Source: Parazoarcus communis SWub3 = DSM 12120 (GTDB lineage Bacteria; Pseudomonadota; Gammaproteobacteria; Burkholderiales; Rhodocyclaceae). Taken from it: a stretch of 64,000 nucleotides of DNA. This document shows positions 1 to 64,000 of this stretch, in pieces. Location: NCBI RefSeq assembly GCF_003226565.1, contig NZ_QKOE01000007.1:1-64000 (forward strand). The letters run 5' to 3'. A model generated the notes under the pieces. The model made no database searches, was not told where the DNA came from, and saw only the letters and a program-made list of their open reading frames with translations. Position numbers and translations under genes: made by a program. Position 1 is the stretch's first letter, and each line of letters begins with the position of its first letter.

Positions 1-105
1 CACCGTGAGCAGTTCGGACAGATCGTGTCTGACCTGACGGGTGCTGCGTGGGTCGGAAATCGAGACGAACACCTGCGTGAGCGGCATCACTTCCCTCGTC
101 GTCAT
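1..105 (-). CDS. ISAs1-family transposase, N-terminal fragment (runs off left edge)
   Basis: Reading the minus strand from an ATG at 103-105 gives 35 codons that stay open to the window edge. The translation contains FVSISDPRSTRQVRH followed by DLSELLT, which matches the conserved N-terminus of ISAs1 (H-repeat) transposases, where an F-x-x-(L/I)-x-DPR-x2-R-x3-H segment precedes L-x-E-(I/L)-L. Transposases of this family are about 370 residues, so only a tenth is visible and I cannot say whether the element is intact. A second in-frame ATG at 85-87 is possible. The divergent gene begins 66 bp away, so the insertion probably sits right at the 5' side of the glycosyltransferase/HlyD pair. I could not identify the terminal inverted repeat with confidence. 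Confidence 0.65.
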   Translation of the reverse strand, partial: MTTREVMPLTQVFVSISDPRSTRQVRHDLSELLTV

Positions 106-170
106 GGGAGCCCCAAAAGACGAGGAAACTACACAAAATCAGCGACTGTGAACAGGGGTTTTGTAAATGC

Positions 171-1460
171 ATGACCGTAAACGTGATTTTGGATTCCGCT
201 ATGTCAGATAGGTGCGATAGCCCTGGGGAACTGGGCGAGGCCTTCGGCCACCTCGCCCGGTGCCTGCGTCTGGCACAAGGGCTCGTGGCCCGCGGGCATG
301 GAGTGACCTTGACGCTCAAGGACGTTCGGCTACCCGCTGGGCAGGCCTTGACGCCCGGCATCACCGTGCTGGCCGCACCCCTGACGCCTCAAATGGGGGC
401 TGGCGGCAGAGCGCCGGTAAACTACGCCGACGTGCTGCGTGTCAGCGGGTTTGCCGATGCGCGAGATGTGGCCGCACGGCTGAACGCCTGGCAAGGATTG
501 TTTTCGTTGGCACGGCCCGATGTGCTGGTCGCCGACCATGCGCCGACAGCCTTGCTGGCCGCGCGTCTGGCAGACATTCCCCATTTGTCCATTGGGAGCG
601 GCTTTGCGATTCCTCCGGCTACTTCTCCCTGGCCCTCGATTAGGCCTTGGGAGACAGTTTCTGATCAGGCGCTCACTATGGCCGAGATTGGGCTCGACCA
701 CGTACTGGACGCGGCGCAGAAAGCGCTGGGGCATACCAGGATGGTGCGTGTGCGCGACTTGTTTGGAGCGCATGACATCCTGGACACCTTTGCCGAGCTC
801 GACCACTACGGCGCGCGGCCGGAGGGGCGCTATGTCGGCCCCATCGTCTCGGTGCCTCAGGCGCTGCGTGCCGCCTGGCAAAGCCGGGCGGAGCCCAAAG
901 TGCTGGCCTACCTGCGTCCCGCCGTGCCGGGCTTCATGGCAATCTTGCAGGCGCTCGGCAGGCTGGATGCAGAAGTGCTGTGTGTCGCGCCTGGGATGAG
1001 CCCGGATGCAGCGAGACATTGCGCGACACGGCGTTTGCGCATTGCGCTCGCGCCGCTTGATCTGCCCCCCCTGCTTGAACTTGCTGATCTGGCCTTGGGA
1101 TACGGCAACAGGGGCTTCTCGACTCAGGCCCTACTTGCGGGTGTGCCCTTGGCCATGCGGCCCCGGCATGTTGAGCAGGCGCTCTTTGTCCAACGGGTGG
1201 AGGCTCTGGGCGCGGGCAAGTTGCTCGGTGGCCGGGTCGATGCCGACAGCGTGACTGCGTCACTGCAGGAACTGCTCGACAACCCATCGTATCGGCAAGC
1301 GGCTCGTGCGTTTCAAAGCCGCCACGCCGATTACTCGCCTAGCCAAGCTGTCGAACAAAGCCTGTTCCTCATTGAGCGTACTTTCCTCAATGGCGGGAAC
1401 ACTGACCGTAATCAGAAGCCCCAAGAACCACAAGAGAGCCCACCTGCATGCCTGAATTGA
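171..1460 (+). CDS. UGT/MGT-like glycosyltransferase (GT-B fold)
   Basis: The 429-residue product resembles macrolide/UDP-glucuronosyl-type glycosyltransferases (GT1). The N-terminal half has the acceptor-side pattern GHLARCLRLAQGLVARGH near residues 26-43. The C-terminal half carries the donor-binding region with GYGNRGFSTQALLAGVPLA around residues 310-328, corresponding to the HGG..T..EAL..GVP motif, but with GYGN in place of HGG. Substrate cannot be told. It overlaps the next gene (hlyD-like) by 13 bp, so the two are translationally coupled; a role in modifying a secreted product is an inference. There is no clear ribosome site before the ATG at 171, and the gene begins next to an ISAs1 fragment, so the native promoter may have been displaced. 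Confidence 0.72.
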   Translation: MTVNVILDSAMSDRCDSPGELGEAFGHLARCLRLAQGLVARGHGVTLTLKDVRLPAGQALTPGITVLAAPLTPQMGAGGRAPVNYADVLRVSGFADARDVAARLNAWQGLFSLARPDVLVADHAPTALLAARLADIPHLSIGSGFAIPPATSPWPSIRPWETVSDQALTMAEIGLDHVLDAAQKALGHTRMVRVRDLFGAHDILDTFAELDHYGARPEGRYVGPIVSVPQALRAAWQSRAEPKVLAYLRPAVPGFMAILQALGRLDAEVLCVAPGMSPDAARHCATRRLRIALAPLDLPPLLELADLALGYGNRGFSTQALLAGVPLAMRPRHVEQALFVQRVEALGAGKLLGGRVDADSVTASLQELLDNPSYRQAARAFQSRHADYSPSQAVEQSLFLIERTFLNGGNTDRNQKPQEPQESPPACLN

Positions 1461-2815
1461 AGTCCCTCGTACAGCACGCTCACAGCGATCATCTGGATTT
1501 CCATCTGCCGCTGATTCGTTTGCAGCACAGCGCACCGCATCCGCAGGGACGGCGCGTGCTGTGGGCCATCCTGGCGCTGGTCACCTTTCTCATCTTCTGG
1601 GCGTTGCTCGGGCGGCTGGATATCGTCGCGGTGGCTGATGGCAAGCTGGTGCCCGCCAGCTACCTCAAGATCGTACAACCTTCTGAAGCGGGCATCGTCA
1701 AGGAAATCCTGGTGCGCGAGGGCGAGACCGTACGCGCTGGACAAACCCTGATGCGCATGGATGCGCTGATCACTAACGCCGACCTGGACGCCATCACCGC
1801 CGAATACGCCCGCAAGCGGCTTGCGCTTGCCCGCATTGACGCCGAACTCGGCGGCAAACCTTTCCAGCCGGAAGTTCAGGCTCCAGCGGCACTGTTGCGA
1901 GAAACCGGTGCGCAGTACCAGGCCAACCGCGATGCCTTGGCCGCCGCACTGGCAGAAGAACGCAGCCGTCTGGTCAAGGCGCAGCAGGAACTTGCTGCTG
2001 CCCGCCAGCAGAAAGAGCGCCTGGAAGCGGTATTACCGCATTACCGCGAGCAGGACAAGGCTTACGAGCGCCTGGTCAAGGAAGGCTTCGCCGGTGGCTT
2101 GATGGCCTCGGACAAACGCCGCGAGCGCATCGAGAAGGAACAAGAGTTGGCCACGCAAGGGCACGTGATCGCCTCCGCCCATGCCAGCATCGACCAGTCG
2201 CAGAAGAAGTTGAGGCAGATCGAGGCCGACTACGTGCGGCAGTTGCACACGGAGCGCAATGAAGCGCAAGCGCAGATCGACAAACTATCCAAGGAACAAG
2301 AGAAGCAGCAGCACCGGCGGGAACTGCTGGAATTGAAGGCCCCGCAGGACGGTGTGATCAAGGATCTGGCCACGCATACGTCCGGCACCGTGGTGCAACC
2401 CGGCACCGTCTTGGCCAGCCTCGTGCCCCAAGAAGAAAAACTCAAGGCCGAAGTCTGGGTGTCCAACGAGGACATCGGCTTCGTGCGGCCGGGGCAGACA
2501 GTGAAGCTCAAGTTTGCCGCCTACACCTTCCAGAAGTACGGTATGGGGCAAGGCACCGTCGAGCACGTGAGTGCCGATGCCCAAAGCGAAGAAGAAGCCC
2601 GCGATAAGGGCCTGCAAGGTGCCGGTCAACGCCCGCTGCGCTACAAGGCCCTGGTCACGCTCGACGCGAGTGCGCTGGAGACGGATGGGTTGAGATACCC
2701 GCTGTCGGTGGGCATGCAGACCACGGCTGAAATCCTGCTGGGCGGTCGTACGGTAGCGGAATACCTGCTATCCCCCGTGAAAAAGGCCTGGCACGAGGCT
2801 GGCCGAGAACGATGA
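1448..2815 (+). CDS. HlyD-family type I secretion membrane fusion protein
   Basis: Periplasmic adaptor that in type I secretion links an inner-membrane ABC exporter to TolC. The 455-residue product has a cytoplasmic N-terminus, one membrane segment around residues 37-58 (AILALVTFLIFWALLG), a biotinyl-lipoyl-like beta segment (VQPSEAGIVKEILVREGETV, about 76-95), a long coiled coil (about 105-300, rich in A/E/Q/K), and the C-terminal HlyD barrel (TVVQPGTVLASLVPQEEKL and onward). Length suits HlyD/PrtE/LapC-like adaptors. Start at 1448 overlaps the glycosyltransferase stop. No ABC exporter (HlyB) or outer-membrane partner is visible in the window; any partner would lie left of the IS fragment or elsewhere. 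Confidence 0.88.
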   Translation: MPELKSLVQHAHSDHLDFHLPLIRLQHSAPHPQGRRVLWAILALVTFLIFWALLGRLDIVAVADGKLVPASYLKIVQPSEAGIVKEILVREGETVRAGQTLMRMDALITNADLDAITAEYARKRLALARIDAELGGKPFQPEVQAPAALLRETGAQYQANRDALAAALAEERSRLVKAQQELAAARQQKERLEAVLPHYREQDKAYERLVKEGFAGGLMASDKRRERIEKEQELATQGHVIASAHASIDQSQKKLRQIEADYVRQLHTERNEAQAQIDKLSKEQEKQQHRRELLELKAPQDGVIKDLATHTSGTVVQPGTVLASLVPQEEKLKAEVWVSNEDIGFVRPGQTVKLKFAAYTFQKYGMGQGTVEHVSADAQSEEEARDKGLQGAGQRPLRYKALVTLDASALETDGLRYPLSVGMQTTAEILLGGRTVAEYLLSPVKKAWHEAGRER

Positions 2816-2947
2816 ATGATGCGCTATCGTGCTTGATGTTGTTTGGGTATCTATATGGAATTATCGGGGCGCGCTTCAGGTAGCTCGTCCATGGTCGGTG
2901 GTTTGCGTGGAACGGGATGCGCTTAGGGAGTGCTGCCGGGGGGGCTT

Positions 2948-3313
2948 TCAGTGACGGTCCGTGCTGCGCGGACGCGCACTGCGGATCAATCGCAGCAGGC
3001 CGATCATGAAGACGATGCCCAGGGTGTCGGCCAGCCAGTCCCAGATGTCGCCGAAGCGATAGCCGGTGAAGGACTGCGCCACTTCCATCGCCGCCCCGTA
3101 AAGCAACAGGATGGCCGCGAGGGTGAGCAGGTGGCGGGGCCAGGCCAGGGCGCCCAGTCCCATCAGCGCGGCAAACAGCACGCCATGTTCGATCTTGTCC
3201 TGCCAGCTCACCAGTTTCACGACCTCGGGTGCGGGCATCAGGGCCAGCCAGAACACGCCGATCAGGGCGAGGACGAAAAGAGCACGGAGCAGCGTCCGGA
3301 TGGAGGGCGGCAT
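2948..3313 (-). CDS. VanZ-like membrane protein
   Basis: Small 121-residue integral membrane protein of the VanZ-like family. About four hydrophobic segments are visible: LLRALFVLALIGVFWLALMP, then a segment after WQDKIEHGVLFAALMGLGAL, then HLLTLAAILLLYGAAMEVAQ, and LADTLGIVFMIGLLRLI. The DKxxH (DKIEH) and E-x-x-Q (EVAQSF) positions are the conserved VanZ features. I chose the ATG at 3311-3313 because the longer upstream extension is not hydrophobic and looks non-coding. Function in this family is poorly defined outside teicoplanin resistance. It lies downstream of the NnrS-like gene on the same strand, 150 bp away, and may or may not be co-transcribed. Confidence 0.8.
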   Translation of the reverse strand: MPPSIRTLLRALFVLALIGVFWLALMPAPEVVKLVSWQDKIEHGVLFAALMGLGALAWPRHLLTLAAILLLYGAAMEVAQSFTGYRFGDIWDWLADTLGIVFMIGLLRLIRSARPRSTDRH

Positions 3314-3463
3314 GGGGTATCGGGCGGCTGGGGAAAGGCCGACATGGTACCAGTGCTGCACTGCAGAAGACGTTACCGGATGACACCACAGAGGGGCGGG
3401 TGGTCCGCCTTCGGTCCCGCGCATGGCTGGTTACGGTTGCGCAGAGACCGAAGGTGCGCAGGT

Positions 3464-4756
3464 TCAGACCGCTGCGGGTGCGGACCGCGCCGCTTGCTGT
3501 TTGTGCCAGATCCGGGCGACGCTGGCGAGATTCCACCACAGCCACAGCGACTCGACGAACAGCAGGGCTCCGGCCAGGTGTCCGGCAAGGGGGATGAACA
3601 TGGCCACGATCAAGCTCAGCAGGGTGAGGGCATGAAGGCGCAGCTGTGCGCGGGCCTGCGCCTCTGGCATCAGCTTGCGCACGTTGGGGGCCTTGATGCC
3701 GGCTTGCGTCAGGTGCAACCAGGCGAGAAAGGGTACGATCTTGTACAGCATGGCGCGGGTCGCACCACCAAAGCCGCCGTGCAGCAGCAGGATGCCGGCG
3801 AGCACGTGCCAGTGCGTCTGGTCAGTGAGTGTCGCCGGAATCAGTGCCGTCAGCCCTGCCAGCAGGGCGATCATCGCCAGTCGAAAGGCACCGAAAGCCG
3901 CATCGGGCTGGCTGCGTCGGGTGCGCGCCTGCTGCCTCAGGGTGGCGAGCGGAAACACCGCGGCCAGTGCCAACAGCAGCAAGCCGGTGACAAGCGCGAA
4001 AGCAGGGGCGCCGCTGACCGTTCCCACGTTCCAGATGATCAGCAAGGCCAGGGCAAGCGGCGCCCACCACCGCGTCAGCCTCACCGGATAAGCCGGGGTG
4101 ATATGGAACATTGGCACCACCACCCAGCTGGTGGCTGCTAGCAGGATGCCCGCCCAACCCAGCATGGCCCAGCCAGCATGCAGATTGACTTGCTGCACGA
4201 AATCGATGGGCAGGCCCCAGCCGCGCGTCAGTGCCAGTGTCAGCGCCAGCCCGAGCATGGCGGCAACCAGCAAGCCGCCCAGCGCCAGGCGCAGGTCTCT
4301 GGGGGTCTGACCGGGCGCAGCGGTCCCGGGGGCGTGCCGGATGGCGTTTGCCGCGGCGATCAGAAAGCCGGCCAGCGTGATGCCGAGCAGCCCGCCGCCT
4401 GCCTGCAGCAAGGCCGGGATGCCGGTCAGGAAGCCGAGCACGAGCGCCAGACTGCCTGCGCACAGGCCTGCATGAGTCAGCCCGGCAACGCGCAGCGGTG
4501 CGCGAAAGCTCGCGCCGGCAACCACCGGCAGGATCTGCAGCAGGGCACCCAGCATGACCTGCAGCAAGAAGCCAAGGGCCAGCAGATGGACGATGGCCAG
4601 CGCGCCCGGTGTCCAGCGCGACGCCAGCAGGCCTGGGTCGGCCAGCAGCAGCCCACCTGCGGCTGCACTGAACAGCGGTGCGCTCAGGAAGAAGCGCAGC
4701 GGCGCGGAGAAAGGCGGGGTGGCGTCGTAGCCGAGCCCGGCACCCGGGCTGCTCAT
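3464..4756 (-). CDS. 12-TM NnrS/heme-copper-oxidase-subunit-I-like membrane protein
   Basis: A 430-residue, very hydrophobic protein with about twelve predicted membrane helices. Several histidines sit in or next to helices: IVHLLALGF near residue 56, NLHAGWAMLGWAG, VVVPMFHITPAYP, and HWHVLAGILLLHGGFGG. That layout resembles the NnrS family and cbb3 oxidase subunit I, both haem/copper membrane proteins tied to nitric oxide or oxygen metabolism. The exact family could not be assigned by eye. Its start codon overlaps the DUF2249 gene stop by 4 bp (ATGA), making it the third gene of the hemerythrin operon under an FNR-type promoter. A role in NO stress or denitrification is inferred from this context. 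Confidence 0.7.
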   Translation of the reverse strand: MSSPGAGLGYDATPPFSAPLRFFLSAPLFSAAAGGLLLADPGLLASRWTPGALAIVHLLALGFLLQVMLGALLQILPVVAGASFRAPLRVAGLTHAGLCAGSLALVLGFLTGIPALLQAGGGLLGITLAGFLIAAANAIRHAPGTAAPGQTPRDLRLALGGLLVAAMLGLALTLALTRGWGLPIDFVQQVNLHAGWAMLGWAGILLAATSWVVVPMFHITPAYPVRLTRWWAPLALALLIIWNVGTVSGAPAFALVTGLLLLALAAVFPLATLRQQARTRRSQPDAAFGAFRLAMIALLAGLTALIPATLTDQTHWHVLAGILLLHGGFGGATRAMLYKIVPFLAWLHLTQAGIKAPNVRKLMPEAQARAQLRLHALTLLSLIVAMFIPLAGHLAGALLFVESLWLWWNLASVARIWHKQQAARSAPAAV

Positions 4757-4974
4757 GGACGCTCGATCAGGATCTCGACCGCGCCGTCATCGCGGATCAG
4801 CGGGCTATAGCGGTAGCCATCGCGCTCCAGCACCCTGAACAGTGGATGCGGCATGCGATCGAGTACCAGCGTGACACTTTCACCGGGCAGCAGGTCGGCA
4901 ACTGCCTCCATCGCCTTCTCGAACGGCTCGGGGGGTTCCAGGCCGCGGGCGTCGATGACGTGATGGGGGCTCAT
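4753..4974 (-). CDS. DUF2249-domain protein
   Basis: A 73-residue protein made of a single DUF2249 domain, with VIDARGLEPPEPFEKAMEAV at residues 6-25 followed by the LLPGESVTLVLDRMPHPLF segment. This SirA/TusA-like alpha-beta fold recurs in denitrification and NO-responsive gene clusters, often fused to or next to hemerythrin domains. The start at 4972-4974 begins directly at the domain; the stop of the upstream hemerythrin gene overlaps it (4971-4974), and its own stop overlaps the next gene. Tight three-gene coupling argues for a shared function. The molecular role of the domain is not established. Confidence 0.85.
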   Translation of the reverse strand: MSPHHVIDARGLEPPEPFEKAMEAVADLLPGESVTLVLDRMPHPLFRVLERDGYRYSPLIRDDGAVEILIERP

Positions 4975-5438
4975 GACGTGATTTCCGTTGCGGCGCGCTG
5001 ACCCAGTTGTTCGGCCAGCAGGGTGACAAGCTCGCCGGCCTGCTCGGCCAGCCTGGCATCGCAAATGGGGTAGAGGATGTTTTCTTCCTTCATGTTGTGC
5101 TGCTGGATCATGATCAGCAAGGTTTCGGCTTCGCCGGCGAACTCGTCGCCATCCTGGCCGTCGATGGCAGCCTGCAGATTGTCGAGCAGGATCCGCATCT
5201 CGGCATGTTCTGCACGCATCACCGCGGTGGGGCCGCCGGTCATGCCGGTGGCGGCCTCGAAGCGTGGAAACAGGGTCTGCTCCTCGGCGTCGAAGTGGGC
5301 GCTCAGCATGTCGGCAAAGCGCCCGAGTGCCAGGCGGGCGGCAGGCCAGTTGCGCTGCAGCACGTGTTTTTCGGCACTGGCCAGCGCATGGTCGCAGGCA
5401 CGGTGGTCATTGGTCATCAGGGTGGCAAGTGGGGTCAT
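4971..5438 (-). CDS. hemerythrin HHE-domain protein
   Basis: A 155-residue four-helix hemerythrin-type protein expected to carry a di-iron centre. The ligand residues are visible in order: NDHRACDH (residues 9-16), SAHFDAEEQTLFP (H and E), RAEHAEMR, and QQHNMKEENILYP (H and E). Such proteins bind oxygen or NO or help repair iron centres (YtfE/RIC-like), and this one sits with a DUF2249 protein and an NnrS-like membrane protein. Start at 5436-5438 is preceded by GGAG at a suitable distance. First gene of the operon, 53 bp downstream of an FNR/Dnr-type box. A direct role in NO or low-oxygen response is inferred. Confidence 0.87.
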   Translation of the reverse strand: MTPLATLMTNDHRACDHALASAEKHVLQRNWPAARLALGRFADMLSAHFDAEEQTLFPRFEAATGMTGGPTAVMRAEHAEMRILLDNLQAAIDGQDGDEFAGEAETLLIMIQQHNMKEENILYPICDARLAEQAGELVTLLAEQLGQRAATEITS

Positions 5439-5455
5439 GGGCAGCTCCGTTGGGA

Positions 5456-5504
5456 TGGTGCTGATTGTCCGCACGGCGCAGCGCCCGGCCTTGATTCGGG
5501 TCAA
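5456..5504 (-). promoter_or_regulatory. FNR/Dnr-type box and matching -10 for the hemerythrin operon
   Basis: TTGATTCGGGTCAA at 5491-5504 matches the FNR/Dnr/NnrR consensus TTGAT-N4-ATCAA with one mismatch. On the minus strand a -10-like GACAAT lies at 5469-5464. The box centre is about 31 bp upstream of the -10 centre, so it falls near -41 relative to a start around 5457, the class II activator geometry. The site lies in the divergent region between the hemerythrin gene and the MFS transporter and could act on either, but the spacing favours the hemerythrin operon. Confidence 0.65.
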
Positions 5505-5583
5505 GATCGCAATTTGGTTTACCCCAAGCCCCAAAACGGTGCGAAGCGGGCAGAATGCCGCCTTTGCAGATCGGACGAGTCGA

Positions 5584-6816
5584 ATGAGCGGCACGCTTGC
5601 ACCCTCTGCCTGGGGACGGATCTTTCTCCCGTTCGCATTGGGTTACTACCTTTCCTACCTGTTGCGCACCGTCAATGCGGTGATCTCGCCGGAACTGACT
5701 CGTGAGCTGAGCCTGTCGGCAGCCGATCTTGGGCTGCTGACCAGCACTTATTTTCTCGCGTTCGGGCTGGCGCAGATTCCGGTGGGGATTGCGCTGGACC
5801 GCTTTGGCCCGCGTCGGGTGGAAGGGGCGCTGATGCTGCTGACCGCGCTGGGTGGGGTGGCGTTTGCGCTGGGTGATTCGATGGCCACGCTCGGTAGCGC
5901 GCGGGCGCTGATCGGCGTGGGCGTTTCGGCCTGCCTGATGGCGGCACTTAAAGGCTTCGCGATGTGGTATCCCGCCGAGCGGCAAAGCTCGATGACGGGT
6001 TTCATCATGGCTGCGGGTGCGTTGGGCGCGCTGACTGCCAGTGCGCCGGTCGAGGCCCTGCTGCCGATCATGGGCTGGCGCGGGGTGTTCTGGATCATTG
6101 CCGGGCTGGCGCTCGTCATCGCGGTATGGGTGTTCCTGTCGCTGCCCGACGAGGCCAGCCATGCCGGCAAGGAAACCCTGGGCGCGGCCTTGCGCTCGGT
6201 CGGGCAGATCTTTGTGGCGCCGGCCTTCCTGCGCTTTGCCGGTTCGTCGATGTTCTTCACCGGGGGCTTCATGGCGATGCAGAGCCTGTGGGCGGTGCCC
6301 TGGCTGATGAACGTCAATGGTCTGACGCTGGCGCAGGCGGCGGGGCAGTTGATGGCGCTCAACATCGGCATGCTTGCCGGTCAGCTTTCCATTGGCGTGC
6401 TGGGTGTCCGTCTGGCAAGTCGCGGGGTCCGGCCGCTGAACTTGATCCAGTTCGGTTTTGCCGGCATGTTGCTGGTGCAGGGGGCGATTCTGCTGGATCT
6501 GGGGCCGCTGATGGTGTTGTGGTTCCTGCTTGGCGTGCTGTCTTCGGTGAATTCGCAAAGCTATCTGGCGACCGCGTCCAATTTTCCGCGCGAAGTCTTT
6601 GCCCGTGTTGCCACCGCGATCAACCTGATGGCGTTTGCCGGCGCGTTTGTGGTGCAGTGGGGGCTGGGGCTGGCGCTCGATGCGCTGCAGGCGGGTGGGC
6701 GCGACATGTCTGCTGCGCTGTCGCTATCGTTTGGTGGCTTGATTGTCGTGCAGCTGCTGTTTTACCTGCCGCTGCTGCCGTGGCGGCGCTCGCGTGGCGC
6801 CAGCACGTCAATGTAG
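5584..6816 (+). CDS. MFS transporter
   Basis: A 410-residue major facilitator with about twelve membrane helices. The loop 2-3 signature is visible as PVGIALDRFGPRRVEGALML (roughly residues 61-80). N-terminal FALGYYLSYLLRTVNAVISP resembles the glycerol-phosphate/hexuronate-like or NarK-like branches, but the substrate cannot be assigned. Start at 5584 begins shortly before helix 1; a GGACGAG stretch upstream is a weak ribosome site. Divergent from the hemerythrin operon and sharing its FNR-box intergenic region. Its 3' end overlaps that of the next, convergent gene by 9 bp. Confidence 0.85.
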   Translation: MSGTLAPSAWGRIFLPFALGYYLSYLLRTVNAVISPELTRELSLSAADLGLLTSTYFLAFGLAQIPVGIALDRFGPRRVEGALMLLTALGGVAFALGDSMATLGSARALIGVGVSACLMAALKGFAMWYPAERQSSMTGFIMAAGALGALTASAPVEALLPIMGWRGVFWIIAGLALVIAVWVFLSLPDEASHAGKETLGAALRSVGQIFVAPAFLRFAGSSMFFTGGFMAMQSLWAVPWLMNVNGLTLAQAAGQLMALNIGMLAGQLSIGVLGVRLASRGVRPLNLIQFGFAGMLLVQGAILLDLGPLMVLWFLLGVLSSVNSQSYLATASNFPREVFARVATAINLMAFAGAFVVQWGLGLALDALQAGGRDMSAALSLSFGGLIVVQLLFYLPLLPWRRSRGASTSM

Positions 6817-7617
6817 GGCAGGTGTCTCGCTGCCGACCGACTCGGGGGCTTGGGTAGCGCTGGCAGGGACGGCAGCGGTAACGCCCCATTGAACCAACTC
6901 CAGACGGCCATCGAAGTGCTCGATGATGGCGGTGCAGCTGTCGACCCAGTCGCCACAATTGACATAGGTCAGGCCGTCGACTTCGCGGATGGTAGCCCAG
7001 TGGATGTGACCGCAGATCACGCCATCCACGCCTTTCTCGCGCGCGCCGTGCATCACCGAGTCCTCGAAGTCGAAGATGAAATTGACCGCGGTCTTGACCT
7101 TGCGCTTGGCGTAACCCGCCAATGACCAGTAGCCGGACACCCCCAGCCGCCGGCGGATTCGCGACAGGCCATTGTTGATGCGCACCAACAGGTTGTAGGC
7201 GACATCGCCCAGTACCGCAACCCAGCGATGATGGCGGGTGACCTGGTCGTATTCGTCGCCATGCACCAGCAGGAAGCGGCGTCCGTCGGCGGTCTGGTGG
7301 ATGTAGTCGTATTCCACCCGGATGTCGCCGAAGGTGGTGCCGCAGTATTCGCGCAAGGCCTCGTCATGGTTGCCGGGCACAAAGATCACCTGCGTGCCCT
7401 TGCGCGCACGCCGAAGCACTTTCTGAACCACCGTGTTCTGGGTGCTGGTCCAGTGAATGCCGCGGCTCATCGCCCAGAAGTCGACGATGTCGCCCACCAG
7501 GAACAGATACTGCGATTCATGGTGACGAAGAAAATCCAGCAGCCGCTCCGCCTGGCAACCGCGGGTGCCCAGGTGGATATCGGACAGAAAGATCGCGCGA
7601 ACCTGTTGCTCCTGCAT
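6808..7617 (-). CDS. LpxH-like UDP-2,3-diacylglucosamine diphosphatase family metallophosphoesterase
   Basis: A 269-residue calcineurin-like phosphoesterase with every metal motif in order: SDIHLGTR (residues 12-19), VGDIVDFW (about 41-48), PGNHDEAL (about 80-87), LVHGDEYD (about 117-124) and CGHIHWA (about 200-206). This is the COG2908 group that includes LpxH, the lipid A enzyme that hydrolyses UDP-2,3-diacylglucosamine to lipid X. The branch seen here (DFWAMSRGIHW) is also annotated in organisms that have another LpxH, so the lipid A role is likely but not certain. It is convergent with and overlaps the MFS gene by 9 bp. Confidence 0.8.
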   Translation of the reverse strand: MQEQQVRAIFLSDIHLGTRGCQAERLLDFLRHHESQYLFLVGDIVDFWAMSRGIHWTSTQNTVVQKVLRRARKGTQVIFVPGNHDEALREYCGTTFGDIRVEYDYIHQTADGRRFLLVHGDEYDQVTRHHRWVAVLGDVAYNLLVRINNGLSRIRRRLGVSGYWSLAGYAKRKVKTAVNFIFDFEDSVMHGAREKGVDGVICGHIHWATIREVDGLTYVNCGDWVDSCTAIIEHFDGRLELVQWGVTAAVPASATQAPESVGSETPALH

Positions 7618-7692
7618 GTGCGGCCTGTGACGATGAAAATCGCCGACAAGCGTAGGGCCGCGGTGTGACAGGGTGATGAAGGTGGTCTGATC

Positions 7693-8901
7693 TCAGGCGT
7701 GCAGGCCGGCGGCGTAGCCCGAAGACCAGGCCCACTGGAAGTTGTAGCCACCGAGATGGCCGGTGACATCCATCACTTCGCCGACAAAGTACAAACCGGG
7801 CACCTGGCGGGCCTCCATGGTCTTTGACGAGAGTTGATGCGTATCCACTCCACCGAGGGTGACTTCGGCCTTGGCGTATCCCTGCGTACCCGAGGGTGTG
7901 ATCGGCCAGGCTTCGAGCAGGGCGGCAATCTGACGCAGTTCAGCATGGCGGAACTGATTGACCGGTTTTTCGAAACCGTGAAGTTCACACCAGGCGTGGG
8001 CGAAGCGTCGTGGCAGGCGCTGCGACAACAGATTGGCGAGCAGACCACGTTCGCCAGCATGCTCCATCAGCCAGCCTTCGGCGCTGATGCCCGGAAGCAG
8101 GTTGAGGCTGACTGGGGCCCAGTCGTCCGCCTCATAGGCTTGGGCCTGCCAGTAGCTGGACGCCTGAAGGATGGAGGGGCCAGACAAGCCACGGTGGGTG
8201 ATCAGTGCGGCTTCGCGGAACGCAGGGCCGCGGCAGCTGGCTTCAACATCAAACGATGCACCCGCCAGCGGTGCCAGCCGCGCAAGGGTCTCGGGCGACA
8301 AGGTCAGCGGCACCAGGGCTGGGCGGGGCGGGACGACCGGCAGGCCGAATTGTTCTGCAATCCGGTAGCCAAAGGGGCTGGCGCCAATCTTGGGGATGGA
8401 CAAGCCGCCGGTGGCGATCACCAGACTTTGACAGGATACCGGCCCGTGTTCGGTGTGGACGACGAAACGCGCGGCGGCATCCTCGATACGCTCGATCGAC
8501 TGAACGGTCGTCGGCATGCGCCATTGCACGCTGCCGTCTTCGCATTCTGCACGTAACATGTCGATGATCTGTTGTGCGGAATCATCACAAAACAGCTGTC
8601 CCCAGTCACGTTCGTGATAAGAGATTCCATGGCGCTCGATAAGCTCGATAAAATCGCGCGCCGTGTAGCGGGAAAGCGCCGAGCGCACGAAGTGGGGGTT
8701 GCGGCTGAGGTAATGTTCGGCACCGACACGCCGGTTGGTGAAGTTGCACCGGCCGCCGCCCGAAATGCGGATCTTTTCTGCCAGGCGGGTGGCGTGGTCC
8801 AGTAACAGCACGCGACGACCGCGCTGGCCGGCCGTTGCAGCACACATCATGCCGGCGGCGCCGGCGCCGATGACAACGAGGTCGAAATGCTGTTGCTTCA
8901 C
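7693..8901 (-). CDS. HI0933/BaiN-type FAD-dependent oxidoreductase
   Basis: A 402-residue flavoprotein of the HI0933 (YhiN/BaiN) family. The N-terminal dinucleotide-binding motif is VVIGAGAAGMMCAATAGQRG (residues 9-28), followed by the family hallmark ISGGGRCNFTN (about 47-57). A second nucleotide motif LVIATGGLSIPKIG lies near residue 165, and the C-terminus has the FAD-contacting YFVGEVMDVTGHLGGYNFQW with AWSSGYAAG. Start appears to be GTG at 8901. Reported relatives reduce C=C bonds or have unknown physiological substrate; none can be assigned here. It is 137 bp from the divergent DUF748 gene. Confidence 0.88.
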   Translation of the reverse strand: MKQQHFDLVVIGAGAAGMMCAATAGQRGRRVLLLDHATRLAEKIRISGGGRCNFTNRRVGAEHYLSRNPHFVRSALSRYTARDFIELIERHGISYHERDWGQLFCDDSAQQIIDMLRAECEDGSVQWRMPTTVQSIERIEDAAARFVVHTEHGPVSCQSLVIATGGLSIPKIGASPFGYRIAEQFGLPVVPPRPALVPLTLSPETLARLAPLAGASFDVEASCRGPAFREAALITHRGLSGPSILQASSYWQAQAYEADDWAPVSLNLLPGISAEGWLMEHAGERGLLANLLSQRLPRRFAHAWCELHGFEKPVNQFRHAELRQIAALLEAWPITPSGTQGYAKAEVTLGGVDTHQLSSKTMEARQVPGLYFVGEVMDVTGHLGGYNFQWAWSSGYAAGLHA

Positions 8902-9037
8902 AATGGTGTCTGTAGTGCTGAAAGCGGCGCAGAATACGCCCGGTGCTCATCCGCGGCAAATCCGTGCAGGCCGCAGGCTTGCGCAGATCTAGTGAAGATA
9001 GTCGAATAACAAATGTACGCGCCTGGAGCTTTTCTGA

Positions 9038-12000
9038 ATGTCTGATTCTTCCCCCGGTACGGGCGATCAAGCCCCGCTGACGCGTTTCGCCCGGCCGGCG
9101 AAATGGGCTGGCGGCATCCTGCTGACAATAGCGGTGCTGGGCTTTGGTGTGGTGCCGCCGGTTGCGCGTCATTATGCGCAGCAGATCGCAAGCGATCTGC
9201 TTGGGCGCAGTGTCACGGTGGATACGGTGTCCTTCAACCCCTTCACGCTGGCTGCAGAGCTGCGCGGGGTTAGGGTCATGGAGGCCGATGACAGCGCACC
9301 TGCACTGTCATTTGCGCGCCTGAAGGTCAATCTCGAGTTGGAATCTGTGGTTCGTGGTGGCCCGGTGCTGCATGAACTGGCGCTCGATGGCTTGGTCTTG
9401 AACCTGGTTCGCTTGCCGCAGGGGCAACACAACTGGAGTGACGTGGTCGAGCGCATCGCCGCGCTGCCCGGCAATGACAGCGAGGGTGATGCGCTGTTCT
9501 CGATCGGCAATATCCGTGTCAGCGGTGGCCGGGTCGATATTGACGATCGGGTCGAGGGGCTGAAGCATGAAGTGACCGGTCTGGAGATCGGTGTTCCTTT
9601 TGTTTCCAACCTGCCGGTCAAGGTCGATGTGTTCGTCGAACCGGCCTTGTCGGCCGCGGTCAATGGGCAGGCTTTTGGCCTGTCGGGTCGGACCAAGCCC
9701 TTTGGCGAAGAACGTGAGACCGTGCTCGAGTTCGCGGTAAAGGACTTCGACCTCGCTCCGTGGATGGCTTACCTGCCCTTCGAACCCGCATTCCAGCTGA
9801 CTTCAGGGCGTCTGGGAGCGGAACTCGAGCTGTCCTTCTCCCAACCGGCTGATGCTGCGCCTCGCGTGGGTTTGCGCGGTCAGGCGCAGATCGAGCAGTT
9901 GGTGATGCTGGACAAGGCTGGGCAGGCAGCGGTCGCGCTGGGTGAGTTCGGGGTCGAACTGGTGGATGTCCAGCCGCTGGCGGGCAAGTACCACTTCACC
10001 CGTCTGCGCTTGATGCAGCCCGAGATCGATGTCGTGCGCCTGGCCGATGGGGGGCTCAACCTGCTGCAGATGCTGCCGCAGACGAAGCAGGATGCAGCGG
10101 TGGCAAAGGCCAAGGGCAAGCCACCTGTCAAGGCACAGGCCAAGGCGTCACCACAACCTGCAACGCCTGCTCCTGCGCGCGCGCCGATCGATTTCCTGCT
10201 GGCATCGGCCCGCATCCGGGATGGCGTCATCCGCCTGGAAGACCGGGCGGTGCCCGGTCCCTTCCGTGCCAGCATCAACGAGATCAACCTCGATCTTCGC
10301 GATCTGACCAATACTGGAGACATGCCGGCCGAAATCCGCCTGGATTACGTGACTGACGGCGGGGAGAGGCTTAGTCACCAGGACGCCTTGCGTCTGGAGC
10401 CTTTCGAGCTGGCCGGCAACCTGAGCCTGGAGCAGGTCCAGCCAGGGCGGTATGCGCCCTATCTGGCCAGCATGTTGCCGGGTGGCGAGATCCGGGGTGG
10501 GGTGCTCAATGGCCAGTTGCGTTACCGACTGACCTTGGCCGAGGCTGGGCCGGATGTCGAGATCGATCTCGAGAGTCTCAATCTGACCGACTTTACTCTG
10601 GGGCTCAAGGGTGCCAGGAGCAACGCAATCCAGGTGCCCAAACTCGTGATTGCCGATGCTCGATTGGTGTTGTCGGAGCGTAGCGTCAAGGTGGGTGAGG
10701 TTGGCATCAGTGGCGCGTCCGTGTCTGCAGTACGTCTGCGCAACGGTCAGCTCGACCTAGTGTCGCTGATGGGGCCTCAGTCTGCCCGATCCACGCCTGC
10801 CAAGGCCGCGCAGACGGGTCAGGAGGCAGATTGGTCGGTCGTGGTGGATACGCTGGCGATCGATGGGACCTCGGTCAGGCTGGAGGACCGCACGGCGGGC
10901 AAGCCTGTCGTGCTGGCGGTGGACGGCATCGCGCTCAAGGTCGACAACTTCTCCACCACCAAGGGCGAAGCGCTGAAACTGGAACTGGACAGCCGCATCA
11001 ACCGCCGCGGCAAGCTGGGTGCTGCGGGCACGGTCGTGCTCGATCCGCTCAAGGTATCGATGCAGCTGGATGCCAGTGACATCGATCTGTTGCCCTTGCA
11101 GCCCTATGTGCTGGAGCAGACCAAGATTGCCATCTCGCGAGGTAGCCTGAGCAGCAAGGGCGCGCTGGAGCTTCAGCTCGCCCGTGACGGCAGCCCGGTT
11201 GGGGCGTTCAAGGGCGATCTCGGGGTTGCGAACTTCGCTTCCGTCGATCGTCTCAATGCCACGGATTTCGTCCGTTGGCGGGCACTGAGCATCAGCGGCA
11301 TCGATCTGCAGCTTCCGTTTGCCCTGGGGGTGCGCGATGTTGCGCTCACCGATTTCTACACCCGTCTGATACTGAGTGAGGATGGGGCGCTGAACCTGCG
11401 TGAGATCCGTCCGGCCGATCCGGCGCAAGCCGAGGCCGAGCGTGCTGCCGAGGCCTTGACCGATGGCGCGCAGCTCAGTGAGTCGCCGCCCGTCAGAATC
11501 GGTCGTATCGTGCTCAAGGGCGGCAATGTGGCGTTCAGCGACCGCTTCGTCCGACCAAATTACGACGCTAACCTGACCGGGCTGGCCGGCGAGTTGAGCG
11601 GCTTGTCCTCGGATCCAGGCTCCATCGCCAAACTCAAGCTGGACGGCAAGGTGGATAACGCGGCGGCGGTCAGGATCGAGGGAGAGCTCAACCCCTTTCG
11701 TCAGGATCAATACCTGAACATCGATGCTTCTGTGAAGGATTTCGAGCTGACCGGCCTGTCGAGTTACTCTGGCAAGTACGTCGGCTATGGCATTCAGAAG
11801 GGCAAGCTTTCTGCGGACCTCAACTACCGTATCGAGGAGCGCAAGCTCGAGGCGAAAAACCGCATCTTTCTGGACCAGCTGACGTTTGGCGACGCGGTGG
11901 ACAGCCCGGATGCGCTCAAGCTGCCCGTGCAACTGGCAGTCTCACTGCTGAAGAACGGGCGTGGCGAAATTGACATCAACCTGCCGGTCAGCGGTACCAT

Positions 12001-12667
12001 GGACGACCCGGAGTTCAGCGTGTTCGGCTTGGTGGTGCGGGCTTTGTTCAACCTCGTGGGCAAGGCCATCACATCGCCGTTCTCCTTGCTGGCGTCGGGG
12101 GTTGGTGGCGGTGAGGAGCTGTCACAGCTCGAGTTCGACCCCGGTCTGGCGCACCTTGGTGAGGCTCAGGTCGATAAGCTGAGCATGCTGGCCCAAGCCC
12201 TGGTCGATCGTCCGGCCTTGCGCCTGGACGTTACGGGTATTGCTGATCCTGCGCTTGATACTGAGGGCGTCCGGCGCAACAAGCTGCTTGATCAGCTCCG
12301 TACGGCAAAGCTGAAGGCAACGCTCAAGCGTGGCGAAGAGGCGCCCTCACTGGAGGCGGTGGAGGTCAGCGAGGCGGAGTACCCGGTGCTGCTTGCCAGT
12401 GTCTACGACGACGCCGACATCAAGAAACCGCGCAACCTGATTGGTTTGGCCAAGCGCCTGCCGGCAGCGGAAATGGAAGCATTGCTGCTGGCGGACATCA
12501 AGGTGAGCGAGGCCGACCTCAAGGCTTTGGCCTTGCGCCGGGCTCAGTTGGTGCGCGATTGGCTGGTGCAGGAGGGGCAGGTTGCGGCAGACCGGGTGTT
12601 TCTTGTATCGCCAAACAGCGAACAGCTTGCCGATGGGGGGCATCGGGTGCACTTCTCGCTGCGCTGA
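9038..12667 (+). CDS. DUF748 / AsmA-like giant envelope protein
   Basis: A 1209-residue protein with an N-terminal membrane anchor (about residues 25-47, WAGGILLTIAVLGFGVVPPV) and a long beta-rich periplasmic body. Repeated phrases typical of DUF748/AsmA-like proteins recur: LARLKVNLELES-type strands, GRVDIDDRV, GVIRLEDR, TSVRLEDR and GGNVAFSDRF, suggesting four or more tandem units. A low-complexity Lys/Ala/Pro linker falls near residues 350-380. The C-terminal 150 residues (LAHLGEAQVDKLSMLAQALV, later ALRRAQLVRDWLVQEG) resemble an OmpA-like peptidoglycan-associated segment. AsmA-like proteins are implicated in lipid transfer or outer-membrane homeostasis; the exact role here is unknown. Single gene, convergent with the toxin gene 5 bp away. 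Confidence 0.82.
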   Translation: MSDSSPGTGDQAPLTRFARPAKWAGGILLTIAVLGFGVVPPVARHYAQQIASDLLGRSVTVDTVSFNPFTLAAELRGVRVMEADDSAPALSFARLKVNLELESVVRGGPVLHELALDGLVLNLVRLPQGQHNWSDVVERIAALPGNDSEGDALFSIGNIRVSGGRVDIDDRVEGLKHEVTGLEIGVPFVSNLPVKVDVFVEPALSAAVNGQAFGLSGRTKPFGEERETVLEFAVKDFDLAPWMAYLPFEPAFQLTSGRLGAELELSFSQPADAAPRVGLRGQAQIEQLVMLDKAGQAAVALGEFGVELVDVQPLAGKYHFTRLRLMQPEIDVVRLADGGLNLLQMLPQTKQDAAVAKAKGKPPVKAQAKASPQPATPAPARAPIDFLLASARIRDGVIRLEDRAVPGPFRASINEINLDLRDLTNTGDMPAEIRLDYVTDGGERLSHQDALRLEPFELAGNLSLEQVQPGRYAPYLASMLPGGEIRGGVLNGQLRYRLTLAEAGPDVEIDLESLNLTDFTLGLKGARSNAIQVPKLVIADARLVLSERSVKVGEVGISGASVSAVRLRNGQLDLVSLMGPQSARSTPAKAAQTGQEADWSVVVDTLAIDGTSVRLEDRTAGKPVVLAVDGIALKVDNFSTTKGEALKLELDSRINRRGKLGAAGTVVLDPLKVSMQLDASDIDLLPLQPYVLEQTKIAISRGSLSSKGALELQLARDGSPVGAFKGDLGVANFASVDRLNATDFVRWRALSISGIDLQLPFALGVRDVALTDFYTRLILSEDGALNLREIRPADPAQAEAERAAEALTDGAQLSESPPVRIGRIVLKGGNVAFSDRFVRPNYDANLTGLAGELSGLSSDPGSIAKLKLDGKVDNAAAVRIEGELNPFRQDQYLNIDASVKDFELTGLSSYSGKYVGYGIQKGKLSADLNYRIEERKLEAKNRIFLDQLTFGDAVDSPDALKLPVQLAVSLLKNGRGEIDINLPVSGTMDDPEFSVFGLVVRALFNLVGKAITSPFSLLASGVGGGEELSQLEFDPGLAHLGEAQVDKLSMLAQALVDRPALRLDVTGIADPALDTEGVRRNKLLDQLRTAKLKATLKRGEEAPSLEAVEVSEAEYPVLLASVYDDADIKKPRNLIGLAKRLPAAEMEALLLADIKVSEADLKALALRRAQLVRDWLVQEGQVAADRVFLVSPNSEQLADGGHRVHFSLR

Positions 12668-12672
12668 ATCCG

Positions 12673-13071
12673 TCAGGACAGGAGTTGGGTGGCCTCGCCT
12701 TGCTTTGATAGCAACGTGACGGCTTTTTTGTCGAACGAAACAAAGGTTTCGCCACCCAGCCATTTTCCTTCGTGCGCCATGATGCCATCGGCGAAATCGC
12801 CACCGGCTTCCAGCAAGGCCAGCCCGGCCTCAACAGCAGGCCGGTTCATGGAGACATTGGCGGTATCGAGTAGCGCCCGGATCGCGGTAGCGACGTCTTC
12901 TTTAGGCAGTTTGGCCCCTTGCCGCAGTATCCAGACCAGTTCGCAAAGAGACGGCAACGAAACTGCAATCAGGCTTGCGTCCTTGAGCAGCTTGCGCGCG
13001 GTGTGGCATTGGGCGGGATCGTCTTGCAGGATCGCACGGGCGAGTACATTGGTGTCTGCGGTGATCTTCAT
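12673..13071 (-). CDS. PIN-domain toxin (VapC-like)
   Basis: A 132-residue PIN-domain ribonuclease, the toxin of a type II pair. Acidic active-site residues are visible: ITADTNVLARAIL (D6), SLCELVW (E44), GGDFADGIMA (D94) and FVSFDKKAV (D113). Its ATG overlaps the stop of the antitoxin gene (13068-13071), so the two are coupled. Length is normal for VapC. Expected to cleave tRNA or rRNA and be neutralised by the upstream AbrB-type partner. Confidence 0.87.
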   Translation of the reverse strand: MKITADTNVLARAILQDDPAQCHTARKLLKDASLIAVSLPSLCELVWILRQGAKLPKEDVATAIRALLDTANVSMNRPAVEAGLALLEAGGDFADGIMAHEGKWLGGETFVSFDKKAVTLLSKQGEATQLLS

Positions 13072-13334
13072 TCGTCATCCAGCTGCCCCGCCCAGCCTGC
13101 CGCAGCAATATCGTTCATCTCTTCAATCGTCAGCGGATTATGCAGCTTCACCTTGCCATCAAGGGCATGAAAAAAGCCTTCGATGGTGGCGGTTGGCCGT
13201 GCGGCCCGTACCCGTAGCTCGCCGCCAGGCAGCTTTTCAAAGTCGATCCGTTCCCCCGGTTTGATGCCGAGATGTTGCAGCAACTCCCGCTTGAGCGTGA
13301 CCTGTCCTTTTACTGTGACTGCAACCGATGTCAT
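13068..13334 (-). CDS. AbrB/MazE-type antitoxin
   Basis: An 88-residue protein with an N-terminal SpoVT/AbrB swapped-hairpin DNA-binding domain: VAVTVKGQVTLKRELLQHLG (residues 4-23) and IKPGERIDFEKLPGGELRVR (about 24-43). The acidic C-terminus (NPLTIEEMNDIAAAGWAG) would wrap around the PIN toxin. First gene of the pair; probably autorepresses through the palindrome 35 bp upstream. Confidence 0.85.
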   Translation of the reverse strand: MTSVAVTVKGQVTLKRELLQHLGIKPGERIDFEKLPGGELRVRAARPTATIEGFFHALDGKVKLHNPLTIEEMNDIAAAGWAGQLDDE

Positions 13335-13368
13335 TGTGGGTCTCCTGAGCGCCTTGCTTGCTTCAAAC

Positions 13369-13385
13369 GGTAATGTAAAATTACC
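13369..13385. promoter_or_regulatory. palindromic operator candidate of the AbrB/PIN pair
   Basis: Perfect inverted repeat GGTAAT-GTAAA-ATTACC in an AT-rich stretch 35 bp upstream of the antitoxin ATG. Position and symmetry fit an autoregulatory site for the AbrB-type antitoxin. No other use for the repeat was seen. Confidence 0.5.
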
Positions 13386-13581
13386 TTACGGTCAATGGTG
13401 CATGCTGCTCCAGACCGGAAGCAAGCAGTCTGCTCCACAAACAGCAAGGAGCGATCCGTTCCAAACGCGGTATTCGATTGATAGACGACTTCCCTATCCT
13501 GCATGATGATAGGGTTGATGTTCCAGGGTCGAATGGCTTGTGCCGCTGAGCGTTCTTGAATGTGATTGACGGAGGATGACG

Positions 13582-13872
13582 ATGAAACTGAGCGATGGCG
13601 AACGGCAGGCGGCGCTGGACAGCCTGCCCGCATGGCAACGGGTCGACGGGCGGGATGCGATTGCGCGTGATCTCCGTTTTGCAGACTTCAATGCGGCTTT
13701 TGGCTTCATGAGCCGGGTGGCCTTGCAGGCGGAGAAGATGGATCATCATCCGGAGTGGACCAACGTCTATAACCGGGTGCGCATCGTATTGACGACTCAT
13801 GACGCTGGCGGGCTCAGCACACGCGATCTTGAGCTGGCGCGCTTCATCGACAGCCTGCTGCCGCCTGCCTGA
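13582..13872 (+). CDS. phhB: pterin-4a-carbinolamine dehydratase
   Basis: A 96-residue enzyme that dehydrates 4a-hydroxytetrahydrobiopterin, recycling the cofactor of aromatic amino acid hydroxylases. The catalytic signature [16 protein letters not shown] lies at residues 52-67. I place the start at the ATG at 13582, because GGAGG at 13571-13575 is six bases before it and would abut the alternative ATG at 13576. No phenylalanine hydroxylase gene is nearby. Convergent with imuB, 34 bp from its stop. Confidence 0.9.
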
Positions 13873-13906
13873 ACTGCGGCCTGTTTTGCCCTCAGGTTTT
13901 GCGCCC

Positions 13907-15352
13907 TCAGGCAAAGTAGCCGTGCACGAACCAGGCTTGGGGTGGATCGAGTTCCTGAAAGATCCACCACCGCGCGGCGTCGGGTGTTTCGGCAAGGTAG
14001 TAGTCGCGCCGGATGTCCTGCCCGTCCCACCAACCGGTTTCGATGCGTTCAGGGCCGCGTAGCAGGCGCAAGCGGGCGGGGTCGGCAATGGGGCGAGCCT
14101 GGGGCAGCAACCATAAGGGACGGTCGCCGCGAGGGCGTTGTGTGGCGATGGGGGGCGATCTGCTTGGACGCGGATCGAAGGGAATTGCTTGTGAAGCGCG
14201 TTCAGGTCGATGGTCGTTACGGCTGCGCAATTGCCTGACACCTTCCAGCCCAAGCCGTGCGCGCAGACGATCCACCAGCATGCTGGCGTGCTCGCGCCCG
14301 CCTGCAGGGTCGCCAAACAGGTCGCCGACCGGCTGTACCAGTGGCCGCGGTTCACGCGCCTCGATCGCCAGGCTGTCGATTGCCTGGCTGAGTTCGATCC
14401 TGCCAAGGTGTTCGCGTACCAGCAGATTGAGCTGGGCTTCGTTGCGGCTGGGCGTACCGGTCAGGATGTCGATGGCCTGTTCTCCTCCACGTTCATGGAT
14501 CAGCGTCAGGCGACAGTGGTCAATGCCGGCATGGCGTGCAGTCAGCCAGCTGCACAGCCCGGCGATCAGGCGCCTGCTGGCAAACAGCAGGGGGTCGATC
14601 TGAATGGTGGGCCAGCTCAGCGGCAGATGGCTGCGATAGCTGGGTGGTGGCACGAACTCGGTGCGCAAGTCGGGTGTCTCGCCATAAGCACGGGCCTGTG
14701 TCTGGATGACGGCACTAGCCTGGCGGCGAGCCAGCCCGGCGCGCGGCAGCGTGCGGACTTCTCCCATTGTGCGAAGACCGATGTCCGCCAGTAAGGCCAG
14801 ACTGGCCGGGCTGACATCGCTGCCGTCGGCAAGCAGATCAAGCGGTAGTGCATCCAGACGGGCCTGCCAGTCCGCTGGGACGTGTGGCCGATGCGGGGTC
14901 GGGCAGCGTGCCAGCCAGCGTGCAGCGAGCGGGGTGGGCGCCTGAGCGGTCGCTATCCGCAAACCCTGATGGCGCAGGCCCTCATGCAGTGTTTGCTCGA
15001 TCGCGTCGGCACCACCGAACAGCTTCAGGGTGGCGGCAATGTCGAGCACGATGCCATCGGGTGGGTCCAGGCTGAGGCGGGGCGTGTAGGCGCTGGCCCA
15101 GCAGGCTACTTCCTGCAGCAGGGCCTGTTCTGCCATCCGGTCCCGGGGGCGTAACTGAAGCCCGGGCAGCATGGCCAGCGCGGCAGGCACACTATGGCCG
15201 GGCTGGATGCCGGCCAGCCGTGCTGCGTGAGAAACCGCCAGCACACGAACTGGGGGGCCAGGGTCGGTAATTGCGATCGCTCCGGGTTCGGCAATGCCGC
15301 GCAGGTGGGTCTGCAGTGCCAGGTCGGGCAGGATCAGGGCTAGCCAGCGCAT
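13907..15352 (-). CDS. imuB: ImuB, catalytically degenerate Y-family polymerase homologue
   Basis: A 481-residue DNA polymerase Y-family protein that in the ImuABC mutasome acts as a scaffold for the error-prone polymerase and beta clamp. It starts MRWLALILPDLALQTHL, where active Y-family enzymes carry a catalytic aspartate; the second acidic site is DGIVLDIAATLKLFGG rather than the S-x-D-E-A motif, as usual in ImuB. A helix-hairpin-helix region (LADIGLRTMGEVRTLPRAGL, about residues 188-207) and the little-finger region follow. It overlaps imuA by 13 bp and is the third gene after lexA. No dnaE2 follows here. Confidence 0.9.
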   Translation of the reverse strand: MRWLALILPDLALQTHLRGIAEPGAIAITDPGPPVRVLAVSHAARLAGIQPGHSVPAALAMLPGLQLRPRDRMAEQALLQEVACWASAYTPRLSLDPPDGIVLDIAATLKLFGGADAIEQTLHEGLRHQGLRIATAQAPTPLAARWLARCPTPHRPHVPADWQARLDALPLDLLADGSDVSPASLALLADIGLRTMGEVRTLPRAGLARRQASAVIQTQARAYGETPDLRTEFVPPPSYRSHLPLSWPTIQIDPLLFASRRLIAGLCSWLTARHAGIDHCRLTLIHERGGEQAIDILTGTPSRNEAQLNLLVREHLGRIELSQAIDSLAIEAREPRPLVQPVGDLFGDPAGGREHASMLVDRLRARLGLEGVRQLRSRNDHRPERASQAIPFDPRPSRSPPIATQRPRGDRPLWLLPQARPIADPARLRLLRGPERIETGWWDGQDIRRDYYLAETPDAARWWIFQELDPPQAWFVHGYFA

Positions 15353-15987
15353 GACGAGCCGTGCATCAGCGATGCATAGGGCAGTAACACCGGACGATGG
15401 CTTAACGGGCCCCGGCGCTTGACGATGTCGATGCGCAACTGACCGTTTGCCCCGGACAGGGCGAGCCGCAAGGGGGCGGGCGAGGGCTGGCGTGCGCTGT
15501 TGCGTGAGCGGAACAGGAAAAGTGGCGTCGCCCCATCTTCGGAGGCCAGCTGCAGTCGACGAAGGCCGGTATTGTCGATGCGGGGCAGCCAGGCCAGCAC
15601 TGCACTGCAGTTGCCCGAAGCCAGCGTCTGGCGGCAGGCCCAAAGGGCGGCGGCAGGGTTGTCGGGGGTGATCAGCAGCACCGCGTCGAGGTCGATGCCG
15701 GCCGCCTGCAGTGCCGGTGCGTAAGGCTGCCAGGGGGGGCAGATCCAGGCTTGCCAGCGCCGGGAAGCCCCTTGGCACAGCACCGGTAGCAGCAGCGAAA
15801 GCTCGCCAATGCCGGGGTGGTCGTGCAGCAACTCGATGATGCCCGCGCCTGGCCAGCCGCCGCCGGGCAACTCGGCATCCAGTGCGGCATGGCCGGTGGG
15901 CAGCACCGGACCCTGCTGCTGCGCCAGCTGGCGTGCTTGCCAGACCAGGCCGGGCGGCAGGGTGGCGAGGGCGGTGGCCGTGCTCAT
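15340..15987 (-). CDS. imuA: ImuA, SOS mutagenesis accessory protein
   Basis: A 215-residue RecA/SulA-like protein of the ImuA family, part of the damage-inducible translesion mutasome. N-terminal region VLPTGHAALDAELPGGGWPG (residues 28-47) is the usual RecA-related lead-in, with no intact Walker A lysine motif. C-terminus LRIDIVKRRGPLS matches the family ending. It lies between lexA (104 bp upstream) and imuB (13-bp overlap). I found no LexA box in the 104-bp gap, so expression probably depends on the lexA promoter. Confidence 0.88.
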   Translation of the reverse strand: MSTATALATLPPGLVWQARQLAQQQGPVLPTGHAALDAELPGGGWPGAGIIELLHDHPGIGELSLLLPVLCQGASRRWQAWICPPWQPYAPALQAAGIDLDAVLLITPDNPAAALWACRQTLASGNCSAVLAWLPRIDNTGLRRLQLASEDGATPLFLFRSRNSARQPSPAPLRLALSGANGQLRIDIVKRRGPLSHRPVLLPYASLMHGSSCAG

Positions 15988-16091
15988 GATGATGTGTGCA
16001 GGGGGCCTGGTTGGGGGAGGGTAACGGTGAAAAACGTAACGCTGGTGGGCGTGCCCCGGTTGTGCGGGCTCCGCTGCAGTGTGACGGCCCT

Positions 16092-16700
16092 TCAGTGATC
16101 CTTGCGGATCAGCCCGACCATGATGCCTTCGATGCTCAGTGGGGTGCTGCGCAGGTCGACCACAATGGGGGCAAAGTCTGGATTGGCCGGCAGTAGCTCA
16201 ACCGTGTTGCCCTTGCGCTGCAGGGTCTTGACGGTGACCTCGTCATCGAGCCGGGCGATCACGATCTGGCCGTTGCGGGCTTCGGTAGTACGGTGCACCG
16301 CGAGCAGGTCGCCATCCAGGATGCCGGCGTCGCGCATGCTCAGGCCACGCACCCGCAGCAGGTAATCGGCGCGTGGTGAAAACAGCGCAGGGTCAAGCTG
16401 GAAATGCTTTTCGATGTGTTCGGTGGCCAGGATGGGGCTGCCGGCAGCCACCCGGCCGATCAGCGGCAGGCCGAGGGCCTCGGCCAGGCGGATGCCACGC
16501 GCACGGCCTTCTTCAAGCAGGATGGCGCCTTTGGCAGCGAGTGCGCGCAGATGGGTTTCGGCCGCGTTGGGCGAGCGGAAGCCGAAGGCAGTGCAGACTT
16601 CGGCACGCGTGGGGGGGCGGCCTTCGCTTTCGACCGTCTGGCGGATGAAGTCGAGGATTTCCTGCTGGCGTGCGGTCAGATTCTCGGAGCGGGCAGTCAT
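16092..16700 (-). CDS. lexA: LexA SOS repressor
   Basis: A 202-residue SOS repressor. The N-terminal winged helix is visible ([20 protein letters not shown], then [20 protein letters not shown]). The self-cleavage bond is Ala86-Gly87 in GRVAAGSPI, and the catalytic dyad is Ser121 (GLSMRDAG) and Lys158 (VTVKTLQ). Start at 16698-16700 gives the standard length. A perfect LexA box lies 21 bp upstream, so it is autoregulated. Heads the lexA-imuA-imuB set. Confidence 0.95.
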
Positions 16701-16720
16701 GAGGTGTGTCCTTTGTTGAA

Positions 16721-16736
16721 CTGTAATTTTAAACAG
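16721..16736. promoter_or_regulatory. LexA (SOS) box
   Basis: CTGT-AATTTTAA-ACAG matches the CTGT-N8-ACAG consensus perfectly. It lies just upstream of lexA and is the only clear operator for the lexA-imuA-imuB set. Confidence 0.88.
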
Positions 16737-16958
16737 CTGATCGGCGAAGGCAAGCTGCATCAGCAAATGTTGAATGACGCACTGCATCTTGAGCCTGGCC
16801 CCGGTCTGGGCTATTGATGTCGAAGGCGCGCAGTTTTTGCCGACGCAAGGCCTCCAAAACCAGAAAGGAGCGGCACCATGTTCGTCCAGCCCCGATCACA
16901 GGCCGGTAGAGTTCGTACCGCCTCTCCGTTAGAATCCTCGGCACGTCAGGGAGAACCG

Positions 16959-17429
16959 ATGTTGCAAAGCGGAGACCTAGCCCCTGCTTTTTCACTGCCA
17001 GACGCGGACATGGAATCGTTTGATCTCCTGTCCACGCGCGGCAGGCAGCGTGTGGTTCTCTATTTTTACCCGCGTGACAACACTCCGGGGTGCACGCTTC
17101 AGGCGGCCGACTTCAGCGATCACGAAGACGACTTCACCCGTTGCGATTGCATCATCGTGGGTGTGAGTCCCGACGACTGCCTGACCCATGCCGAGTTTCG
17201 CGATCAGCACGGATTGTCGATCCGCCTGCTGGCCGACACCGAGACCGAGGTCGCCCGTCTTTACGATGTGTGGCAAGAGAAGGAAGTTGACGGGGTAAAG
17301 AAGATGGGCGTGGCGCGGACAACCTTCATCATCGACAAGCAGGGTGTCATCCGTCACGTGCTCCGTGATGTCACGCCCCGCGGCCATGCCGCCGCGGTTT
17401 TCAAACTGGTCAAGGAACTGGATACATAG
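16959..17429 (+). CDS. bcp: Bcp/PrxQ-type peroxiredoxin
   Basis: A 156-residue thiol peroxidase of the Bcp/PrxQ group, reducing hydroperoxides with thioredoxin. Peroxidatic Cys45 lies in YPRDNTPGCTLQ. The usual helix-2 resolving cysteine five residues later (TPGCTxxAC) is absent; the sequence reads TPGCTLQAAD, and a CDC pair at about residues 63-65 is the only nearby alternative, so the resolving step may differ from E. coli Bcp. Start at 16959 follows GGGAG. The slyD gene starts one base after the stop, implying an operon. Confidence 0.88.
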   Translation: MLQSGDLAPAFSLPDADMESFDLLSTRGRQRVVLYFYPRDNTPGCTLQAADFSDHEDDFTRCDCIIVGVSPDDCLTHAEFRDQHGLSIRLLADTETEVARLYDVWQEKEVDGVKKMGVARTTFIIDKQGVIRHVLRDVTPRGHAAAVFKLVKELDT

Positions 17430-17430
17430 C

Positions 17431-17916
17431 ATGCAAACCGAAATCGCAAAGAACAGCGTCGTCACCCTGAAGTACACCGTGACCGACCCCGATGGCGCGA
17501 TGATCGACGATGGTCAACATCCGCTGGTCTATCTGCACGGCGGCTACGACGGCATCTTCCCGATGCTCGAAGAAGCGCTGCACGGCAAGAAGCTGGGCGA
17601 AACCTTTCAGATCAAGCTGCAACCCGAAGATGCTTTCGGTGACTACGATGAAGAGTTGGTACTGGTCGAGGATGCCAAGCTGTTCCCCGAGAACATTGAA
17701 GTCGGCATGTCCTTCGAGCGTGTCAGCGAGGATGGCGAAGAAGAAATCATCTATCGCGTCACCGACATCGCCGAAGGCAAGGTCGTGGTCGACGGCAATC
17801 ACCCGCTGGCTGGCGTGGCGCTGATCTTCGACGTGACCGTGGCCGAAGTGCGTGCCGCGACCGCAGAAGAAATCTCTCATGGTCATGTACATGGCGCAGG
17901 CGGTCATCACCACTGA
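17431..17916 (+). CDS. slyD: SlyD-type FKBP peptidyl-prolyl isomerase
   Basis: A 161-residue FKBP-type isomerase and chaperone of the SlyD group. FKBP core motifs are VVTLKYTVTDPDG (about residues 10-22) and the YDGIFPMLEEALHGKKLGE segment (about 39-57), with the insert-in-flap domain between about 70 and 130. It ends in a short His-rich metal-binding tail (SHGHVHGAGGHHH), lacking the long Cys-rich tail of E. coli SlyD. Immediately downstream of the peroxiredoxin gene and followed by a terminator. Confidence 0.92.
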   Translation: MQTEIAKNSVVTLKYTVTDPDGAMIDDGQHPLVYLHGGYDGIFPMLEEALHGKKLGETFQIKLQPEDAFGDYDEELVLVEDAKLFPENIEVGMSFERVSEDGEEEIIYRVTDIAEGKVVVDGNHPLAGVALIFDVTVAEVRAATAEEISHGHVHGAGGHHH

Positions 17917-17927
17917 TCGTCGCAACA

Positions 17928-17950
17928 GGGGCCGCAACTGCGGCCCTTTT
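17928..17950 (+). terminator. rho-independent terminator after slyD
   Basis: GGGCCGC-AACT-GCGGCCC stem (17929-17946) followed by TTTT, 12 bp after the slyD stop. Confidence 0.85.
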
Positions 17951-17976
17951 CACTTTTTCTGACTGACGGACTGGGG

Positions 17977-20049
17977 ATGATCGGTTTTACCCGAGTCACA
18001 GGATTGCCTGACGCCAGCCGCCCCTTGCTTGAAGTCAAGGGCTTGCGGGTGGAGATTGCGCTTGCCTCTGGCGTGCTGCGACCCGTCGATGGCGTCAGCT
18101 TTGACGTTGCGGCCGGCGAGACGCTGGCATTGCTCGGCGAATCCGGCTGTGGCAAGTCAATGACTGCGCTGGCGCTCAATCGCTTGCTGCCCGATGCAGC
18201 GTCGATCGAAAGTGGCGAGGTACGTCTGGCCGGCGAAGATGTACTGCGCCTGCCCGAGTCGCGCATGCGTGGCGTTCGCGGCGGGCGTATCGGCATGGTT
18301 TTTCAGGAGCCATCGACCAGCCTGAACCCGGTCATGACCGTGGCCGCACAGATCACCGAGGCGCTGGCCCTGCATCGCGGCCTGCGTGGTGCGGCGGCGC
18401 GCGCCGAGGCCGAGGCCTTGTTGCAGGCGGTGGGTATTCCGGATGCGGCACGTCGTCTGGATGATTACCCCTTCCAGTTTTCCGGCGGCATGAAGCAGCG
18501 GGTGATGATCGCGATCGCGCTGGCCGGGCGCCCCGAGCTGTTGATTGCTGACGAGCCGACGACCGCGCTCGACGTCACCATTCAGGCCCAGGTGCTGGAT
18601 CTGCTTGTTCGCCTGCAGCGTGAGCGTGGCATGGCGATGTTGCTGATCACGCATGATCTGGGCGTGGTCGCGCGCATGGCTCACCGGGTGGGGGTCATGT
18701 ATGCGGGCGAATTGGTCGAAACCGGACCTCGTCAGGCTTTCTTCCAGACTCCGCTGCACCCTTATGCACGCAAGCTGTTCGCCGCCTTGCCTGACGGCAG
18801 CCAGCGTGGAAGCCCGCTGGATGCGCCGCCGGGCAGCGTGCCGACACTGGACCAGGTGTTTGCGGGATGTCGTTTTGCCGATCGCTGTCCCCAGGCCTTT
18901 GACCGGTGCGATGACGAGGTGCCGCCCTGGCATCAGCTTGGCGCACAGGCCGTGCGTTGCCATCTGTACGAGACTGTCAGCATTCCGCGCCCGCTGGCGC
19001 AGCGCATGACGGGCTCAGGATTTGTCCGTTCCGGCCGTCAGATGACGCCTTTGCTCGAAGTGCGCGATCTTGCCGTGCATTTTCCGGTACGCAAGGGTTT
19101 GTTGCGTCGTACGGTCGGAGAGGTTCGCGCGGTCGATGGGGTCAGTCTGGCGCTGGTGCTAGGTCGTACGCTTGCGTTGGTGGGGGAGTCGGGTTGCGGC
19201 AAGACCACCGTCGGTAAGGCCATCCTGCAGTTGATCGCTCCGACGGCAGGCGAGATCCTGTTCGAAGGCGAGAACCAGGCGGGTGCTTCACAGGATGCGC
19301 TGCTGGCCATGCGGCGGGCGGTGCAGATGGTTTTCCAGGATCCCTTCGCGTCGCTCAATCCGCGGCTACGCATCGGTGAGATCATCGAGGAAGGCATGCA
19401 CAGCCTCGGTGTCGGTGAGGGGCCTGCCGAGCGTCGTCGTACTGTTGATGGCTTGCTCGAACGCATTGGTTTGTCGAGCGCGATGCGCTGGCGCTATCCA
19501 CATGAGTTTTCAGGCGGTCAACGCCAGCGTATCGCGATTGCCCGAGCCCTGGCAGTGTCGCCACGTGTCATCGTGTGTGATGAGCCGACCAGTGCGCTGG
19601 ATGTCTCAGTGCAGGCGCAATTGCTCAACCTGATGCGTGAGCTCCAGGCCGAGCGTGGTCTGGCTTATCTGTTCATTACTCACAATCTGGCGGTGGTCGA
19701 CTATCTGGCTGACGAGGTCGCGGTGATGTATCTGGGGCGTATCGTCGAGCAGGGGCCGGTAACAAGCGTGCTGAAGGCGCCGGCCCATCCCTATACGAGG
19801 GCCTTGCTCGAGGCCGTGCCGCGCGTGGATGCCATCGAGGAGATCGCTGTCGGTGCTGCACTTGCAATGAGCCCGGCCGAGCTGCCATCCCCCCTGACGC
19901 CACCGACGGGATGTCATTTTCATCCACGCTGCGCGAAGGCAACCGACATCTGCCGGGTCAGCTACCCCGCTGCACAGGGCATGGTCGGCGGTCATTGGGT
20001 GCGCTGTCATTGGCCGCTGACCAATGCGGTAAAGCGCGTATCCGATTGA
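17977..20049 (+). CDS. fused dual ABC ATPase (YejF/DppD-DppF type)
   Basis: A 690-residue protein joining two oligopeptide-type ABC ATPases. The first Walker A is GESGCGKSM near residue 54, with signature FSGGMKQRV and Walker [13 protein letters not shown]; the second is GESGCGKTT near residue 403, with FSGGQRQRI and [12 protein letters not shown]. Each half ends with the Cys-rich motif of peptide importers ([14 protein letters not shown] and the C-terminal [12 protein letters not shown]). Fused forms such as YejF power peptide or microcin C uptake. No permease or binding protein adjoins it, so its partners must be elsewhere, unlike the separate complete importer at 35-41 kb. Confidence 0.88.
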
Positions 20050-20133
20050 AGTACGGTGGCCATAGGGGCCCGCCTGGGGCGCACGGTGTTTGCCGTGTTG
20101 CGATCATGCTGCCAGGCGTCTTGTTCGGTCCCC

Positions 20134-21627
20134 TTAGGGTTTCTTGGGCGTAGTCGTCTGCGTAGCCGGCTTGCTGTTCGCTGGCTTGGTGGGAGGCTTT
20201 GTCGTGGCAGCGGGCTTTGCCGGCGTACTGGCCTTGGGCGGAGGCGCGCTCCGGGCTGGCGTGTTGGGCTTTGCGGCAGGCTTTGCACTCGAGTTCGATT
20301 TTGGCGCAGTACTTTTTGTAGCAGGTTTCGCTGGGGCCTTGGCCGCGTTGCGGGGCGCTTGCGAGGGCTTCTGCGGCGTGGCTTTTTTGCCTTTGGTTGC
20401 AGCGCTTGTCTTGGCGGATGAAGGGCTGGAGGTCGCCAGCTTGACGGCAGGCGAGGCACCAATCAGCCGGTTGCCGCCGGGCAGCAGTTTGCTGACCGCC
20501 AATGCGCCCTGAGGGTCCGCACCATCCGGCACCAGCAAGGTATAACCCGGACTCAGCCTGCTGCCGGCCGCCAGACCGTTCAGCTGCAGCAGTTGGGCAA
20601 GGGTAAGTTGATGGCGGGTCGCAATGCTGGCAAGGGTTTCACCTGGTGCGAGCTCATGCGTTCGCCAGCCCTTGCCGGATAGCTGGAATTCGCTCAAGCC
20701 GGACTCCAGACGCCGCGCGCGGTCGGCAGGCACGACCAGCGATTGCCCTTCGGTCGTGATCGCCGGGCGATTGAAGCCCGGGTTGAGGGCGAGAAACTCC
20801 TCGATGCTCATCCCGGCGTATTGCGCAGCGGTTGCCAGATCGATGCCGGTCGGTGCCGCGACGGTCACGAAGTGCTGTTCGTTGGCGACGTAGGGCAGTT
20901 CCAGGTGGAATAGTTCGGGTTCGGCAATGATGTTCTTGATCGCCTGCAGCTTGGGAACGTAATTGCGGGTTTCATCCGGCATGCGCAGATGGCTGTATTC
21001 AGTTGGTAGTCCTGCGTCGCGGTTGCGCTGCAGGGCACGTCCCACTGCGCCTTCCCCCCAGTTGTATGAGGCCAGCGCAAGGTGCCAGTCGCCATGCATC
21101 TCGTAGATGGTCTGCAGATAATCCAGCGCGGCATTGGTCGAGGCGATCACGTCGCGACGTTCATCCACCCAGCTATCCTGGGTCAGCTTGTAGTTGCGAC
21201 CGGTCGAGGGAATGAACTGCCATAGGCCCGAGGCATGTGCCCGTGAGTACGCCAGTGGGTTGTAGCTGCTCTCGACCATGGGCAGCAGTGCCAGTTCGGT
21301 CGGCATGCCGCGGCGCTCGAGCTCGTCAACAATGTGATAGAGATAGCGACCGCCACGTCCCAGAACCTGTTTCAGGAAGCTTGGACGGTTGAGGTAGAAC
21401 AGTTGTTGATCGCTGACCAGCGGGCTGTCCAGGTCGGGCATGCCGAAACCACGACGGATACGGTCCCAGATGTCGTTGGCGTCACGCGTCAGGTCCAGCG
21501 TCAGTACGCGCGGGGGGACAGCTGTCTCTTCCGGTATGGGCGTGACCAGCCCGGTCTGAGGCTCGAGTGCGTGGGACGGCTGCAGGAACAGCGCAAGCAG
21601 GAGGAAGAGCGAGAAAAGCTTCGCCAT
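20134..21627 (-). CDS. mltD: membrane-bound lytic murein transglycosylase D with Ala/Lys/Pro tail
   Basis: A 497-residue exported lytic transglycosylase. Signal sequence MAKLFSLFLLLALFLQPSHA; a lipobox is not evident. The SLT domain includes catalytic Glu in LALLPMVESSYNPLAYS (about residue 118) and ASGLWQFIPSTGRNYKL. Two LysM repeats follow, roughly residues 250-300 and 320-365 (HELAPGETLASIATRH). The last 100 residues are a low-complexity Ala/Lys/Pro/Ser/Thr tail of very high basic charge that is absent from E. coli MltD and could bind cell wall or be disordered. Neighbourhood mltD-gloB-methyltransferase-rnhA-dnaQ matches enterobacteria, with two signalling genes inserted. Confidence 0.92.
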   Translation of the reverse strand: MAKLFSLFLLLALFLQPSHALEPQTGLVTPIPEETAVPPRVLTLDLTRDANDIWDRIRRGFGMPDLDSPLVSDQQLFYLNRPSFLKQVLGRGGRYLYHIVDELERRGMPTELALLPMVESSYNPLAYSRAHASGLWQFIPSTGRNYKLTQDSWVDERRDVIASTNAALDYLQTIYEMHGDWHLALASYNWGEGAVGRALQRNRDAGLPTEYSHLRMPDETRNYVPKLQAIKNIIAEPELFHLELPYVANEQHFVTVAAPTGIDLATAAQYAGMSIEEFLALNPGFNRPAITTEGQSLVVPADRARRLESGLSEFQLSGKGWRTHELAPGETLASIATRHQLTLAQLLQLNGLAAGSRLSPGYTLLVPDGADPQGALAVSKLLPGGNRLIGASPAVKLATSSPSSAKTSAATKGKKATPQKPSQAPRNAAKAPAKPATKSTAPKSNSSAKPAAKPNTPARSAPPPKASTPAKPAATTKPPTKPANSKPATQTTTPKKP

Positions 21628-21737
21628 CGAAGCCCGCCGATACGAAAGCAGGCGAGTCTAGCGACCCACCCGGAAGACGTCAAATCGAGCGTTCCGTGCG
21701 CAAAGCCCCGGCACAGGACATAATCCCTTGGTAGCAT

Positions 21738-22745
21738 ATGTCACCCCCTCAATTTCCTTCGGGTCTGCGCGGTCTTATGAAAGTCCTGGTCATCGAAGAT
21801 ACTGTCACCAGCGCTACGCTGGTCTGTCATCAGCTCACCAAGATGGGGCTGTTGACCGTGCATGCACGTGACGGCGAAAGTGGCGTCGAGATGTTCAAAC
21901 GCGATCGTCCGGATCTGGTGCTGCTCGACATCATCATGCCTGGCATGGACGGTTTTGAGGTGGCCCACCGCATTCGTCAGCTTGAGCAGGACGGTGATTG
22001 GACGCCGATCATCTTCCTGACCGCACGCGCGAGCGAGAACGATCTGCAGCGTGCCATCGAAGTCGGTGGCGATGACTACCTGGTCAAGCCGGTGTCCGAG
22101 GTGGTGCTGAAGGCCAAGGTGAATGCGATGCGGCGCATTGCGCAGATGCGCTCGTCGCTGTTGGTCTTGACGCGCAAGCTTGATGACGCCAATCGCGAGT
22201 TGACCCGGCTATCATCCGTTGATGGCCTGACCGGCATCGCAAACCGGCGTCGTTTCGACGAGACCCTGCATCGTGAGTGGCGTCGTGCATCACGCACCGG
22301 AAAACCCTTGTCCCTGCTGGTGATCGACGTTGATCACTTCAAGCTTTTCAACGATAACTACGGACATCAGGTGGGTGACGAATGCTTGAAGGCAGTGGCG
22401 CGCACGCTGGAGCAAATGCTGCGGCGCCCCCCTGATCTGGTTGCGCGTTACGGTGGAGAAGAGTTTGCGGCCATCCTGCCGGAGACGGAACTGGATGGCG
22501 CTCTCGCGGTGGCTGAGGCGATGCGTGCGGGTATTGAGGGGCTGGGTATCACACACCGGTTTTCGTCAACTGCGGGGGTGGTGACGGTCAGCATCGGTGC
22601 CGCGACGATGACGCCGGATCGAGGCGATGAGCATGGCTTTGTCAGCTTGCTCAAGGCGTCTGACGAGGCGCTCTACCGGGCCAAGAAGAACGGTCGCAAC
22701 AAGCTGGCCGCAAGTCTTAGCGGCATGACCGCACAGATCGGGTAA
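21738..22745 (+). CDS. response regulator with GGDEF diguanylate cyclase domain (PleD/WspR-like)
   Basis: A receiver plus GGDEF protein, 335 residues from the ATG at 21738; an alternative ATG at 21777 starts directly at the receiver (MKVLVIEDT) and is at least as likely, since neither has a clear ribosome site. Receiver phosphorylation Asp is in DLVLLDIIMPG, Lys in YLVKPVSE. The cyclase domain begins at SSVDGLTGIANRRRFDE and has an intact active site RYGGEEF, with the inhibitory I-site RPPD placed five residues before it, so both activity and product inhibition are expected. Overlaps the following CheY-like gene by one base. Confidence 0.9.
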   Translation: MSPPQFPSGLRGLMKVLVIEDTVTSATLVCHQLTKMGLLTVHARDGESGVEMFKRDRPDLVLLDIIMPGMDGFEVAHRIRQLEQDGDWTPIIFLTARASENDLQRAIEVGGDDYLVKPVSEVVLKAKVNAMRRIAQMRSSLLVLTRKLDDANRELTRLSSVDGLTGIANRRRFDETLHREWRRASRTGKPLSLLVIDVDHFKLFNDNYGHQVGDECLKAVARTLEQMLRRPPDLVARYGGEEFAAILPETELDGALAVAEAMRAGIEGLGITHRFSSTAGVVTVSIGAATMTPDRGDEHGFVSLLKASDEALYRAKKNGRNKLAASLSGMTAQIG

Positions 22746-23137
22746 TGAACATGCCTAGCAAGAGCAGGAAGGTCGTGCTGGTGGACGACAACGAAGTGAT
22801 CAGGATGGCCCTGCGCGCGATTTTGCGCCAGGCTGGTTTTGATGTCGTCGGTGAGGCGCGTGATGGCGAAGGTGTGGCCGACTTGGTCGAGAAGGTCCGG
22901 CCTGATGTGGTGTGCCTGGATGTGAGCATGCCAGGGCGGAGCGGTCTGGAGGTGTTGGGTGAGTTGCGGGATCGTTTTCCCAAGGTGAAAGTGTTAATGG
23001 TCACAGCGCATAGTGACCGTGAGACCGTCAGTCAGGTTGTTCAGCAAGGTGCTGCGGGTATGGTGCTCAAACCCTTCAATGCAGCCCGCGTGATCGAGAC
23101 CATGAACAGGGTGCTGGGTCTGGAGAGTCCGGCGTAG
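22745..23137 (+). CDS. CheY-like single-domain response regulator
   Basis: A 130-residue stand-alone receiver. Acidic pocket VVLVDDNEV, phospho-acceptor Asp in DVVCLDVSMPGRSG, Thr/Ser in VTAHSD, Lys in MVLKPFN. There is no output domain. The start codon shares a base with the stop of the diguanylate cyclase gene (TAATG), so the pair is coupled; a shared kinase is likely but none is adjacent. Confidence 0.9.
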   Translation: MNMPSKSRKVVLVDDNEVIRMALRAILRQAGFDVVGEARDGEGVADLVEKVRPDVVCLDVSMPGRSGLEVLGELRDRFPKVKVLMVTAHSDRETVSQVVQQGAAGMVLKPFNAARVIETMNRVLGLESPA

Positions 23138-23216
23138 AAACCGGGTTCATGGTGTATCCCCTGCAGGTGCTCCAGGACGGTAAAGGGCGGAAGGGGGAAC
23201 ATTCCGCCGGGTCTCA

Positions 23217-23978
23217 TCAGAATACGTCTTTCCAGGCACGTAGTGCGGTCAGGCATTCCAGGTCGTTGCGTGGCCGCTTTCCGCTATGGGCGGCGACCTG
23301 GTCAATGACGGTGCCGCAACGGGTGCGCAGGAAAGGATTGATCTGACGCTCCAGGCCGATCGAGGTGGGCAGGGTAGGCAGGTTTTCTGCCCGTAGGGCT
23401 TCGCAGTGTTTCGCGTATTGGTCGCGCGCAAGGTTGTCGGGTTCTGCCGCACGCGCAAAGGCAAGGTTGGACAGGGTGTATTCATGGGTGCAATACACCT
23501 GGGTATCGTCGCCCAGGGCGACGAGTCGGGACAAGGCCTGCTGCAACTGCTCGGGGGTGCCTTCGAACAATCGCCCACAGCCTGCGGAAAACAGCGTGTC
23601 GCCGCAGAACAGCATGCCTTGGCCATGGTAGGCAATGTGACCGGCAGTGTGGGCGGGTACGCTGATGACTTGTAGTTCAAGCGCAAGCTCGGGTACGCAG
23701 GCCGTATCGCCCTCGGTCAGCGGATGGGTCACGCCGGCGATGGCTTCGGCCGCCGGGCCGAATACGGGCACCGGACAGGCTTGGGTCAGTGCCTGAATGC
23801 CGCCGGTGTGGTCGGCATGATGGTGGGTGATCAGGATCGCGCACAGGCTGAGACCATGGGCGTTCAGAAAGAGTTGAACCGGTGCGGCATCACCGGGGTC
23901 GACCACCGCAGCCTGCTTGCCATTGTGCAGCAGCCAGATGTAGTTATCGCGAAACGCCGAAACGGGGATAATGTTCAT
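23217..23978 (-). CDS. gloB: hydroxyacylglutathione hydrolase (glyoxalase II)
   Basis: A 253-residue metallo-beta-lactamase-fold enzyme hydrolysing S-lactoylglutathione in methylglyoxal detoxification. Metal motif THHHADHTGG near residue 53, further ligands in VPAHTAGHIAYH, FCGDTLFSAGCGR and CTHEYTLSNLAFA. N-terminus MNIIPVSAFRDNYIWLL is the family start, so I use the ATG at 23976-23978. Divergent from the methyltransferase gene by 28 bp, the conserved arrangement. Confidence 0.95.
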   Translation of the reverse strand: MNIIPVSAFRDNYIWLLHNGKQAAVVDPGDAAPVQLFLNAHGLSLCAILITHHHADHTGGIQALTQACPVPVFGPAAEAIAGVTHPLTEGDTACVPELALELQVISVPAHTAGHIAYHGQGMLFCGDTLFSAGCGRLFEGTPEQLQQALSRLVALGDDTQVYCTHEYTLSNLAFARAAEPDNLARDQYAKHCEALRAENLPTLPTSIGLERQINPFLRTRCGTVIDQVAAHSGKRPRNDLECLTALRAWKDVF

Positions 23979-24006
23979 CTTTCGAATTTTGAAGCGCTGA
24001 CCGCCC

Positions 24007-24744
24007 ATGTCAATCCCTGGTTTGTCGGAGTGGCTGGACACGCCTGCGGGGCGCTACCTGATCGAGTGGGAGCAGGCCCGGCTCGATAGCGTGCTGGCCG
24101 ATGTCTTTGGCTATAACGCGGTGCAGCTTGGCCTGCCCGAGTATGCCTTGTTGCGCGCCAATCGCATGCCCTACCGCTTTCAGTGTGCGGATCGCGGCGC
24201 GGCGGCGGTGCTGGCGCTGGATGACGCCTTGCCGTTTGCCAGTGCCAGCCTGGATCTGGTGGTGCTGCCCCATGTGCTGGAATTTGCCCGGCGCCCGCAC
24301 CAGGTACTGCGTGAGGTCGAACGGGTGCTGGTGCCGGAGGGGAGTGTGGTGATTGCCGGACTCAATCCTTTCAGCCTGTGGGGGCTGCGCCGTCTGGCTG
24401 CACGCAAGACGGGTGCGGTGCCGTGGCGCGGGCAGTATCTCTCCGCGCCACGGGTGCGCGACTGGCTGACGCTGCTGGGGTTCGAGACGCCAGGCGCCCA
24501 GTTCGGTTGCTATGCGCCGGCGACGTCCACTGAAAAATGGCTGGAGCGCTGGCGCTTCATGGACCGCGCCGGTCCGCGCTGGTGGCCGGTGTGCGGAGCG
24601 GTCTATGTGATGCACGGCATCAAGCGGGTACAGGGGGCGCGTCTGATCATGCCCAACTGGCGGGAAAAGCGGGCGACCGCCAAACGATTGTCTGCCGTAA
24701 CCCAGCGTGACATTCACGCGGGGAAGGCGAGGAACTCACAATAG
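24007..24744 (+). CDS. class I SAM-dependent methyltransferase (YafS-like)
   Basis: A 245-residue methyltransferase with the SAM-binding fold partly visible: [20 protein letters not shown] (about residues 77-96) is motif III-like, and [20 protein letters not shown] follows. It matches the gene located between gloB and rnhA in many proteobacteria (YafS in E. coli), whose substrate is not established. It starts 28 bp from the divergent gloB and ends 2 bp before rnhA. Confidence 0.85.
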
Positions 24745-24746
24745 CA

Positions 24747-25208
24747 ATGATGGAAGAAGTCGATATTTATACCGATGGTGCCTGCAGCGGCAACCCGGGG
24801 CCGGGGGGCTGGGGCGCAATCCTGCGTAGCGGTACCTATGAGAAGGAGATCTGGGGGGGGGATCCGCAGACGACCAACAACCGCATGGAGATGATGGCGG
24901 TGATCCGCGCGTTGGGCATGCTCAAGCGTCCGGTGCAGGTCCGTGTGCATACCGACAGCCAGTATGTGCAGAAGGGCATTTCCGAATGGATACATGGCTG
25001 GAAGGCACGGGGCTGGAAGACCGCCTCGAAAGAGCCGGTTAAGAACGCCGACTTGTGGCGTGCCCTGGACGAGGCCGCCTCGAAACATCAGGTGAAGTGG
25101 CTGTGGGTCAAGGGCCATGCCGGTCACCCCGAGAACGAGCGTGCCGACGAGCTGGCGCGTCGTGGGACGGAAGCGTCGCGCAAGGCCGGCACGGTGGTTG
25201 AGGGCTGA
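24747..25208 (+). CDS. rnhA: ribonuclease HI
   Basis: A 153-residue RNase H that degrades RNA in RNA-DNA hybrids. Catalytic residues are present: Asp in [17 protein letters not shown], Glu in [10 protein letters not shown], Asp in [10 protein letters not shown], and the C-terminal Asp in [10 protein letters not shown]. The basic handle region [17 protein letters not shown] is present. Two adjacent ATGs (24747 and 24750) are both possible starts. Next to dnaQ as in E. coli, on the same strand here. Confidence 0.96.
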
Positions 25209-25221
25209 AGGGGCACTTAAG

Positions 25222-25938
25222 ATGAGACAGATCGTACTGGATACGGAAACCACGGGCCTGGACTGGCGTAATGGTGATCGTGTGATCGAAATCGGTTGCG
25301 TCGAGTTGCTTAATCGCAATCTGACCGGCCGCCATTTTCATGTGTTCATCAACCCCGGTCGTGGCATCGATGCCGAGGCGGTGGCGGTGCATGGCATCAC
25401 TGAGGAGTTTCTGGCCGACAAGCCTCGTTTTGACGGTATCGTCGGCGATTTCGAGAATTTTGTGCGTGATGCGGAACTGGTCATTCACAACGCCAGCTTT
25501 GACGTGGGCTTTCTCGACAACGAGTTGAAGCTGCTGGGCCGGCCCACGCTCGATGTGCTGTGCGCTGGGGTGGTTGATACCCTGAAGATGGCCAAGGAGC
25601 AGAATCCGGGCAAGAAGGCTTCGCTCGATGCCCTGTGCGACCGCTACGAGATCGACAATGGCCACCGCACGCTGCACGGCGCTTTGCTGGATGCCGAGTT
25701 GCTGGCCGAAGTTTATCTGGCGATGACGCGCGGTCAGGAAAGTCTGATCATGACGCTGGAGGAAGAACCACCGTCGGTGACAGGGGATCTGTCGGGTGGT
25801 GCTTTCGAACGCAAGCCGCTATTGGTGCTGCGCGCATCCGAAACTGAACTTGAGGCTCACGACAAAGTGCTGGCTGAGATCTCGAAGGCAAACAAGGGCT
25901 TGTGCATGTGGTTGCCACCTGAGCCGGCAGCTGCCTGA
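25222..25938 (+). CDS. dnaQ: DNA polymerase III epsilon subunit (proofreading exonuclease)
   Basis: A 238-residue DEDDh 3'-5' exonuclease, the proofreading subunit of the replicative polymerase. Exo I is VLDTETTGLD (residues 5-14), Exo II HNASFDVGFLDNE (about 91-103), Exo III HGALLDAELLAEVYL (about 152-166). I use the ATG at 25222, which begins at the conserved MRQIVLDTETTG. It is 13 bp after rnhA, so the two are co-transcribed, and a strong terminator follows. Confidence 0.95.
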   Translation: MRQIVLDTETTGLDWRNGDRVIEIGCVELLNRNLTGRHFHVFINPGRGIDAEAVAVHGITEEFLADKPRFDGIVGDFENFVRDAELVIHNASFDVGFLDNELKLLGRPTLDVLCAGVVDTLKMAKEQNPGKKASLDALCDRYEIDNGHRTLHGALLDAELLAEVYLAMTRGQESLIMTLEEEPPSVTGDLSGGAFERKPLLVLRASETELEAHDKVLAEISKANKGLCMWLPPEPAAA

Positions 25939-25952
25939 GCCCACAGGCAGTG

Positions 25953-25997
25953 ATGAGGCAAAAGCCCGGCAGCAGGACTGTCGGGCTTTTGCCTCAT
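25953..25997. terminator. bidirectional terminator between dnaQ and a CBS-domain gene
   Basis: A perfect 16-bp inverted repeat: ATGAGGCAAAAGCCCG at 25953-25968 pairs with CGGGCTTTTGCCTCAT at 25982-25997 across a 13-base loop. It ends in a T-run on the plus strand and sits between the convergent dnaQ and CBS genes. Confidence 0.85.
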
Positions 25998-26016
25998 TTT
26001 TTGCAGCAGATTGCGT

Positions 26017-26448
26017 TCAGACGTGACCGCGGGTGCGGGTGGTCTTGTGGCTGGCGCGCAGTTTTTCCAGTCCGCGCAGGATGTCCCGACGTGAGATCTG
26101 CCCGATCAGGCGTTCTCCCTCCACCACCGGCAGGCAGCGGAACGAGCGATTGACGAAGGTCTCGATGGCGTCGATCAGGCTGCCATCTCCTTTGACCGAG
26201 ACGACATCGCGGCTCATGTAGTCCTTGACCAGGCCTGCCCGTTGTTCGAAGTAGGAGGCGTTGAGCGCGACCTTGAGGCAGTCCTTTTCGGACAGGAAGC
26301 CGATCAGGCGTCCGTCGTGATCGGTAACCGGTGCGCCACTCAGCCCGTGCTCCAGCAGTGCGTGGATGGCGTGCAGCACTTCATCTTCGGGGCTGAAGGT
26401 AAGGTGGTCGCCCACCATGTAATCCTTGACGAGCATCGATTGAAGCAT
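26017..26448 (-). CDS. CBS-domain pair protein
   Basis: A 143-residue cytoplasmic protein made only of two CBS motifs (a Bateman module): VKDYMVGDHLTFSPEDEVLH with GAPVTDHDGRLIGFLSEKDC, then VKDYMSRDVVSVKGDGSL with CLPVVEGERLIGQISRRDIL. Such modules sense adenine nucleotides and regulate partners; which partner is not evident. Start at 26448 is preceded by GGGAGG. Upstream on the same strand, 19 bp away, is the NqrM-like gene. Confidence 0.88.
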   Translation of the reverse strand: MLQSMLVKDYMVGDHLTFSPEDEVLHAIHALLEHGLSGAPVTDHDGRLIGFLSEKDCLKVALNASYFEQRAGLVKDYMSRDVVSVKGDGSLIDAIETFVNRSFRCLPVVEGERLIGQISRRDILRGLEKLRASHKTTRTRGHV

Positions 26449-26467
26449 GAGTCCTCCCTGGACGAAT

Positions 26468-26668
26468 TCAGGATTGTTGTTCGGCCTGCGCCTTCATTTT
26501 AGCGAGTCGTTTCGGGCAGGGTTTTTCACAGCCGCCTTCGCATTCCAGGCCGACGGCCCCCAGGCCGCCGCAACTGCCGCCGATCGGCTTGCGGCCGAAC
26601 ATCACGCCGATTGCCATGGCTGCAATGACGACGCCGACAACGATCAGGGTAAGAAGAAAGGTGCTCAT
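26468..26668 (-). CDS. nqrM: NqrM-like (DUF539) small membrane protein
   Basis: A 66-residue protein with one N-terminal membrane helix (FLLTLIVVGVVIAAMAIGVMFG, ending near residue 25; quoted in part) and a cysteine cluster: KPIGGSCGGLGAVGLECEG then GCEKPCPK. The GSCGGL motif and the later C-x(3-4)-C pattern are those of NqrM, which supplies iron for maturation of the Na+-translocating NADH:quinone reductase. Normally it lies in or beside the nqr operon; no nqr genes are in this window. It could equally serve the related Rnf complex or another target. Confidence 0.78.
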   Translation of the reverse strand: MSTFLLTLIVVGVVIAAMAIGVMFGRKPIGGSCGGLGAVGLECEGGCEKPCPKRLAKMKAQAEQQS

Positions 26669-26755
26669 TTCAGTTCCAGTGTCCGCTTGTGGTGCGGGGT
26701 AGACAATACCTTGTACCGACTTGTTCTTGAATAGCGCGCGTTGCCTGGCTGCGTT

Positions 26756-27526
26756 TTACAGGATCAGGCTGCCACCCGGTAGCGATCCGGCTTGCTCCAG
26801 GCGAGTGACGGTAGGCAGCAGGTCGAGGCCGGTGGTTGTTCTCAGTGCCAGAGCCCGCTCCCGCAGTTCGGCAATGCTGCGTTCGACCGGTTCGCCTGCG
26901 GCGCCAAAGGCCACGACGTTGCCGCTGTCGCAGGACGGAAAGGCGATGGCACGGTCGTCGAAGGCGGCAAAGATGCGCTCCACACTGGCTTTATAGCCTT
27001 TCGAGCGGCCAAACAGATTGACCGCCATCAGGCCTTGATCGGAAAGGCGGCTGCGCACGGCCTGATAGAAGGCGGCCGTGTCGAGAGCGCCTGCACGTGC
27101 ATTGCGGTCGTAGCCGTCGACCAGGATGTAGTCGAAGCGGGCTTCTTTTTCGACGATATAGGCGGCACCGTCGCCGATGCGGATGGACAGCCGGGCGTCT
27201 TCTGGCGGCAGGCGGAAGAACTGGCGCGCGGCGGCCACTACGCCGGGAGCGATTTCCACGACCTGTAGCCGGCTTTGCGGACAGTTGTGGTAAATGAACT
27301 TGGTCAGCGAGGCCGCACCCAGGCCGATCAGCAATACCCGCTTGGGCCAGTGTGCGCCGTCGTCGGCCAGACCATCGCGTAACAGCAGACCCGCCATCAT
27401 CTCGCGGGTATAGGCCAGCTCAAGAGCATTGGGCTTGCGGATGCGCATTGCGCCCTGTACCCATTCAGAGCCGAAGTGCAGGTAGCGCACGCCGGCTTCT
27501 TCGGAAATGTCGATCGGGGTGCTCAT
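26756..27526 (-). CDS. spermidine-synthase-like (polyamine aminopropyltransferase-type) protein
   Basis: A 256-residue SpeE-fold protein. Recognisable parts: [19 protein letters not shown] (SAM-like nucleotide site), [18 protein letters not shown] (acidic residue after beta2), [10 protein letters not shown] (motif with D-x-x-D-like acid) and a Rossmann C-terminus. Many such stand-alone proteins are not true polyamine synthases, since they lack the N-terminal tetramerisation hairpin and the Y-H substrate residues; function uncertain. Its start overlaps the mutS stop by 4 bp, so it is coupled to mutS. Confidence 0.8.
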
Positions 27527-30117
27527 GAGCTCATCCGCTTAAGGGCATAGAGTTGTTCCAGCGCTTCACGCGGACTCAGGTTGTCGGGGTCGATGTCGGC
27601 AAGCGCGGTCAGTACCGGATGCGACAGGGGGGCCACGTCGGGTTCGGGCAGCGAAGCGAACAGGTCGGGTTGGCTGTTGCTGCCGATCTCGCGGTTTTCC
27701 AGAGCACGCAGGCGGCGTTTGGCCTCGCGGATCACGGGGGCCGGAATGCCGGCGAGGGCGGCCACTTCGATCCCGTAGCTCTGGCTGGCCGGGCCTTCTT
27801 CCAGGGCGTGCAGGAAAACGATGCGATGGGCGTGCTCGACCGCGTCGAGGTGCACGTTGGCACACTCCGGGTACTCGACGTTGAGCCGGGTCAGTTCGAA
27901 GTAGTGGGTGGCGAAGAGCGTCAGGCTGCGGTTCTTTTCGATCAGGTGGCGGGCAATGGAGAACGCCAGCGCGAGGCCGTCGAAGGTGGAGGTGCCGCGG
28001 CCGATCTCGTCCATCAGCACCAGGCTGTGTTCGGTGGCACCGTGCAGGATGGCCGAGGCTTCGGTCATCTCGACCATGAAGGTGGAGCGCCCGGAGGCCA
28101 GGTCGTCCGAGGCGCCGATGCGGGTGAAGATGGCATCGAGCGGGCCGAGCGTGGCCGATTGTGCGGGCACGAAGCTGCCGATGTGGGCCAGCAGGCAGAT
28201 CAGCGCGACCTGGCGCATGAAGGTGGATTTACCGCCCATGTTCGGGCCGGTGATCATCAGCATCCTGCGGGTGGGTGCCAGTCGGGCGTCGTTCTGGATG
28301 AAGTCCTCGACCTGGCGCTCGACCACTGGGTGGCGCCCACCGACAATGTCGATGCCGACCTGACTTGAGAATGTGGGGGCGACATAACCATGCCGCAGTG
28401 CCGCTTCGGCGAAGGCGGCAAGGCCGTCGAGCGTGGCCAGCGCGCGGGCGATGGACTGCAGCGGCGGAATGTGGACGGCGAGCGTATCGAGGATGTCCTC
28501 GTACAGGGCTTTCTCTCGCGCCAGCGCGCGCTCCTGGGCGGAAAGCGCCTTGTCCTCGAAGGTCTTCAGCTCGGGCGTGATGTAGCGTTCGGCGTTCTTG
28601 AGGGTCTGGCGGCGGCGATAGTCGTCAGGCACCTTTTCGGCATTGGCCCGGCTGACCTCGATGTAGAAGCCATGCACCTTGTTGAACTCGACCTTCAGGC
28701 CCGGAATGCCGCTGCGCTCGCGCTCGCGGACTTCCAGCGCCATCAGGAATTCGCCGCAGTTGTTCTGGATGTTGCGCAGTTCGTCGAGTTCGGCGTCGTA
28801 GCCGGCTGCGATGACGCCGCCGTCGCGCACCATGGCGGCGGGCTCGGGGGCGATGGCGCGGGTCAGCAGGGTGCAGGCTTCCGGTGAGATCGACAGACCG
28901 TTTGCGATGGCCTGCAGCAACTCGCTTTGTGCCGGGGCCAGTTGCGTGGCCAGTTCCGGCAGCCGGGCCAGGCTCTCGCGCAGGGCCGAGAGGTCGCGTG
29001 GGCGGGCGCTGCGCAGCGCGATGCGGGCGGTGATGCGGTCTACGTCGGCCACGCCGCGCAGGGCAGCGCGTATCGTACCGGCCAGGCGCCCGTCGCCTTC
29101 GCCGACCAGTTCGGCCACGGCACGCTGGCGGGCGGCTGGTATGGCGCGGTCGCGCAGCGGATGATGCAGGGCGTGACGCAGCCAGCGCGACCCCATGCTG
29201 GTGACGCAGGTGTCCAGCAGCGACAGCAGGGTGGGCGAGGCTTCGCCGCGCAGGGTTTCAGTTAGTTCCAGGTTGCGCCGGGTGGCTGCATCCAGACGCA
29301 GGTACTCGGATTCGCGCTCGACGGTCAGGCCGGTGATGTGGCTCAAGCTCTGGCGTTGGGTGCTGCGGGCGTATTCGTACAGCGCGGCGGCGGCGCCGAG
29401 CGCGACCGGCTGCCCCTCGACCCCGAAACCGGCCAGATCGCGGGTGGCGAAGTGCTGGGTGAGCAGGCGGATGCCGGTTTCGCTGTCGAACTGCCATTCG
29501 GCCAGCTTGCGCAGTGCGGGTGCCAGCTGTTCGAGCAGCGGCAACGCCAGACCGTCCGGTATCAGGACTTCAGCCGGGCGCAGACGCTCGAACTGTGCCT
29601 GCAGCGACTCGGACGGGCATTCCATCAGCCGCAGGTCGCCATTGGCCAGATTGAGCCAGGCCAGCCCGAGCACGCCGCGGTGCAGGTTGGCGGCCAGCAG
29701 CAGGGCATCGCGGCGGTCGTCCAGCAAGGCGGCATCGGTGAGCGTACCGGGGGTGACGATGCGCGCCACCGCCCGCTCCATCGGGCCCTTGGTGGCGCCC
29801 GGTTCGCCAACCTGTTCGGCGATGACGACCGATTCACCCAGCTTGACCAGACGGGTCAGGTACTGCTCGACCGCATGGAAGGGCACGCCCGCCATCTTGA
29901 TCGGCTGCCCGGCGGATTGGCCGCGGGTGGTCAAGGTGATGTCGAGCAGGCGTGCGGCCTTCTCGGCGTCTTCGAAGAACAGTTCGTAGAAATCCCCCAT
30001 GCGATAGAACAGCAAGGTGTCCGGGTGCTGCGCTTTCAGGCGCAGGTATTGGACCATCATCGGTGTATGGCCGGGGAATTCGTCCGCCGAGGCGTTGGGG
30101 TCTTGCCGGGATGTCAA
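27523..30117 (-). CDS. mutS: DNA mismatch repair protein MutS
   Basis: An 864-residue mismatch-recognition ATPase. The N-terminal mismatch domain has the Phe-x-Glu clamp in [12 protein letters not shown] (about residues 41-52). Core and clamp domains follow. The ATPase shows Walker [15 protein letters not shown] (about 617-630), the [20 protein letters not shown] Walker B and signature, and FATHYFELT. The C-terminal helix-turn-helix dimerisation region is present. Full length for the family, and no frameshift was seen. Confidence 0.97.
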
Positions 30118-30336
30118 GGCTGCAGGTGTCCGGGTCAGGGGCGCAGGTGCGCGCGGGGCAAACGTCGGATTTTACCGTATCGCGGGCGGAGACTTCGAGT
30201 GATTGCTGTGCGCTGCCGAGGAAGGTAGTGTGAGATGCCACCGAGATTACGCGAGTGCTGGAATGAGTTTGGTGACGCGTCGATGCAGTAGATTCAGGGG
30301 GTAGCAGAGGCCAGTGCTAGCCGTGGAGCGTCATTT

Positions 30337-31311
30337 TTAGGTGAATGCTTCGCAGAACGTGTTCAGTATGGCTTCTAGGTTGAGGGATGGATGTTCAAGG
30401 TAACTGGCAAGTCGGGCAATTGCAGGGGTTGCACATTGCGCGGGGTGGGCGTCGATCCAGTATGGGTCGTCAAGCAAAAGGGTGGCATCGTCGAGGCTGG
30501 CGGGTGATAGCACGCTAGCCAGCGTGCGTGGTGATGCCCCGCTAAATCCAATGACCATGCGTTCCTTAGAGTGAATTCTACCGAGCAGAATCTGCAATTC
30601 ACAATCGGTGTCGCGCAGCACGGCCGAAATGAGGTACAGCCAGAAGCCTGCGACGCTGCAGCGCGTGCGGGTCGAGGCTGGGACTGGCAGGCATAGCCCG
30701 CGTTCGATCCGGCATTGGCGCCTGCCTGACAAAGGGCTCAGCAGCAGGCCGATAGAGAGGATCTGTCGCCGGGTGGCCGCGATACTGGAGCCCGTATCGG
30801 CGCTCAACTGTGCCAATGTGGTAATGCGCGCAAAGCGTAGTAGCGGACTATTGCGCAGTGCGAGGTCGATGGCTGCGGCGCAATCAATACGGGTCAGTGC
30901 ATTGAGCGAGCAGTCTCCGTTGTCGGTACCAAGAGCCGTTTCGATGCTGCTGCGGAACATGCCCCAAAGTCCACTGAAGCCGATGGGGCCATAGCGAAAG
31001 CCAAGCTGATCGCTCCGGGTGATCGCTGTCGCTGCAATCAGCGGAAAGCGCTGTCCGGAGGCGTCGCGACTGGGCCTGATATGGCCGATCACGGAGTGGG
31101 GAGCGTGCGCACTGACGAATGCGAAGTCCAAGCCTGCCGTGCTGTCATAGATCAGCTTCCAGCGTGGGTTCGCGCCCAATGCATTCATACTCTCCGAGGC
31201 CCACCTGTCGAGCTGCATGATCAGACTGGATTGTGATCCGCCGCGGACGAAGTCGTTGCGAGAGGGCAGTTTACCGAAATAGTTTGCACCAGTGTGGGGC
31301 GCCGGCGTCAT
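30337..31311 (-). CDS. tagF: type VI secretion-associated protein TagF (ImpM family)
   Basis: A 324-residue protein whose first 220 residues match the TagF/ImpM domain: NYFGKLPSRNDFVRGGS (residues 10-26), LDRWASESMNAL, FAFVSAHAPHSVIGHIRPSR, GLWGMFRSSIETAL. TagF represses T6SS assembly post-translationally in other bacteria, usually together with the PppA phosphatase and Fha. No other T6SS core gene (tssB, tssC, hcp, clpV, tssM) is in the window, so this is a detached or remnant locus. Its start overlaps the small upstream gene by 4 bp. The C-terminal third is not recognised. Confidence 0.85.
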   Translation of the reverse strand: MTPAPHTGANYFGKLPSRNDFVRGGSQSSLIMQLDRWASESMNALGANPRWKLIYDSTAGLDFAFVSAHAPHSVIGHIRPSRDASGQRFPLIAATAITRSDQLGFRYGPIGFSGLWGMFRSSIETALGTDNGDCSLNALTRIDCAAAIDLALRNSPLLRFARITTLAQLSADTGSSIAATRRQILSIGLLLSPLSGRRQCRIERGLCLPVPASTRTRCSVAGFWLYLISAVLRDTDCELQILLGRIHSKERMVIGFSGASPRTLASVLSPASLDDATLLLDDPYWIDAHPAQCATPAIARLASYLEHPSLNLEAILNTFCEAFT

Positions 31312-31610
31312 GGTTCTTTTGCGGGGTTAGGACAGGTAGAAACGGTGGTGGAGTTTGTTTGTGGTGTGGGCTCGCCGATGGCAATCTGTCTGGGCGGGAT
31401 AACGATGCGAACGTCTGGGGTGCGGTCCAAGTGCCTGTTTCTGGTTGCGATGCGGGCTGTACGAATCGGCGGATTCAAATGGTATTTCAGGTGGTGACGC
31501 AGGTGCTTTAGGGTAACCCCGTTGTGAGGTCTTGAGGTGACAGGAGGGGAGAACAGCAGCCAAGCAGCGAATGCGAAGGCTAGGAGGTAGATGATCAGGA
31601 ATACATGCAT
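31308..31610 (-). CDS. small single-TM protein of unknown function, coupled to tagF
   Basis: A 100-residue product with one N-terminal membrane helix (VFLIIYLLAFAFAAWLLFSP, about residues 3-22), then a basic, histidine-rich and proline-rich tail with no recognised domain. The ATGA overlap with tagF (31308-31311) supports its being a real translated gene. No ribosome site is clear before the ATG at 31610. An AT-rich stretch at about 31650-31690, with TATACT-like sequence on the minus strand, could be the promoter. It might be a truncated remnant of a T6SS membrane protein; I cannot tell. Confidence 0.5.
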   Translation of the reverse strand: MHVFLIIYLLAFAFAAWLLFSPPVTSRPHNGVTLKHLRHHLKYHLNPPIRTARIATRNRHLDRTPDVRIVIPPRQIAIGEPTPQTNSTTVSTCPNPAKEP

Positions 31611-32250
31611 ATGTGGCGCGTAGCAGTGGAGAAAAAGCTATGGCATGAGAAGGTGTATAGTATAAAGAGATATTAAAGGACATTGGAATGATCTTTTTGG
31701 CATATTTCGGGGTAGGGTAAAGACTGCACTTCAGTTGCGCAGTCTGCGTTACCCATTTTGGCGCTCAATCTTGCGCTGGGCGGCCCTGAGGCTTCCGGTG
31801 TGCTGGCTGAATTTGATGGCAGCGTAGGCGGGGCGTACGGTGCAGACTGCCGGGTGTCGGCAGTGGTGACAACGATTGTGCTCAGGGCTTGCGTCGAGCC
31901 CTCATGGCTAGTGGTGCATCGCGGACCGTATCTCAGGTACGGAGGGGCTGCCTGCTATGCCAATGGCCAGGTGGGCGTGGCGCCCAGCGACGAGGAGTCT
32001 GGTCGCAGATTGACCGTGCGGAGGCCATTGACGCGCCGTAATGCTACGCGGATCGGACGAGGCATAATTTCAGGGTGGGGCGTCGGCACCTTGGCTCAAG
32101 TGGTTAAGCTTCCAACGCCGACATGCTGGTGTGGGCGTGTCAGGTCCTGTTGTGCTGGAGCGTGACGGTCAGCGTGATGTTGTGCGCAGCGTGGCCGGTT
32201 TGAAGCTTGCGATTGGGCGTAGTGCGCACGCGCCTCTCCGATCCGGGTGC
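31611..32250. other. 640-bp region with no confident gene; possible decayed coding remnant
   Basis: No reading frame here is convincing. The best is a plus-strand 135-codon frame (31758-32165). It contains DGSVGGAYGADC and, later, CYANGQVGVAPSDEE and TRRNATRIGRG, which faintly recall PP2C phosphatase motifs (DGxGG, GDSRxYxxRDG, HPxRNVLTRALG) but with shortened spacing and missing metal residues. In another plus frame (about 32130-32240) VVLERDGQR and LAIGRSAHAPLR vaguely recall an FHA domain. PP2C (PppA) and FHA proteins accompany tagF in T6SS clusters, so a decayed remnant is plausible but weakly supported. The left part holds the AT-rich possible promoter of the small tagF-linked gene. Confidence 0.25.
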
Positions 32251-33072
32251 TCAGGTATTCTCGACCGCTGGCAGGAGAACGATGGGAGGGTAGTCCCCGT
32301 AACCGTCGGGCCAGGGGGTGAGTACTTCGAAACCAGTATCGGTGACGGCTACCATGTGTTCCCACTGCGCGGATAGCGACCTGTCTTTGGTGACCACCGT
32401 CCAGCCGTCGGGCAGGTGTTTGGTGTCTGCCTTGCCGGCATTGATCATGGGTTCGATGGTGAACACCATGCCGGTCTCGAGCCTCAGACCTTGCCCTGGC
32501 TGTCCGTAGTGCAGTACTTGTGGTTCATCGTGGTAGATCTGACCGATGCCGTGTCCACAATATTCGCGTACGACGCTGAAGCCCTCGCGATGCGCCACCG
32601 TCTGGATGGCGTGACCAACGTCGCCCAGCGTCGCACCGGGGCGTACCTGACGTATGCCCGCGCACATTGCCTCATAGGTGGTCCGTACCAGCCGCCGCGC
32701 CAGGATGCCCGGTTCGCCCACAAAGTACATCCGGCTGGTATCGCCAAACCAGCCGTCCTTGATCAAGGCGACATCGATATTGACGATGTCGCCGTTCTTG
32801 AGCTTCTTGTCGGACGGAATGCCGTGGCAGATGACGTGGTTGACCGAGGCGCAGATGGTCTTGGGGTAACCGTGATAGCCAATGTTGGCCGGCGTGGCCT
32901 TCAAGACATTGACAATGTAGTCGTGACACAGACGGTCGAGCTGATCCGTGGTGACACCGGGGCGCACGTGCTCGGCAATCATGCGCAGTACGTCGGCTGC
33001 GAGCATGCCGGCGCGGCGGGCCATGTCGATCTCGGTGGCGGTCTTGATCGACACGTGTGTGTTCTTGCTCAT
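32251..33072 (-). CDS. map: type I methionine aminopeptidase
   Basis: A 273-residue metallopeptidase removing N-terminal methionine. The five metal ligands are present: two Asp in IDVALIKDGWFGDTSRMYF, His in GHGIGQIYHDEP, Glu in FTIEPMINAG and Glu in AQWEHMVAVTD. There is a slightly long C-terminus (TPWPDGYGDYPPIVLLP) compared with E. coli Map. Coupled to an upstream ParD-like gene by an ATGA overlap, an arrangement of accessory map copies; the usual map beside rpsB is not in this window. Confidence 0.93.
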   Translation of the reverse strand: MSKNTHVSIKTATEIDMARRAGMLAADVLRMIAEHVRPGVTTDQLDRLCHDYIVNVLKATPANIGYHGYPKTICASVNHVICHGIPSDKKLKNGDIVNIDVALIKDGWFGDTSRMYFVGEPGILARRLVRTTYEAMCAGIRQVRPGATLGDVGHAIQTVAHREGFSVVREYCGHGIGQIYHDEPQVLHYGQPGQGLRLETGMVFTIEPMINAGKADTKHLPDGWTVVTKDRSLSAQWEHMVAVTDTGFEVLTPWPDGYGDYPPIVLLPAVENT

Positions 33073-33296
33073 GCCGCCCCCTGTATGTTGTCCTGCGTGT
33101 TCAGATCAGCCTGGCTGTCTCGTTCGGCCTGAATCAACAGTTTGCAGATCTCACCGTAGCACAGCGCTGGATTCAGCTCCGCAAGCATGCCGACACGCAA
33201 CCAGTGTTCGGCTTGTGCGTTGATGGAGCGACTGAGGGCGGCACTGGTCAGGCGCAGGTTTTCATGGATGTGTTCTGATATTTTGACGATACCCAC
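33069..33296 (-). CDS. ParD-like antitoxin-family protein
   Basis: A 75-residue protein of the ParD-like group: IVKISEHIHENLRLTSAALS (residues 3-22) then RSINAQAEHWLRVGMLAEL, a ribbon-helix-helix-like pattern (R-S-x-x-x-Q-A-E-x-W). I place the start at the GTG at 33294-33296, with GAGA a few bases before, because the longer upstream extension is unlike the family. No ParE-type toxin is next to it; instead its stop overlaps map. Function with Map is unknown; it may be an autoregulator. Confidence 0.72.
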   Translation of the reverse strand: MGIVKISEHIHENLRLTSAALSRSINAQAEHWLRVGMLAELNPALCYGEICKLLIQAERDSQADLNTQDNIQGAA

Positions 33297-33554
33297 GGTT
33301 TTCTCGGTATATGTTTTGTAGTCGTTTCGTATACTACCAGTTCCGCGCGGAAAACTCAGCGCAAAAAGACGACGTGAAGTGCGCACATGGCGACCGGATG
33401 CGTTTCCGGATCTACGGGCTGACAGGCGTGGAGTGAGGAGAAGGGCGTGGGGCCCGAGGCTGATCGGGCATGGCTGAAGCCGAAGCAGGCCATTTGATCG
33501 AGGTTCGATCTTGTGCGACGCGATGCGTGTTGTTGAGTGGACTGCTGCTTGCGG

Positions 33555-34304
33555 TCAGATTATGTTGCGTGGATGCTCGATGATCTGTTGATACACAAAG
33601 CTCTTGATCTGTACCCGCGCGTCTGGTGAGGGCTCGCGGAACCCGACGCCGAAACTGAGTTCTGGGTCAGGGTTTTCGCCTTCAGCTGCGGGGTGGGCCG
33701 ATAGCACTTCAGCCATCACCTTGAGACTCATGTCGGTTTCGTGCAGCGTCAGTATGAAGCGCATTTCGAGTTGATCGCCTCGCCGGGCCAGCATGCCACG
33801 GGTGCAAAGCAATGCTCCCGTGGCGCTGATGTTGGCAATGCGCCCCGTCGCTACGGGGGTTTCGGGCTGGCTGACGTTACGCACCTCTACCGCGATGTCG
33901 GTCTTGACGCGTGCGGACTGCCGAATGACGCTGCCCTGGATGACGGTTGGGAAGGAAAGATGGACGTAGTCGAGCGGTAGGCGGCAGATACGTAGCGCAG
34001 TGCAACGGAAGGCGAATGCATTCTGCCGCGAGAAGGCGCGCACGATGATGTCGTCGCCCTCTACCAGTTCGACCCGCTTGCCGGAAATCACCGGGGTGCT
34101 GACGATCAGGCTGAGGCCGTCGACATAGCCGATCAGCCGGACCAGGGCGCGGCGCTCCTGCAGGATGCGTCGGCACTCGACCTGCAGGCGGTCGCCGATC
34201 GAAAGCTGCATCTCGCCAAAGGTATAGGTCTTGCGTTCAGGTGGGGCGTTGGTCGCGTTGGCTGGGCTGGTTGTGTCGCTACTGGTCTGGTCGGTGGGCG
34301 GCAT
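33555..34304 (-). CDS. PilZ-domain c-di-GMP-binding protein with YcgR-like N-terminal domain
   Basis: A 249-residue cytoplasmic protein with an N-terminal YcgR/flagellar-brake-like barrel (about residues 30-125; GDRLQVECRRILQERRALVR) and a PilZ domain (about 130-245). The c-di-GMP motifs are intact: RQSARVKTD (R-x3-R) and NISATGALL (N/D-x-S-x-x-G). The first 25 residues are Thr/Pro/Ala-rich. I use the ATG at 34302-34304; an upstream extension looks non-coding. As a stand-alone effector it could slow motility or alter envelope functions in response to the many c-di-GMP enzymes encoded in the window. Confidence 0.85.
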   Translation of the reverse strand: MPPTDQTSSDTTSPANATNAPPERKTYTFGEMQLSIGDRLQVECRRILQERRALVRLIGYVDGLSLIVSTPVISGKRVELVEGDDIIVRAFSRQNAFAFRCTALRICRLPLDYVHLSFPTVIQGSVIRQSARVKTDIAVEVRNVSQPETPVATGRIANISATGALLCTRGMLARRGDQLEMRFILTLHETDMSLKVMAEVLSAHPAAEGENPDPELSFGVGFREPSPDARVQIKSFVYQQIIEHPRNII

Positions 34305-34496
34305 GCAAGGCAGTCGTGCGCGAAAGGTGAGGGCAGGATACGGATTTTTACATATTTGGCAATGACAAATCCGCAACGCATTCTACGAGCTGCGGTGCCG
34401 CGGACGCCTTGATCCAGCACAAGCCATCGACTGCTGGTGCGAAATGCAGCGGTGGCGGTCGGGTTCGCGCATCACCATCACGATGGCGTCTGTCGT

Positions 34497-35135
34497 TCAG
34501 TCCTCTCTTGTTTCGGGGGCTGGAAAGTCGTTTTGGATCCAGGCGCTTGCCGTTGCAGATGTGAGCTTGAAATCGGGCCGCACACGAACTTGCGCGACGA
34601 GGCTACCCTCGTCGTTGATCGCCGAGAGCGTGGCAAAGGGGGCGTCTTCATCTGGGGTGATGTCCAGCTTGATGTCCCATTGTTGATCGTTGACGAAAAC
34701 CGTCAGCTGTTTGTGAAGTGCAGCATGCGCTTGCTGGGCGTGGCGCTGGAGGACCTCACTTGCGGTCTTGATCAAGGTGTTGAAGGCGGTCTGGTCAAGG
34801 GGCTTGGGGTTCTTCTTGTCACGGCCCATGGTCCACGGGCCCACCAGCGCCGGTTCCGCCTCGCCGTCCTTGAACATGGCGACGGCCCAGCCGTCGTCGT
34901 CTTCGTTCTTGATGACACGGGCCATCCAGCCGTTGTCATGCCAGAGGCGGTCTTCACGGATGGCTGTTGATTCTGTAAGGTCGTCGGTATCCATGTAGGA
35001 AGTGGTCATGGGCTGTGGTGGGTAAGAAGCGGTTTTGCGTGAAAGTGGGGGCGTCGTGTGCCCGTCTGCTGGTGGTGCGTGGTGGAGCACGGCAGCAGGG
35101 GCGACAACATCCGGAAATAGATTCAACTGATCCAT
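34497..35135 (-). CDS. conserved-looking hypothetical protein
   Basis: A 212-residue soluble, acidic protein that I do not recognise. It has a low-complexity N-terminus (residues 1-45, Pro/Ala/His) and an ordered remainder: LWHDNGWMARVIKNEDDDGW (about 64-83), MFKDGEAEPALVGPWTMGRD, a helical stretch FNTLIKTASEVLQRHAQQAH, and a beta-rich end. It carries no signal peptide or membrane helix. An internal start (MTTSYMDTDD, residue 43 onward) is possible and would drop the low-complexity part. Single gene, divergent from the peptide importer; no functional context. Confidence 0.65.
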   Translation of the reverse strand: MDQLNLFPDVVAPAAVLHHAPPADGHTTPPLSRKTASYPPQPMTTSYMDTDDLTESTAIREDRLWHDNGWMARVIKNEDDDGWAVAMFKDGEAEPALVGPWTMGRDKKNPKPLDQTAFNTLIKTASEVLQRHAQQAHAALHKQLTVFVNDQQWDIKLDITPDEDAPFATLSAINDEGSLVAQVRVRPDFKLTSATASAWIQNDFPAPETRED

Positions 35136-35305
35136 GACTTGATGCGAGCGAAGGTAAAGCCGATCGGGTGATGGTGTCTTGTCTGTAGTACTTGGAGCTG
35201 ATGGCTGTTATTTTATACAGTTTTCGGCCTGCAGCAACAGGGTTCGGTCTCGGGTGTTGATTCACCAAGGGTGTGGGCGAGAACTCAAAAGCAGAGAGGA
35301 TGTTA

Positions 35306-36901
35306 ATGGTGCAGCTGGCTTCAGGAACGCAGTTTGGTGCGCATTGGGTGCGAGTGCTGGCGTTGGTGCTTGGATTGTGGACGCTGGTGGGGACGACTCA
35401 GGCAGCAGCGTTGAAGATCGGTCTGGCGGCTGAGGTCACGACGGTCGACCCGCATTTTTTCAATACCGGACCCAATAATGCGTTTCTGCATCATGTGTTC
35501 GACAGTCTGGTTGACGTGGATGCGGACGGCCGCTTGATATCCGGGCTGGCGGAATCCTGGGTGGCGGTCGATGCGACGACCTGGGAGTTCCGCTTGCGCA
35601 AGGGGGTGAAGTTTCACGATGGCAGCGAGCTGAGTGCTGAGGATGTGCTGTTCTCGCTGGCGCGACCGGCGCAGCTCACCAACAGCCCGGGCTCCTACAC
35701 TAGCTATACCAAACCCATCGTCGCCAGTCAGGCGGTGGACCGCTATACCGTGCGCCTGCGTACGGCAACGCCTTATGGTCCGCTGCCACTCGATCTCAGT
35801 TCGATCTTCATCGTGTCGAAGAAGGCGGTAGAGAAGACCGGGACCGAGCAGTTCAATGCGGGGCCGGCGGCGATTGGAACGGGGCCGTTCAGGCTGGTGG
35901 CGTTTCACAAGGGCGAGCGCATCGAGTTGGCACGCCATGAGGCCTACTGGGGTGTCCGGCCTGAGTGGGATACCGTGCATTTCCGTGTGCTGGCCAGCGA
36001 TGCGCCGCGGCTGTCGGCCTTGCTGGCGGGTGATGTGGATCTGATCGAGGCCGTGCCGACGGCCGATCTGGCGCGGCTCAAGACCAATCCGCGCGTCTCG
36101 GTCACCACTCGTACCACCTGGCGCACGCTGTTCTGGCATCTGGACCAGTTTCGCGACCGCTCGCCTTACGTAACCGATCTGGCCGGCAAGCCGCTGGACC
36201 GCAACCCGCTGAAGGATGTGAGGGTGCGCCGGGCGATTTCGAAGGCGATCAATCGCCAGGCCCTGGTCGAGCGCTCGCTCGAGGGGCGGGCGGTGGCGGC
36301 GTCCAACATCAACGCCCCCGGCATTTTTGGTTACAACAGCGAGATTGCGGTGGAGGCCTACGACCCGGCCGGGGCAAAGAAGCTGCTGGCAGAGGCCGGC
36401 TATCCGGAGGGTTTCGGGCTGACCCTGCATGGCCCCAACAACCGCTACATCAACGACGCCCAGGTGGTGCAGACGGTGGCGCAGTTGCTTAACCGGGTGG
36501 GTATCCGGGCGAAGGTCGAGACCTTGCCGCTGTCGGTCTACTTCGGCAAGGCACGGGCAAGCGAGTACAGCATGGCCTTGCTTGGCTGGGGCTCGCTGGC
36601 GAGCGACTTTACCCTGCGTTCCATCGTGGGGACGCCCGATGCCGATCGGGGGTGGGGAACCTGGAACTGGGGGCGCTACAGCAACCCGGCAGTGGATGCC
36701 CTGGTGCAATCCGCGCTCGAGTCGGTGTCACCCGAACAGCGCGAGGATTTTGCCCGCCAGGCGGCCAAGCTGGCGCTGGACGATGTGGCGGTCATCCCGT
36801 CCCACCACCAGTTGGCGAGCTGGGGCTTGCGCAAGGGCTTGAAGTACGACGGCCGGGTGGATGAGTTCACCTATGCGCACGAGGTGCGCAGCGTGAAATG
36901 A
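35306..36901 (+). CDS. peptide/nickel-type ABC transporter substrate-binding protein
   Basis: A 531-residue periplasmic binding protein (SBP_bac_5 family). The signal peptide covers about residues 1-33 (WVRVLALVLGLWTLVG then TTQAAA). Family motifs: AAEVTTVDPHFFNTGPNN, VWEFRLRKGVKFHDGS-like region (TWEFRLRKGVKFHDGSELSA in part) and LRDVRVRRAISKAINR-like segment near residue 310. I chose the ATG at 35306, with GAGAGGA five bases upstream, over the nearby 35300 and a GTG at 35273. First gene of a five-gene importer. Ligand (dipeptide, oligopeptide or glutathione-like) is not determinable. Confidence 0.9.
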   Translation: MVQLASGTQFGAHWVRVLALVLGLWTLVGTTQAAALKIGLAAEVTTVDPHFFNTGPNNAFLHHVFDSLVDVDADGRLISGLAESWVAVDATTWEFRLRKGVKFHDGSELSAEDVLFSLARPAQLTNSPGSYTSYTKPIVASQAVDRYTVRLRTATPYGPLPLDLSSIFIVSKKAVEKTGTEQFNAGPAAIGTGPFRLVAFHKGERIELARHEAYWGVRPEWDTVHFRVLASDAPRLSALLAGDVDLIEAVPTADLARLKTNPRVSVTTRTTWRTLFWHLDQFRDRSPYVTDLAGKPLDRNPLKDVRVRRAISKAINRQALVERSLEGRAVAASNINAPGIFGYNSEIAVEAYDPAGAKKLLAEAGYPEGFGLTLHGPNNRYINDAQVVQTVAQLLNRVGIRAKVETLPLSVYFGKARASEYSMALLGWGSLASDFTLRSIVGTPDADRGWGTWNWGRYSNPAVDALVQSALESVSPEQREDFARQAAKLALDDVAVIPSHHQLASWGLRKGLKYDGRVDEFTYAHEVRSVK

Positions 36902-37043
36902 GGGGCCTGAATCGATGTGAACGTGTCCCGGTGGCATAAAAAAAGGCGCAGGGGGCTTGGGGGCATATCGCGCCTGATTGCCCGTTGCGGGCCGTTCATT
37001 GATAGCATCCAGGCTTCTTTCATCTGTTCCGCTCCTTTCCTGC

Positions 37044-38021
37044 ATGCCGTTTTTCATCCTCAGGCGCTGCCTGCAGGCGGTCAATGTGCTGGTCGTCATG
37101 TCCTTGCTGGTGTTTGCCGGGGTCTATGCGATCGGTAGCCCGCTGGACCTGCTCGTCGACCCCCAGGCCACGACCGAGGATCTGGCGCGGGCAGCGGCCG
37201 CGCTGGGGCTGGATCAACCGGTATGGGTGCAGTACGGGCGTTTCCTGAGCCGTGCGCTGGGTGGTGATCTGGGGGATTCCTTCATCCACGGCAGTCCGGC
37301 GATCGGGCTGATCCTGGCACGTCTGCCGGCGACGCTGGAGCTTGCGGTGGTGGCCATGCTGATTGCAGTTGGGCTGGGTGTTCCGCTTGGGCTGTGGGCC
37401 GGCCTGCATCCGGATACGGTAGGGGGGCGGACCATCATGGCGGGCTCCATCGTCGGCTTCTCGCTACCGACTTTCTGGGTCGGGCTGATGCTGATCATGG
37501 TGTTTTCGGTGCAACTGGGCTGGTTGCCAGCCGGCGGACGGGGGCCGACCACCGAGCTGTTTGGTTTGCCGCTGTCGGTCTTGTCTGTCGAAGGTTGGCG
37601 CCATCTGATCCTGCCTGCGACCAATCTTGCCCTGTTCAAGCTTGCGCTGATCATCCGCCTGACACGCAGTGGCACACGCGAGGCCTTGCAGCAGGATTAC
37701 GTCCGCTTTGCGCGTGCCAAGGGTTTGTCAACCGGCCGGGTGGTGGGGGTGCATGTGCTGAAGAACATCCTGATTCCGGTCGTTACCGTGGTGGGCATGG
37801 AGTTTGGGTCGCTGGTGGCGTTTTCGGTGGTGACCGAGTCCATCTTTGCGTGGCCGGGCATGGGCAAGTTGCTGCTTGATTCGATCACCCAGCTCGACCG
37901 CCCGGTGGTGCTCGCTTACCTGTTGCTGATCGTGCTGCTCTACATCGTCATCAATCTGGTGGTCGATCTGGTCTATGCGCTGCTTGATCCACGCGTTGGC
38001 CGCGGAGGGTCGGGCCGATGA
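37044..38021 (+). CDS. peptide ABC transporter permease (DppB type)
   Basis: A 325-residue inner-membrane permease with about six helices. The DppB-type N-terminus (FFILRRCLQAVNVLVVMSLL) and the EAA loop (REALQQDYVRFARAKGLSTG, about residues 211-230) are clear, as is the following TESIFAWPGMGKLLLDSI. It starts 142 bp after the binding-protein gene, and its stop overlaps the second permease gene by 4 bp. The 142-bp gap contains an A-run and short stem, which might adjust the relative expression of the binding protein. Confidence 0.92.
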   Translation: MPFFILRRCLQAVNVLVVMSLLVFAGVYAIGSPLDLLVDPQATTEDLARAAAALGLDQPVWVQYGRFLSRALGGDLGDSFIHGSPAIGLILARLPATLELAVVAMLIAVGLGVPLGLWAGLHPDTVGGRTIMAGSIVGFSLPTFWVGLMLIMVFSVQLGWLPAGGRGPTTELFGLPLSVLSVEGWRHLILPATNLALFKLALIIRLTRSGTREALQQDYVRFARAKGLSTGRVVGVHVLKNILIPVVTVVGMEFGSLVAFSVVTESIFAWPGMGKLLLDSITQLDRPVVLAYLLLIVLLYIVINLVVDLVYALLDPRVGRGGSGR

Positions 38022-38926
38022 GTGCTGCCGACCAAGCTGCGGTCATGCGCGATCACCCGCTGCGGCGATGGATCCGTGCCTATGCCGACAGCCGGCTGGC
38101 CCTGGCGGGCTTGGGTTTGCTGGTGCTGATTGTCGCGGCGGCCATCGCCGCGCCCTGGCTGGCGCCACAGAATCCTTACGACTTGATGCAGCTCGACATG
38201 CTCGATGGCCGCCTGCCTCCAGGTAGCGTCAGTGGCGATGGTGAGCTGCGCTATCTGCTGGGTACGGATGCCCAGGGGCGGGACATGTTGTCGGCGATTC
38301 TGTATGGCCTGCGCATCAGCGTCGTCGTCGGTGTGGCGGCCACACTGCTTGCCTTGCTGGTGGGCATGACGCTGGGTCTGGTGGCCGGGTATTTCGGCGG
38401 CCGCTTCGACGCCTTGCTGATGCGGGTGGTGGATATCCAGCTGGCCTTTCCGTCGATCCTGACGGCGATGATCCTGCTGGCCTTGTTTGGTCAGGGCATC
38501 GACAAGATCATCATCGCGCTGGTGGCTTCGCAGTGGGCCTACTATGCCCGGACCACGCGCAGCGTGGCCATGGTCGAGGCCGACAAGGCCTACATCGAGG
38601 CGGCGCGCTTGCTGGGCTTGTCGACACTGCGCATCGTGTTCCGTCATCTGTTGCCCAACTGTCTGCCGCCGCTGATGGTGGTGGCGGCGCTGCAGGTGGC
38701 GGCAGCGATTGCGCTGGAGGCGACCCTGTCCTTCCTTGGCCTGGGGCTGCCGGTGACCGAGCCGTCGCTTGGTTTGCTGATCGCCAACGGCTTTCAGTAT
38801 CTGTACTCCGGTCGTTACTGGATCAGCCTGTTCCCCGGGCTGGCCTTGCTGCTGACCCTGCTTGCGCTCAATCTGGTGGCCGACCAGTTGCGCGACGTGC
38901 TCAACCCCAGGTTGCGAAAGTCATGA
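38018..38926 (+). CDS. peptide ABC transporter permease (DppC type)
   Basis: A 302-residue second permease. The N-terminal OppC region DHPLRRWIRAYADSRLALAG leads into helix 1; LLGTDAQGRDMLSAILYGLR is the DppC hallmark (about residues 78-97), and the EAA loop is ADKAYIEAARLLGLSTLRIV. Overlaps the neighbouring genes by 4 bp on each side. Confidence 0.93.
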   Translation: MSAADQAAVMRDHPLRRWIRAYADSRLALAGLGLLVLIVAAAIAAPWLAPQNPYDLMQLDMLDGRLPPGSVSGDGELRYLLGTDAQGRDMLSAILYGLRISVVVGVAATLLALLVGMTLGLVAGYFGGRFDALLMRVVDIQLAFPSILTAMILLALFGQGIDKIIIALVASQWAYYARTTRSVAMVEADKAYIEAARLLGLSTLRIVFRHLLPNCLPPLMVVAALQVAAAIALEATLSFLGLGLPVTEPSLGLLIANGFQYLYSGRYWISLFPGLALLLTLLALNLVADQLRDVLNPRLRKS

Positions 38927-39942
38927 ACTCGGTGCACAACGCGGCTCAAGCCGTGCTGGAGGTGACCGGGCTGAGTGTCGGCTTTGCCCAGCGGGGGACC
39001 GTCCTGCGCGCGGTGGACGATATCAGCCTGCATATTGCGCCGGGTGAGGTGCTGGGCCTGGTCGGGGAGTCGGGGTCGGGCAAGTCGATGACCGCGTATT
39101 CGCTGCTGGGTCTGGTGGAGCCGCCCGGTCAGGTGAGTGCCGATACCTTTCGTCTATGCGGCAAGGAGATGCGCGCCGCGGACGAGCGCGCCTGGCGGCA
39201 ACTGCGGGGCCGGCGCATCGCGATGATCTTTCAGGATCCGATGATGACGCTGAACCCGGTGTTGCGGATCGACACCCAGATGGTCGAAGCCATCCACGCT
39301 CATCGCCGGGTGGGGCGAGGCGCTGCGCTGGAGATGGCGGCAGCGGCCTTGCAGCGGGTGGGCATCGCCGATGCCCCGGCGCGTCTGCATGCCTATCCGC
39401 ACCAGTTGTCGGGCGGGATGCGCCAGCGTGTGGCGATTGCGATTGCCTTGCTCAACGCGCCTGACCTGATCGTGGCCGATGAGCCGACCACCGCGCTCGA
39501 TGTCACGATCCAGGCGCAGATCCTGGCCGAGATGCAGGCCTTGTGTCAGGCGTCCGGTACTGCACTGCTGTGGATCACCCATGATCTTGCGGTTGTGGCT
39601 GCGCTGGCCGACCGGGTCTGTGTGATGTACGCCGGAAGAATCGTCGAGCAGGGACCCGTCGACCAGGTGCTGGCGCAGCCTGCCCACCCCTACACCCGCG
39701 GCCTGCTGGATTCCACGCCCGCTGCGGCCCCGAGCCAGCATGCCGACAACGCGGGTGCGACGCGACGGCTGAGCACGATTCCCGGCCTGCCACCGGCCCT
39801 GGGCGAGCGGCCCGAGGGGTGTGCGTTCCGGCCGCGCTGTGCGCGGGCAAGCGCGGCCTGCCTGCAAGTGCCGGCGCTGGTGGCGGTGTCACCGGGGCAC
39901 GAGGTCCGGTGTTTTCATCCCTTGGCGCGGGTGTCGGCATGA
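38923..39942 (+). CDS. peptide ABC transporter ATPase (DppD type)
   Basis: A 339-residue ATPase of the importer. Walker [10 protein letters not shown] (about residues 47-55), Q-loop [12 protein letters not shown], signature [11 protein letters not shown], Walker [13 protein letters not shown], and the C-terminal peptide-importer Cys motif [12 protein letters not shown]. Overlaps both neighbours by 4 bp. It pairs with the following DppF-type ATPase. Confidence 0.94.
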
Positions 39943-40955
39943 GCGTGGGCAGTACGACCGGCACCATGCCGCTATTGGCCCTGCAGGGTGTGAGCAAGCA
40001 GTTTGGGTCGGCGCAGGGCTGGCTTGAGCGGGGCGCGGCGCGATTGGGTTGGCTCCCGCCGGCAGGTTCGGTGCAGGCCGTCGACCAAGTTGACCTGGCG
40101 ATCATGCCGGGCGAGGTGGTCGGGCTGGTGGGCGAATCCGGCTGCGGCAAGTCCACGCTGGGGCGGATCGCGGTCGGGCTGACGCCGCCTTCTGCGGGCG
40201 AACGGCGTTGGTGCGGCGAGGCGATCGATCGCTTGCCGGCCAGCGAGCGTCGACGCCTGCAACTGGGTATCCAGATGATCTTTCAGGATCCCTACGCATC
40301 GCTCAATCCGCGCCTGACGGTGGGTGAGTTGATTGCCGAGGCGCCGCGGGTTCATGGCCTGATCGGGCGTCGTGAACAGGGCGAATTTGTTGCGCGCAGT
40401 CTGCAAGGTGTCGGCCTGGATGCGACAATGGCTAGCCGTTATCCGCACCAGTTCTCGGGCGGTCAGCGGGCCCGCATCGGCATTGCCCGCGCGCTGGCGG
40501 TCAGGCCCGCCTTTCTGGTGTGCGACGAGGCGGTGGCGGCCCTCGATGTGTCGGTGCAGGCTCAGGTGTTGAATCTGTTTGCCGATCTTCGCGAACAGCT
40601 TGGTCTGACCTATCTCTTCATCAGCCACGATCTGGCGGTGGTGCGGCATCTGGCCGACCGGGTTGCGGTGATGTATCTCGGCCGTGTTGTCGAGATGGCA
40701 AGGGTAGGCGAGTTGTTTGGACGTCCCGCCCATCCGTATACCCAGGCGCTGCTGGCGGAGGCGCCGACGCTGAAGGTCGGCAAGCGGCAGTTCATCCCGA
40801 TCCAGGGCGAGCTTCCATCGCCGCTGGCACCGCCGTCGGGTTGTCATTTTCATCCGCGCTGCCCGCATGCGATGCCGGTATGCAGTAAGCAGGCACCAGC
40901 CCTGCGCGAGGTGGCGCCGGGGCATGATTCGGCGTGCCATCTGACTTCGGGTTGA
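39939..40955 (+). CDS. peptide ABC transporter ATPase (DppF type)
   Basis: A 338-residue ATPase, the last gene of the importer operon. Walker [13 protein letters not shown] (about residues 60-71), MIFQDPYASLNPRL, signature FSGGQRARIGI, and Walker B with DEAVAALD. Here the usual DEPTSALD reads DEAVAALD, a small departure in a conserved stretch that keeps the catalytic Asp-Glu. C-terminal FHPRCPHAMPVC is the Cys motif. Confidence 0.93.
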   Translation: MSVGSTTGTMPLLALQGVSKQFGSAQGWLERGAARLGWLPPAGSVQAVDQVDLAIMPGEVVGLVGESGCGKSTLGRIAVGLTPPSAGERRWCGEAIDRLPASERRRLQLGIQMIFQDPYASLNPRLTVGELIAEAPRVHGLIGRREQGEFVARSLQGVGLDATMASRYPHQFSGGQRARIGIARALAVRPAFLVCDEAVAALDVSVQAQVLNLFADLREQLGLTYLFISHDLAVVRHLADRVAVMYLGRVVEMARVGELFGRPAHPYTQALLAEAPTLKVGKRQFIPIQGELPSPLAPPSGCHFHPRCPHAMPVCSKQAPALREVAPGHDSACHLTSG

Positions 40956-41147
40956 GGTCTGGTGCCGCTCTTGGCCAGCTGCTTGTGGGGAGTGGATGTA
41001 TTTTGGGGTGTTGCAGCGTGTCCGCAAGTCAGTGGAGCGTCACTTCGAACCGTTGAATAAGGAAGTGAAAATATCTTCGTTCCTTCGGCGATGGGGAGTC
41101 CGTAGATTGAGCTTTCCGATCTTTCGACGACCGAACAGGAACGAAAC

Positions 41148-42161
41148 ATGAACCTCAAGAATCTGCGCCGCAACCTGCTGGCCATTGCCCTTGGCTCAAC
41201 GGTGTCGGTGGGGGCTTTTGCCCAAGTGACCCTGCTCAACGTGTCCTATGACCCGACCCGCGAGCTTTATCAGGAGTACAACGCCGCTTTTGCCAAGTAC
41301 TGGAAGGCGAAGGCGGGTGAGGATGTCACCATCAAGCAATCGCATGGCGGTTCGGGCAAGCAGGCGCGTTCGGTGATCGATGGCCTCGAGGCGGATGTGG
41401 TGACACTGGCACTTGCTGGCGATATCGACGCCATCACCGAGAACGGTGGTGCGGTCGCCGCCGGCTGGCAGAAAAAGCTGCCGCTGAACTCGTCGCCTTA
41501 TACCTCGACCATCGTCCTGCTGGTCAAGAAGGGCAACCCGAAGGGCATCAAGGACTGGAATGATCTGGTCAAGCCGGGTGTCGAGGTGGTGACGCCAAAC
41601 CCGAAAACTTCTGGCGGTGCGCGCTGGAACTACCTGGCAGCCTGGGGCTATGCCTTGCAGCAACCGGGTGGCAGCGAGGCCAGCGCAAAGGAATTCGTCA
41701 AGAAGCTGTATGCCAACGTGAAGGTGCTGGACTCGGGTGCCCGTGGCTCGCTGACCACCTTTACCGAGCGTGGTATCGGCGACGTGCTGATCTCATGGGA
41801 GAACGAAGCTTATCTGGCGCTGAAGGAGTTCGGACCGGACAAGTTCGAGATCATCACGCCGTCGGTGTCCATTCTGGCCGAGCCGCCGGTCGCGGTGGTC
41901 GACAAGGTGGTTGACAAGCGTGGCACCCGCAAGGTGGCGACCGAGTACCTGAACTACCTGTACTCCGCTGAAGGTCAGGACATCGCCGGCAAGCACTACT
42001 ATCGTCCGACCGACAAGGCGGCACAGGCCAAGTATGCCAAGCAGTTCGCCCAGGTGAAGTTGTTCGGCATCGATGAAGTGTTTGGGGGTTGGGGCAAGGT
42101 ACAGAAGGCCCATTTCGGCGATGGCGGCGTGTTCGACCAGATCACCGGCGCTTCCAGGTAA
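41148..42161 (+). CDS. sbp: periplasmic sulfate-binding protein
   Basis: A 337-residue sulfate/thiosulfate-binding protein with a signal peptide ([16 protein letters not shown], cut near residue 25). The family features are [60 protein letters not shown], and [13 protein letters not shown]-like C-terminus. Feeds the CysTWA permease encoded on the opposite strand. Upstream (41059-41085) there is an AAGGAA-N15-TTCCTT inverted repeat in an AT-rich patch that could be a CysB-type site. Followed by a bidirectional terminator. Confidence 0.95.
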
Positions 42162-42184
42162 GTCTCGGCGCAGCGCGTGTTGAA

Positions 42185-42216
42185 AAGGCCCACCCGACGG
42201 ATGCCGGGTGGGCCTT
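42185..42216. terminator. bidirectional terminator between sbp and the CysB-like regulator gene
   Basis: AAGGCCCACCCG (42185-42196) pairs with CGGGTGGGCCTT (42205-42216) across eight bases, between two convergent genes. Confidence 0.8.
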
Positions 42217-42263
42217 GCTGATTGGATTTGCCGATGTGGGGTTGGCGGGCGTGCCGGACGAGC

Positions 42264-43202
42264 TTAATCCGCCTCGCTACCCTGCTTGCCCAGGGCCCCG
42301 ATGACCCGGGCTTCGGTGAGCTCAGGCGCACACAGTTCGATGAAGCGATACGCGAAGCCACGCAGGTAGTGGCCACGCCGCACCGCGATGCGGGTGGTGT
42401 TCTCGGGAAACAGGTGGGTGCTGTCGAGCTGCACCAGATCGCCGTCGCGCCCGGCCACGAACGCCATCGAGGCCAGGATGCCGACCCCCAGGCCCAGCTC
42501 CACATAGGTCTTGATCACATCGGCATCGAGCGCCGACATCACCACATCGGGCACCAGCCCGGCGCTGGCAAAGGCATTGTCGATGCGCGCCCGCCCGGTA
42601 AAACCCTCGTGATAGGTGATGATGGGGTAGTCGGCCACCGCCTCCAGCGTCAGCTTTGGCAGCGCCTGCAGCGGATGGCCGTTGGGGACGATCACCGAAT
42701 GGTGCCAGCTGTAGTACGGAAAGGAGGCCAGCTCCGGCACATTGGCCAGCGCCTCGGTGGCCACGCCGATGTCGGCCTGGCCGTCGAGCAGGAGCTGCAC
42801 GATCTCGGCCGGGCTGCCCTGGTGCAGTTTCAGGTGCACCTTGGGGTAGGCCCGCTTGAACGCGGTCACCACCTTGGGCAGCGCGTAGCGGGCCTGGGTG
42901 TGGGTGGTGACCACGGTCAGCTGGCCTTCATCGCGCTTGCTGTACTGCTCGGCCAGGCGCTTGATGTTGCCAGCGTCGAGCAGCATGCGCTCGACCATCA
43001 CCACCAGCTCCTTGCCGGGTTCGGTGAGGCCGAGCAGGCGCTTGCCCTTGCGCACGAAGAGCTCGACGCCCAGCTCGTCCTCCAGGTCCTTGATGTGTTT
43101 GGACACCCCCGACTGCGAGGTGAACAAGGCATTGGCCACCTCGGTCAGGTTGAAACCGCGGCGCACCGTCTCGCGGATGATGCGCAACTGCTGGAAGTTC
43201 AT
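42264..43202 (-). CDS. cysB: CysB-family LysR-type regulator of sulfur assimilation
   Basis: A 312-residue LysR-type regulator of the CysB/Cbl group. The N-terminal winged helix reads [20 protein letters not shown], then [17 protein letters not shown]; the effector domain contains [14 protein letters not shown] and the sulfate-ligand-type residues of CysB ([19 protein letters not shown]). It lies at the end of the cysTWA operon with a 4-bp overlap to cysA, and presumably activates it and sbp. CysB versus Cbl could not be separated by eye. Confidence 0.9.
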
Positions 43203-44281
43203 TGAGGACTCGCTGCTTGACGTTCGAAGAGTTTGAGACGGGAGGGCACGAGGCGGACGATCTGGCCCTCGGCCAGGCCCAGCTCGGTCACCCGGCTGCG
43301 TGCGAGCTCGACCTCGTAGTGCTGTCCGCTCGACCCATTGACCCCATCGAGCTCCACCCGCGCGGTGATGCCAAAGGACAGCACCCGGTTGACGCGCGCC
43401 GAGACCCCCTTGCCCACCTCACCGTCGACCACGATATCCAGTTCGTGAGGGCGCGCAAAGGCGATCACCTCGGCCCCCTGGCGGAACGCGTCCGGCTGAT
43501 CGTGCAGGACATCCTCCCCGACCTGGACCGTACCATCCTCGATGCGGCCGTGGAACAGATTAACGGATCCGAGAAAGCTGTACACAAAGGGCGTGGCCGG
43601 GTGGCGGTAGACCTCCTCCGGAGTACCGATCTGCTCGACCTTGCCATGGTCCATCAGCACCACCCGGTCGGCCACCTCCAGCGCCTCTTCCTGGTCGTGG
43701 GTGACGAAGATCGAGGTAATGTGCAACTCGTCATGCAGATTGCGCAGCCAGCGGCGCAGCTCCTTGCGCACCTTTGCATCGAGCGCGCCGAAGGGCTCGT
43801 CGAGCAGCAGCACGCGCGGCTCCACTGCCAGCGCCCGGGCGAGCGCAATGCGCTGGCGCTGGCCGCCCGACAGCTGTGCCGGAAAGCGGTCGGCCAGCCA
43901 GTCGAGCTGGACCAACTGGAGCAGGTCGTGCACCTTGGTACGGATCTGTGACTCGGACGGACGCTGTGCCCGCGGCTTCATGCGCATGCCGAAGGCGACG
44001 TTGTCGAACACGGTCATGTGGCGGAACAGCGCATAGTGCTGGAACACGAAGCCCACCTGGCGTTCGCGCACATGGGTGCCCGAGGCATCTTCGCCTTCGA
44101 GCAGCACCTGACCCGAATCGGCCTGCTCCAGTCCGGCGATGATGCGCAGCAAGGTGGTCTTGCCGCAGCCGGAGGGCCCCAGCAGGGCCACCAGCTCGCC
44201 AGTGGGAAACTCGAGGGAAACCTTGTCCAGCGCCACGAAGCTGCCGAACTGCTTGTGAATGTCCTTGACCTGGATGCTCAT
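43199..44281 (-). CDS. cysA: sulfate ABC transporter ATPase CysA
   Basis: A 360-residue ATPase of the sulfate/thiosulfate importer. Walker [13 protein letters not shown] (about residues 34-45), signature [15 protein letters not shown], Walker [14 protein letters not shown]-loop [13 protein letters not shown], and a C-terminal TOBE/regulatory part. It is separated from cysW by 173 bp, unlike the overlapping junctions elsewhere in this operon, because a repeat-bounded segment occupies the gap. Confidence 0.95.
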
Positions 44282-44308
44282 GATGCGTCGTCCTTGATGG
44301 AATCCTAC

Positions 44309-44547
44309 AACCTAGAAACCGCAGTTGGATGCGCCCGAGTGTGCGTCTGGCGGGCTGTCTGGCAAGGCGCGACGAAGCCGCATGGTCATTCCCTGCAATG
44401 AGGAGCAACGCGGCCAGGCAGCCCGCCAGGCGTGCAATCGGGTGCATAGCGCGCCTACCGTATTGCCGGTGTCTGCCCGATACCGAGAACATCGTGTTCA
44501 TCGGGCTTTCGGGCTATCGACAAGCGGCTGACTGCGGTTTCTAGGTT
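44309..44547. repeat. MITE-like segment with 17-bp terminal inverted repeats and an internal hairpin
   Basis: AACCTAGAAACCGCAGT at 44309-44325 and its exact reverse complement at 44531-44547 bound a 239-bp segment at the cysW/cysA junction. Inside, CTGGCGGGCTGTCTGGC (44347-44363) pairs with GCCAGGCAGCCCGCCAG (44413-44429) with one mismatch, which would form a strong hairpin in the transcript. No transposase is encoded. The right third lies inside the cysW reading frame. I saw no clear target duplication. No second copy was noticed in the window. Confidence 0.55.
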
Positions 44548-45420
44548 CAATGCGCGGGCGGCGCGGTTCTCGACCCAGGTCTTGATCACCAGGGTGACGA
44601 TGGCCAGCAGCGCAAGCAGGGAGGCGACGGCAAAGGCCGCCGCGAACTGGTATTCGTTGTAGAGAATCTCGACATGCAGCGGCAGGGTGTTGGTCTGGCC
44701 CCGGATATGACCCGAGACCACCGACACCGCACCGAACTCGCCCATTGCCCGCGCATTGCACAGGATCACCCCGTACATCAGGCCCCACTTGATGTTGGGC
44801 AGGGTCACATGCCAGAAGGTCTGGAACCCATTGGCGCCCAGCACCACCGAGGCCTCCTCCTCCTCGCGCCCCTGGGCCTGCATCAGCGGGATCAGCTCGC
44901 GGGCAACGAAGGGAAAGGTGACGAACACGGTGGCCAGCACGATGCCGGGCACGGCAAAGATGACCTTGAGGTCATTGGCCATCAGCCAGCCGCCGAACCA
45001 GCCCTGCGCACCAAACAGCAGCACCCAGACCAGACCGGCAATCACCGGCGACACCGAGAACGGCAGGTCGATCAGCGTGATCAGGAACTGCTTGCCGCGG
45101 AACTCGAACTTGGCAATCGCCCACGCCGCGCACACCCCGAACACCAGGTTGAGCGGCACCGCGATCAGCGCCGCCGTCAGCGTCAGCCGGACCGCCGACA
45201 AGGCGTCCGGATCGCTCAGCGCGGTGAGGTAGGTACCCCAGCCCTTGCGGAAGGCCTCGACGAACACCGCGATCAGCGGCATCAGCAAGAAGGTGGCGAA
45301 GAAGGTCAGCGACACGCCCAGGATCAGCCACTTGACCCAGGGGGCTTCGCGCGTGGCAGCGCGCGACTCGAAGCGGGCGGCGTGATCGCCGCCCAGATGC
45401 AGGGTGGTTGCGCCGGCCAT
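44455..45420 (-). CDS. cysW: sulfate ABC transporter permease CysW
   Basis: A 321-residue permease of the sulfate importer with about six helices. Typical parts: KWLILGVSLTFFATFLLMPL, the EAA loop (REEEEASVVLGANGFQTFWH, about residues 190-209), and GEFGAVSVVSGHIRGQTNT. Start at 45418-45420 overlaps the cysT stop by one base. The C-terminus (about the last 30 residues, from NLETAVSRLSIARK) is encoded by the repeat-bounded segment and is probably a replaced tail, since the conserved permease ends before it. Confidence 0.92.
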   Translation of the reverse strand: MAGATTLHLGGDHAARFESRAATREAPWVKWLILGVSLTFFATFLLMPLIAVFVEAFRKGWGTYLTALSDPDALSAVRLTLTAALIAVPLNLVFGVCAAWAIAKFEFRGKQFLITLIDLPFSVSPVIAGLVWVLLFGAQGWFGGWLMANDLKVIFAVPGIVLATVFVTFPFVARELIPLMQAQGREEEEASVVLGANGFQTFWHVTLPNIKWGLMYGVILCNARAMGEFGAVSVVSGHIRGQTNTLPLHVEILYNEYQFAAAFAVASLLALLAIVTLVIKTWVENRAARALNLETAVSRLSIARKPDEHDVLGIGQTPAIR

Positions 45421-46256
45421 CAGCGATCTCTCCCGGTACGTTTGGACGTCCATGCCTGCAAGCCGTTGATCACCAGCAGCAGGACGAAGGACAACAGCAG
45501 CATGACGACGGCGATGGCGGTGGCGCCGGCGTAGTCGTATTGCTCGAGCTTGGTGATGATCATCAGCGGGGTGATCTCGGACACCATCGGGATGTTGCCG
45601 GCGATGAAGATGACCGAGCCGTATTCCCCCACGGCCCGGGCAAAGGCAAGCGCAAAGCCGGTCAGCAGCGCGGGCAGCAGGATGGGCAGGATGACGAAGC
45701 GGAAGGTCTGCCAGCGATCGGCCCCCAGGCTGACCGCGGCCTCTTCGAGTTCGGTGTCGAGATCCTCGAGGATCGGCTGCACGGTGCGGACCACGAAGGG
45801 CAGGCCGATGAAGACCAGCGCGACCAGCACCCCCAGGGGCCCGAAGGCCACCTTGACCCCGATGGCGTCGAAGTACTGACCGATCCAGCCGTTCTTGGCG
45901 TACAGCGCGGTCAGCGCGATGCCGGCCACGGCGGTGGGCAGGGCAAAGGGCAGGTCAACCAGCGCATCGATGATGCGCTTGCCGGGAAACGAATAGCGCA
46001 CCAGCGCCCACGCCAGCATCAGGCCAAACACGGTGTTGATGGCCGCGGCGACCAGCGACAGCCCGAACGACAGCTTGTAGGTGGCGACCACGCGGGGCGT
46101 GGTGACGACATCCCAGAACTGGCCCAGGCTCAGCTCGCTGGTCTTGATGAACACCGCAGCGAGCGGGATCAGCACGATCAGTGACAGGTAGGTCAGGGTG
46201 AAGCCGAGCGTGATCTTGAAGCCCGGCAACACCCTGAAAGTCTTGGTGGCAGCCAT
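45420..46256 (-). CDS. cysT: sulfate ABC transporter permease CysT (CysU)
   Basis: A 278-residue permease, first gene of the cysTWA operon. The N-terminus RVLPGFKITLGFTLTYLSLI and helix 1 are followed by the EAA loop (ELEEAAVSLGADRWQTFRFV, about residues 171-190) and GEYGSVIFIAGNIPMVSEIT. Start at 46254-46256. The upstream 300 bp holds a LysR-type palindrome. Confidence 0.94.
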   Translation of the reverse strand: MAATKTFRVLPGFKITLGFTLTYLSLIVLIPLAAVFIKTSELSLGQFWDVVTTPRVVATYKLSFGLSLVAAAINTVFGLMLAWALVRYSFPGKRIIDALVDLPFALPTAVAGIALTALYAKNGWIGQYFDAIGVKVAFGPLGVLVALVFIGLPFVVRTVQPILEDLDTELEEAAVSLGADRWQTFRFVILPILLPALLTGFALAFARAVGEYGSVIFIAGNIPMVSEITPLMIITKLEQYDYAGATAIAVVMLLLSFVLLLVINGLQAWTSKRTGRDR

Positions 46257-46407
46257 TAGCGGCTCACCGTGATCTGGTGATGAAGAACGGGGGTGGCGCA
46301 GTGACTGCTGGTGCCCCCCCGGATCGTTTTGACGGCCATCATCTTGCGGTCCTTGATTGGATGATGGCTGGAGTTTAATCAGAAGGTTTATTGGGTATAA
46401 GTAATAA

Positions 46408-46431
46408 AAAATGGAATTGATATTCCATTTT
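46408..46431. promoter_or_regulatory. candidate CysB/LysR-type operator upstream of cysT
   Basis: ATGGAAT-TGAT-ATTCCAT (46411-46428) extends by three more paired A/T bases on each side (10-bp arms overall), in an AT-rich stretch with TATAAG nearby, about 150-175 bp upstream of cysT. It fits a LysR-type binding site for a CysB-like activator. Confidence 0.45.
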
Positions 46432-46514
46432 GAGCTAAGTTATGGAGGGATGTTGGTGGCGTTGAAGCGGATTGGGAAGGCACTGTCTGATGTAGAGCGC
46501 CTGGAACAAAAAAC

Positions 46515-46546
46515 AAAAAAGCCCTTGAAAGATCAAGGGCTTTTTT
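46515..46546. terminator. bidirectional terminator after tRNA-Ser
   Basis: AAAAAAGCCCTTGA (46515-46528) pairs with TCAAGGGCTTTTTT (46533-46546) across a four-base loop, with T-runs in both directions. Lies just downstream of the minus-strand tRNA. Confidence 0.88.
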
Positions 46547-46553
46547 TAATGTC

Positions 46554-46644
46554 TGGCGGACAGGGCGGGATTCGAACCCGCGTTGGGATATTATCCCAAA
46601 CACGCTTTCCAGGCGTGCGACTTAAACCACTCATCCACCTGTCC
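46554..46644 (-). tRNA. tRNA-Ser (anticodon GGA)
   Basis: On the minus strand the acceptor stem GGACAGG pairs with CCTGTCC, the D-arm begins TGGATGAGTGG, the anticodon arm CACGCCTGGAAAGCGTG gives anticodon GGA, a long variable arm (GGGATAATATCCC region) identifies a class II serine tRNA, and the T-arm is CGGGTTCGAATCCCG. Discriminator G and CCA are encoded (46554-46557). Confidence 0.95.
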
Positions 46645-46882
46645 GTGGAAGCCGCGCATTCTAGCGGCTTTGCCCTTGGGTGGGAAGCGCTTGTTGCGTT
46701 CTTTTTGCCGATATTGCGTTTTTCGATCGGGTTGCATTCGTTTCAGGCGGTGATGTCCGGTATGTCCGTCAAGCTTGGCGGGTTTCCTCTTGGGATTGTC
46801 TTACTGGCGTAAAATGCCGCTCCATACAGAATGACTCCGCCGGGCAGGCAATGAGCGGAGACAGAATCCCCGGGAGAACCTG

Positions 46883-48142
46883 ATGCACCGTATCAACCTG
46901 CACGACGCGATCGTGGCACTGACCACGTCGCTGGATTTTGTGGGCGTGGATGAAATTCAGCATGGCAAGCGTGTTGGCCATATGGCGCGGGTCGTGGCCG
47001 AGACGATGGCTTGGCCGCAGGCGCGCTGCCTGGATTTGCTGCACGCTGGCATGTTGCACGATTGTGGCGTTTCGCGCGTGCGCGAGCACCGCAACCTGAC
47101 CGAGACCCTGGAGTGGGACGGTGCCGAAGAGCACTGCGTGCGCGGCGCGGACTATCTGGCGGCCTGCCCGGTGCTAGCGCGTTATGCCGGTGTGGTGCGC
47201 TATCACCATACGCGCTGGGAAGATCTGCAGGCGATGCACGAGGTGGATCTGGAGACCCGGATCGAGGCCAATCTGGTTTATCTGGTAGATCGTGTCGACG
47301 TGCTGCTGGCGCCTTATCTGGTGGGCGGACATCTGGCCAACGACATCATCTGGGAGCGGGAAGGGATCGTCGATCGCGTGCGCAGCCTGTCCGGCACATT
47401 GTTCGAGCCAGGTCTGGTGGAGGCGTTTTGCGAGGTTGCAGCGTCCGAGGCCTTCTGGCTGTCGATGGAGCCGCTGTACCTGAATGAAGAGCTTGAGTTG
47501 CTGGGCAAGCAGATGCCGCCGGTCATGTTGCAGACGGCTGAGCTACTTGAGCTGGCTGACCTGTTTTCACGTGTGGTGGATGCCAAAAGTCATTACACCG
47601 ACGACCACTCCCGCCGCGTCGCCGCAATCAGCCGCCACCTTGCGGCGGCCATGGGGCGCACCGGTGACAGCCTGATCATGATCGAGCTGGCAGGCCTGCT
47701 GCACGACATGGGCAAGCTGAGGGTGCCTGACGAGATCATTGAGAAACCCGGGACGCTCAACCGCGACGAGCGCGCCTATATTGCGCGTCATAGCTATGAT
47801 ACGTACCGTATCCTGTTACGCATCTTTCCCGATACGCCGATCCCGGGTTGGGCGGGGTCGCACCATGAAAATCTGCTGGGTCAGGGATACCCGTTCAGGA
47901 CCGCTGCGGGTGAGATCGACCTGGAAACCCGCATCATCTCGGTGGCAGATATCTTCCAGGCCTTGTTGCAGGATCGTCCGTATCGTCCCCGACTGGATGC
48001 CAGGGCGGTGGTTGAACGGGTGCAGGCAATGGTGGATGAAGGACGGCTGGATGCGGATGTCGTCGCGGTGCTGATTGCCGAACTGGATAGCTGCCTGGCT
48101 TTGGCTTTGCCTGACGGTGTGCGCCGTACCCCGGCTGCGTGA
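46883..48142 (+). CDS. tandem HD / HD-GYP c-di-GMP phosphodiesterase
   Basis: A 419-residue cytoplasmic protein with two HD domains. The first (about residues 25-170) has HGKRVGHMARVV, LHAGMLHDCGVS and VRYHHTRWED. The second (about 225-395) is a clear HD-GYP: DDHSRRVAAISRHLAA, LAGLLHDMGKLRVPDEII and SHHENLLGQGYPF, where the GYP motif is preserved as GQGYP. The metal ligands appear intact in the second domain, so c-di-GMP hydrolysis is likely. No receiver domain is present. Convergent with the Hpt gene of the signalling operon, 7 bp from its end. Confidence 0.88.
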   Translation: MHRINLHDAIVALTTSLDFVGVDEIQHGKRVGHMARVVAETMAWPQARCLDLLHAGMLHDCGVSRVREHRNLTETLEWDGAEEHCVRGADYLAACPVLARYAGVVRYHHTRWEDLQAMHEVDLETRIEANLVYLVDRVDVLLAPYLVGGHLANDIIWEREGIVDRVRSLSGTLFEPGLVEAFCEVAASEAFWLSMEPLYLNEELELLGKQMPPVMLQTAELLELADLFSRVVDAKSHYTDDHSRRVAAISRHLAAAMGRTGDSLIMIELAGLLHDMGKLRVPDEIIEKPGTLNRDERAYIARHSYDTYRILLRIFPDTPIPGWAGSHHENLLGQGYPFRTAAGEIDLETRIISVADIFQALLQDRPYRPRLDARAVVERVQAMVDEGRLDADVVAVLIAELDSCLALALPDGVRRTPAA

Positions 48143-48149
48143 GTGTGCG

Positions 48150-48509
48150 TCAGTTTGCCGTCGGGCGCTTGAGGTAAGTTTCAAGTTCTGCGCAGAGTTG
48201 TCCGACCTCTGCAATCAACTGCTGGCGTAGTGTATCGAGTGGCGTGCCATCCGATTTGCAGGCACGTTCCAGTGCGCCCGCCATCTGGGCTGCGGGATGG
48301 GCGTGGATCTGCGCCAGCATGCCACGCAGTGAATGCGCGATCTTGCCTTGACCCGGACGGTCATTCGTCGCTTCCAGTGTGCCGACGGTTTCCTGCTGCC
48401 AGACCAGTGCGCGCTGGAGGATCTCCCGCGTCAAGGTGCCGTCGTCCATCAGGTCATCACGCAGGGCGACCGGGTCAAAGTGGTGAAACGCAGACAGCTG
48501 GTCAGTCAT
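48150..48509 (-). CDS. Hpt-domain phosphotransfer protein (first)
   Basis: A 119-residue helical stand-alone phosphotransferase. The phosphorylatable His is in KIAHSLRGMLAQI (about residues 56-68), where the usual K-G after the histidine is R-G. Last gene of a four-gene minus-strand operon (HTH-receiver, sensor kinase, receiver, Hpt), 6 bp after the receiver gene. It likely shuttles phosphate between receivers. Confidence 0.82.
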   Translation of the reverse strand: MTDQLSAFHHFDPVALRDDLMDDGTLTREILQRALVWQQETVGTLEATNDRPGQGKIAHSLRGMLAQIHAHPAAQMAGALERACKSDGTPLDTLRQQLIAEVGQLCAELETYLKRPTAN

Positions 48510-48515
48510 CGCGGA

Positions 48516-48899
48516 TCAGGCCTCGGCTGAGGGGGCATTGCGGACCGGTGCAATTGCCTGGGTCAGTGTAGCCAGGCTGAGCGGTTTCAGCAGGATGTCG
48601 TTGAAGCCTGCGTCGAGGAACTCTTCGCGGTCCTGCGCCATGCCGTGCGCAGTATACGCAATCAGGTGTATGTCCCGCCAGGCGGGATTGGCGCGGATGA
48701 TGCGGCAGGCCTCGGTTCCACTCATGCCTGGCATCGAGATGTCCAGCAGGATCAGCGCGGGCTGGATGTCGGGCAGACGTTGCAGCATCGATTCGGCATC
48801 GGCGAATTCTTCGATCGTCCAGCCAAGACGTTGCATGAAGGCTGCCGGCAGTTTGCGGTTGACCGGACTGTCGTCAGTAATGAAGGCAAGCGAACTCAT
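48516..48899 (-). CDS. stand-alone receiver-domain response regulator
   Basis: A 127-residue receiver without output domain: acidic pair AFITDDSPVN (residues 5-14), phospho-acceptor Asp in LILLDISMPGMSG, Thr in AYTAHGMA, and Lys in ILLKPLS. It follows the sensor kinase stop by 5 bp, so it takes the place of the C-terminal receiver of a hybrid kinase. Confidence 0.9.
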   Translation of the reverse strand: MSSLAFITDDSPVNRKLPAAFMQRLGWTIEEFADAESMLQRLPDIQPALILLDISMPGMSGTEACRIIRANPAWRDIHLIAYTAHGMAQDREEFLDAGFNDILLKPLSLATLTQAIAPVRNAPSAEA

Positions 48900-48904
48900 G
48901 GATC

Positions 48905-51454
48905 TCAGCTGGATTGAGTCGGAGGAGAGGCTGCCGGTATCGTGATCGAGAAGCTTGAGCCGACGCCTACCCGTGAGCTTACCTCAATCCGGCCGCCCAT
49001 CAAGTCGACCATCCGGCGCGCCAGTGACAGACCCAGTCCGGTACCCATATGGCGGCGGGTAAGGAAGTTTTCCGATTGGCAGAAGGGTTCGAAGATGTGC
49101 TCGAGATCCTTGTCCGGAATGCCAACGCCCGTGTCGCTGACCGTTAGCACCAACGATTGATCGCGCTGTTGCAGCCGCACACGTACATCACCTTGCTCGG
49201 TAAATTTGATCGCATTGGACAACAGGTTGTTGACAACCTGACGTAGTCTGACCGGATCGCCCCGACCCCAGTACTCGTCCGGAATGTCGGTGTGCAAGTC
49301 GAGATTGGACGCGGCAGCGGTGACAGAGTAGAGGTTGACTGCGGAGCGCATCAGCTCCGATACGTTGACCGATTCCAGGCGCAGCTCCATGCGGCCGGCC
49401 TCGATCTTGGCGAGATCGAGCACGTCGTTGAGGACAGCTAGCAGATGGTGACCGCTGTCCCGGATGGTTTCGGCGTAGCCACGTTGTTCTTCATTGTGCA
49501 GATCCATGTGCAGCAACTCGGCGTAGCCGATGATGCCGTTGAGCGGTGTGCGCAGTTCATGCGACATGCTGGCAAGGAACTCGGACTTCATCCGGTTGGC
49601 CTGTTCTGCGGTCAGTCTGGCCTCCTCGAGTCGAACGATCGAGGCTTGTACCGAGTCCGCCATGCGATTGAACGAGTGTCCCATCTCGGCCATTTCGTCC
49701 TTGCCGCGCACCTCGAGTCGCGCGTCGAGGTCACCCCGCTGGAAGCGCCCGATGCCCGCAACCACCGATGTGATGCGGCTTGACAGCAGGTTGGCCATCC
49801 ATACCGCGATGAAGATGACTGCGATGATCATGACAATGGTGGATACCGTCAGTGCAGCCGCCGTGTTGGCAAGACTCTTGCCAATATCTGTTACCAGTGA
49901 TTCGCGCTGGCTCTGCATGTCAAGATCGGCGCGGGCTGTCATCGCACTGATGCGCTTGCCCGATTCGGTCGCGGCCTGGTGGAAATCATCCACATTGGCG
50001 CCGATGGTGACAAAACCGAAACCCCGGCGCGAATGGCCATAGCGGCCGGTGTAGTAGGGAATGGCAGCAGCAGTCGTCAGCTTCCACAAGCCACTGAAGA
50101 AGATGTTGAATGAACCCGATCCGCCGTGTTCGGTCAGGTCGTACCAGCCGATGCATTGGGGCGAGAAGTTCAGGTAGCGACAATCCAGACCGACCGAGCC
50201 CGATGTGGACGAGGCCGGGTGCGGCTTGCGGGTGATGCGCTGATCCTTGAACGGCTCGACCGTTTCGGCGAAGGCCGGCCAGGACCGGCCGCTGGCTTGC
50301 CAGGCTTCGTAAAGCTCCTGATCCAGCCATGGCGTTGCGCGTTCGCCGGTGGCGGGGTCGAAGCCGACAATGAAGTAGTCGCGCGCGTGGGAGATGCTGC
50401 GGCCCAGGTAATCCCACATGAAGGCGTAGTTGCCGGAGGCCGGGTCTGCAATCGCCGTGTGCCGTTTGTCAGTCGGGCTGACCGGGTCGGTGAAGGCCAT
50501 CAGGTGGGCGTGGTCCAGCGCCAGTGTGACGTAGCCGATCACCTTGCCGTCGCGCTCCACGGGTGTGGCCCATCGGATCAGGCCGCGAAAGCGCTCGCCC
50601 ACTGGGTTCTCAAGCCCGGCGTAGCCGGATTTTTCCGGCTCGAAAGGCTTGTTTCGCTTGGTGGCTTCTGCCGGGGTGTAGGGGCCGATCCAGGCGGCGG
50701 GTACTTGCTTGCCGATGACCTCGGAGACATAGATCTCTCCTGGCGCGAGTGCCTGTAAATCGGACCAGTAGGTTTCGGCGCGCAGGAAGGTGTTCTCGCG
50801 CCGCTTGATATCGCGCAAGTCGCTGTCGAGCAGGTCCTTGGCTGGATCGGTCACGATCTTGATCTTCTCGATGCCGTCCAGGCCGACGAAGGTGATCTCC
50901 ATGAACAGCGGTGCCGTATATTTGCGCTCGACCGGGTCGGGTTCGCGGTAGTTGAAGGCGCGCGAATTGTCCGACAGCGGGGCGCGAACCGGTGATCGGT
51001 CGATCTTTACGAGTTCGGCGGGTTCCCACTTGCTGCCGTCCGCGCTGGGCCGGTAGGGCACGTGGTCTTCAAGGTCGCGCAGATGCCCATCAACAAACCA
51101 CCGGTAGGTGGAGGCGTCAATCGGCATCCTGGCTGCGTGCAGGATGTCCTTGTCACGCTCATATAGAAACTGGGCGACGGCGCGGGCTGTTTGTGTGGTC
51201 AGGGTTTCGATCGCTTCGCGGGAGCGATCGTCCAGGGCTGCGATTGCATCGCTGATGGCGGTGTCGGCGGTGCTCTGCTGCGTGTCGCGCATGTTGCTGA
51301 CCATGCTGATGACGCCATCGGTCACCGATTCGCCCAGCTTCTGTGCAGCGCTCCATGCAAACCAGGCCAGCAACAATAGCGGCACAACCTTGATGGCAAC
51401 AAAAATGGCGATCAGCTTGGCGCGGATGCTCAGGTTTTCCAGCCATGAACGCAT
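48905..51454 (-). CDS. large transmembrane sensor histidine kinase (no receiver)
   Basis: An 849-residue kinase. TM1 is around residues 11-33 and TM2 around 530-552, enclosing a ~500-residue periplasmic sensor that looks like a long Cache-type region (ALDHAHLMAFTDPVSPTD, YNEY-like segments and two Cys near CRYLNFSPQC). HAMP follows (553-605), HisKA H-box MSHELRTPLNGIIGYAELL (His near 632) and HATPase with NNLLSNAIKFTE, DTGVGIPD and GTGLGLSLA. The catalytic motifs are intact. No receiver domain is attached; the next two genes supply a separate receiver and Hpt. Confidence 0.92.
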   Translation of the reverse strand: MRSWLENLSIRAKLIAIFVAIKVVPLLLLAWFAWSAAQKLGESVTDGVISMVSNMRDTQQSTADTAISDAIAALDDRSREAIETLTTQTARAVAQFLYERDKDILHAARMPIDASTYRWFVDGHLRDLEDHVPYRPSADGSKWEPAELVKIDRSPVRAPLSDNSRAFNYREPDPVERKYTAPLFMEITFVGLDGIEKIKIVTDPAKDLLDSDLRDIKRRENTFLRAETYWSDLQALAPGEIYVSEVIGKQVPAAWIGPYTPAEATKRNKPFEPEKSGYAGLENPVGERFRGLIRWATPVERDGKVIGYVTLALDHAHLMAFTDPVSPTDKRHTAIADPASGNYAFMWDYLGRSISHARDYFIVGFDPATGERATPWLDQELYEAWQASGRSWPAFAETVEPFKDQRITRKPHPASSTSGSVGLDCRYLNFSPQCIGWYDLTEHGGSGSFNIFFSGLWKLTTAAAIPYYTGRYGHSRRGFGFVTIGANVDDFHQAATESGKRISAMTARADLDMQSQRESLVTDIGKSLANTAAALTVSTIVMIIAVIFIAVWMANLLSSRITSVVAGIGRFQRGDLDARLEVRGKDEMAEMGHSFNRMADSVQASIVRLEEARLTAEQANRMKSEFLASMSHELRTPLNGIIGYAELLHMDLHNEEQRGYAETIRDSGHHLLAVLNDVLDLAKIEAGRMELRLESVNVSELMRSAVNLYSVTAAASNLDLHTDIPDEYWGRGDPVRLRQVVNNLLSNAIKFTEQGDVRVRLQQRDQSLVLTVSDTGVGIPDKDLEHIFEPFCQSENFLTRRHMGTGLGLSLARRMVDLMGGRIEVSSRVGVGSSFSITIPAASPPTQSS

Positions 51455-51517
51455 GTGTTGTCCCCGATGAGTATTGTTATTTGTGCGATCTGGCAGCGGC
51501 AGGGAAAGCGGTGATGA

Positions 51518-52162
51518 TCAGTTGTCCGCGCGGATGTCCGAGGCCATGACACGCTGCCGTCTGACCAGTGAGATCAGCGCCTGGACATAGCCGTGAAGTT
51601 CGCGAAAGGGGACGGGCTTGCCATAGGCCACCACGTCCGGCGGCAATCCACCCTCGGCTTCGATTTCTTCGGCTGACAACGAGGACACGACGACGATGGC
51701 AATATCCAGGGTCGCCGGATTATCGCGCAGGCGGCGAATCATTTCGAACCCGTTCACCCCGTTCATGCGCAGGTCGGTGATCAGAAGGTCGGGTGGCTGC
51801 CTGCCAACCGCCATCAGCGCGTCGAGGCCGTGCTCGAAGATCCTGACATCAAGCGGCAACGCCCAGCGCTCAAGTGCTTCCCGGTAGACGTGGCGCAGCA
51901 ACTCGTCATCCTCGACCACCATGACACGGAAGCGGTCAGTCTCTTCACCTGCATTACGCGGACCACGTGTCCGGCTGGGCTGGGCTTGTGCGAGCAAGGC
52001 ATCGACGGAATCCTGGCGGATCCGGCGGTGCCCGCCGGCGGTCTTCCAGGCAACCAGCTTGCCGCTTTCGACCATCTGCTGGACCGCGCCCAATGACAGC
52101 CCAAGCTGTTTGGCGGCCTGAGCCGTGCTGATGAATTCTCGCGGTGTTCCGGCTGTTGGCAT
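51518..52162 (-). CDS. excisionase/MerR-type HTH protein fused to a C-terminal receiver domain
   Basis: A 214-residue protein with an unusual order. The N-terminal 60 residues are an excisionase-family helix-turn-helix (FISTAQAAKQLGLSLGAVQQ, then KTAGGHRRIRQDSVDALLA, with the GGHRR wing). The receiver comes after it, from about residue 77: VMVVEDDELLRHVY, phospho-acceptor in LLITDLRMNGVNG, Ser in VVVSSLSAEE and Lys in VAYGKPVPF. Typical regulators put the receiver first. It heads the operon, 63 bp before the kinase gene. Confidence 0.85.
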   Translation of the reverse strand: MPTAGTPREFISTAQAAKQLGLSLGAVQQMVESGKLVAWKTAGGHRRIRQDSVDALLAQAQPSRTRGPRNAGEETDRFRVMVVEDDELLRHVYREALERWALPLDVRIFEHGLDALMAVGRQPPDLLITDLRMNGVNGFEMIRRLRDNPATLDIAIVVVSSLSAEEIEAEGGLPPDVVAYGKPVPFRELHGYVQALISLVRRQRVMASDIRADN

Positions 52163-52527
52163 GGTCTGGGTCTAAAGGGTGAAGTAAAGGTCGGGAACAG
52201 CCGTATCGGACAAAAAGGGATGTTGTCGAAATTTTAAATCAGAATCGTGATGTATTTGCGCATAATCCGGCCCGGCAGGCCGTGGCTGTATTGAAAAGGC
52301 CACTGTTTCATGATCAGCGTGTCGTGGCAGATGTCAGCAGGATGCTGTTGGGCTGGAGTAGGTTGTGGAGCGTCATGCAGAACTGCCGTTGAAGCCGGTG
52401 ATCGAGTAAGTTCATATTGCGCTGATGAATACTGGTTGAGTCTTGAGTGGCTAAACTTTCCTGCTGGACTTGACGCATGTTGAAATGGGCGTTGTACTGA
52501 AAACTTGGATTAATCGGAAAGGCGTGT
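52163..52527. other. 365-bp intergenic region between divergent signalling genes
   Basis: No gene of convincing length. It separates the divergent HTH-receiver operon from the second Hpt gene and must hold both promoters; an AT-rich patch (about 52205-52270) is the best candidate place. I did not find a confident -10/-35 pair, a terminator or a repeat beyond a TGGAGCGTCA decamer at 52366-52375. Confidence 0.4.
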
Positions 52528-52893
52528 ATGCAACCGTCCGGGATGATCGAGCCTGTGCTCGACGAGCGATTACTTGCAGAGCTTTACGGAATACTGGGAG
52601 AGGATCTGCGCGGTATCGTGCAGCAGTTGCTCGATCAGTTGCCCGAGCAGTGTCATGCCTTGCATGGGGCCGTTGCAGGGGGGGAGCTGCTTCAGGTGAA
52701 GAAGCTGGCTCATTCGATCAAGGGTGGGGCGGGCAATCTGGGGGCAGTGGCACTGTCGGCTGCAGCGGCGCGGCTGGAAATGGCTGCTGCGGGTGGCGAC
52801 AGAGCGGCCACTGGAGGCCTGATGGAAGCGGTTGACTCGCTGGCGCACCTGACCGAAGCAGCGCTGCAGCGTTTCCTGGATGAGCGGCGGTAG
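52528..52893 (+). CDS. Hpt-domain phosphotransfer protein (second)
   Basis: A 121-residue helical phosphotransferase with the classical site AHSIKGGAGNLGA (His near residue 61). A GGAAAGG lies before the ATG at 52528. Convergent with the receiver-GGDEF-EAL gene (17 bp between stops), which is likely its target or source of phosphate. It is a second Hpt within 4.5 kb of the first. Confidence 0.9.
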   Translation: MQPSGMIEPVLDERLLAELYGILGEDLRGIVQQLLDQLPEQCHALHGAVAGGELLQVKKLAHSIKGGAGNLGAVALSAAAARLEMAAAGGDRAATGGLMEAVDSLAHLTEAALQRFLDERR

Positions 52894-52910
52894 TGCCTTT
52901 TCCTGCGGCT

Positions 52911-55037
52911 TCAGTCTGGGCGGCTGAAGCTTGAGGCAAGCACTTCCAGGTCTGAGGGCGCCATGGGTTTGCCAATCAGGTAGCCCTGGATCTCATTGAC
53001 ACCCAGGGCCTCGATGAAATCGCATTGACGCAAGGTCTCGATGCCCTCTGCAATGGTGGACAGACCGAGGGTCTGGGCAATGGCAGTAATTGCACGCACG
53101 ATGGCGCGGTCGGCCTGTGAATTGGTGATGTTGTTCACAAAGGCGCGATCGATCTTGATCGTGTCAAGCGGAAAGCGCAGCAGGTATTCGAGCGACGAGT
53201 AGCCGATGCCGAAGTCGTCGATGGCGATCTTGAAGCCATTTTCGCGCAGGCGCTTCAGCAGGTTGATGGCGTGCTCCGGGTCCTGCATTGCCAGGCTTTC
53301 GGTGATCTCGAGTTCGACCAGTCGGGGAGATGCGCCGGTGCCGCGACAGGCACCGACAATCGAGTCGAACAGCATCGGGTCGAGAAACTGCCGGGCAGAC
53401 AGGTTGATCCCCACGCGCAGGTTCAGCCCTTTGGCTTCCCATTCCTGAGCTTGCCGGCAAGCTTCGGTGATGACCCAGAAGCCGACCGCCGAGATCAGCC
53501 CGACTTCCTCGAGTACGGGAATGAAATCGACAGGAGACACCAGGCCACGTTCCGGGTGCTGCCAGCGCAGCAGGGCTTCTGCGCCGACAATGCGTCCGCT
53601 GCGCAGATCCATCTGGGGTTGATACACCAGATGGAATTGGTCGCGCTCAAGGGCGTGACGCAGGTCGCGTTCGATGTCGAGTGCGATGGCTGCGCTGCGC
53701 CCGGCTTGCAGGTTGGCCGCAACCAGTTGCTTGCCTTGTTGCCGCGCGCTGCGCTGTGCTTCCTGCGCAAGATTGATGAGTTCGTCCGCATTGCTGCCAT
53801 GTGCGGGGAACATCGCCAGACCAGCAGTGGCGCTCAGGAAGGCCTCCTGTTGATTGACCTTGACCGGGTATTCCAGCGTTTCCAGCAGGTGCTCGAGCCG
53901 ATGCTGCAGCTCGTCTTCGCTGTGTCCTTTCAGCAAGATGGCAAATTCGTCTCCGCCGACACGTGCGACCTCGCCGCCTGAGGACTCGGCTGCTTTCAGT
54001 CGCTGAGCGACTTGAACCAGCAGGCTGTTGCCCGCTGCTTCGCCCAAGGCGTCGTTATGTCGATGGAAGCGGGTCAGGTCGATCCAGGCAAGCAGCAGGA
54101 CCTCATCCGTGCCGCTGCGGATGGCGTCAACCGCCTGAGTGACCTTGCTGCTGAATAGCCGCCGATTACCCAGCCCGGTCAGTTCATCATGCAGGGCGAG
54201 GTAGTTGACGAGGGCTTCGGCGCGTCGGCTGTCGGTGATGTTCTGGAATGCGCCGAAAAAGCGCTGGGCGTCGTCTCCCTCGATGCCGCGCTCGGCGATC
54301 AGTCGGATGATTTGCTCGGATTTGCGGCTGCCCAGACGGAACTCGATGTCCAGTCGCCCGCCGTTGCAGACGGCATTGAATGCCTGCAGGCAGCGTTCGC
54401 GGTCGTCAGGCGTGATGGTATTCAGAAGCTGCTCGAGGTTACGGATGTTATCGGTTGGCGTACCGAGCAACTCGTCTGCATGACCTGACCACTGTACGTG
54501 ATTGTCCTCAGGGTCCCATTCCCAGAAGCCGAGGCGGGCAATACGGGTGGCTGACGCTTCGCGCAGGCGGTTCTGGCGAACCTCTCGGGCAAGGGCGCCC
54601 GAACGTAGCGCATAGCGGACGCGCTGGGTGAGCAATGGCCAGTTGATCGGCTTGGTGATGAAATCGGTCGCGCCTGCGTTGAAGGCGGTTTCGATGGCCT
54701 CCATGTCTTCTGCACCGGTCAGCATCAGCAGCGGTGTGCCCTGATCGCCGTCGATATCGCGGATCCGGCGGCAGGCTTCTAGCCCGTCCATGACCGGCAT
54801 CATCACATCCAGCAGGACCAGGGCTGGACGCAGGCGGGTAAAAATATCCACCCCTTCGGCACCGTTGGCGGCTTCGAGGATCTGGTATCCCTGGCGACTG
54901 AGCACGCCGCGCAACAGCATGCGGGTCGGTACATCATCATCGACGATCAGCAGTTGGACAGGGGTGGTATCGGGCAAGCGTAACTCCGGAACGTCGATCA
55001 AAAGCAAACGTGCACAATCGCGCGGGCAATCGCACAT
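52911..55037 (-). CDS. receiver-PAS-GGDEF-EAL c-di-GMP enzyme
   Basis: A 708-residue composite regulator. Receiver (about 27-145): LLIVDDDVPTRM, LVLLDVMMPVMDG, ITKPINWP. PAS-like domain (about 165-270): GFWEWDPEDNHVQWSGHADE. GGDEF (about 280-440): intact RVGGDEFAILL, but no RxxD inhibitory site before it. EAL (about 455-700): GAEALLRWQHPERG, NLSARQF, LEITESL, AIDDFGIGYSSLEYL, TIKIDRAF, AEGIETLRQ and QGYLIGKPM, all catalytic positions present. Could therefore act as a phosphodiesterase, with the cyclase as regulator or an active second function. Start at 55037 gives a 26-residue lead-in; a later start is possible. Confidence 0.92.
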   Translation of the reverse strand: MCDCPRDCARLLLIDVPELRLPDTTPVQLLIVDDDVPTRMLLRGVLSRQGYQILEAANGAEGVDIFTRLRPALVLLDVMMPVMDGLEACRRIRDIDGDQGTPLLMLTGAEDMEAIETAFNAGATDFITKPINWPLLTQRVRYALRSGALAREVRQNRLREASATRIARLGFWEWDPEDNHVQWSGHADELLGTPTDNIRNLEQLLNTITPDDRERCLQAFNAVCNGGRLDIEFRLGSRKSEQIIRLIAERGIEGDDAQRFFGAFQNITDSRRAEALVNYLALHDELTGLGNRRLFSSKVTQAVDAIRSGTDEVLLLAWIDLTRFHRHNDALGEAAGNSLLVQVAQRLKAAESSGGEVARVGGDEFAILLKGHSEDELQHRLEHLLETLEYPVKVNQQEAFLSATAGLAMFPAHGSNADELINLAQEAQRSARQQGKQLVAANLQAGRSAAIALDIERDLRHALERDQFHLVYQPQMDLRSGRIVGAEALLRWQHPERGLVSPVDFIPVLEEVGLISAVGFWVITEACRQAQEWEAKGLNLRVGINLSARQFLDPMLFDSIVGACRGTGASPRLVELEITESLAMQDPEHAINLLKRLRENGFKIAIDDFGIGYSSLEYLLRFPLDTIKIDRAFVNNITNSQADRAIVRAITAIAQTLGLSTIAEGIETLRQCDFIEALGVNEIQGYLIGKPMAPSDLEVLASSFSRPD

Positions 55038-55278
55038 CGAATGAGCAGGGTCATACGGCTGGAGGCCACAGTCGAGACCGCCTGCAGATATTTCGATTTT
55101 TGCTGAATTATCTCATGCTGACGCGGGCTTGGGGGTGTTTGCTTAGGCACTTGCATCAGGGCGCCACAAGCAATCTCTTGGGTGGCGGCAGGGGTATTTT
55201 TGTCGGTAAAGTGCTTGCTCTGACTGATGCTTTGATAGACATTTGCAGCTTGATGGAATCGACTTCGGAATCGCAGCC

Positions 55279-55665
55279 ATGTCCGCCTCCCGCAATGTTC
55301 TTGGTAGCCCCCTGCTGGCCTGCAGCTATGCACCCCTGACCGGTTTCTTTCGCACCGGGTGTTGCGAAACCGGGCCCGACGATCGGGGGCTGCATCTGGT
55401 ATGCACCCGGGTGACGGCCGAGTTCCTGGCGTTCTCGCGGAAGGTTGGAAATGACCTGTCCACACCAAGGCCGGAGTACCGCTTTGCCGGTTTGCAGCCA
55501 GGCGACCGCTGGTGTCTGTGCGCGCTGCGTTGGCTCGAGGCGCTGGATGCGGGTGTCGCCCCGCCGGTGGTGCTTGAGGCCACCAACGAGGCGGTGCTGG
55601 AGTTGGTCGGGCTCGATGTACTGCAGGCGCACGCCTACCGGGCCAACTCTGGTTCGCGGGGTTGA
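55279..55665 (+). CDS. DUF2237 family protein
   Basis: A 128-residue protein that matches DUF2237: NVLGSPLLACSYAPLTGFFR (residues 5-24), GCCETGPDDRGLHLVCTRVT, FLAFSRKVGNDLSTP, PGDRWCLCALRWLEALDAG, VVLEATNEAVLELV. The start at 55279 begins just before the conserved block. It is conserved in many bacteria, and the function is unknown; several conserved cysteines hint at metal binding. Convergent with the FrnE-like gene, 7 bp between stops. Confidence 0.9.
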   Translation: MSASRNVLGSPLLACSYAPLTGFFRTGCCETGPDDRGLHLVCTRVTAEFLAFSRKVGNDLSTPRPEYRFAGLQPGDRWCLCALRWLEALDAGVAPPVVLEATNEAVLELVGLDVLQAHAYRANSGSRG

Positions 55666-55672
55666 TGGCGTT

Positions 55673-56347
55673 TTAGTTCTGTGTGCCAGCTTGGCCCGAT
55701 ACAGCCTGCAGGATGGCGGCGCCGAGCGCGGTGGCTGACTGTGCGCCGGAGACGGCCAGTTTGCGGTCGATGATGAAAAAGGGCACGCTGTCGATGCCTT
55801 GCTTCTGCAGTTGCGAGGCCATACGTTTGACGGCGGTGGTGTCGCCGTCACCTTGCAGGTAGATCAGGGCTTGCTCGCGGTTCTCGCCACAGGCTGCGGC
55901 AATGTCGGCAAGGACTTCACTGTCGCCGATGTTCTTGCCCAGCACGAAATGCGCTTCGAACAGGGCGTCGGCCAGTTTGCGGATGCGTTCGGGGCGTGCG
56001 CCCTGTGCTTGCAGGCGATAACACAGGCGATGGGCGCGCAGTGTGTTGGGGCGCGTTGTCATTCGCTCGAAATCAAACTTCACGCCGTCGGCCGCGCCGG
56101 TTTCGGTTAGCTGTGCATGCAAGGCGTCGACTGCGCGAGCGCCGCCAAATTTGGCCTCAAGAAAGGCACGGTAGGGTTCGCCGCCGGCTGGGGTGGCGGG
56201 ATTCAGAAAATAGGGTAGCCAGTTGATGCGTGCTTCGAGTTGCGGATGGCTGTTGCTCAGGCTGTCGAGGGCGCGCTCGAGGCGGATCTTGCCGATGTAA
56301 CACCAGGGGCAGACGAAGTCGGAGACCAGATCGATGTTGATCAGCAT
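55673..56347 (-). CDS. FrnE-like DsbA-family oxidoreductase
   Basis: A 224-residue cytoplasmic DsbA-family protein. N-terminus INIDLVSDFVCPWCYIGKIR (residues 3-22) with the CPWC active site, a helical insertion, and VPFFIIDRKLAVSGAQSATA with the cis-Pro of the thioredoxin fold near residue 187. FrnE-type proteins act in polyketide or detoxification redox steps; the substrate is unknown. I use the ATG at 56345-56347 because the extension upstream is not part of the family. Confidence 0.88.
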   Translation of the reverse strand: MLINIDLVSDFVCPWCYIGKIRLERALDSLSNSHPQLEARINWLPYFLNPATPAGGEPYRAFLEAKFGGARAVDALHAQLTETGAADGVKFDFERMTTRPNTLRAHRLCYRLQAQGARPERIRKLADALFEAHFVLGKNIGDSEVLADIAAACGENREQALIYLQGDGDTTAVKRMASQLQKQGIDSVPFFIIDRKLAVSGAQSATALGAAILQAVSGQAGTQN

Positions 56348-56459
56348 GTAACGATGTGAGTATTGACGAGCGCAACACGCTAGCACACGTCTGGCTGGCT
56401 GCGGTGGATTGTCATCCCGTGGAGAGCGTGTTGCATGATTTCACTATGTCGGGTGCTGA

Positions 56460-58148
<1,689 letters not shown>

Positions 58149-58159
58149 AGGAGTCCGGG

Positions 58160-59005
58160 ATGAAACTGTGTGGATTCGACGTTGGGCTGGATCAGCCTTT
58201 CTTCCTGATTGCCGGACCGTGCGTGGCGGAGTCCGAGCAGATGTGCCTGGACATCGCCGGGCAGATGAAGGAAATCTGCACCGAGCTGGGGATCCCGTAC
58301 ATCTTCAAGGCGTCCTACGACAAGGCCAACCGCAGTTCCGGCAAGAGCTTCCGTGGGCATGGCATGGATGCCGGGCTGAAGATGCTTGAGGCGGTCAAGT
58401 CGCAGCTGGGTCTGCCGGTGCTGACCGACGTGCATACCGAAGAAGAGGTGCCCGTGGTGGCTGCCGTGGTCGATGTGCTGCAGACCCCGGCCTTCCTGTG
58501 CCGCCAGACGGATTTCATCCACGCGGTTGCCGCGTCGGGCAAGCCGGTGAATATCAAGAAAGGACAGTTCCTGGCGCCGGGTGACATGAAGAACGTCATC
58601 GACAAGGCGCGGGAGGCCAATGGCGGCGCAGACACACTGATGGTGTGCGAGCGGGGGGCATCGTTTGGTTACAACAACCTGATCTCCGACATGCGATCAC
58701 TGGCGATCATGCGCGAGACCGCTTGTCCGGTGGTGTTCGATGCCACTCACTCGGTGCAGTTGCCGGGTGGGCAGGGCACGGCCTCGGGCGGCCAGCGTGA
58801 ATTCGTGCCAGTGCTGGCGCGTGCTGCGGTGGCAGTTGGTGTGGCCGGCTTGTTCATGGAGACTCATCCGGATCCGGCGAAGGCTTTGTCCGATGGTCCC
58901 AATGCCTGGCCTTTGCCGAAGATGAGGGCCTTGCTTGCAACACTCAAGCAGATCGACGCATTGGTGAAGTCTGGGCCCTTGATCGAGCAGTCGCTTCAGG
59001 GTTGA
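58160..59005 (+). CDS. kdsA: 3-deoxy-D-manno-octulosonate 8-phosphate synthase
   Basis: A 281-residue enzyme that makes KDO-8-phosphate from PEP and arabinose-5-phosphate for lipopolysaccharide. Motifs: [69 protein letters not shown]. Start at 58160 is preceded by AAGGAG; translation begins 12 bp after pyrG, so the two are coupled. Confidence 0.96.
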
Positions 59006-59085
59006 TAGGCGTGCCCTTGCCGCTGTCTGTCGCTTGCCGCACTCGACAAGGCAGGGGTTTGCAGTGTTTAATGCCGCCCGCATGA

Positions 59086-60420
<1,335 letters not shown>

Positions 60421-60460
60421 GTGGACTGATGCGGCCATTGCCGCATCGGGCGATCATCGG

Positions 60461-60491
60461 AAAGGCCGGCGGGTGATTCCGTCGGCCTTTT
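60461..60491 (+). terminator. rho-independent terminator after eno
   Basis: AAAGGCCG (60461-60468) pairs with CGGCCTTT (60483-60490), followed by TT. A smaller perfect hairpin GATGCGGC-CATT-GCCGCATC lies at 60428-60447 just before it. Confidence 0.7.
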
Positions 60492-60532
60492 GCTTGTATC
60501 CTTTATGCCTTCATTCCTGACGGGTTTTTTGC

Positions 60533-60808
60533 ATGCGTTGGCCCATCATCATCCTTGCTGTGCTGGTTGTCGTGCTGCAGTACCCGCTGTGGTTGGGCAA
60601 GGGGGGCTGGCTGCGCGTCTGGGAGGTTGATCGCCAGTTGCAGGCACAGCGCGATGAAAACACCCGGCTTGAGCAGCGCAACGCCGGCCTTGAGGCCGAG
60701 GTGCGCGATCTTAAATCCGGTAACGATGCGATTGAAGAGCGTGCGCGTTACGAGTTGGGGCTGACCAAGCCAAACGAAATTTTCGTGCAGATTCCACGAA
60801 AAAACTGA
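60533..60808 (+). CDS. ftsB: cell division protein FtsB
   Basis: A 91-residue bitopic divisome protein that, with FtsL and FtsQ, activates septal peptidoglycan synthesis. Membrane helix near residues 4-21 ([16 protein letters not shown]), coiled coil ([20 protein letters not shown]) and a conserved C-terminal segment [20 protein letters not shown]. Its position after eno is conserved in proteobacteria. Confidence 0.95.
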
Positions 60809-60829
60809 ACCGGCTGCAGCCGGTTCAGT
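60804..60829 (-). terminator. perfect palindrome between ftsB and the CBS-domain gene, terminator on minus strand
   Basis: Arms ACTGAACCGGCTG and CAGCCGGTTCAGT abut with no loop. On the minus strand the stem is followed by T6, so it should end the CBS-domain transcript; on the plus strand there is no T-run. Its left four bases lie inside the last codons of ftsB. Confidence 0.75.
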
Positions 60830-60849
60830 GTGGGCATGTCTATCGGCGC

Positions 60850-61284
60850 TTACAGTATCTCGGCGATAGAGGTTTTTTGTTCCAACTCGGTTTCAAAGGC
60901 CACCATCTCAAGGCCCAGGGCATCCCGTGCAGAGATCATGCCGATCGGGCGTCCGTCAGCGACCACCGGTACGTGACGAAATCCACCCTCATGCATCATA
61001 TGCATGGCATGTCCCAGCGGCCGATCGGCCGGAATCGTCTGCAACGTGCTTGTCATGACGTCGCCAATCGGTGTCGTCGAGGGGTCGATACCGGCCGCAA
61101 GAACGCGAACCAAGGCGTCCCGTTCGGTAAACAAGCCGATCAGTTGTGAATTTTCGACCACCATGATGGCGCCGACCTTGCCTGCAGCCATGCGCTGGCT
61201 GGCTTCCCTCACCGTCATCTCCTTGTCGGCAGTGACGATGGTCTGATTTGCCACGACCTCACCAACCATTCTTGTGGGCATCAT
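60850..61284 (-). CDS. CBS-domain pair protein (second)
   Basis: A 144-residue Bateman-module protein: DKEMTVREASQRMAAGKVGA and MVVENSQLIGLFTERDALVR form CBS1, PADRPLGHAMHMMHEGGFRH and VPVVADGRPIGMISARDALG form CBS2. There is no attached enzyme or channel. The start is among M-M at 61284. Different in sequence from the CBS protein at 26 kb. Confidence 0.88.
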   Translation of the reverse strand: MMPTRMVGEVVANQTIVTADKEMTVREASQRMAAGKVGAIMVVENSQLIGLFTERDALVRVLAAGIDPSTTPIGDVMTSTLQTIPADRPLGHAMHMMHEGGFRHVPVVADGRPIGMISARDALGLEMVAFETELEQKTSIAEIL

Positions 61285-61371
61285 GATCCTCCTCCTTGGT
61301 GCCTGTCAGCCTAGCTACCTTAGGTTTCAGACTCGCGACACGCAAGGTGGAAAACCCTGATGACGTGCACG

Positions 61372-61962
61372 TCAGCGACTGGCGAGCAGGGTGCGCATAC
61401 CGTCGATGCGGGGTGCGAAGTAGGTATTGTCGAGACGTTCGATGCGGACCGAGCCACGACTGGAGGGGGCGTGAATGAATCGTCCGTCGCCAATATAGAT
61501 GCCCATGTGCGAGTGGCGGCGTTTCAGTGTATTGAAGAACACCAGGTCGCCAGGCTGCAGATCCTTGCGTGTGATCGGGCGGGTCTGCTCGGCGATCTGC
61601 GCGGCATTGTGCGGCAGGCGTTTGCCACTGATCTGCTCGACGATGTAGCTGACCATGCCACTGCAGTCGAGCCCGGCCTCCGGGTTGCGTCCGCCAAACT
61701 GATATCCGGTGTCGAGCAGGCCGATTGCGAACAGGACGAGCTCCTGCGACTGTGCTTCATGAGCCAGGGTGAAGAAATCGCTTTTGACTGTCGTCGGGGG
61801 CGTGGGCTGTGCGACCGGAGGGCGGGGTGGTGGTGAGGTGGAGCACGCCGCAGAAAGCAGCAGGGCGGCCGTCAGCGACAGGGTGGCTGGCCAGGAGAGA
61901 GGCAGAATCGATCGGCCAGGGTTGCAGGGCGTAGCGGCGGACGGTGGCAGGATGGGTGTCAT
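61372..61962 (-). CDS. NlpC/P60-family putative lipoprotein peptidoglycan hydrolase
   Basis: A 196-residue exported protein. Hydrophobic N-terminus (SLTAALLLSAACSTS, about residues 28-42) resembles a lipoprotein signal with a weak lipobox before the Cys. After a Pro/Thr linker the NlpC/P60 domain has the catalytic Cys in GLDCSGMVSYIV (about residue 101) and His in HSHMGIYIGDGRFIHAPSS. Resembles Spr/MepS-type D,D-endopeptidases or YafL-like proteins. I use the ATG at 61960-61962; a longer upstream extension is not typical. Confidence 0.87.
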   Translation of the reverse strand: MTPILPPSAATPCNPGRSILPLSWPATLSLTAALLLSAACSTSPPPRPPVAQPTPPTTVKSDFFTLAHEAQSQELVLFAIGLLDTGYQFGGRNPEAGLDCSGMVSYIVEQISGKRLPHNAAQIAEQTRPITRKDLQPGDLVFFNTLKRRHSHMGIYIGDGRFIHAPSSRGSVRIERLDNTYFAPRIDGMRTLLASR

Positions 61963-62141
61963 CGTAATGGCGACGGAGCGGCAACGATCGAAAGATAGGC
62001 GATGATGCGGCCAAGGTCTACTACGATGCCGGGGGCAGTGGAACTGGAAGGCACGCAAGATGCTGGTGAGCCCAGCCTGTTGTGCTCCGCGCCAAGCTTG
62101 ATTGCGAAGCGCGGCCAACCACGCTTCGCTATGGGGCAGAA

Positions 62142-62849
62142 TCAGTCCAGCAACTCAATGCTGCCGCTGACATTGACCGAAATGGTGCTGTCGCCGCCTT
62201 CGAGCGGAGCGGGTGCAGCCTCTGCCATCATCGGGGCGGCGCGCATCTTGGCGTAGATGGGCATCTGGTGACCGGATTCGGAGATGGCAATCCGGTGAAT
62301 GCGATAGCGCTTACCCATGGCCTGGGAGATCAGTGCAGCGCGCTGCTCGAAAACGCGGATGGCGTCGACGGTGGCCTCATCAGCCGCCTTGCGGCGGGTC
62401 TCCGGTGCGGGTTGCATCGAGATCTGTGATACCGCAAGCGTGTTCTGCAGGGTGCCGATCAGTTCGGAAATGGCCGCGCTGTCACGGCTTTCGATCTGGA
62501 TTTCCGAGCGCATGCGCCAGGCTTCGATTTTGCCGCCGCTCTTGCCATAGACTGGCCATGTGGAGGTGCCGGCCGACTGGGTCTTGATGGAAGTGTAGCC
62601 TCGTGCGGTTTCCAGCGCGGTTGCGATGCTGCGGTTGACCTGTCTGGCGATGGCAGCGTTGTCGCTGCCCGAGGCCTCAACGTACAGGCGGGCCACGACC
62701 AGATCGTTGGGAGCGGGGCGGCTGGCTTCGGCGGACAGTTCGGCGGTCGGAAACGTTGGGTGGGTCTCATGGGCCATCGCAGCGGGGGCGGCCATTGCGC
62801 TGAGACTGATGGCGAGCAGGCTGGTCTGCATGAGGCGGGGAAGACGCAT
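62142..62849 (-). CDS. SIMPL-domain (DUF541) exported protein
   Basis: A 235-residue protein with an N-terminal signal peptide (MRLPRLMQTSLLAISLSAMA, cut near MAHE) and the SIMPL/DUF541 domain: LSAEASRPAPNDLVVARLYVE-like beginning (quoted here in part), TKTQSAG-type strand (SIKTQSAGTSTWPVYGKSG) and the GSIELLD C-terminus. SIMPL proteins form oligomeric periplasmic assemblies of unknown role. I use the ATG at 62847-62849. It lies upstream of the NlpC gene on the same strand, 179 bp apart. Confidence 0.85.
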   Translation of the reverse strand: MRLPRLMQTSLLAISLSAMAAPAAMAHETHPTFPTAELSAEASRPAPNDLVVARLYVEASGSDNAAIARQVNRSIATALETARGYTSIKTQSAGTSTWPVYGKSGGKIEAWRMRSEIQIESRDSAAISELIGTLQNTLAVSQISMQPAPETRRKAADEATVDAIRVFEQRAALISQAMGKRYRIHRIAISESGHQMPIYAKMRAAPMMAEAAPAPLEGGDSTISVNVSGSIELLD

Positions 62850-63017
62850 GGTGGCTCCGGTTGAAGTGCAGGTGTGGGATATATACCGCATTGCCGCGCG
62901 TGATTGCGGATGAAGGTGTAATGGGCTGTGACGCGCTTGCCCGCGGTGATGCCCGCCGGCAAGACGATGGTGCGCCGTTGCAGCATTCAGGTAAACAATG
63001 AGTCGGATCTGGATGTG

Positions 63018-63944
63018 ATGATTTCACAGCGCGTGCTTGGCGCGTTCTACGTTGGGTTGTCCGCGACGTGTTTTGGCGCGATGGCGATCTTTGCGCGTTA
63101 TGCCTATGCCGGTGGAGCGGAGGCGCTCGCGGTGCTGTTCGTCCGTTTCGCGCTTGCTGCGGGTGTGATGATCGTGATCATGAACCGGCGCCAGATCCGC
63201 TGGCCGCGTGGGCGCGCCTTGATCATCCTGTCGCTGATGGGCGGTGTCGGGTATGTCGGCCAGTCATTCAGTTTCTTCAGTGCGCTCAACCATGCTTCAG
63301 CCGGTCTGGTGGCCTTGCTGCTGTATCTCTATCCCTTCATCGTCATCGTGATCGAGACGGTGTTCATGCGTCGTAAGCTGACGCGGCAGCGCCTCGTTGC
63401 CGTGCTGCTGGCCTTGAGTGGAACCGCCCTGATTCTGGGGCAGGGCTTGACGGGGCAGCCGCTGGGGGTCTTGCTTGGTGTGGCAGCTGCGCTGATCTAT
63501 TCGGTGTACATCGTTGTCGGCGCTCAGGTGCTGGACAAGGAGGACCCACTGGCCGCCGCAACCGTGGTGATGTGTTCTGCAGCGCTTGTGTTTGGCGTGA
63601 TCGCGCTGATCGTCAGGCCTGCCTATCCGGCAGATTTGAGCGCATGGTCGTGGATGGTGGCAATCGCCCTGGTTTCAACCGTGGTGGCGATGGTCAGCCT
63701 CTTTGCCGGACTCAAGCGTCTTGGTGCCGCAGATACTGCAACTTTGTCTACGCTCGAGCCGGTGGTCACCGTTGTTCTGGCGTCGGCATTTCTGGGGGAG
63801 TCCTTGCTGCCGCTGCAGGTCTTTGGCGGCATGCTGGTATTGGGCACTGTGGTGTGGCTGGCACGGAGCGCGCCGCGCCAGCCACCGGGTGATGCAGTGA
63901 CGGCTCAGGATGAGGCGTCGAGCGGACGCAACGCTGCTTCGTAA
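63018..63944 (+). CDS. EamA-type (DMT superfamily) transporter
   Basis: A 308-residue membrane protein with about ten helices in two EamA repeats: LGAFYVGLSATCFGAMAIFA (helix 1) through LLALSGTALILGQ, then VAAALIYSVYIVVGAQVLD through FLGESLLPLQVFGGMLVLG. Substrate unknown. I use the ATG at 63018, at the start of helix 1; an ATG at 62928 would add 30 polar residues without the family pattern. Its 3' end overlaps the convergent gene at the right edge by 40 bp. Confidence 0.87.
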   Translation: MISQRVLGAFYVGLSATCFGAMAIFARYAYAGGAEALAVLFVRFALAAGVMIVIMNRRQIRWPRGRALIILSLMGGVGYVGQSFSFFSALNHASAGLVALLLYLYPFIVIVIETVFMRRKLTRQRLVAVLLALSGTALILGQGLTGQPLGVLLGVAAALIYSVYIVVGAQVLDKEDPLAAATVVMCSAALVFGVIALIVRPAYPADLSAWSWMVAIALVSTVVAMVSLFAGLKRLGAADTATLSTLEPVVTVVLASAFLGESLLPLQVFGGMLVLGTVVWLARSAPRQPPGDAVTAQDEASSGRNAAS

Positions 63945-64000
63945 AGGCGGGCGTTGTCGACGTAGTGACGAGCGTTGGCCTGAAGGCTGGCAATGTCGGC
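63905..64000 (-). CDS. C-terminal end of a gene running off the right edge (possibly a glycosyltransferase)
   Basis: On the minus strand, 31 codons from the window edge run to a TGA at 63905-63907. The translation ADIASLQANARHYVDNARLY resembles the C-terminal tail of GT-B glycosyltransferases (ANAR-x-Y motif), but this is too short to assign. Overlap with the EamA transporter 3' end supports a convergent real gene. Confidence 0.4.
   Translation of the reverse strand, partial: ADIASLQANARHYVDNARLYEAALRPLDASS

Follow-up and report, generated by a model that had tools for sequence, protein, structure and literature searches.

A modular signalling locus in Parazoarcus communis reads as a candidate multistep phosphorelay beside a putative c-di-GMP branch

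How do a sensor kinase without a receiver, a free-standing receiver, two single-domain phosphotransfer (Hpt) proteins and two c-di-GMP-related proteins come to lie side by side, and do they act together? Such a locus is found in the window analysed here, a 64,000-nucleotide stretch of the P. communis SWub3 genome, and a first-pass annotation had proposed that it encodes a distributed phosphorelay. A His-Asp-His-Asp relay is still its best reading, with both the stand-alone receiver (REC) and the kinase core being of hybrid type. More specifically, we put at slightly better than even (roughly 0.55) the reading, drawn from sequence comparison, that the locus encodes a modular multistep phosphorelay leading from the kinase through the REC and Hpt1 to an HTH-REC regulator, beside a branch from Hpt2 to a GGDEF-EAL protein. 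The genes, domains, residues and boundaries of the modules, and which relatives have or lack them, are established computationally.

Four co-directional genes on the reverse strand, separated by gaps of 63, 5 and 6 bases, form the core of the locus. The first (51518..52162) encodes an HTH_17 (excisionase/MerR-like) domain joined to a REC, a putative DNA-binding output. It is followed by the sensor histidine kinase (HAMP-HisKA-HATPase, 48905..51454), the stand-alone REC (48516..48899) and Hpt1 (48150..48509), whose phospho-accepting histidine lies in the motif HSLRG. A divergent intergenic region of 365 bases (52163..52527), possibly a shared regulatory region, separates this unit from Hpt2 on the forward strand (52528..52893; histidine in HSIKG). 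Hpt2 is convergent with the reverse-strand gene for a REC-PAS-GGDEF-EAL protein (52911..55037), and at the far end the forward-strand gene for an HD-GYP protein (46883..48142) converges on the four-gene unit. A forward-strand DUF2237 gene (55243..55665), outside the relay, was recognised by neighbourhood comparison as the flanking marker of a conserved site. Phospho-acceptor and catalytic motifs were found in the locus proteins by a sequence motif check. The clustering is not due to chance: given the 65 GGDEF domains and 10 above-cut-off HD_5 matches that Pfam detects in the 5.0-Mb window genome, about 0.1 gene of this kind would be expected per 8 kb; the two short-frame Hpts that Pfam detects in that genome are both at the locus; and the seven-gene set is kept in one sister genome (L028), with 36-73% protein identity per gene.

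Open reading frames and Pfam matches confirm that the genes and domains first annotated are real and correctly placed, although some counts need revision. Four receivers had been listed, of which three are present, and the three c-di-GMP-related outputs exist as domains but are carried by only two proteins. The HD-GYP protein consists of HD domains only (tandem HD, with the C-terminal HD-GYP motif HHENLLGQGYP) and has no receiver detectable with Pfam. Since the receiver is absent, nothing marks this protein as the relay output it had been taken for; we regard it as a candidate c-di-GMP phosphodiesterase that neighbours the phosphorelay and lies outside its control. Orthologues occur in four other genomes of the genus (61-74% identity) and in two g27 genomes (71-72%).

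The kinase has HisKA and HATPase domains above the Pfam cut-offs and an H-box, MSHELRTPLNG. As first annotated, it ends without a receiver, and the next two genes encode a receiver and an Hpt: the HATPase domain stops at residue 842 of 849 and the REC is encoded by its own gene, 5 bases further on, not as a hybrid-kinase fusion. In NCBIfam, the kinase core is nonetheless closest to the hybrid kinases TorS, LuxQ and BarA, all below cut-offs. Transmembrane helices read off the sequence point to a sensor of about 500 residues that is probably periplasmic. The region N-terminal to the HAMP domain (residue 552) gave zero Pfam matches at E up to 0.1, leaving the dCache profile unmatched. An AlphaFold2 model of the sensor (pLDDT 87) has as its top Foldseek matches 3lid and 2p7j (E ~1e-8, TM-score by target 0.51-0.52), at an rmsd of 7 Å and with the sensor about twice as long, which suggests that it is probably dCache-like. 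Ten genes next to the sensor kinase or its unit at five loci (L223, L197, L242, L232 and L178) were scanned for hints of a ligand; they encode a solute-binding protein, alaS, an RNA helicase, acetyl-CoA hydrolase, an FAD-dependent protein, aconitase, an EAL protein, nusA and two unmatched products. As these neighbours vary across genera, no ligand can be inferred from them.

Relatives of the sensor were sampled non-randomly, as 40 sensor regions (plus 8 earlier ones) hand-picked for genus spread among 107 genomes with matches and as the best 80 of at least 530 confirmed further relatives, some of whose loci share contigs with other samples. The sensor tree holds 108 of 130 rows, identical rows and sensor matches spanning at most 380 model positions, among them the decayed copy in G001, being left out. 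A separate REC lies directly downstream in 76 of the 96 distinct unfused kinases among these rows, its domain starting 8-77 bases past the kinase frame. The usual arrangement in the sampled sensor family is a kinase accompanied by a separately encoded receiver, and the idea that a hybrid kinase had been split at this locus is not supported; the fused kinase-REC-Hpt protein examined (L176) is closer, in both kinase and REC, to other hybrids than to the split family, and was rejected as proof of the relay order as well. Further long frames with this type of sensor exist, for example in G239 (1602 aa) and G397 (1595 aa). One candidate orthologue of the window kinase, L030 (G004), was set aside because it falls in a different clade of the sensor tree.

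The same sensor type is fused directly to GGDEF or GGDEF-EAL domains in 10 of the 108 distinct rows, all in relatives, and to HD-GYP in one relative. The GGDEF labels change three times on the tree, each change being forced by starred branches, and these changes could in principle include losses. Such fusions support the proposal that c-di-GMP is an output, by tying the sensor's signal to c-di-GMP enzymes.

The stand-alone REC is, by its sequence affinities, a probable relay intermediate of the hybrid-kinase type. The acidic pair DD and the phospho-accepting aspartate are kept in 78/78 stand-alone RECs, and the threonine and lysine in all 77 that are readable. In a comparison with a quick tree, identical RECs and matches below 95 model positions being left out, the window REC groups with hybrid-kinase receivers and, beyond its own class, scores best against them; its best NCBIfam matches, HrmK and BarA, are both below cut-offs. 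The K-3 switch residue is aromatic in none of the 77 readable stand-alone RECs and is F or Y in all six RECs labelled REC-GGDEF-EAL, which agrees with the variable switch position of CckA-type intermediate receivers in the part of PMC9981736 available. We nevertheless discarded this residue as proof of an intermediate role, since it discriminates poorly: HTH-REC receivers mostly lack the aromatic too, and an aromatic stands at this position in 17 of 34 hybrid RECs. In many relatives the kinase and REC have neither an Hpt nor an HTH-REC gene close by, so that there the REC must have other partners.

Hpt1 lies downstream of HTH-REC at all five loci of the genus and at 10 of 12 g73 (Thauera) loci examined, and the phospho-accepting histidine is invariant in 40/40 aligned stand-alone Hpt rows, some of which share one contig. 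This pairing is limited to the genus and most Thauera, since none of 36 other fetched HTH-REC loci (L072-L107, including the Thauera-group loci L073 and L074) has a stand-alone Hpt nearby. No GGDEF, EAL or HD-GYP genes were found within the fetched stretches of the Thauera loci. K-mers common to the upstream regions of 24 HTH-REC loci gave no clear operator: recurrent ones often resemble DUF2237 coding sequence (DUF2237 adjacency was measured separately), and AAAATAGCAG, upstream in 8 of the 24, resembles an extended -10 element. In the second pair, the REC-PAS-GGDEF-EAL protein has intact GGDEF and EAL motifs, lacks the RxxD inhibitory site, and matches PAS_3 narrowly below cut-off (24.9 vs 25.6 bits). 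An Hpt adjoins 7/7 intact orthologues examined, in four genera; at L282 it is fused behind a REC. Where this pairing occurs at other sites, hybrid kinases are close in three of four loci, and in L139 Hpt2 is present without the GGDEF-EAL gene. It had been argued that two Hpts imply free routing of phosphate; linkage instead gives each Hpt its own receiver.

Gene linkage, residue conservation and knowledge of the families together suggest how the relay would run. The probably periplasmic, dCache-like sensor would drive the receiver-less histidine kinase, whose phosphate would pass to the separate hybrid-type REC, on to Hpt1 and finally to the HTH-REC regulator. Hpt2 and the REC-PAS-GGDEF-EAL protein would form a second conserved Hpt-receiver pair alongside, setting c-di-GMP as a parallel or shared branch. 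The local REC may charge Hpt2 besides Hpt1, which is the least supported step.

A different possibility, which we consider tentative, is that Hpt1 and Hpt2 are shared nodes collecting from distant Hpt-less hybrid kinases, as Pseudomonas HptB does, with the local kinase as one input among others. Across the five genus genomes, all eight Hpts that Pfam detects in frames below 200 aa map to this locus; the remaining 59 of the 67 matches fall in frames of 447-2081 aa. Of the kinase-REC frames in the window genome, six show no Hpt match, or seven with C144, in which only the ATPase end matched (kinase and Hpt matches paired by contig and frame length). HTH-REC and Hpt1 also occur without the local kinase and REC (L041, L042) or without the kinase only, the REC being kept (L068, L071), and the available part of PMC5085249 depicts P. 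aeruginosa HptB with one of three orphan hybrids as its input. Two free Hpts are, however, a lower bound, since Pfam overlooks divergent or dimeric Hpts (Hpt1 itself scored exactly at the cut-off in one scan and 30.0 bits in another), and the Hpt-less hybrids may act directly or use Hpts within other proteins. It is doubtful, though conceivable, that the locus is the sole phosphotransfer exchange of the genus, put together at one site from successive modules, where the only detected free Hpts collect from the local two-piece kinase and the Hpt-less hybrids and feed a single transcription regulator and a single c-di-GMP enzyme, while in wider kin the sensor repeatedly swapped the relay for fusion to a c-di-GMP enzyme.

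We think it unlikely that the locus is mere accretion of independent, non-communicating signalling modules at a permissive site. Four modules meet at the DUF2237-adjacent site: A (HTH-REC and Hpt1), B (kinase and REC), C (Hpt2 and REC-PAS-GGDEF-EAL) and D (HD-GYP). 95 of 297 genomes carry an HTH-REC homologue, and the 36 other fetched loci described above have no stand-alone Hpt nearby; modules B, C and D are each also found alone and module A without each of the others; and the subsets present at the site differ between genomes. The complete set is restricted to one small genus, intact in two of five genomes and decayed in a third. Yet what scatters across relatives is modules, not single genes, so the independent scatter that would speak against a common system was seen only in part. 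In two genera, module B lies exactly between the two genes of module A, all in an unbroken co-directional series; at L282, in another genus, a kinase with this type of sensor is separated from REC-Hpt by about 5 kb and from REC-PAS-GGDEF-EAL by 6.5 kb; and the confinement of short-frame Hpts to the locus and the sensor fusions to c-di-GMP enzymes likewise argue against accretion.

Single-domain receivers can act as phosphate sinks. A direct route, in which the kinase phosphorylates HTH-REC itself and the REC serves as sink or adaptor, would suit the many relatives whose kinase and REC have no adjacent Hpt, and MrrA, reported as a hub and named in the part of PMC9981736 available, counts in its favour, but it is improbable given that REC and kinase are both of hybrid type, that in the genus and at most Thauera loci an Hpt gene shares the co-directional unit, and that L068 and L071, which lack the kinase, retain the REC together with Hpt1.

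Returning to the multistep phosphorelay, its gene arrangement looks new, while its parts and principle are familiar; no description of the set was found among the titles and abstract openings surveyed in a literature search limited to open-licence PubMed Central papers. In the Bacillus subtilis sporulation relay a separate REC, Spo0F, stands between the kinases and the phosphotransferase Spo0B, as at the window locus. Spo0B is a dimeric DHp-like protein, whereas the window locus has Pfam-type Hpts, and the outputs differ. HnoK takes its input from a separate H-NOX protein. In the Shewanella oneidensis Hno network, as far as the available part of PMC6335343 describes it, HnoK/HnoS signal to HnoC, HnoB and HnoD, so that there too the kinase input splits between a DNA-binding regulator and proteins of c-di-GMP type (EAL and degenerate HD-GYP); a dCache-like sensor, separate REC, two Hpts and receiver-less HD-GYP protein set the window locus apart. 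In the P. aeruginosa HptB pathway, too, a free Hpt connects hybrid-type kinases to a receiver and a c-di-GMP enzyme is tied to the pathway, but the output, in the part of PMC5085249 available, is HsbR/HsbA partner switching, unlike the HTH-REC, REC-GGDEF-EAL, two Hpts and local two-piece kinase found here. Caulobacter crescentus HmrABCX, a proposed relay affecting c-di-GMP, motility and attachment, similarly has two separate putative Hpts (HmrX and HmrB); its HmrA is a fused hybrid kinase, and HTH-REC and REC-GGDEF-EAL are absent from the description in the available part of PMC11481889. The Spo0F/Spo0B complex is named in the available part of PMC9981736.

The present-day loci form a series of states, from HTH-REC alone, through the addition of REC and Hpt1 and then of the kinase, to the addition of Hpt2 and GGDEF-EAL, which could allow the building of a branched phosphorelay to be reconstructed. 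One sensor family is moreover seen joined to outputs of the kinase, GGDEF(-EAL) and HD-GYP types. Should this locus indeed house both of the genome's free Hpts, deletion of two small genes would gauge how much hybrid-kinase signalling passes through one point.

All seven genes assigned to the locus by the first-pass annotation (46883-55037) were found at the coordinates it gave, from open reading frames and Pfam matches in this window of a 5.0 Mb genome. Four of them, encoding an HTH-receiver (HTH-REC), a sensor kinase, a stand-alone receiver (REC) and a phosphotransfer protein (Hpt1), are read in the same direction on the minus strand as one unit, separated by 63, 5 and 6 bases. The HD-GYP gene is convergent with this unit, and 365 bases separate HTH-REC from the divergent gene for a second phosphotransfer protein, Hpt2, which in turn is convergent with the REC-PAS-GGDEF-EAL gene. 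Four receivers had been proposed; Pfam places receiver domains in three of the window proteins, and the HD-GYP protein contains two HD stretches without a receiver. This protein is most simply regarded as a neighbour free of phosphorelay control. The GGDEF, EAL and HD-GYP motifs of the window proteins are intact, and the motif check found the RxxD inhibitory site to be missing from the cyclase domain of REC-PAS-GGDEF-EAL. In relatives, the region upstream of HTH-REC repeatedly carries an extended -10 element resembling TGCTATTTT, with the k-mer AAAATAGCAG present in 8 of 24 upstream regions; in the window (52163-52527) this element is not exact.

The locus is real, modular and conserved within its small genus, and is partly as originally described. 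Its site is marked by a DUF2237 gene (55243-55665 in the window), beside which the regulatory genes vary between related genera. DUF2237 adjoins HTH-REC in 12/12 loci examined from the Thauera group, at a distance of 186-295 bases, except in L139, where Hpt2 lies between the two. Within the genus, the full seven genes occur in the window and in L028 (G002). L042 (G004) holds HD-GYP, Hpt1, HTH-REC, Hpt2 and REC-PAS-GGDEF-EAL without kinase and REC, and L041 (G003) holds HTH-REC, Hpt1 and HD-GYP. The copy in G001 (L035:7329-11200) is a decayed seven, with the kinase in several frames and remnants of GGDEF-EAL; open frames are kept for HTH-REC, REC, Hpt1 and HD-GYP, and Hpt2 was not found in it. 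Elsewhere we see HTH-REC without Hpt1 (L073, L074), with REC and Hpt1 (L068, L071), with kinase, REC and Hpt1 (L069, L070, L138, L140, L141, L142, L145) and with these three plus Hpt2 (L139); these combinations are present-day states and not frequencies, as 6 of the 12 Thauera-group loci were chosen for holding the sensor. In a further related group (g27) the site contains HD-GYP (L286, L287) or HTH-REC (L072). Among the loci examined, HTH-REC and Hpt1 were never seen wholly alone as a pair: they are accompanied by REC, by kinase and REC, or by Hpt2 with REC-PAS-GGDEF-EAL and/or HD-GYP.

The two Hpts had been taken to imply that phosphate can reach more than one receiver; linkage argues instead that each is paired with its own receiver. 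Hpt1 lies downstream of HTH-REC, either immediately or with REC or kinase-REC in between, in 5/5 genus loci and 10/12 Thauera-group loci. Against this pairing, a stand-alone Hpt is absent from 36/36 other fetched HTH-REC loci (L072-L107, including L073 and L074). An Hpt adjoins 7/7 intact REC-PAS-GGDEF-EAL orthologues examined (at least 59% identity; window, L028, L042, L282, L283, L284, L285), the one in L283 being detected by the local Hpt profile only and missed by tblastn with Hpt2, and the one in L282 being fused behind a REC. L282, L284 and L285 have REC-bearing hybrid kinases in the vicinity, and in L139 Hpt2 has no GGDEF-EAL neighbour. The most economical path would run from kinase to REC to Hpt1 to HTH-REC, each step being inferred, and Hpt2, from its conserved adjacency, would serve REC-PAS-GGDEF-EAL. 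L282 is a second neighbourhood of the kinase-REC and Hpt-REC-PAS-GGDEF-EAL modules, the distance from a kinase carrying the same sensor being ~5 kb to REC-Hpt and ~6.5 kb to REC-PAS-GGDEF-EAL; this neighbourhood was not seen in the fetched stretch of L163, a locus of that genus. Five Magnetospirillum-like loci (L207, L225, L232, L233, L245; match near 9001) have an EAL gene upstream of sensor kinase and REC, and a further REC and Hpt downstream. Although titled Stygiobacter, L207 clusters with Magnetospirillum, and it may have been misbinned.

The kinase and REC may act as a two-piece hybrid kinase, because the REC groups and scores with hybrid-kinase receivers. Outside its own class, the window REC scores best against a hybrid REC (103 bits, against 55.5 for REC-GGDEF-EAL and 43.9 for HTH-REC receivers). 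In the REC tree, built on a short alignment with many forks lacking resolution, the 78 stand-alone REC rows come close to a single group (2 label changes) and fall with hybrid-kinase RECs (101-row branch, support 83), apart from HTH-REC receivers. The proposal that a hybrid kinase had been split finds no support here beyond the kind of receiver: the two-piece state is widespread, and a fused ancestor was not recovered. A stand-alone REC lies just downstream on the same strand in 76 of 96 distinct unfused kinases with this sensor, the remainder having a convergent REC (5), neither arrangement (12) or a contig edge (3). In four of those 12 (L030, L148, L209, L222) a hybrid kinase comes next. In G004 (L030:5027-11697) a sensor kinase of another clade directly precedes a HisKA-HATPase-REC-REC-REC hybrid, and L148 and L209 are similar.

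The local Hpts may have wider partners. Across the five genus genomes there are 67 Pfam Hpt matches; the eight in frames below 200 aa all lie at this locus (2, 1, 2, 1 and 2 in G000-G004), and the other 59 are in frames of 447-2081 aa. With 24.6 bits when the genome was searched, window Hpt1 exactly equals the Pfam cut-off (30.0 bits as a protein). Spo0B/ChpT-type proteins would be expected to escape the Pfam Hpt model. Joining domain matches on contig and frame length gave six kinase-REC frames without an Hpt match in the window genome (C11, C44, C187, C220 and two on C33), and C144 holds a possible seventh, matched at its ATPase end alone. Because all short-frame Hpts detected by Pfam are here and six or seven hybrids lack one, the local Hpts are suggested to serve distant kinases too. 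The Hno network has much of its output set in common with this locus (PMC6335343), HptB resembles it as a free Hpt, fed there by orphan hybrids (PMC5085249), and HmrABCX does so in its two separate putative Hpts and c-di-GMP effect (PMC11481889); none of these is identical with it. Intermediate receivers are treated in PMC9981736. No description of this gene set was found in the open-licence literature searched.

No Pfam model matched the ~500 residues between the two hydrophobic helices of the window kinase. Of the 395 family genomes searched, 107 carry this sensor, covering 24 of 68 genera; it also occurs in records titled Magnetospirillum and Rhodoferax. Its AlphaFold2 model (pLDDT 87) best matches the double-Cache sensors 3lid and 2p7j in Foldseek (E ~1e-8, TM by target ~0.5, rmsd ~7 A); since the matched domains have about half its length, it is best called, on this model, an enlarged dCache-like sensor. 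The 44 aligned sequences have a mean column identity of 63%, and C425 and C434 are invariant in all of them, among many invariant residues. The two cysteines, nine residues apart in the sensor part (49820-51454), are a possible disulphide or redox switch.

Most of the 130 sensor rows are sensor-HAMP-HisKA-HATPase kinases (116) or cut kinases (2); nine carry GGDEF-EAL with or without PAS, and one each GGDEF, HD-GYP and a kinase-REC-Hpt hybrid (domain make-up verified with Pfam for L034, L201, L172, L176, L164 and L251). L201:8908-11442 encodes sensor, HAMP and HD-GYP in one 845-aa frame placed within a clade of kinases. L176:8204-12937 has the sensor on a PAS-HisKA-HATPase-REC-Hpt hybrid, its kinase and REC being closer to other hybrids than to the split family. 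In the sensor tree (108 distinct rows; a quick tree with SH-aLRT support, midpoint root and the direction of change read from the majority label), the 10 rows labelled GGDEF require three changes, all forced by starred branches, some of which could be losses; the HD-GYP and hybrid outputs are single rows. On this comparison, the sensor is joined directly to c-di-GMP enzymes in several lineages, and these fusions give the strongest computational hint that c-di-GMP may also be served by the kinase branch.
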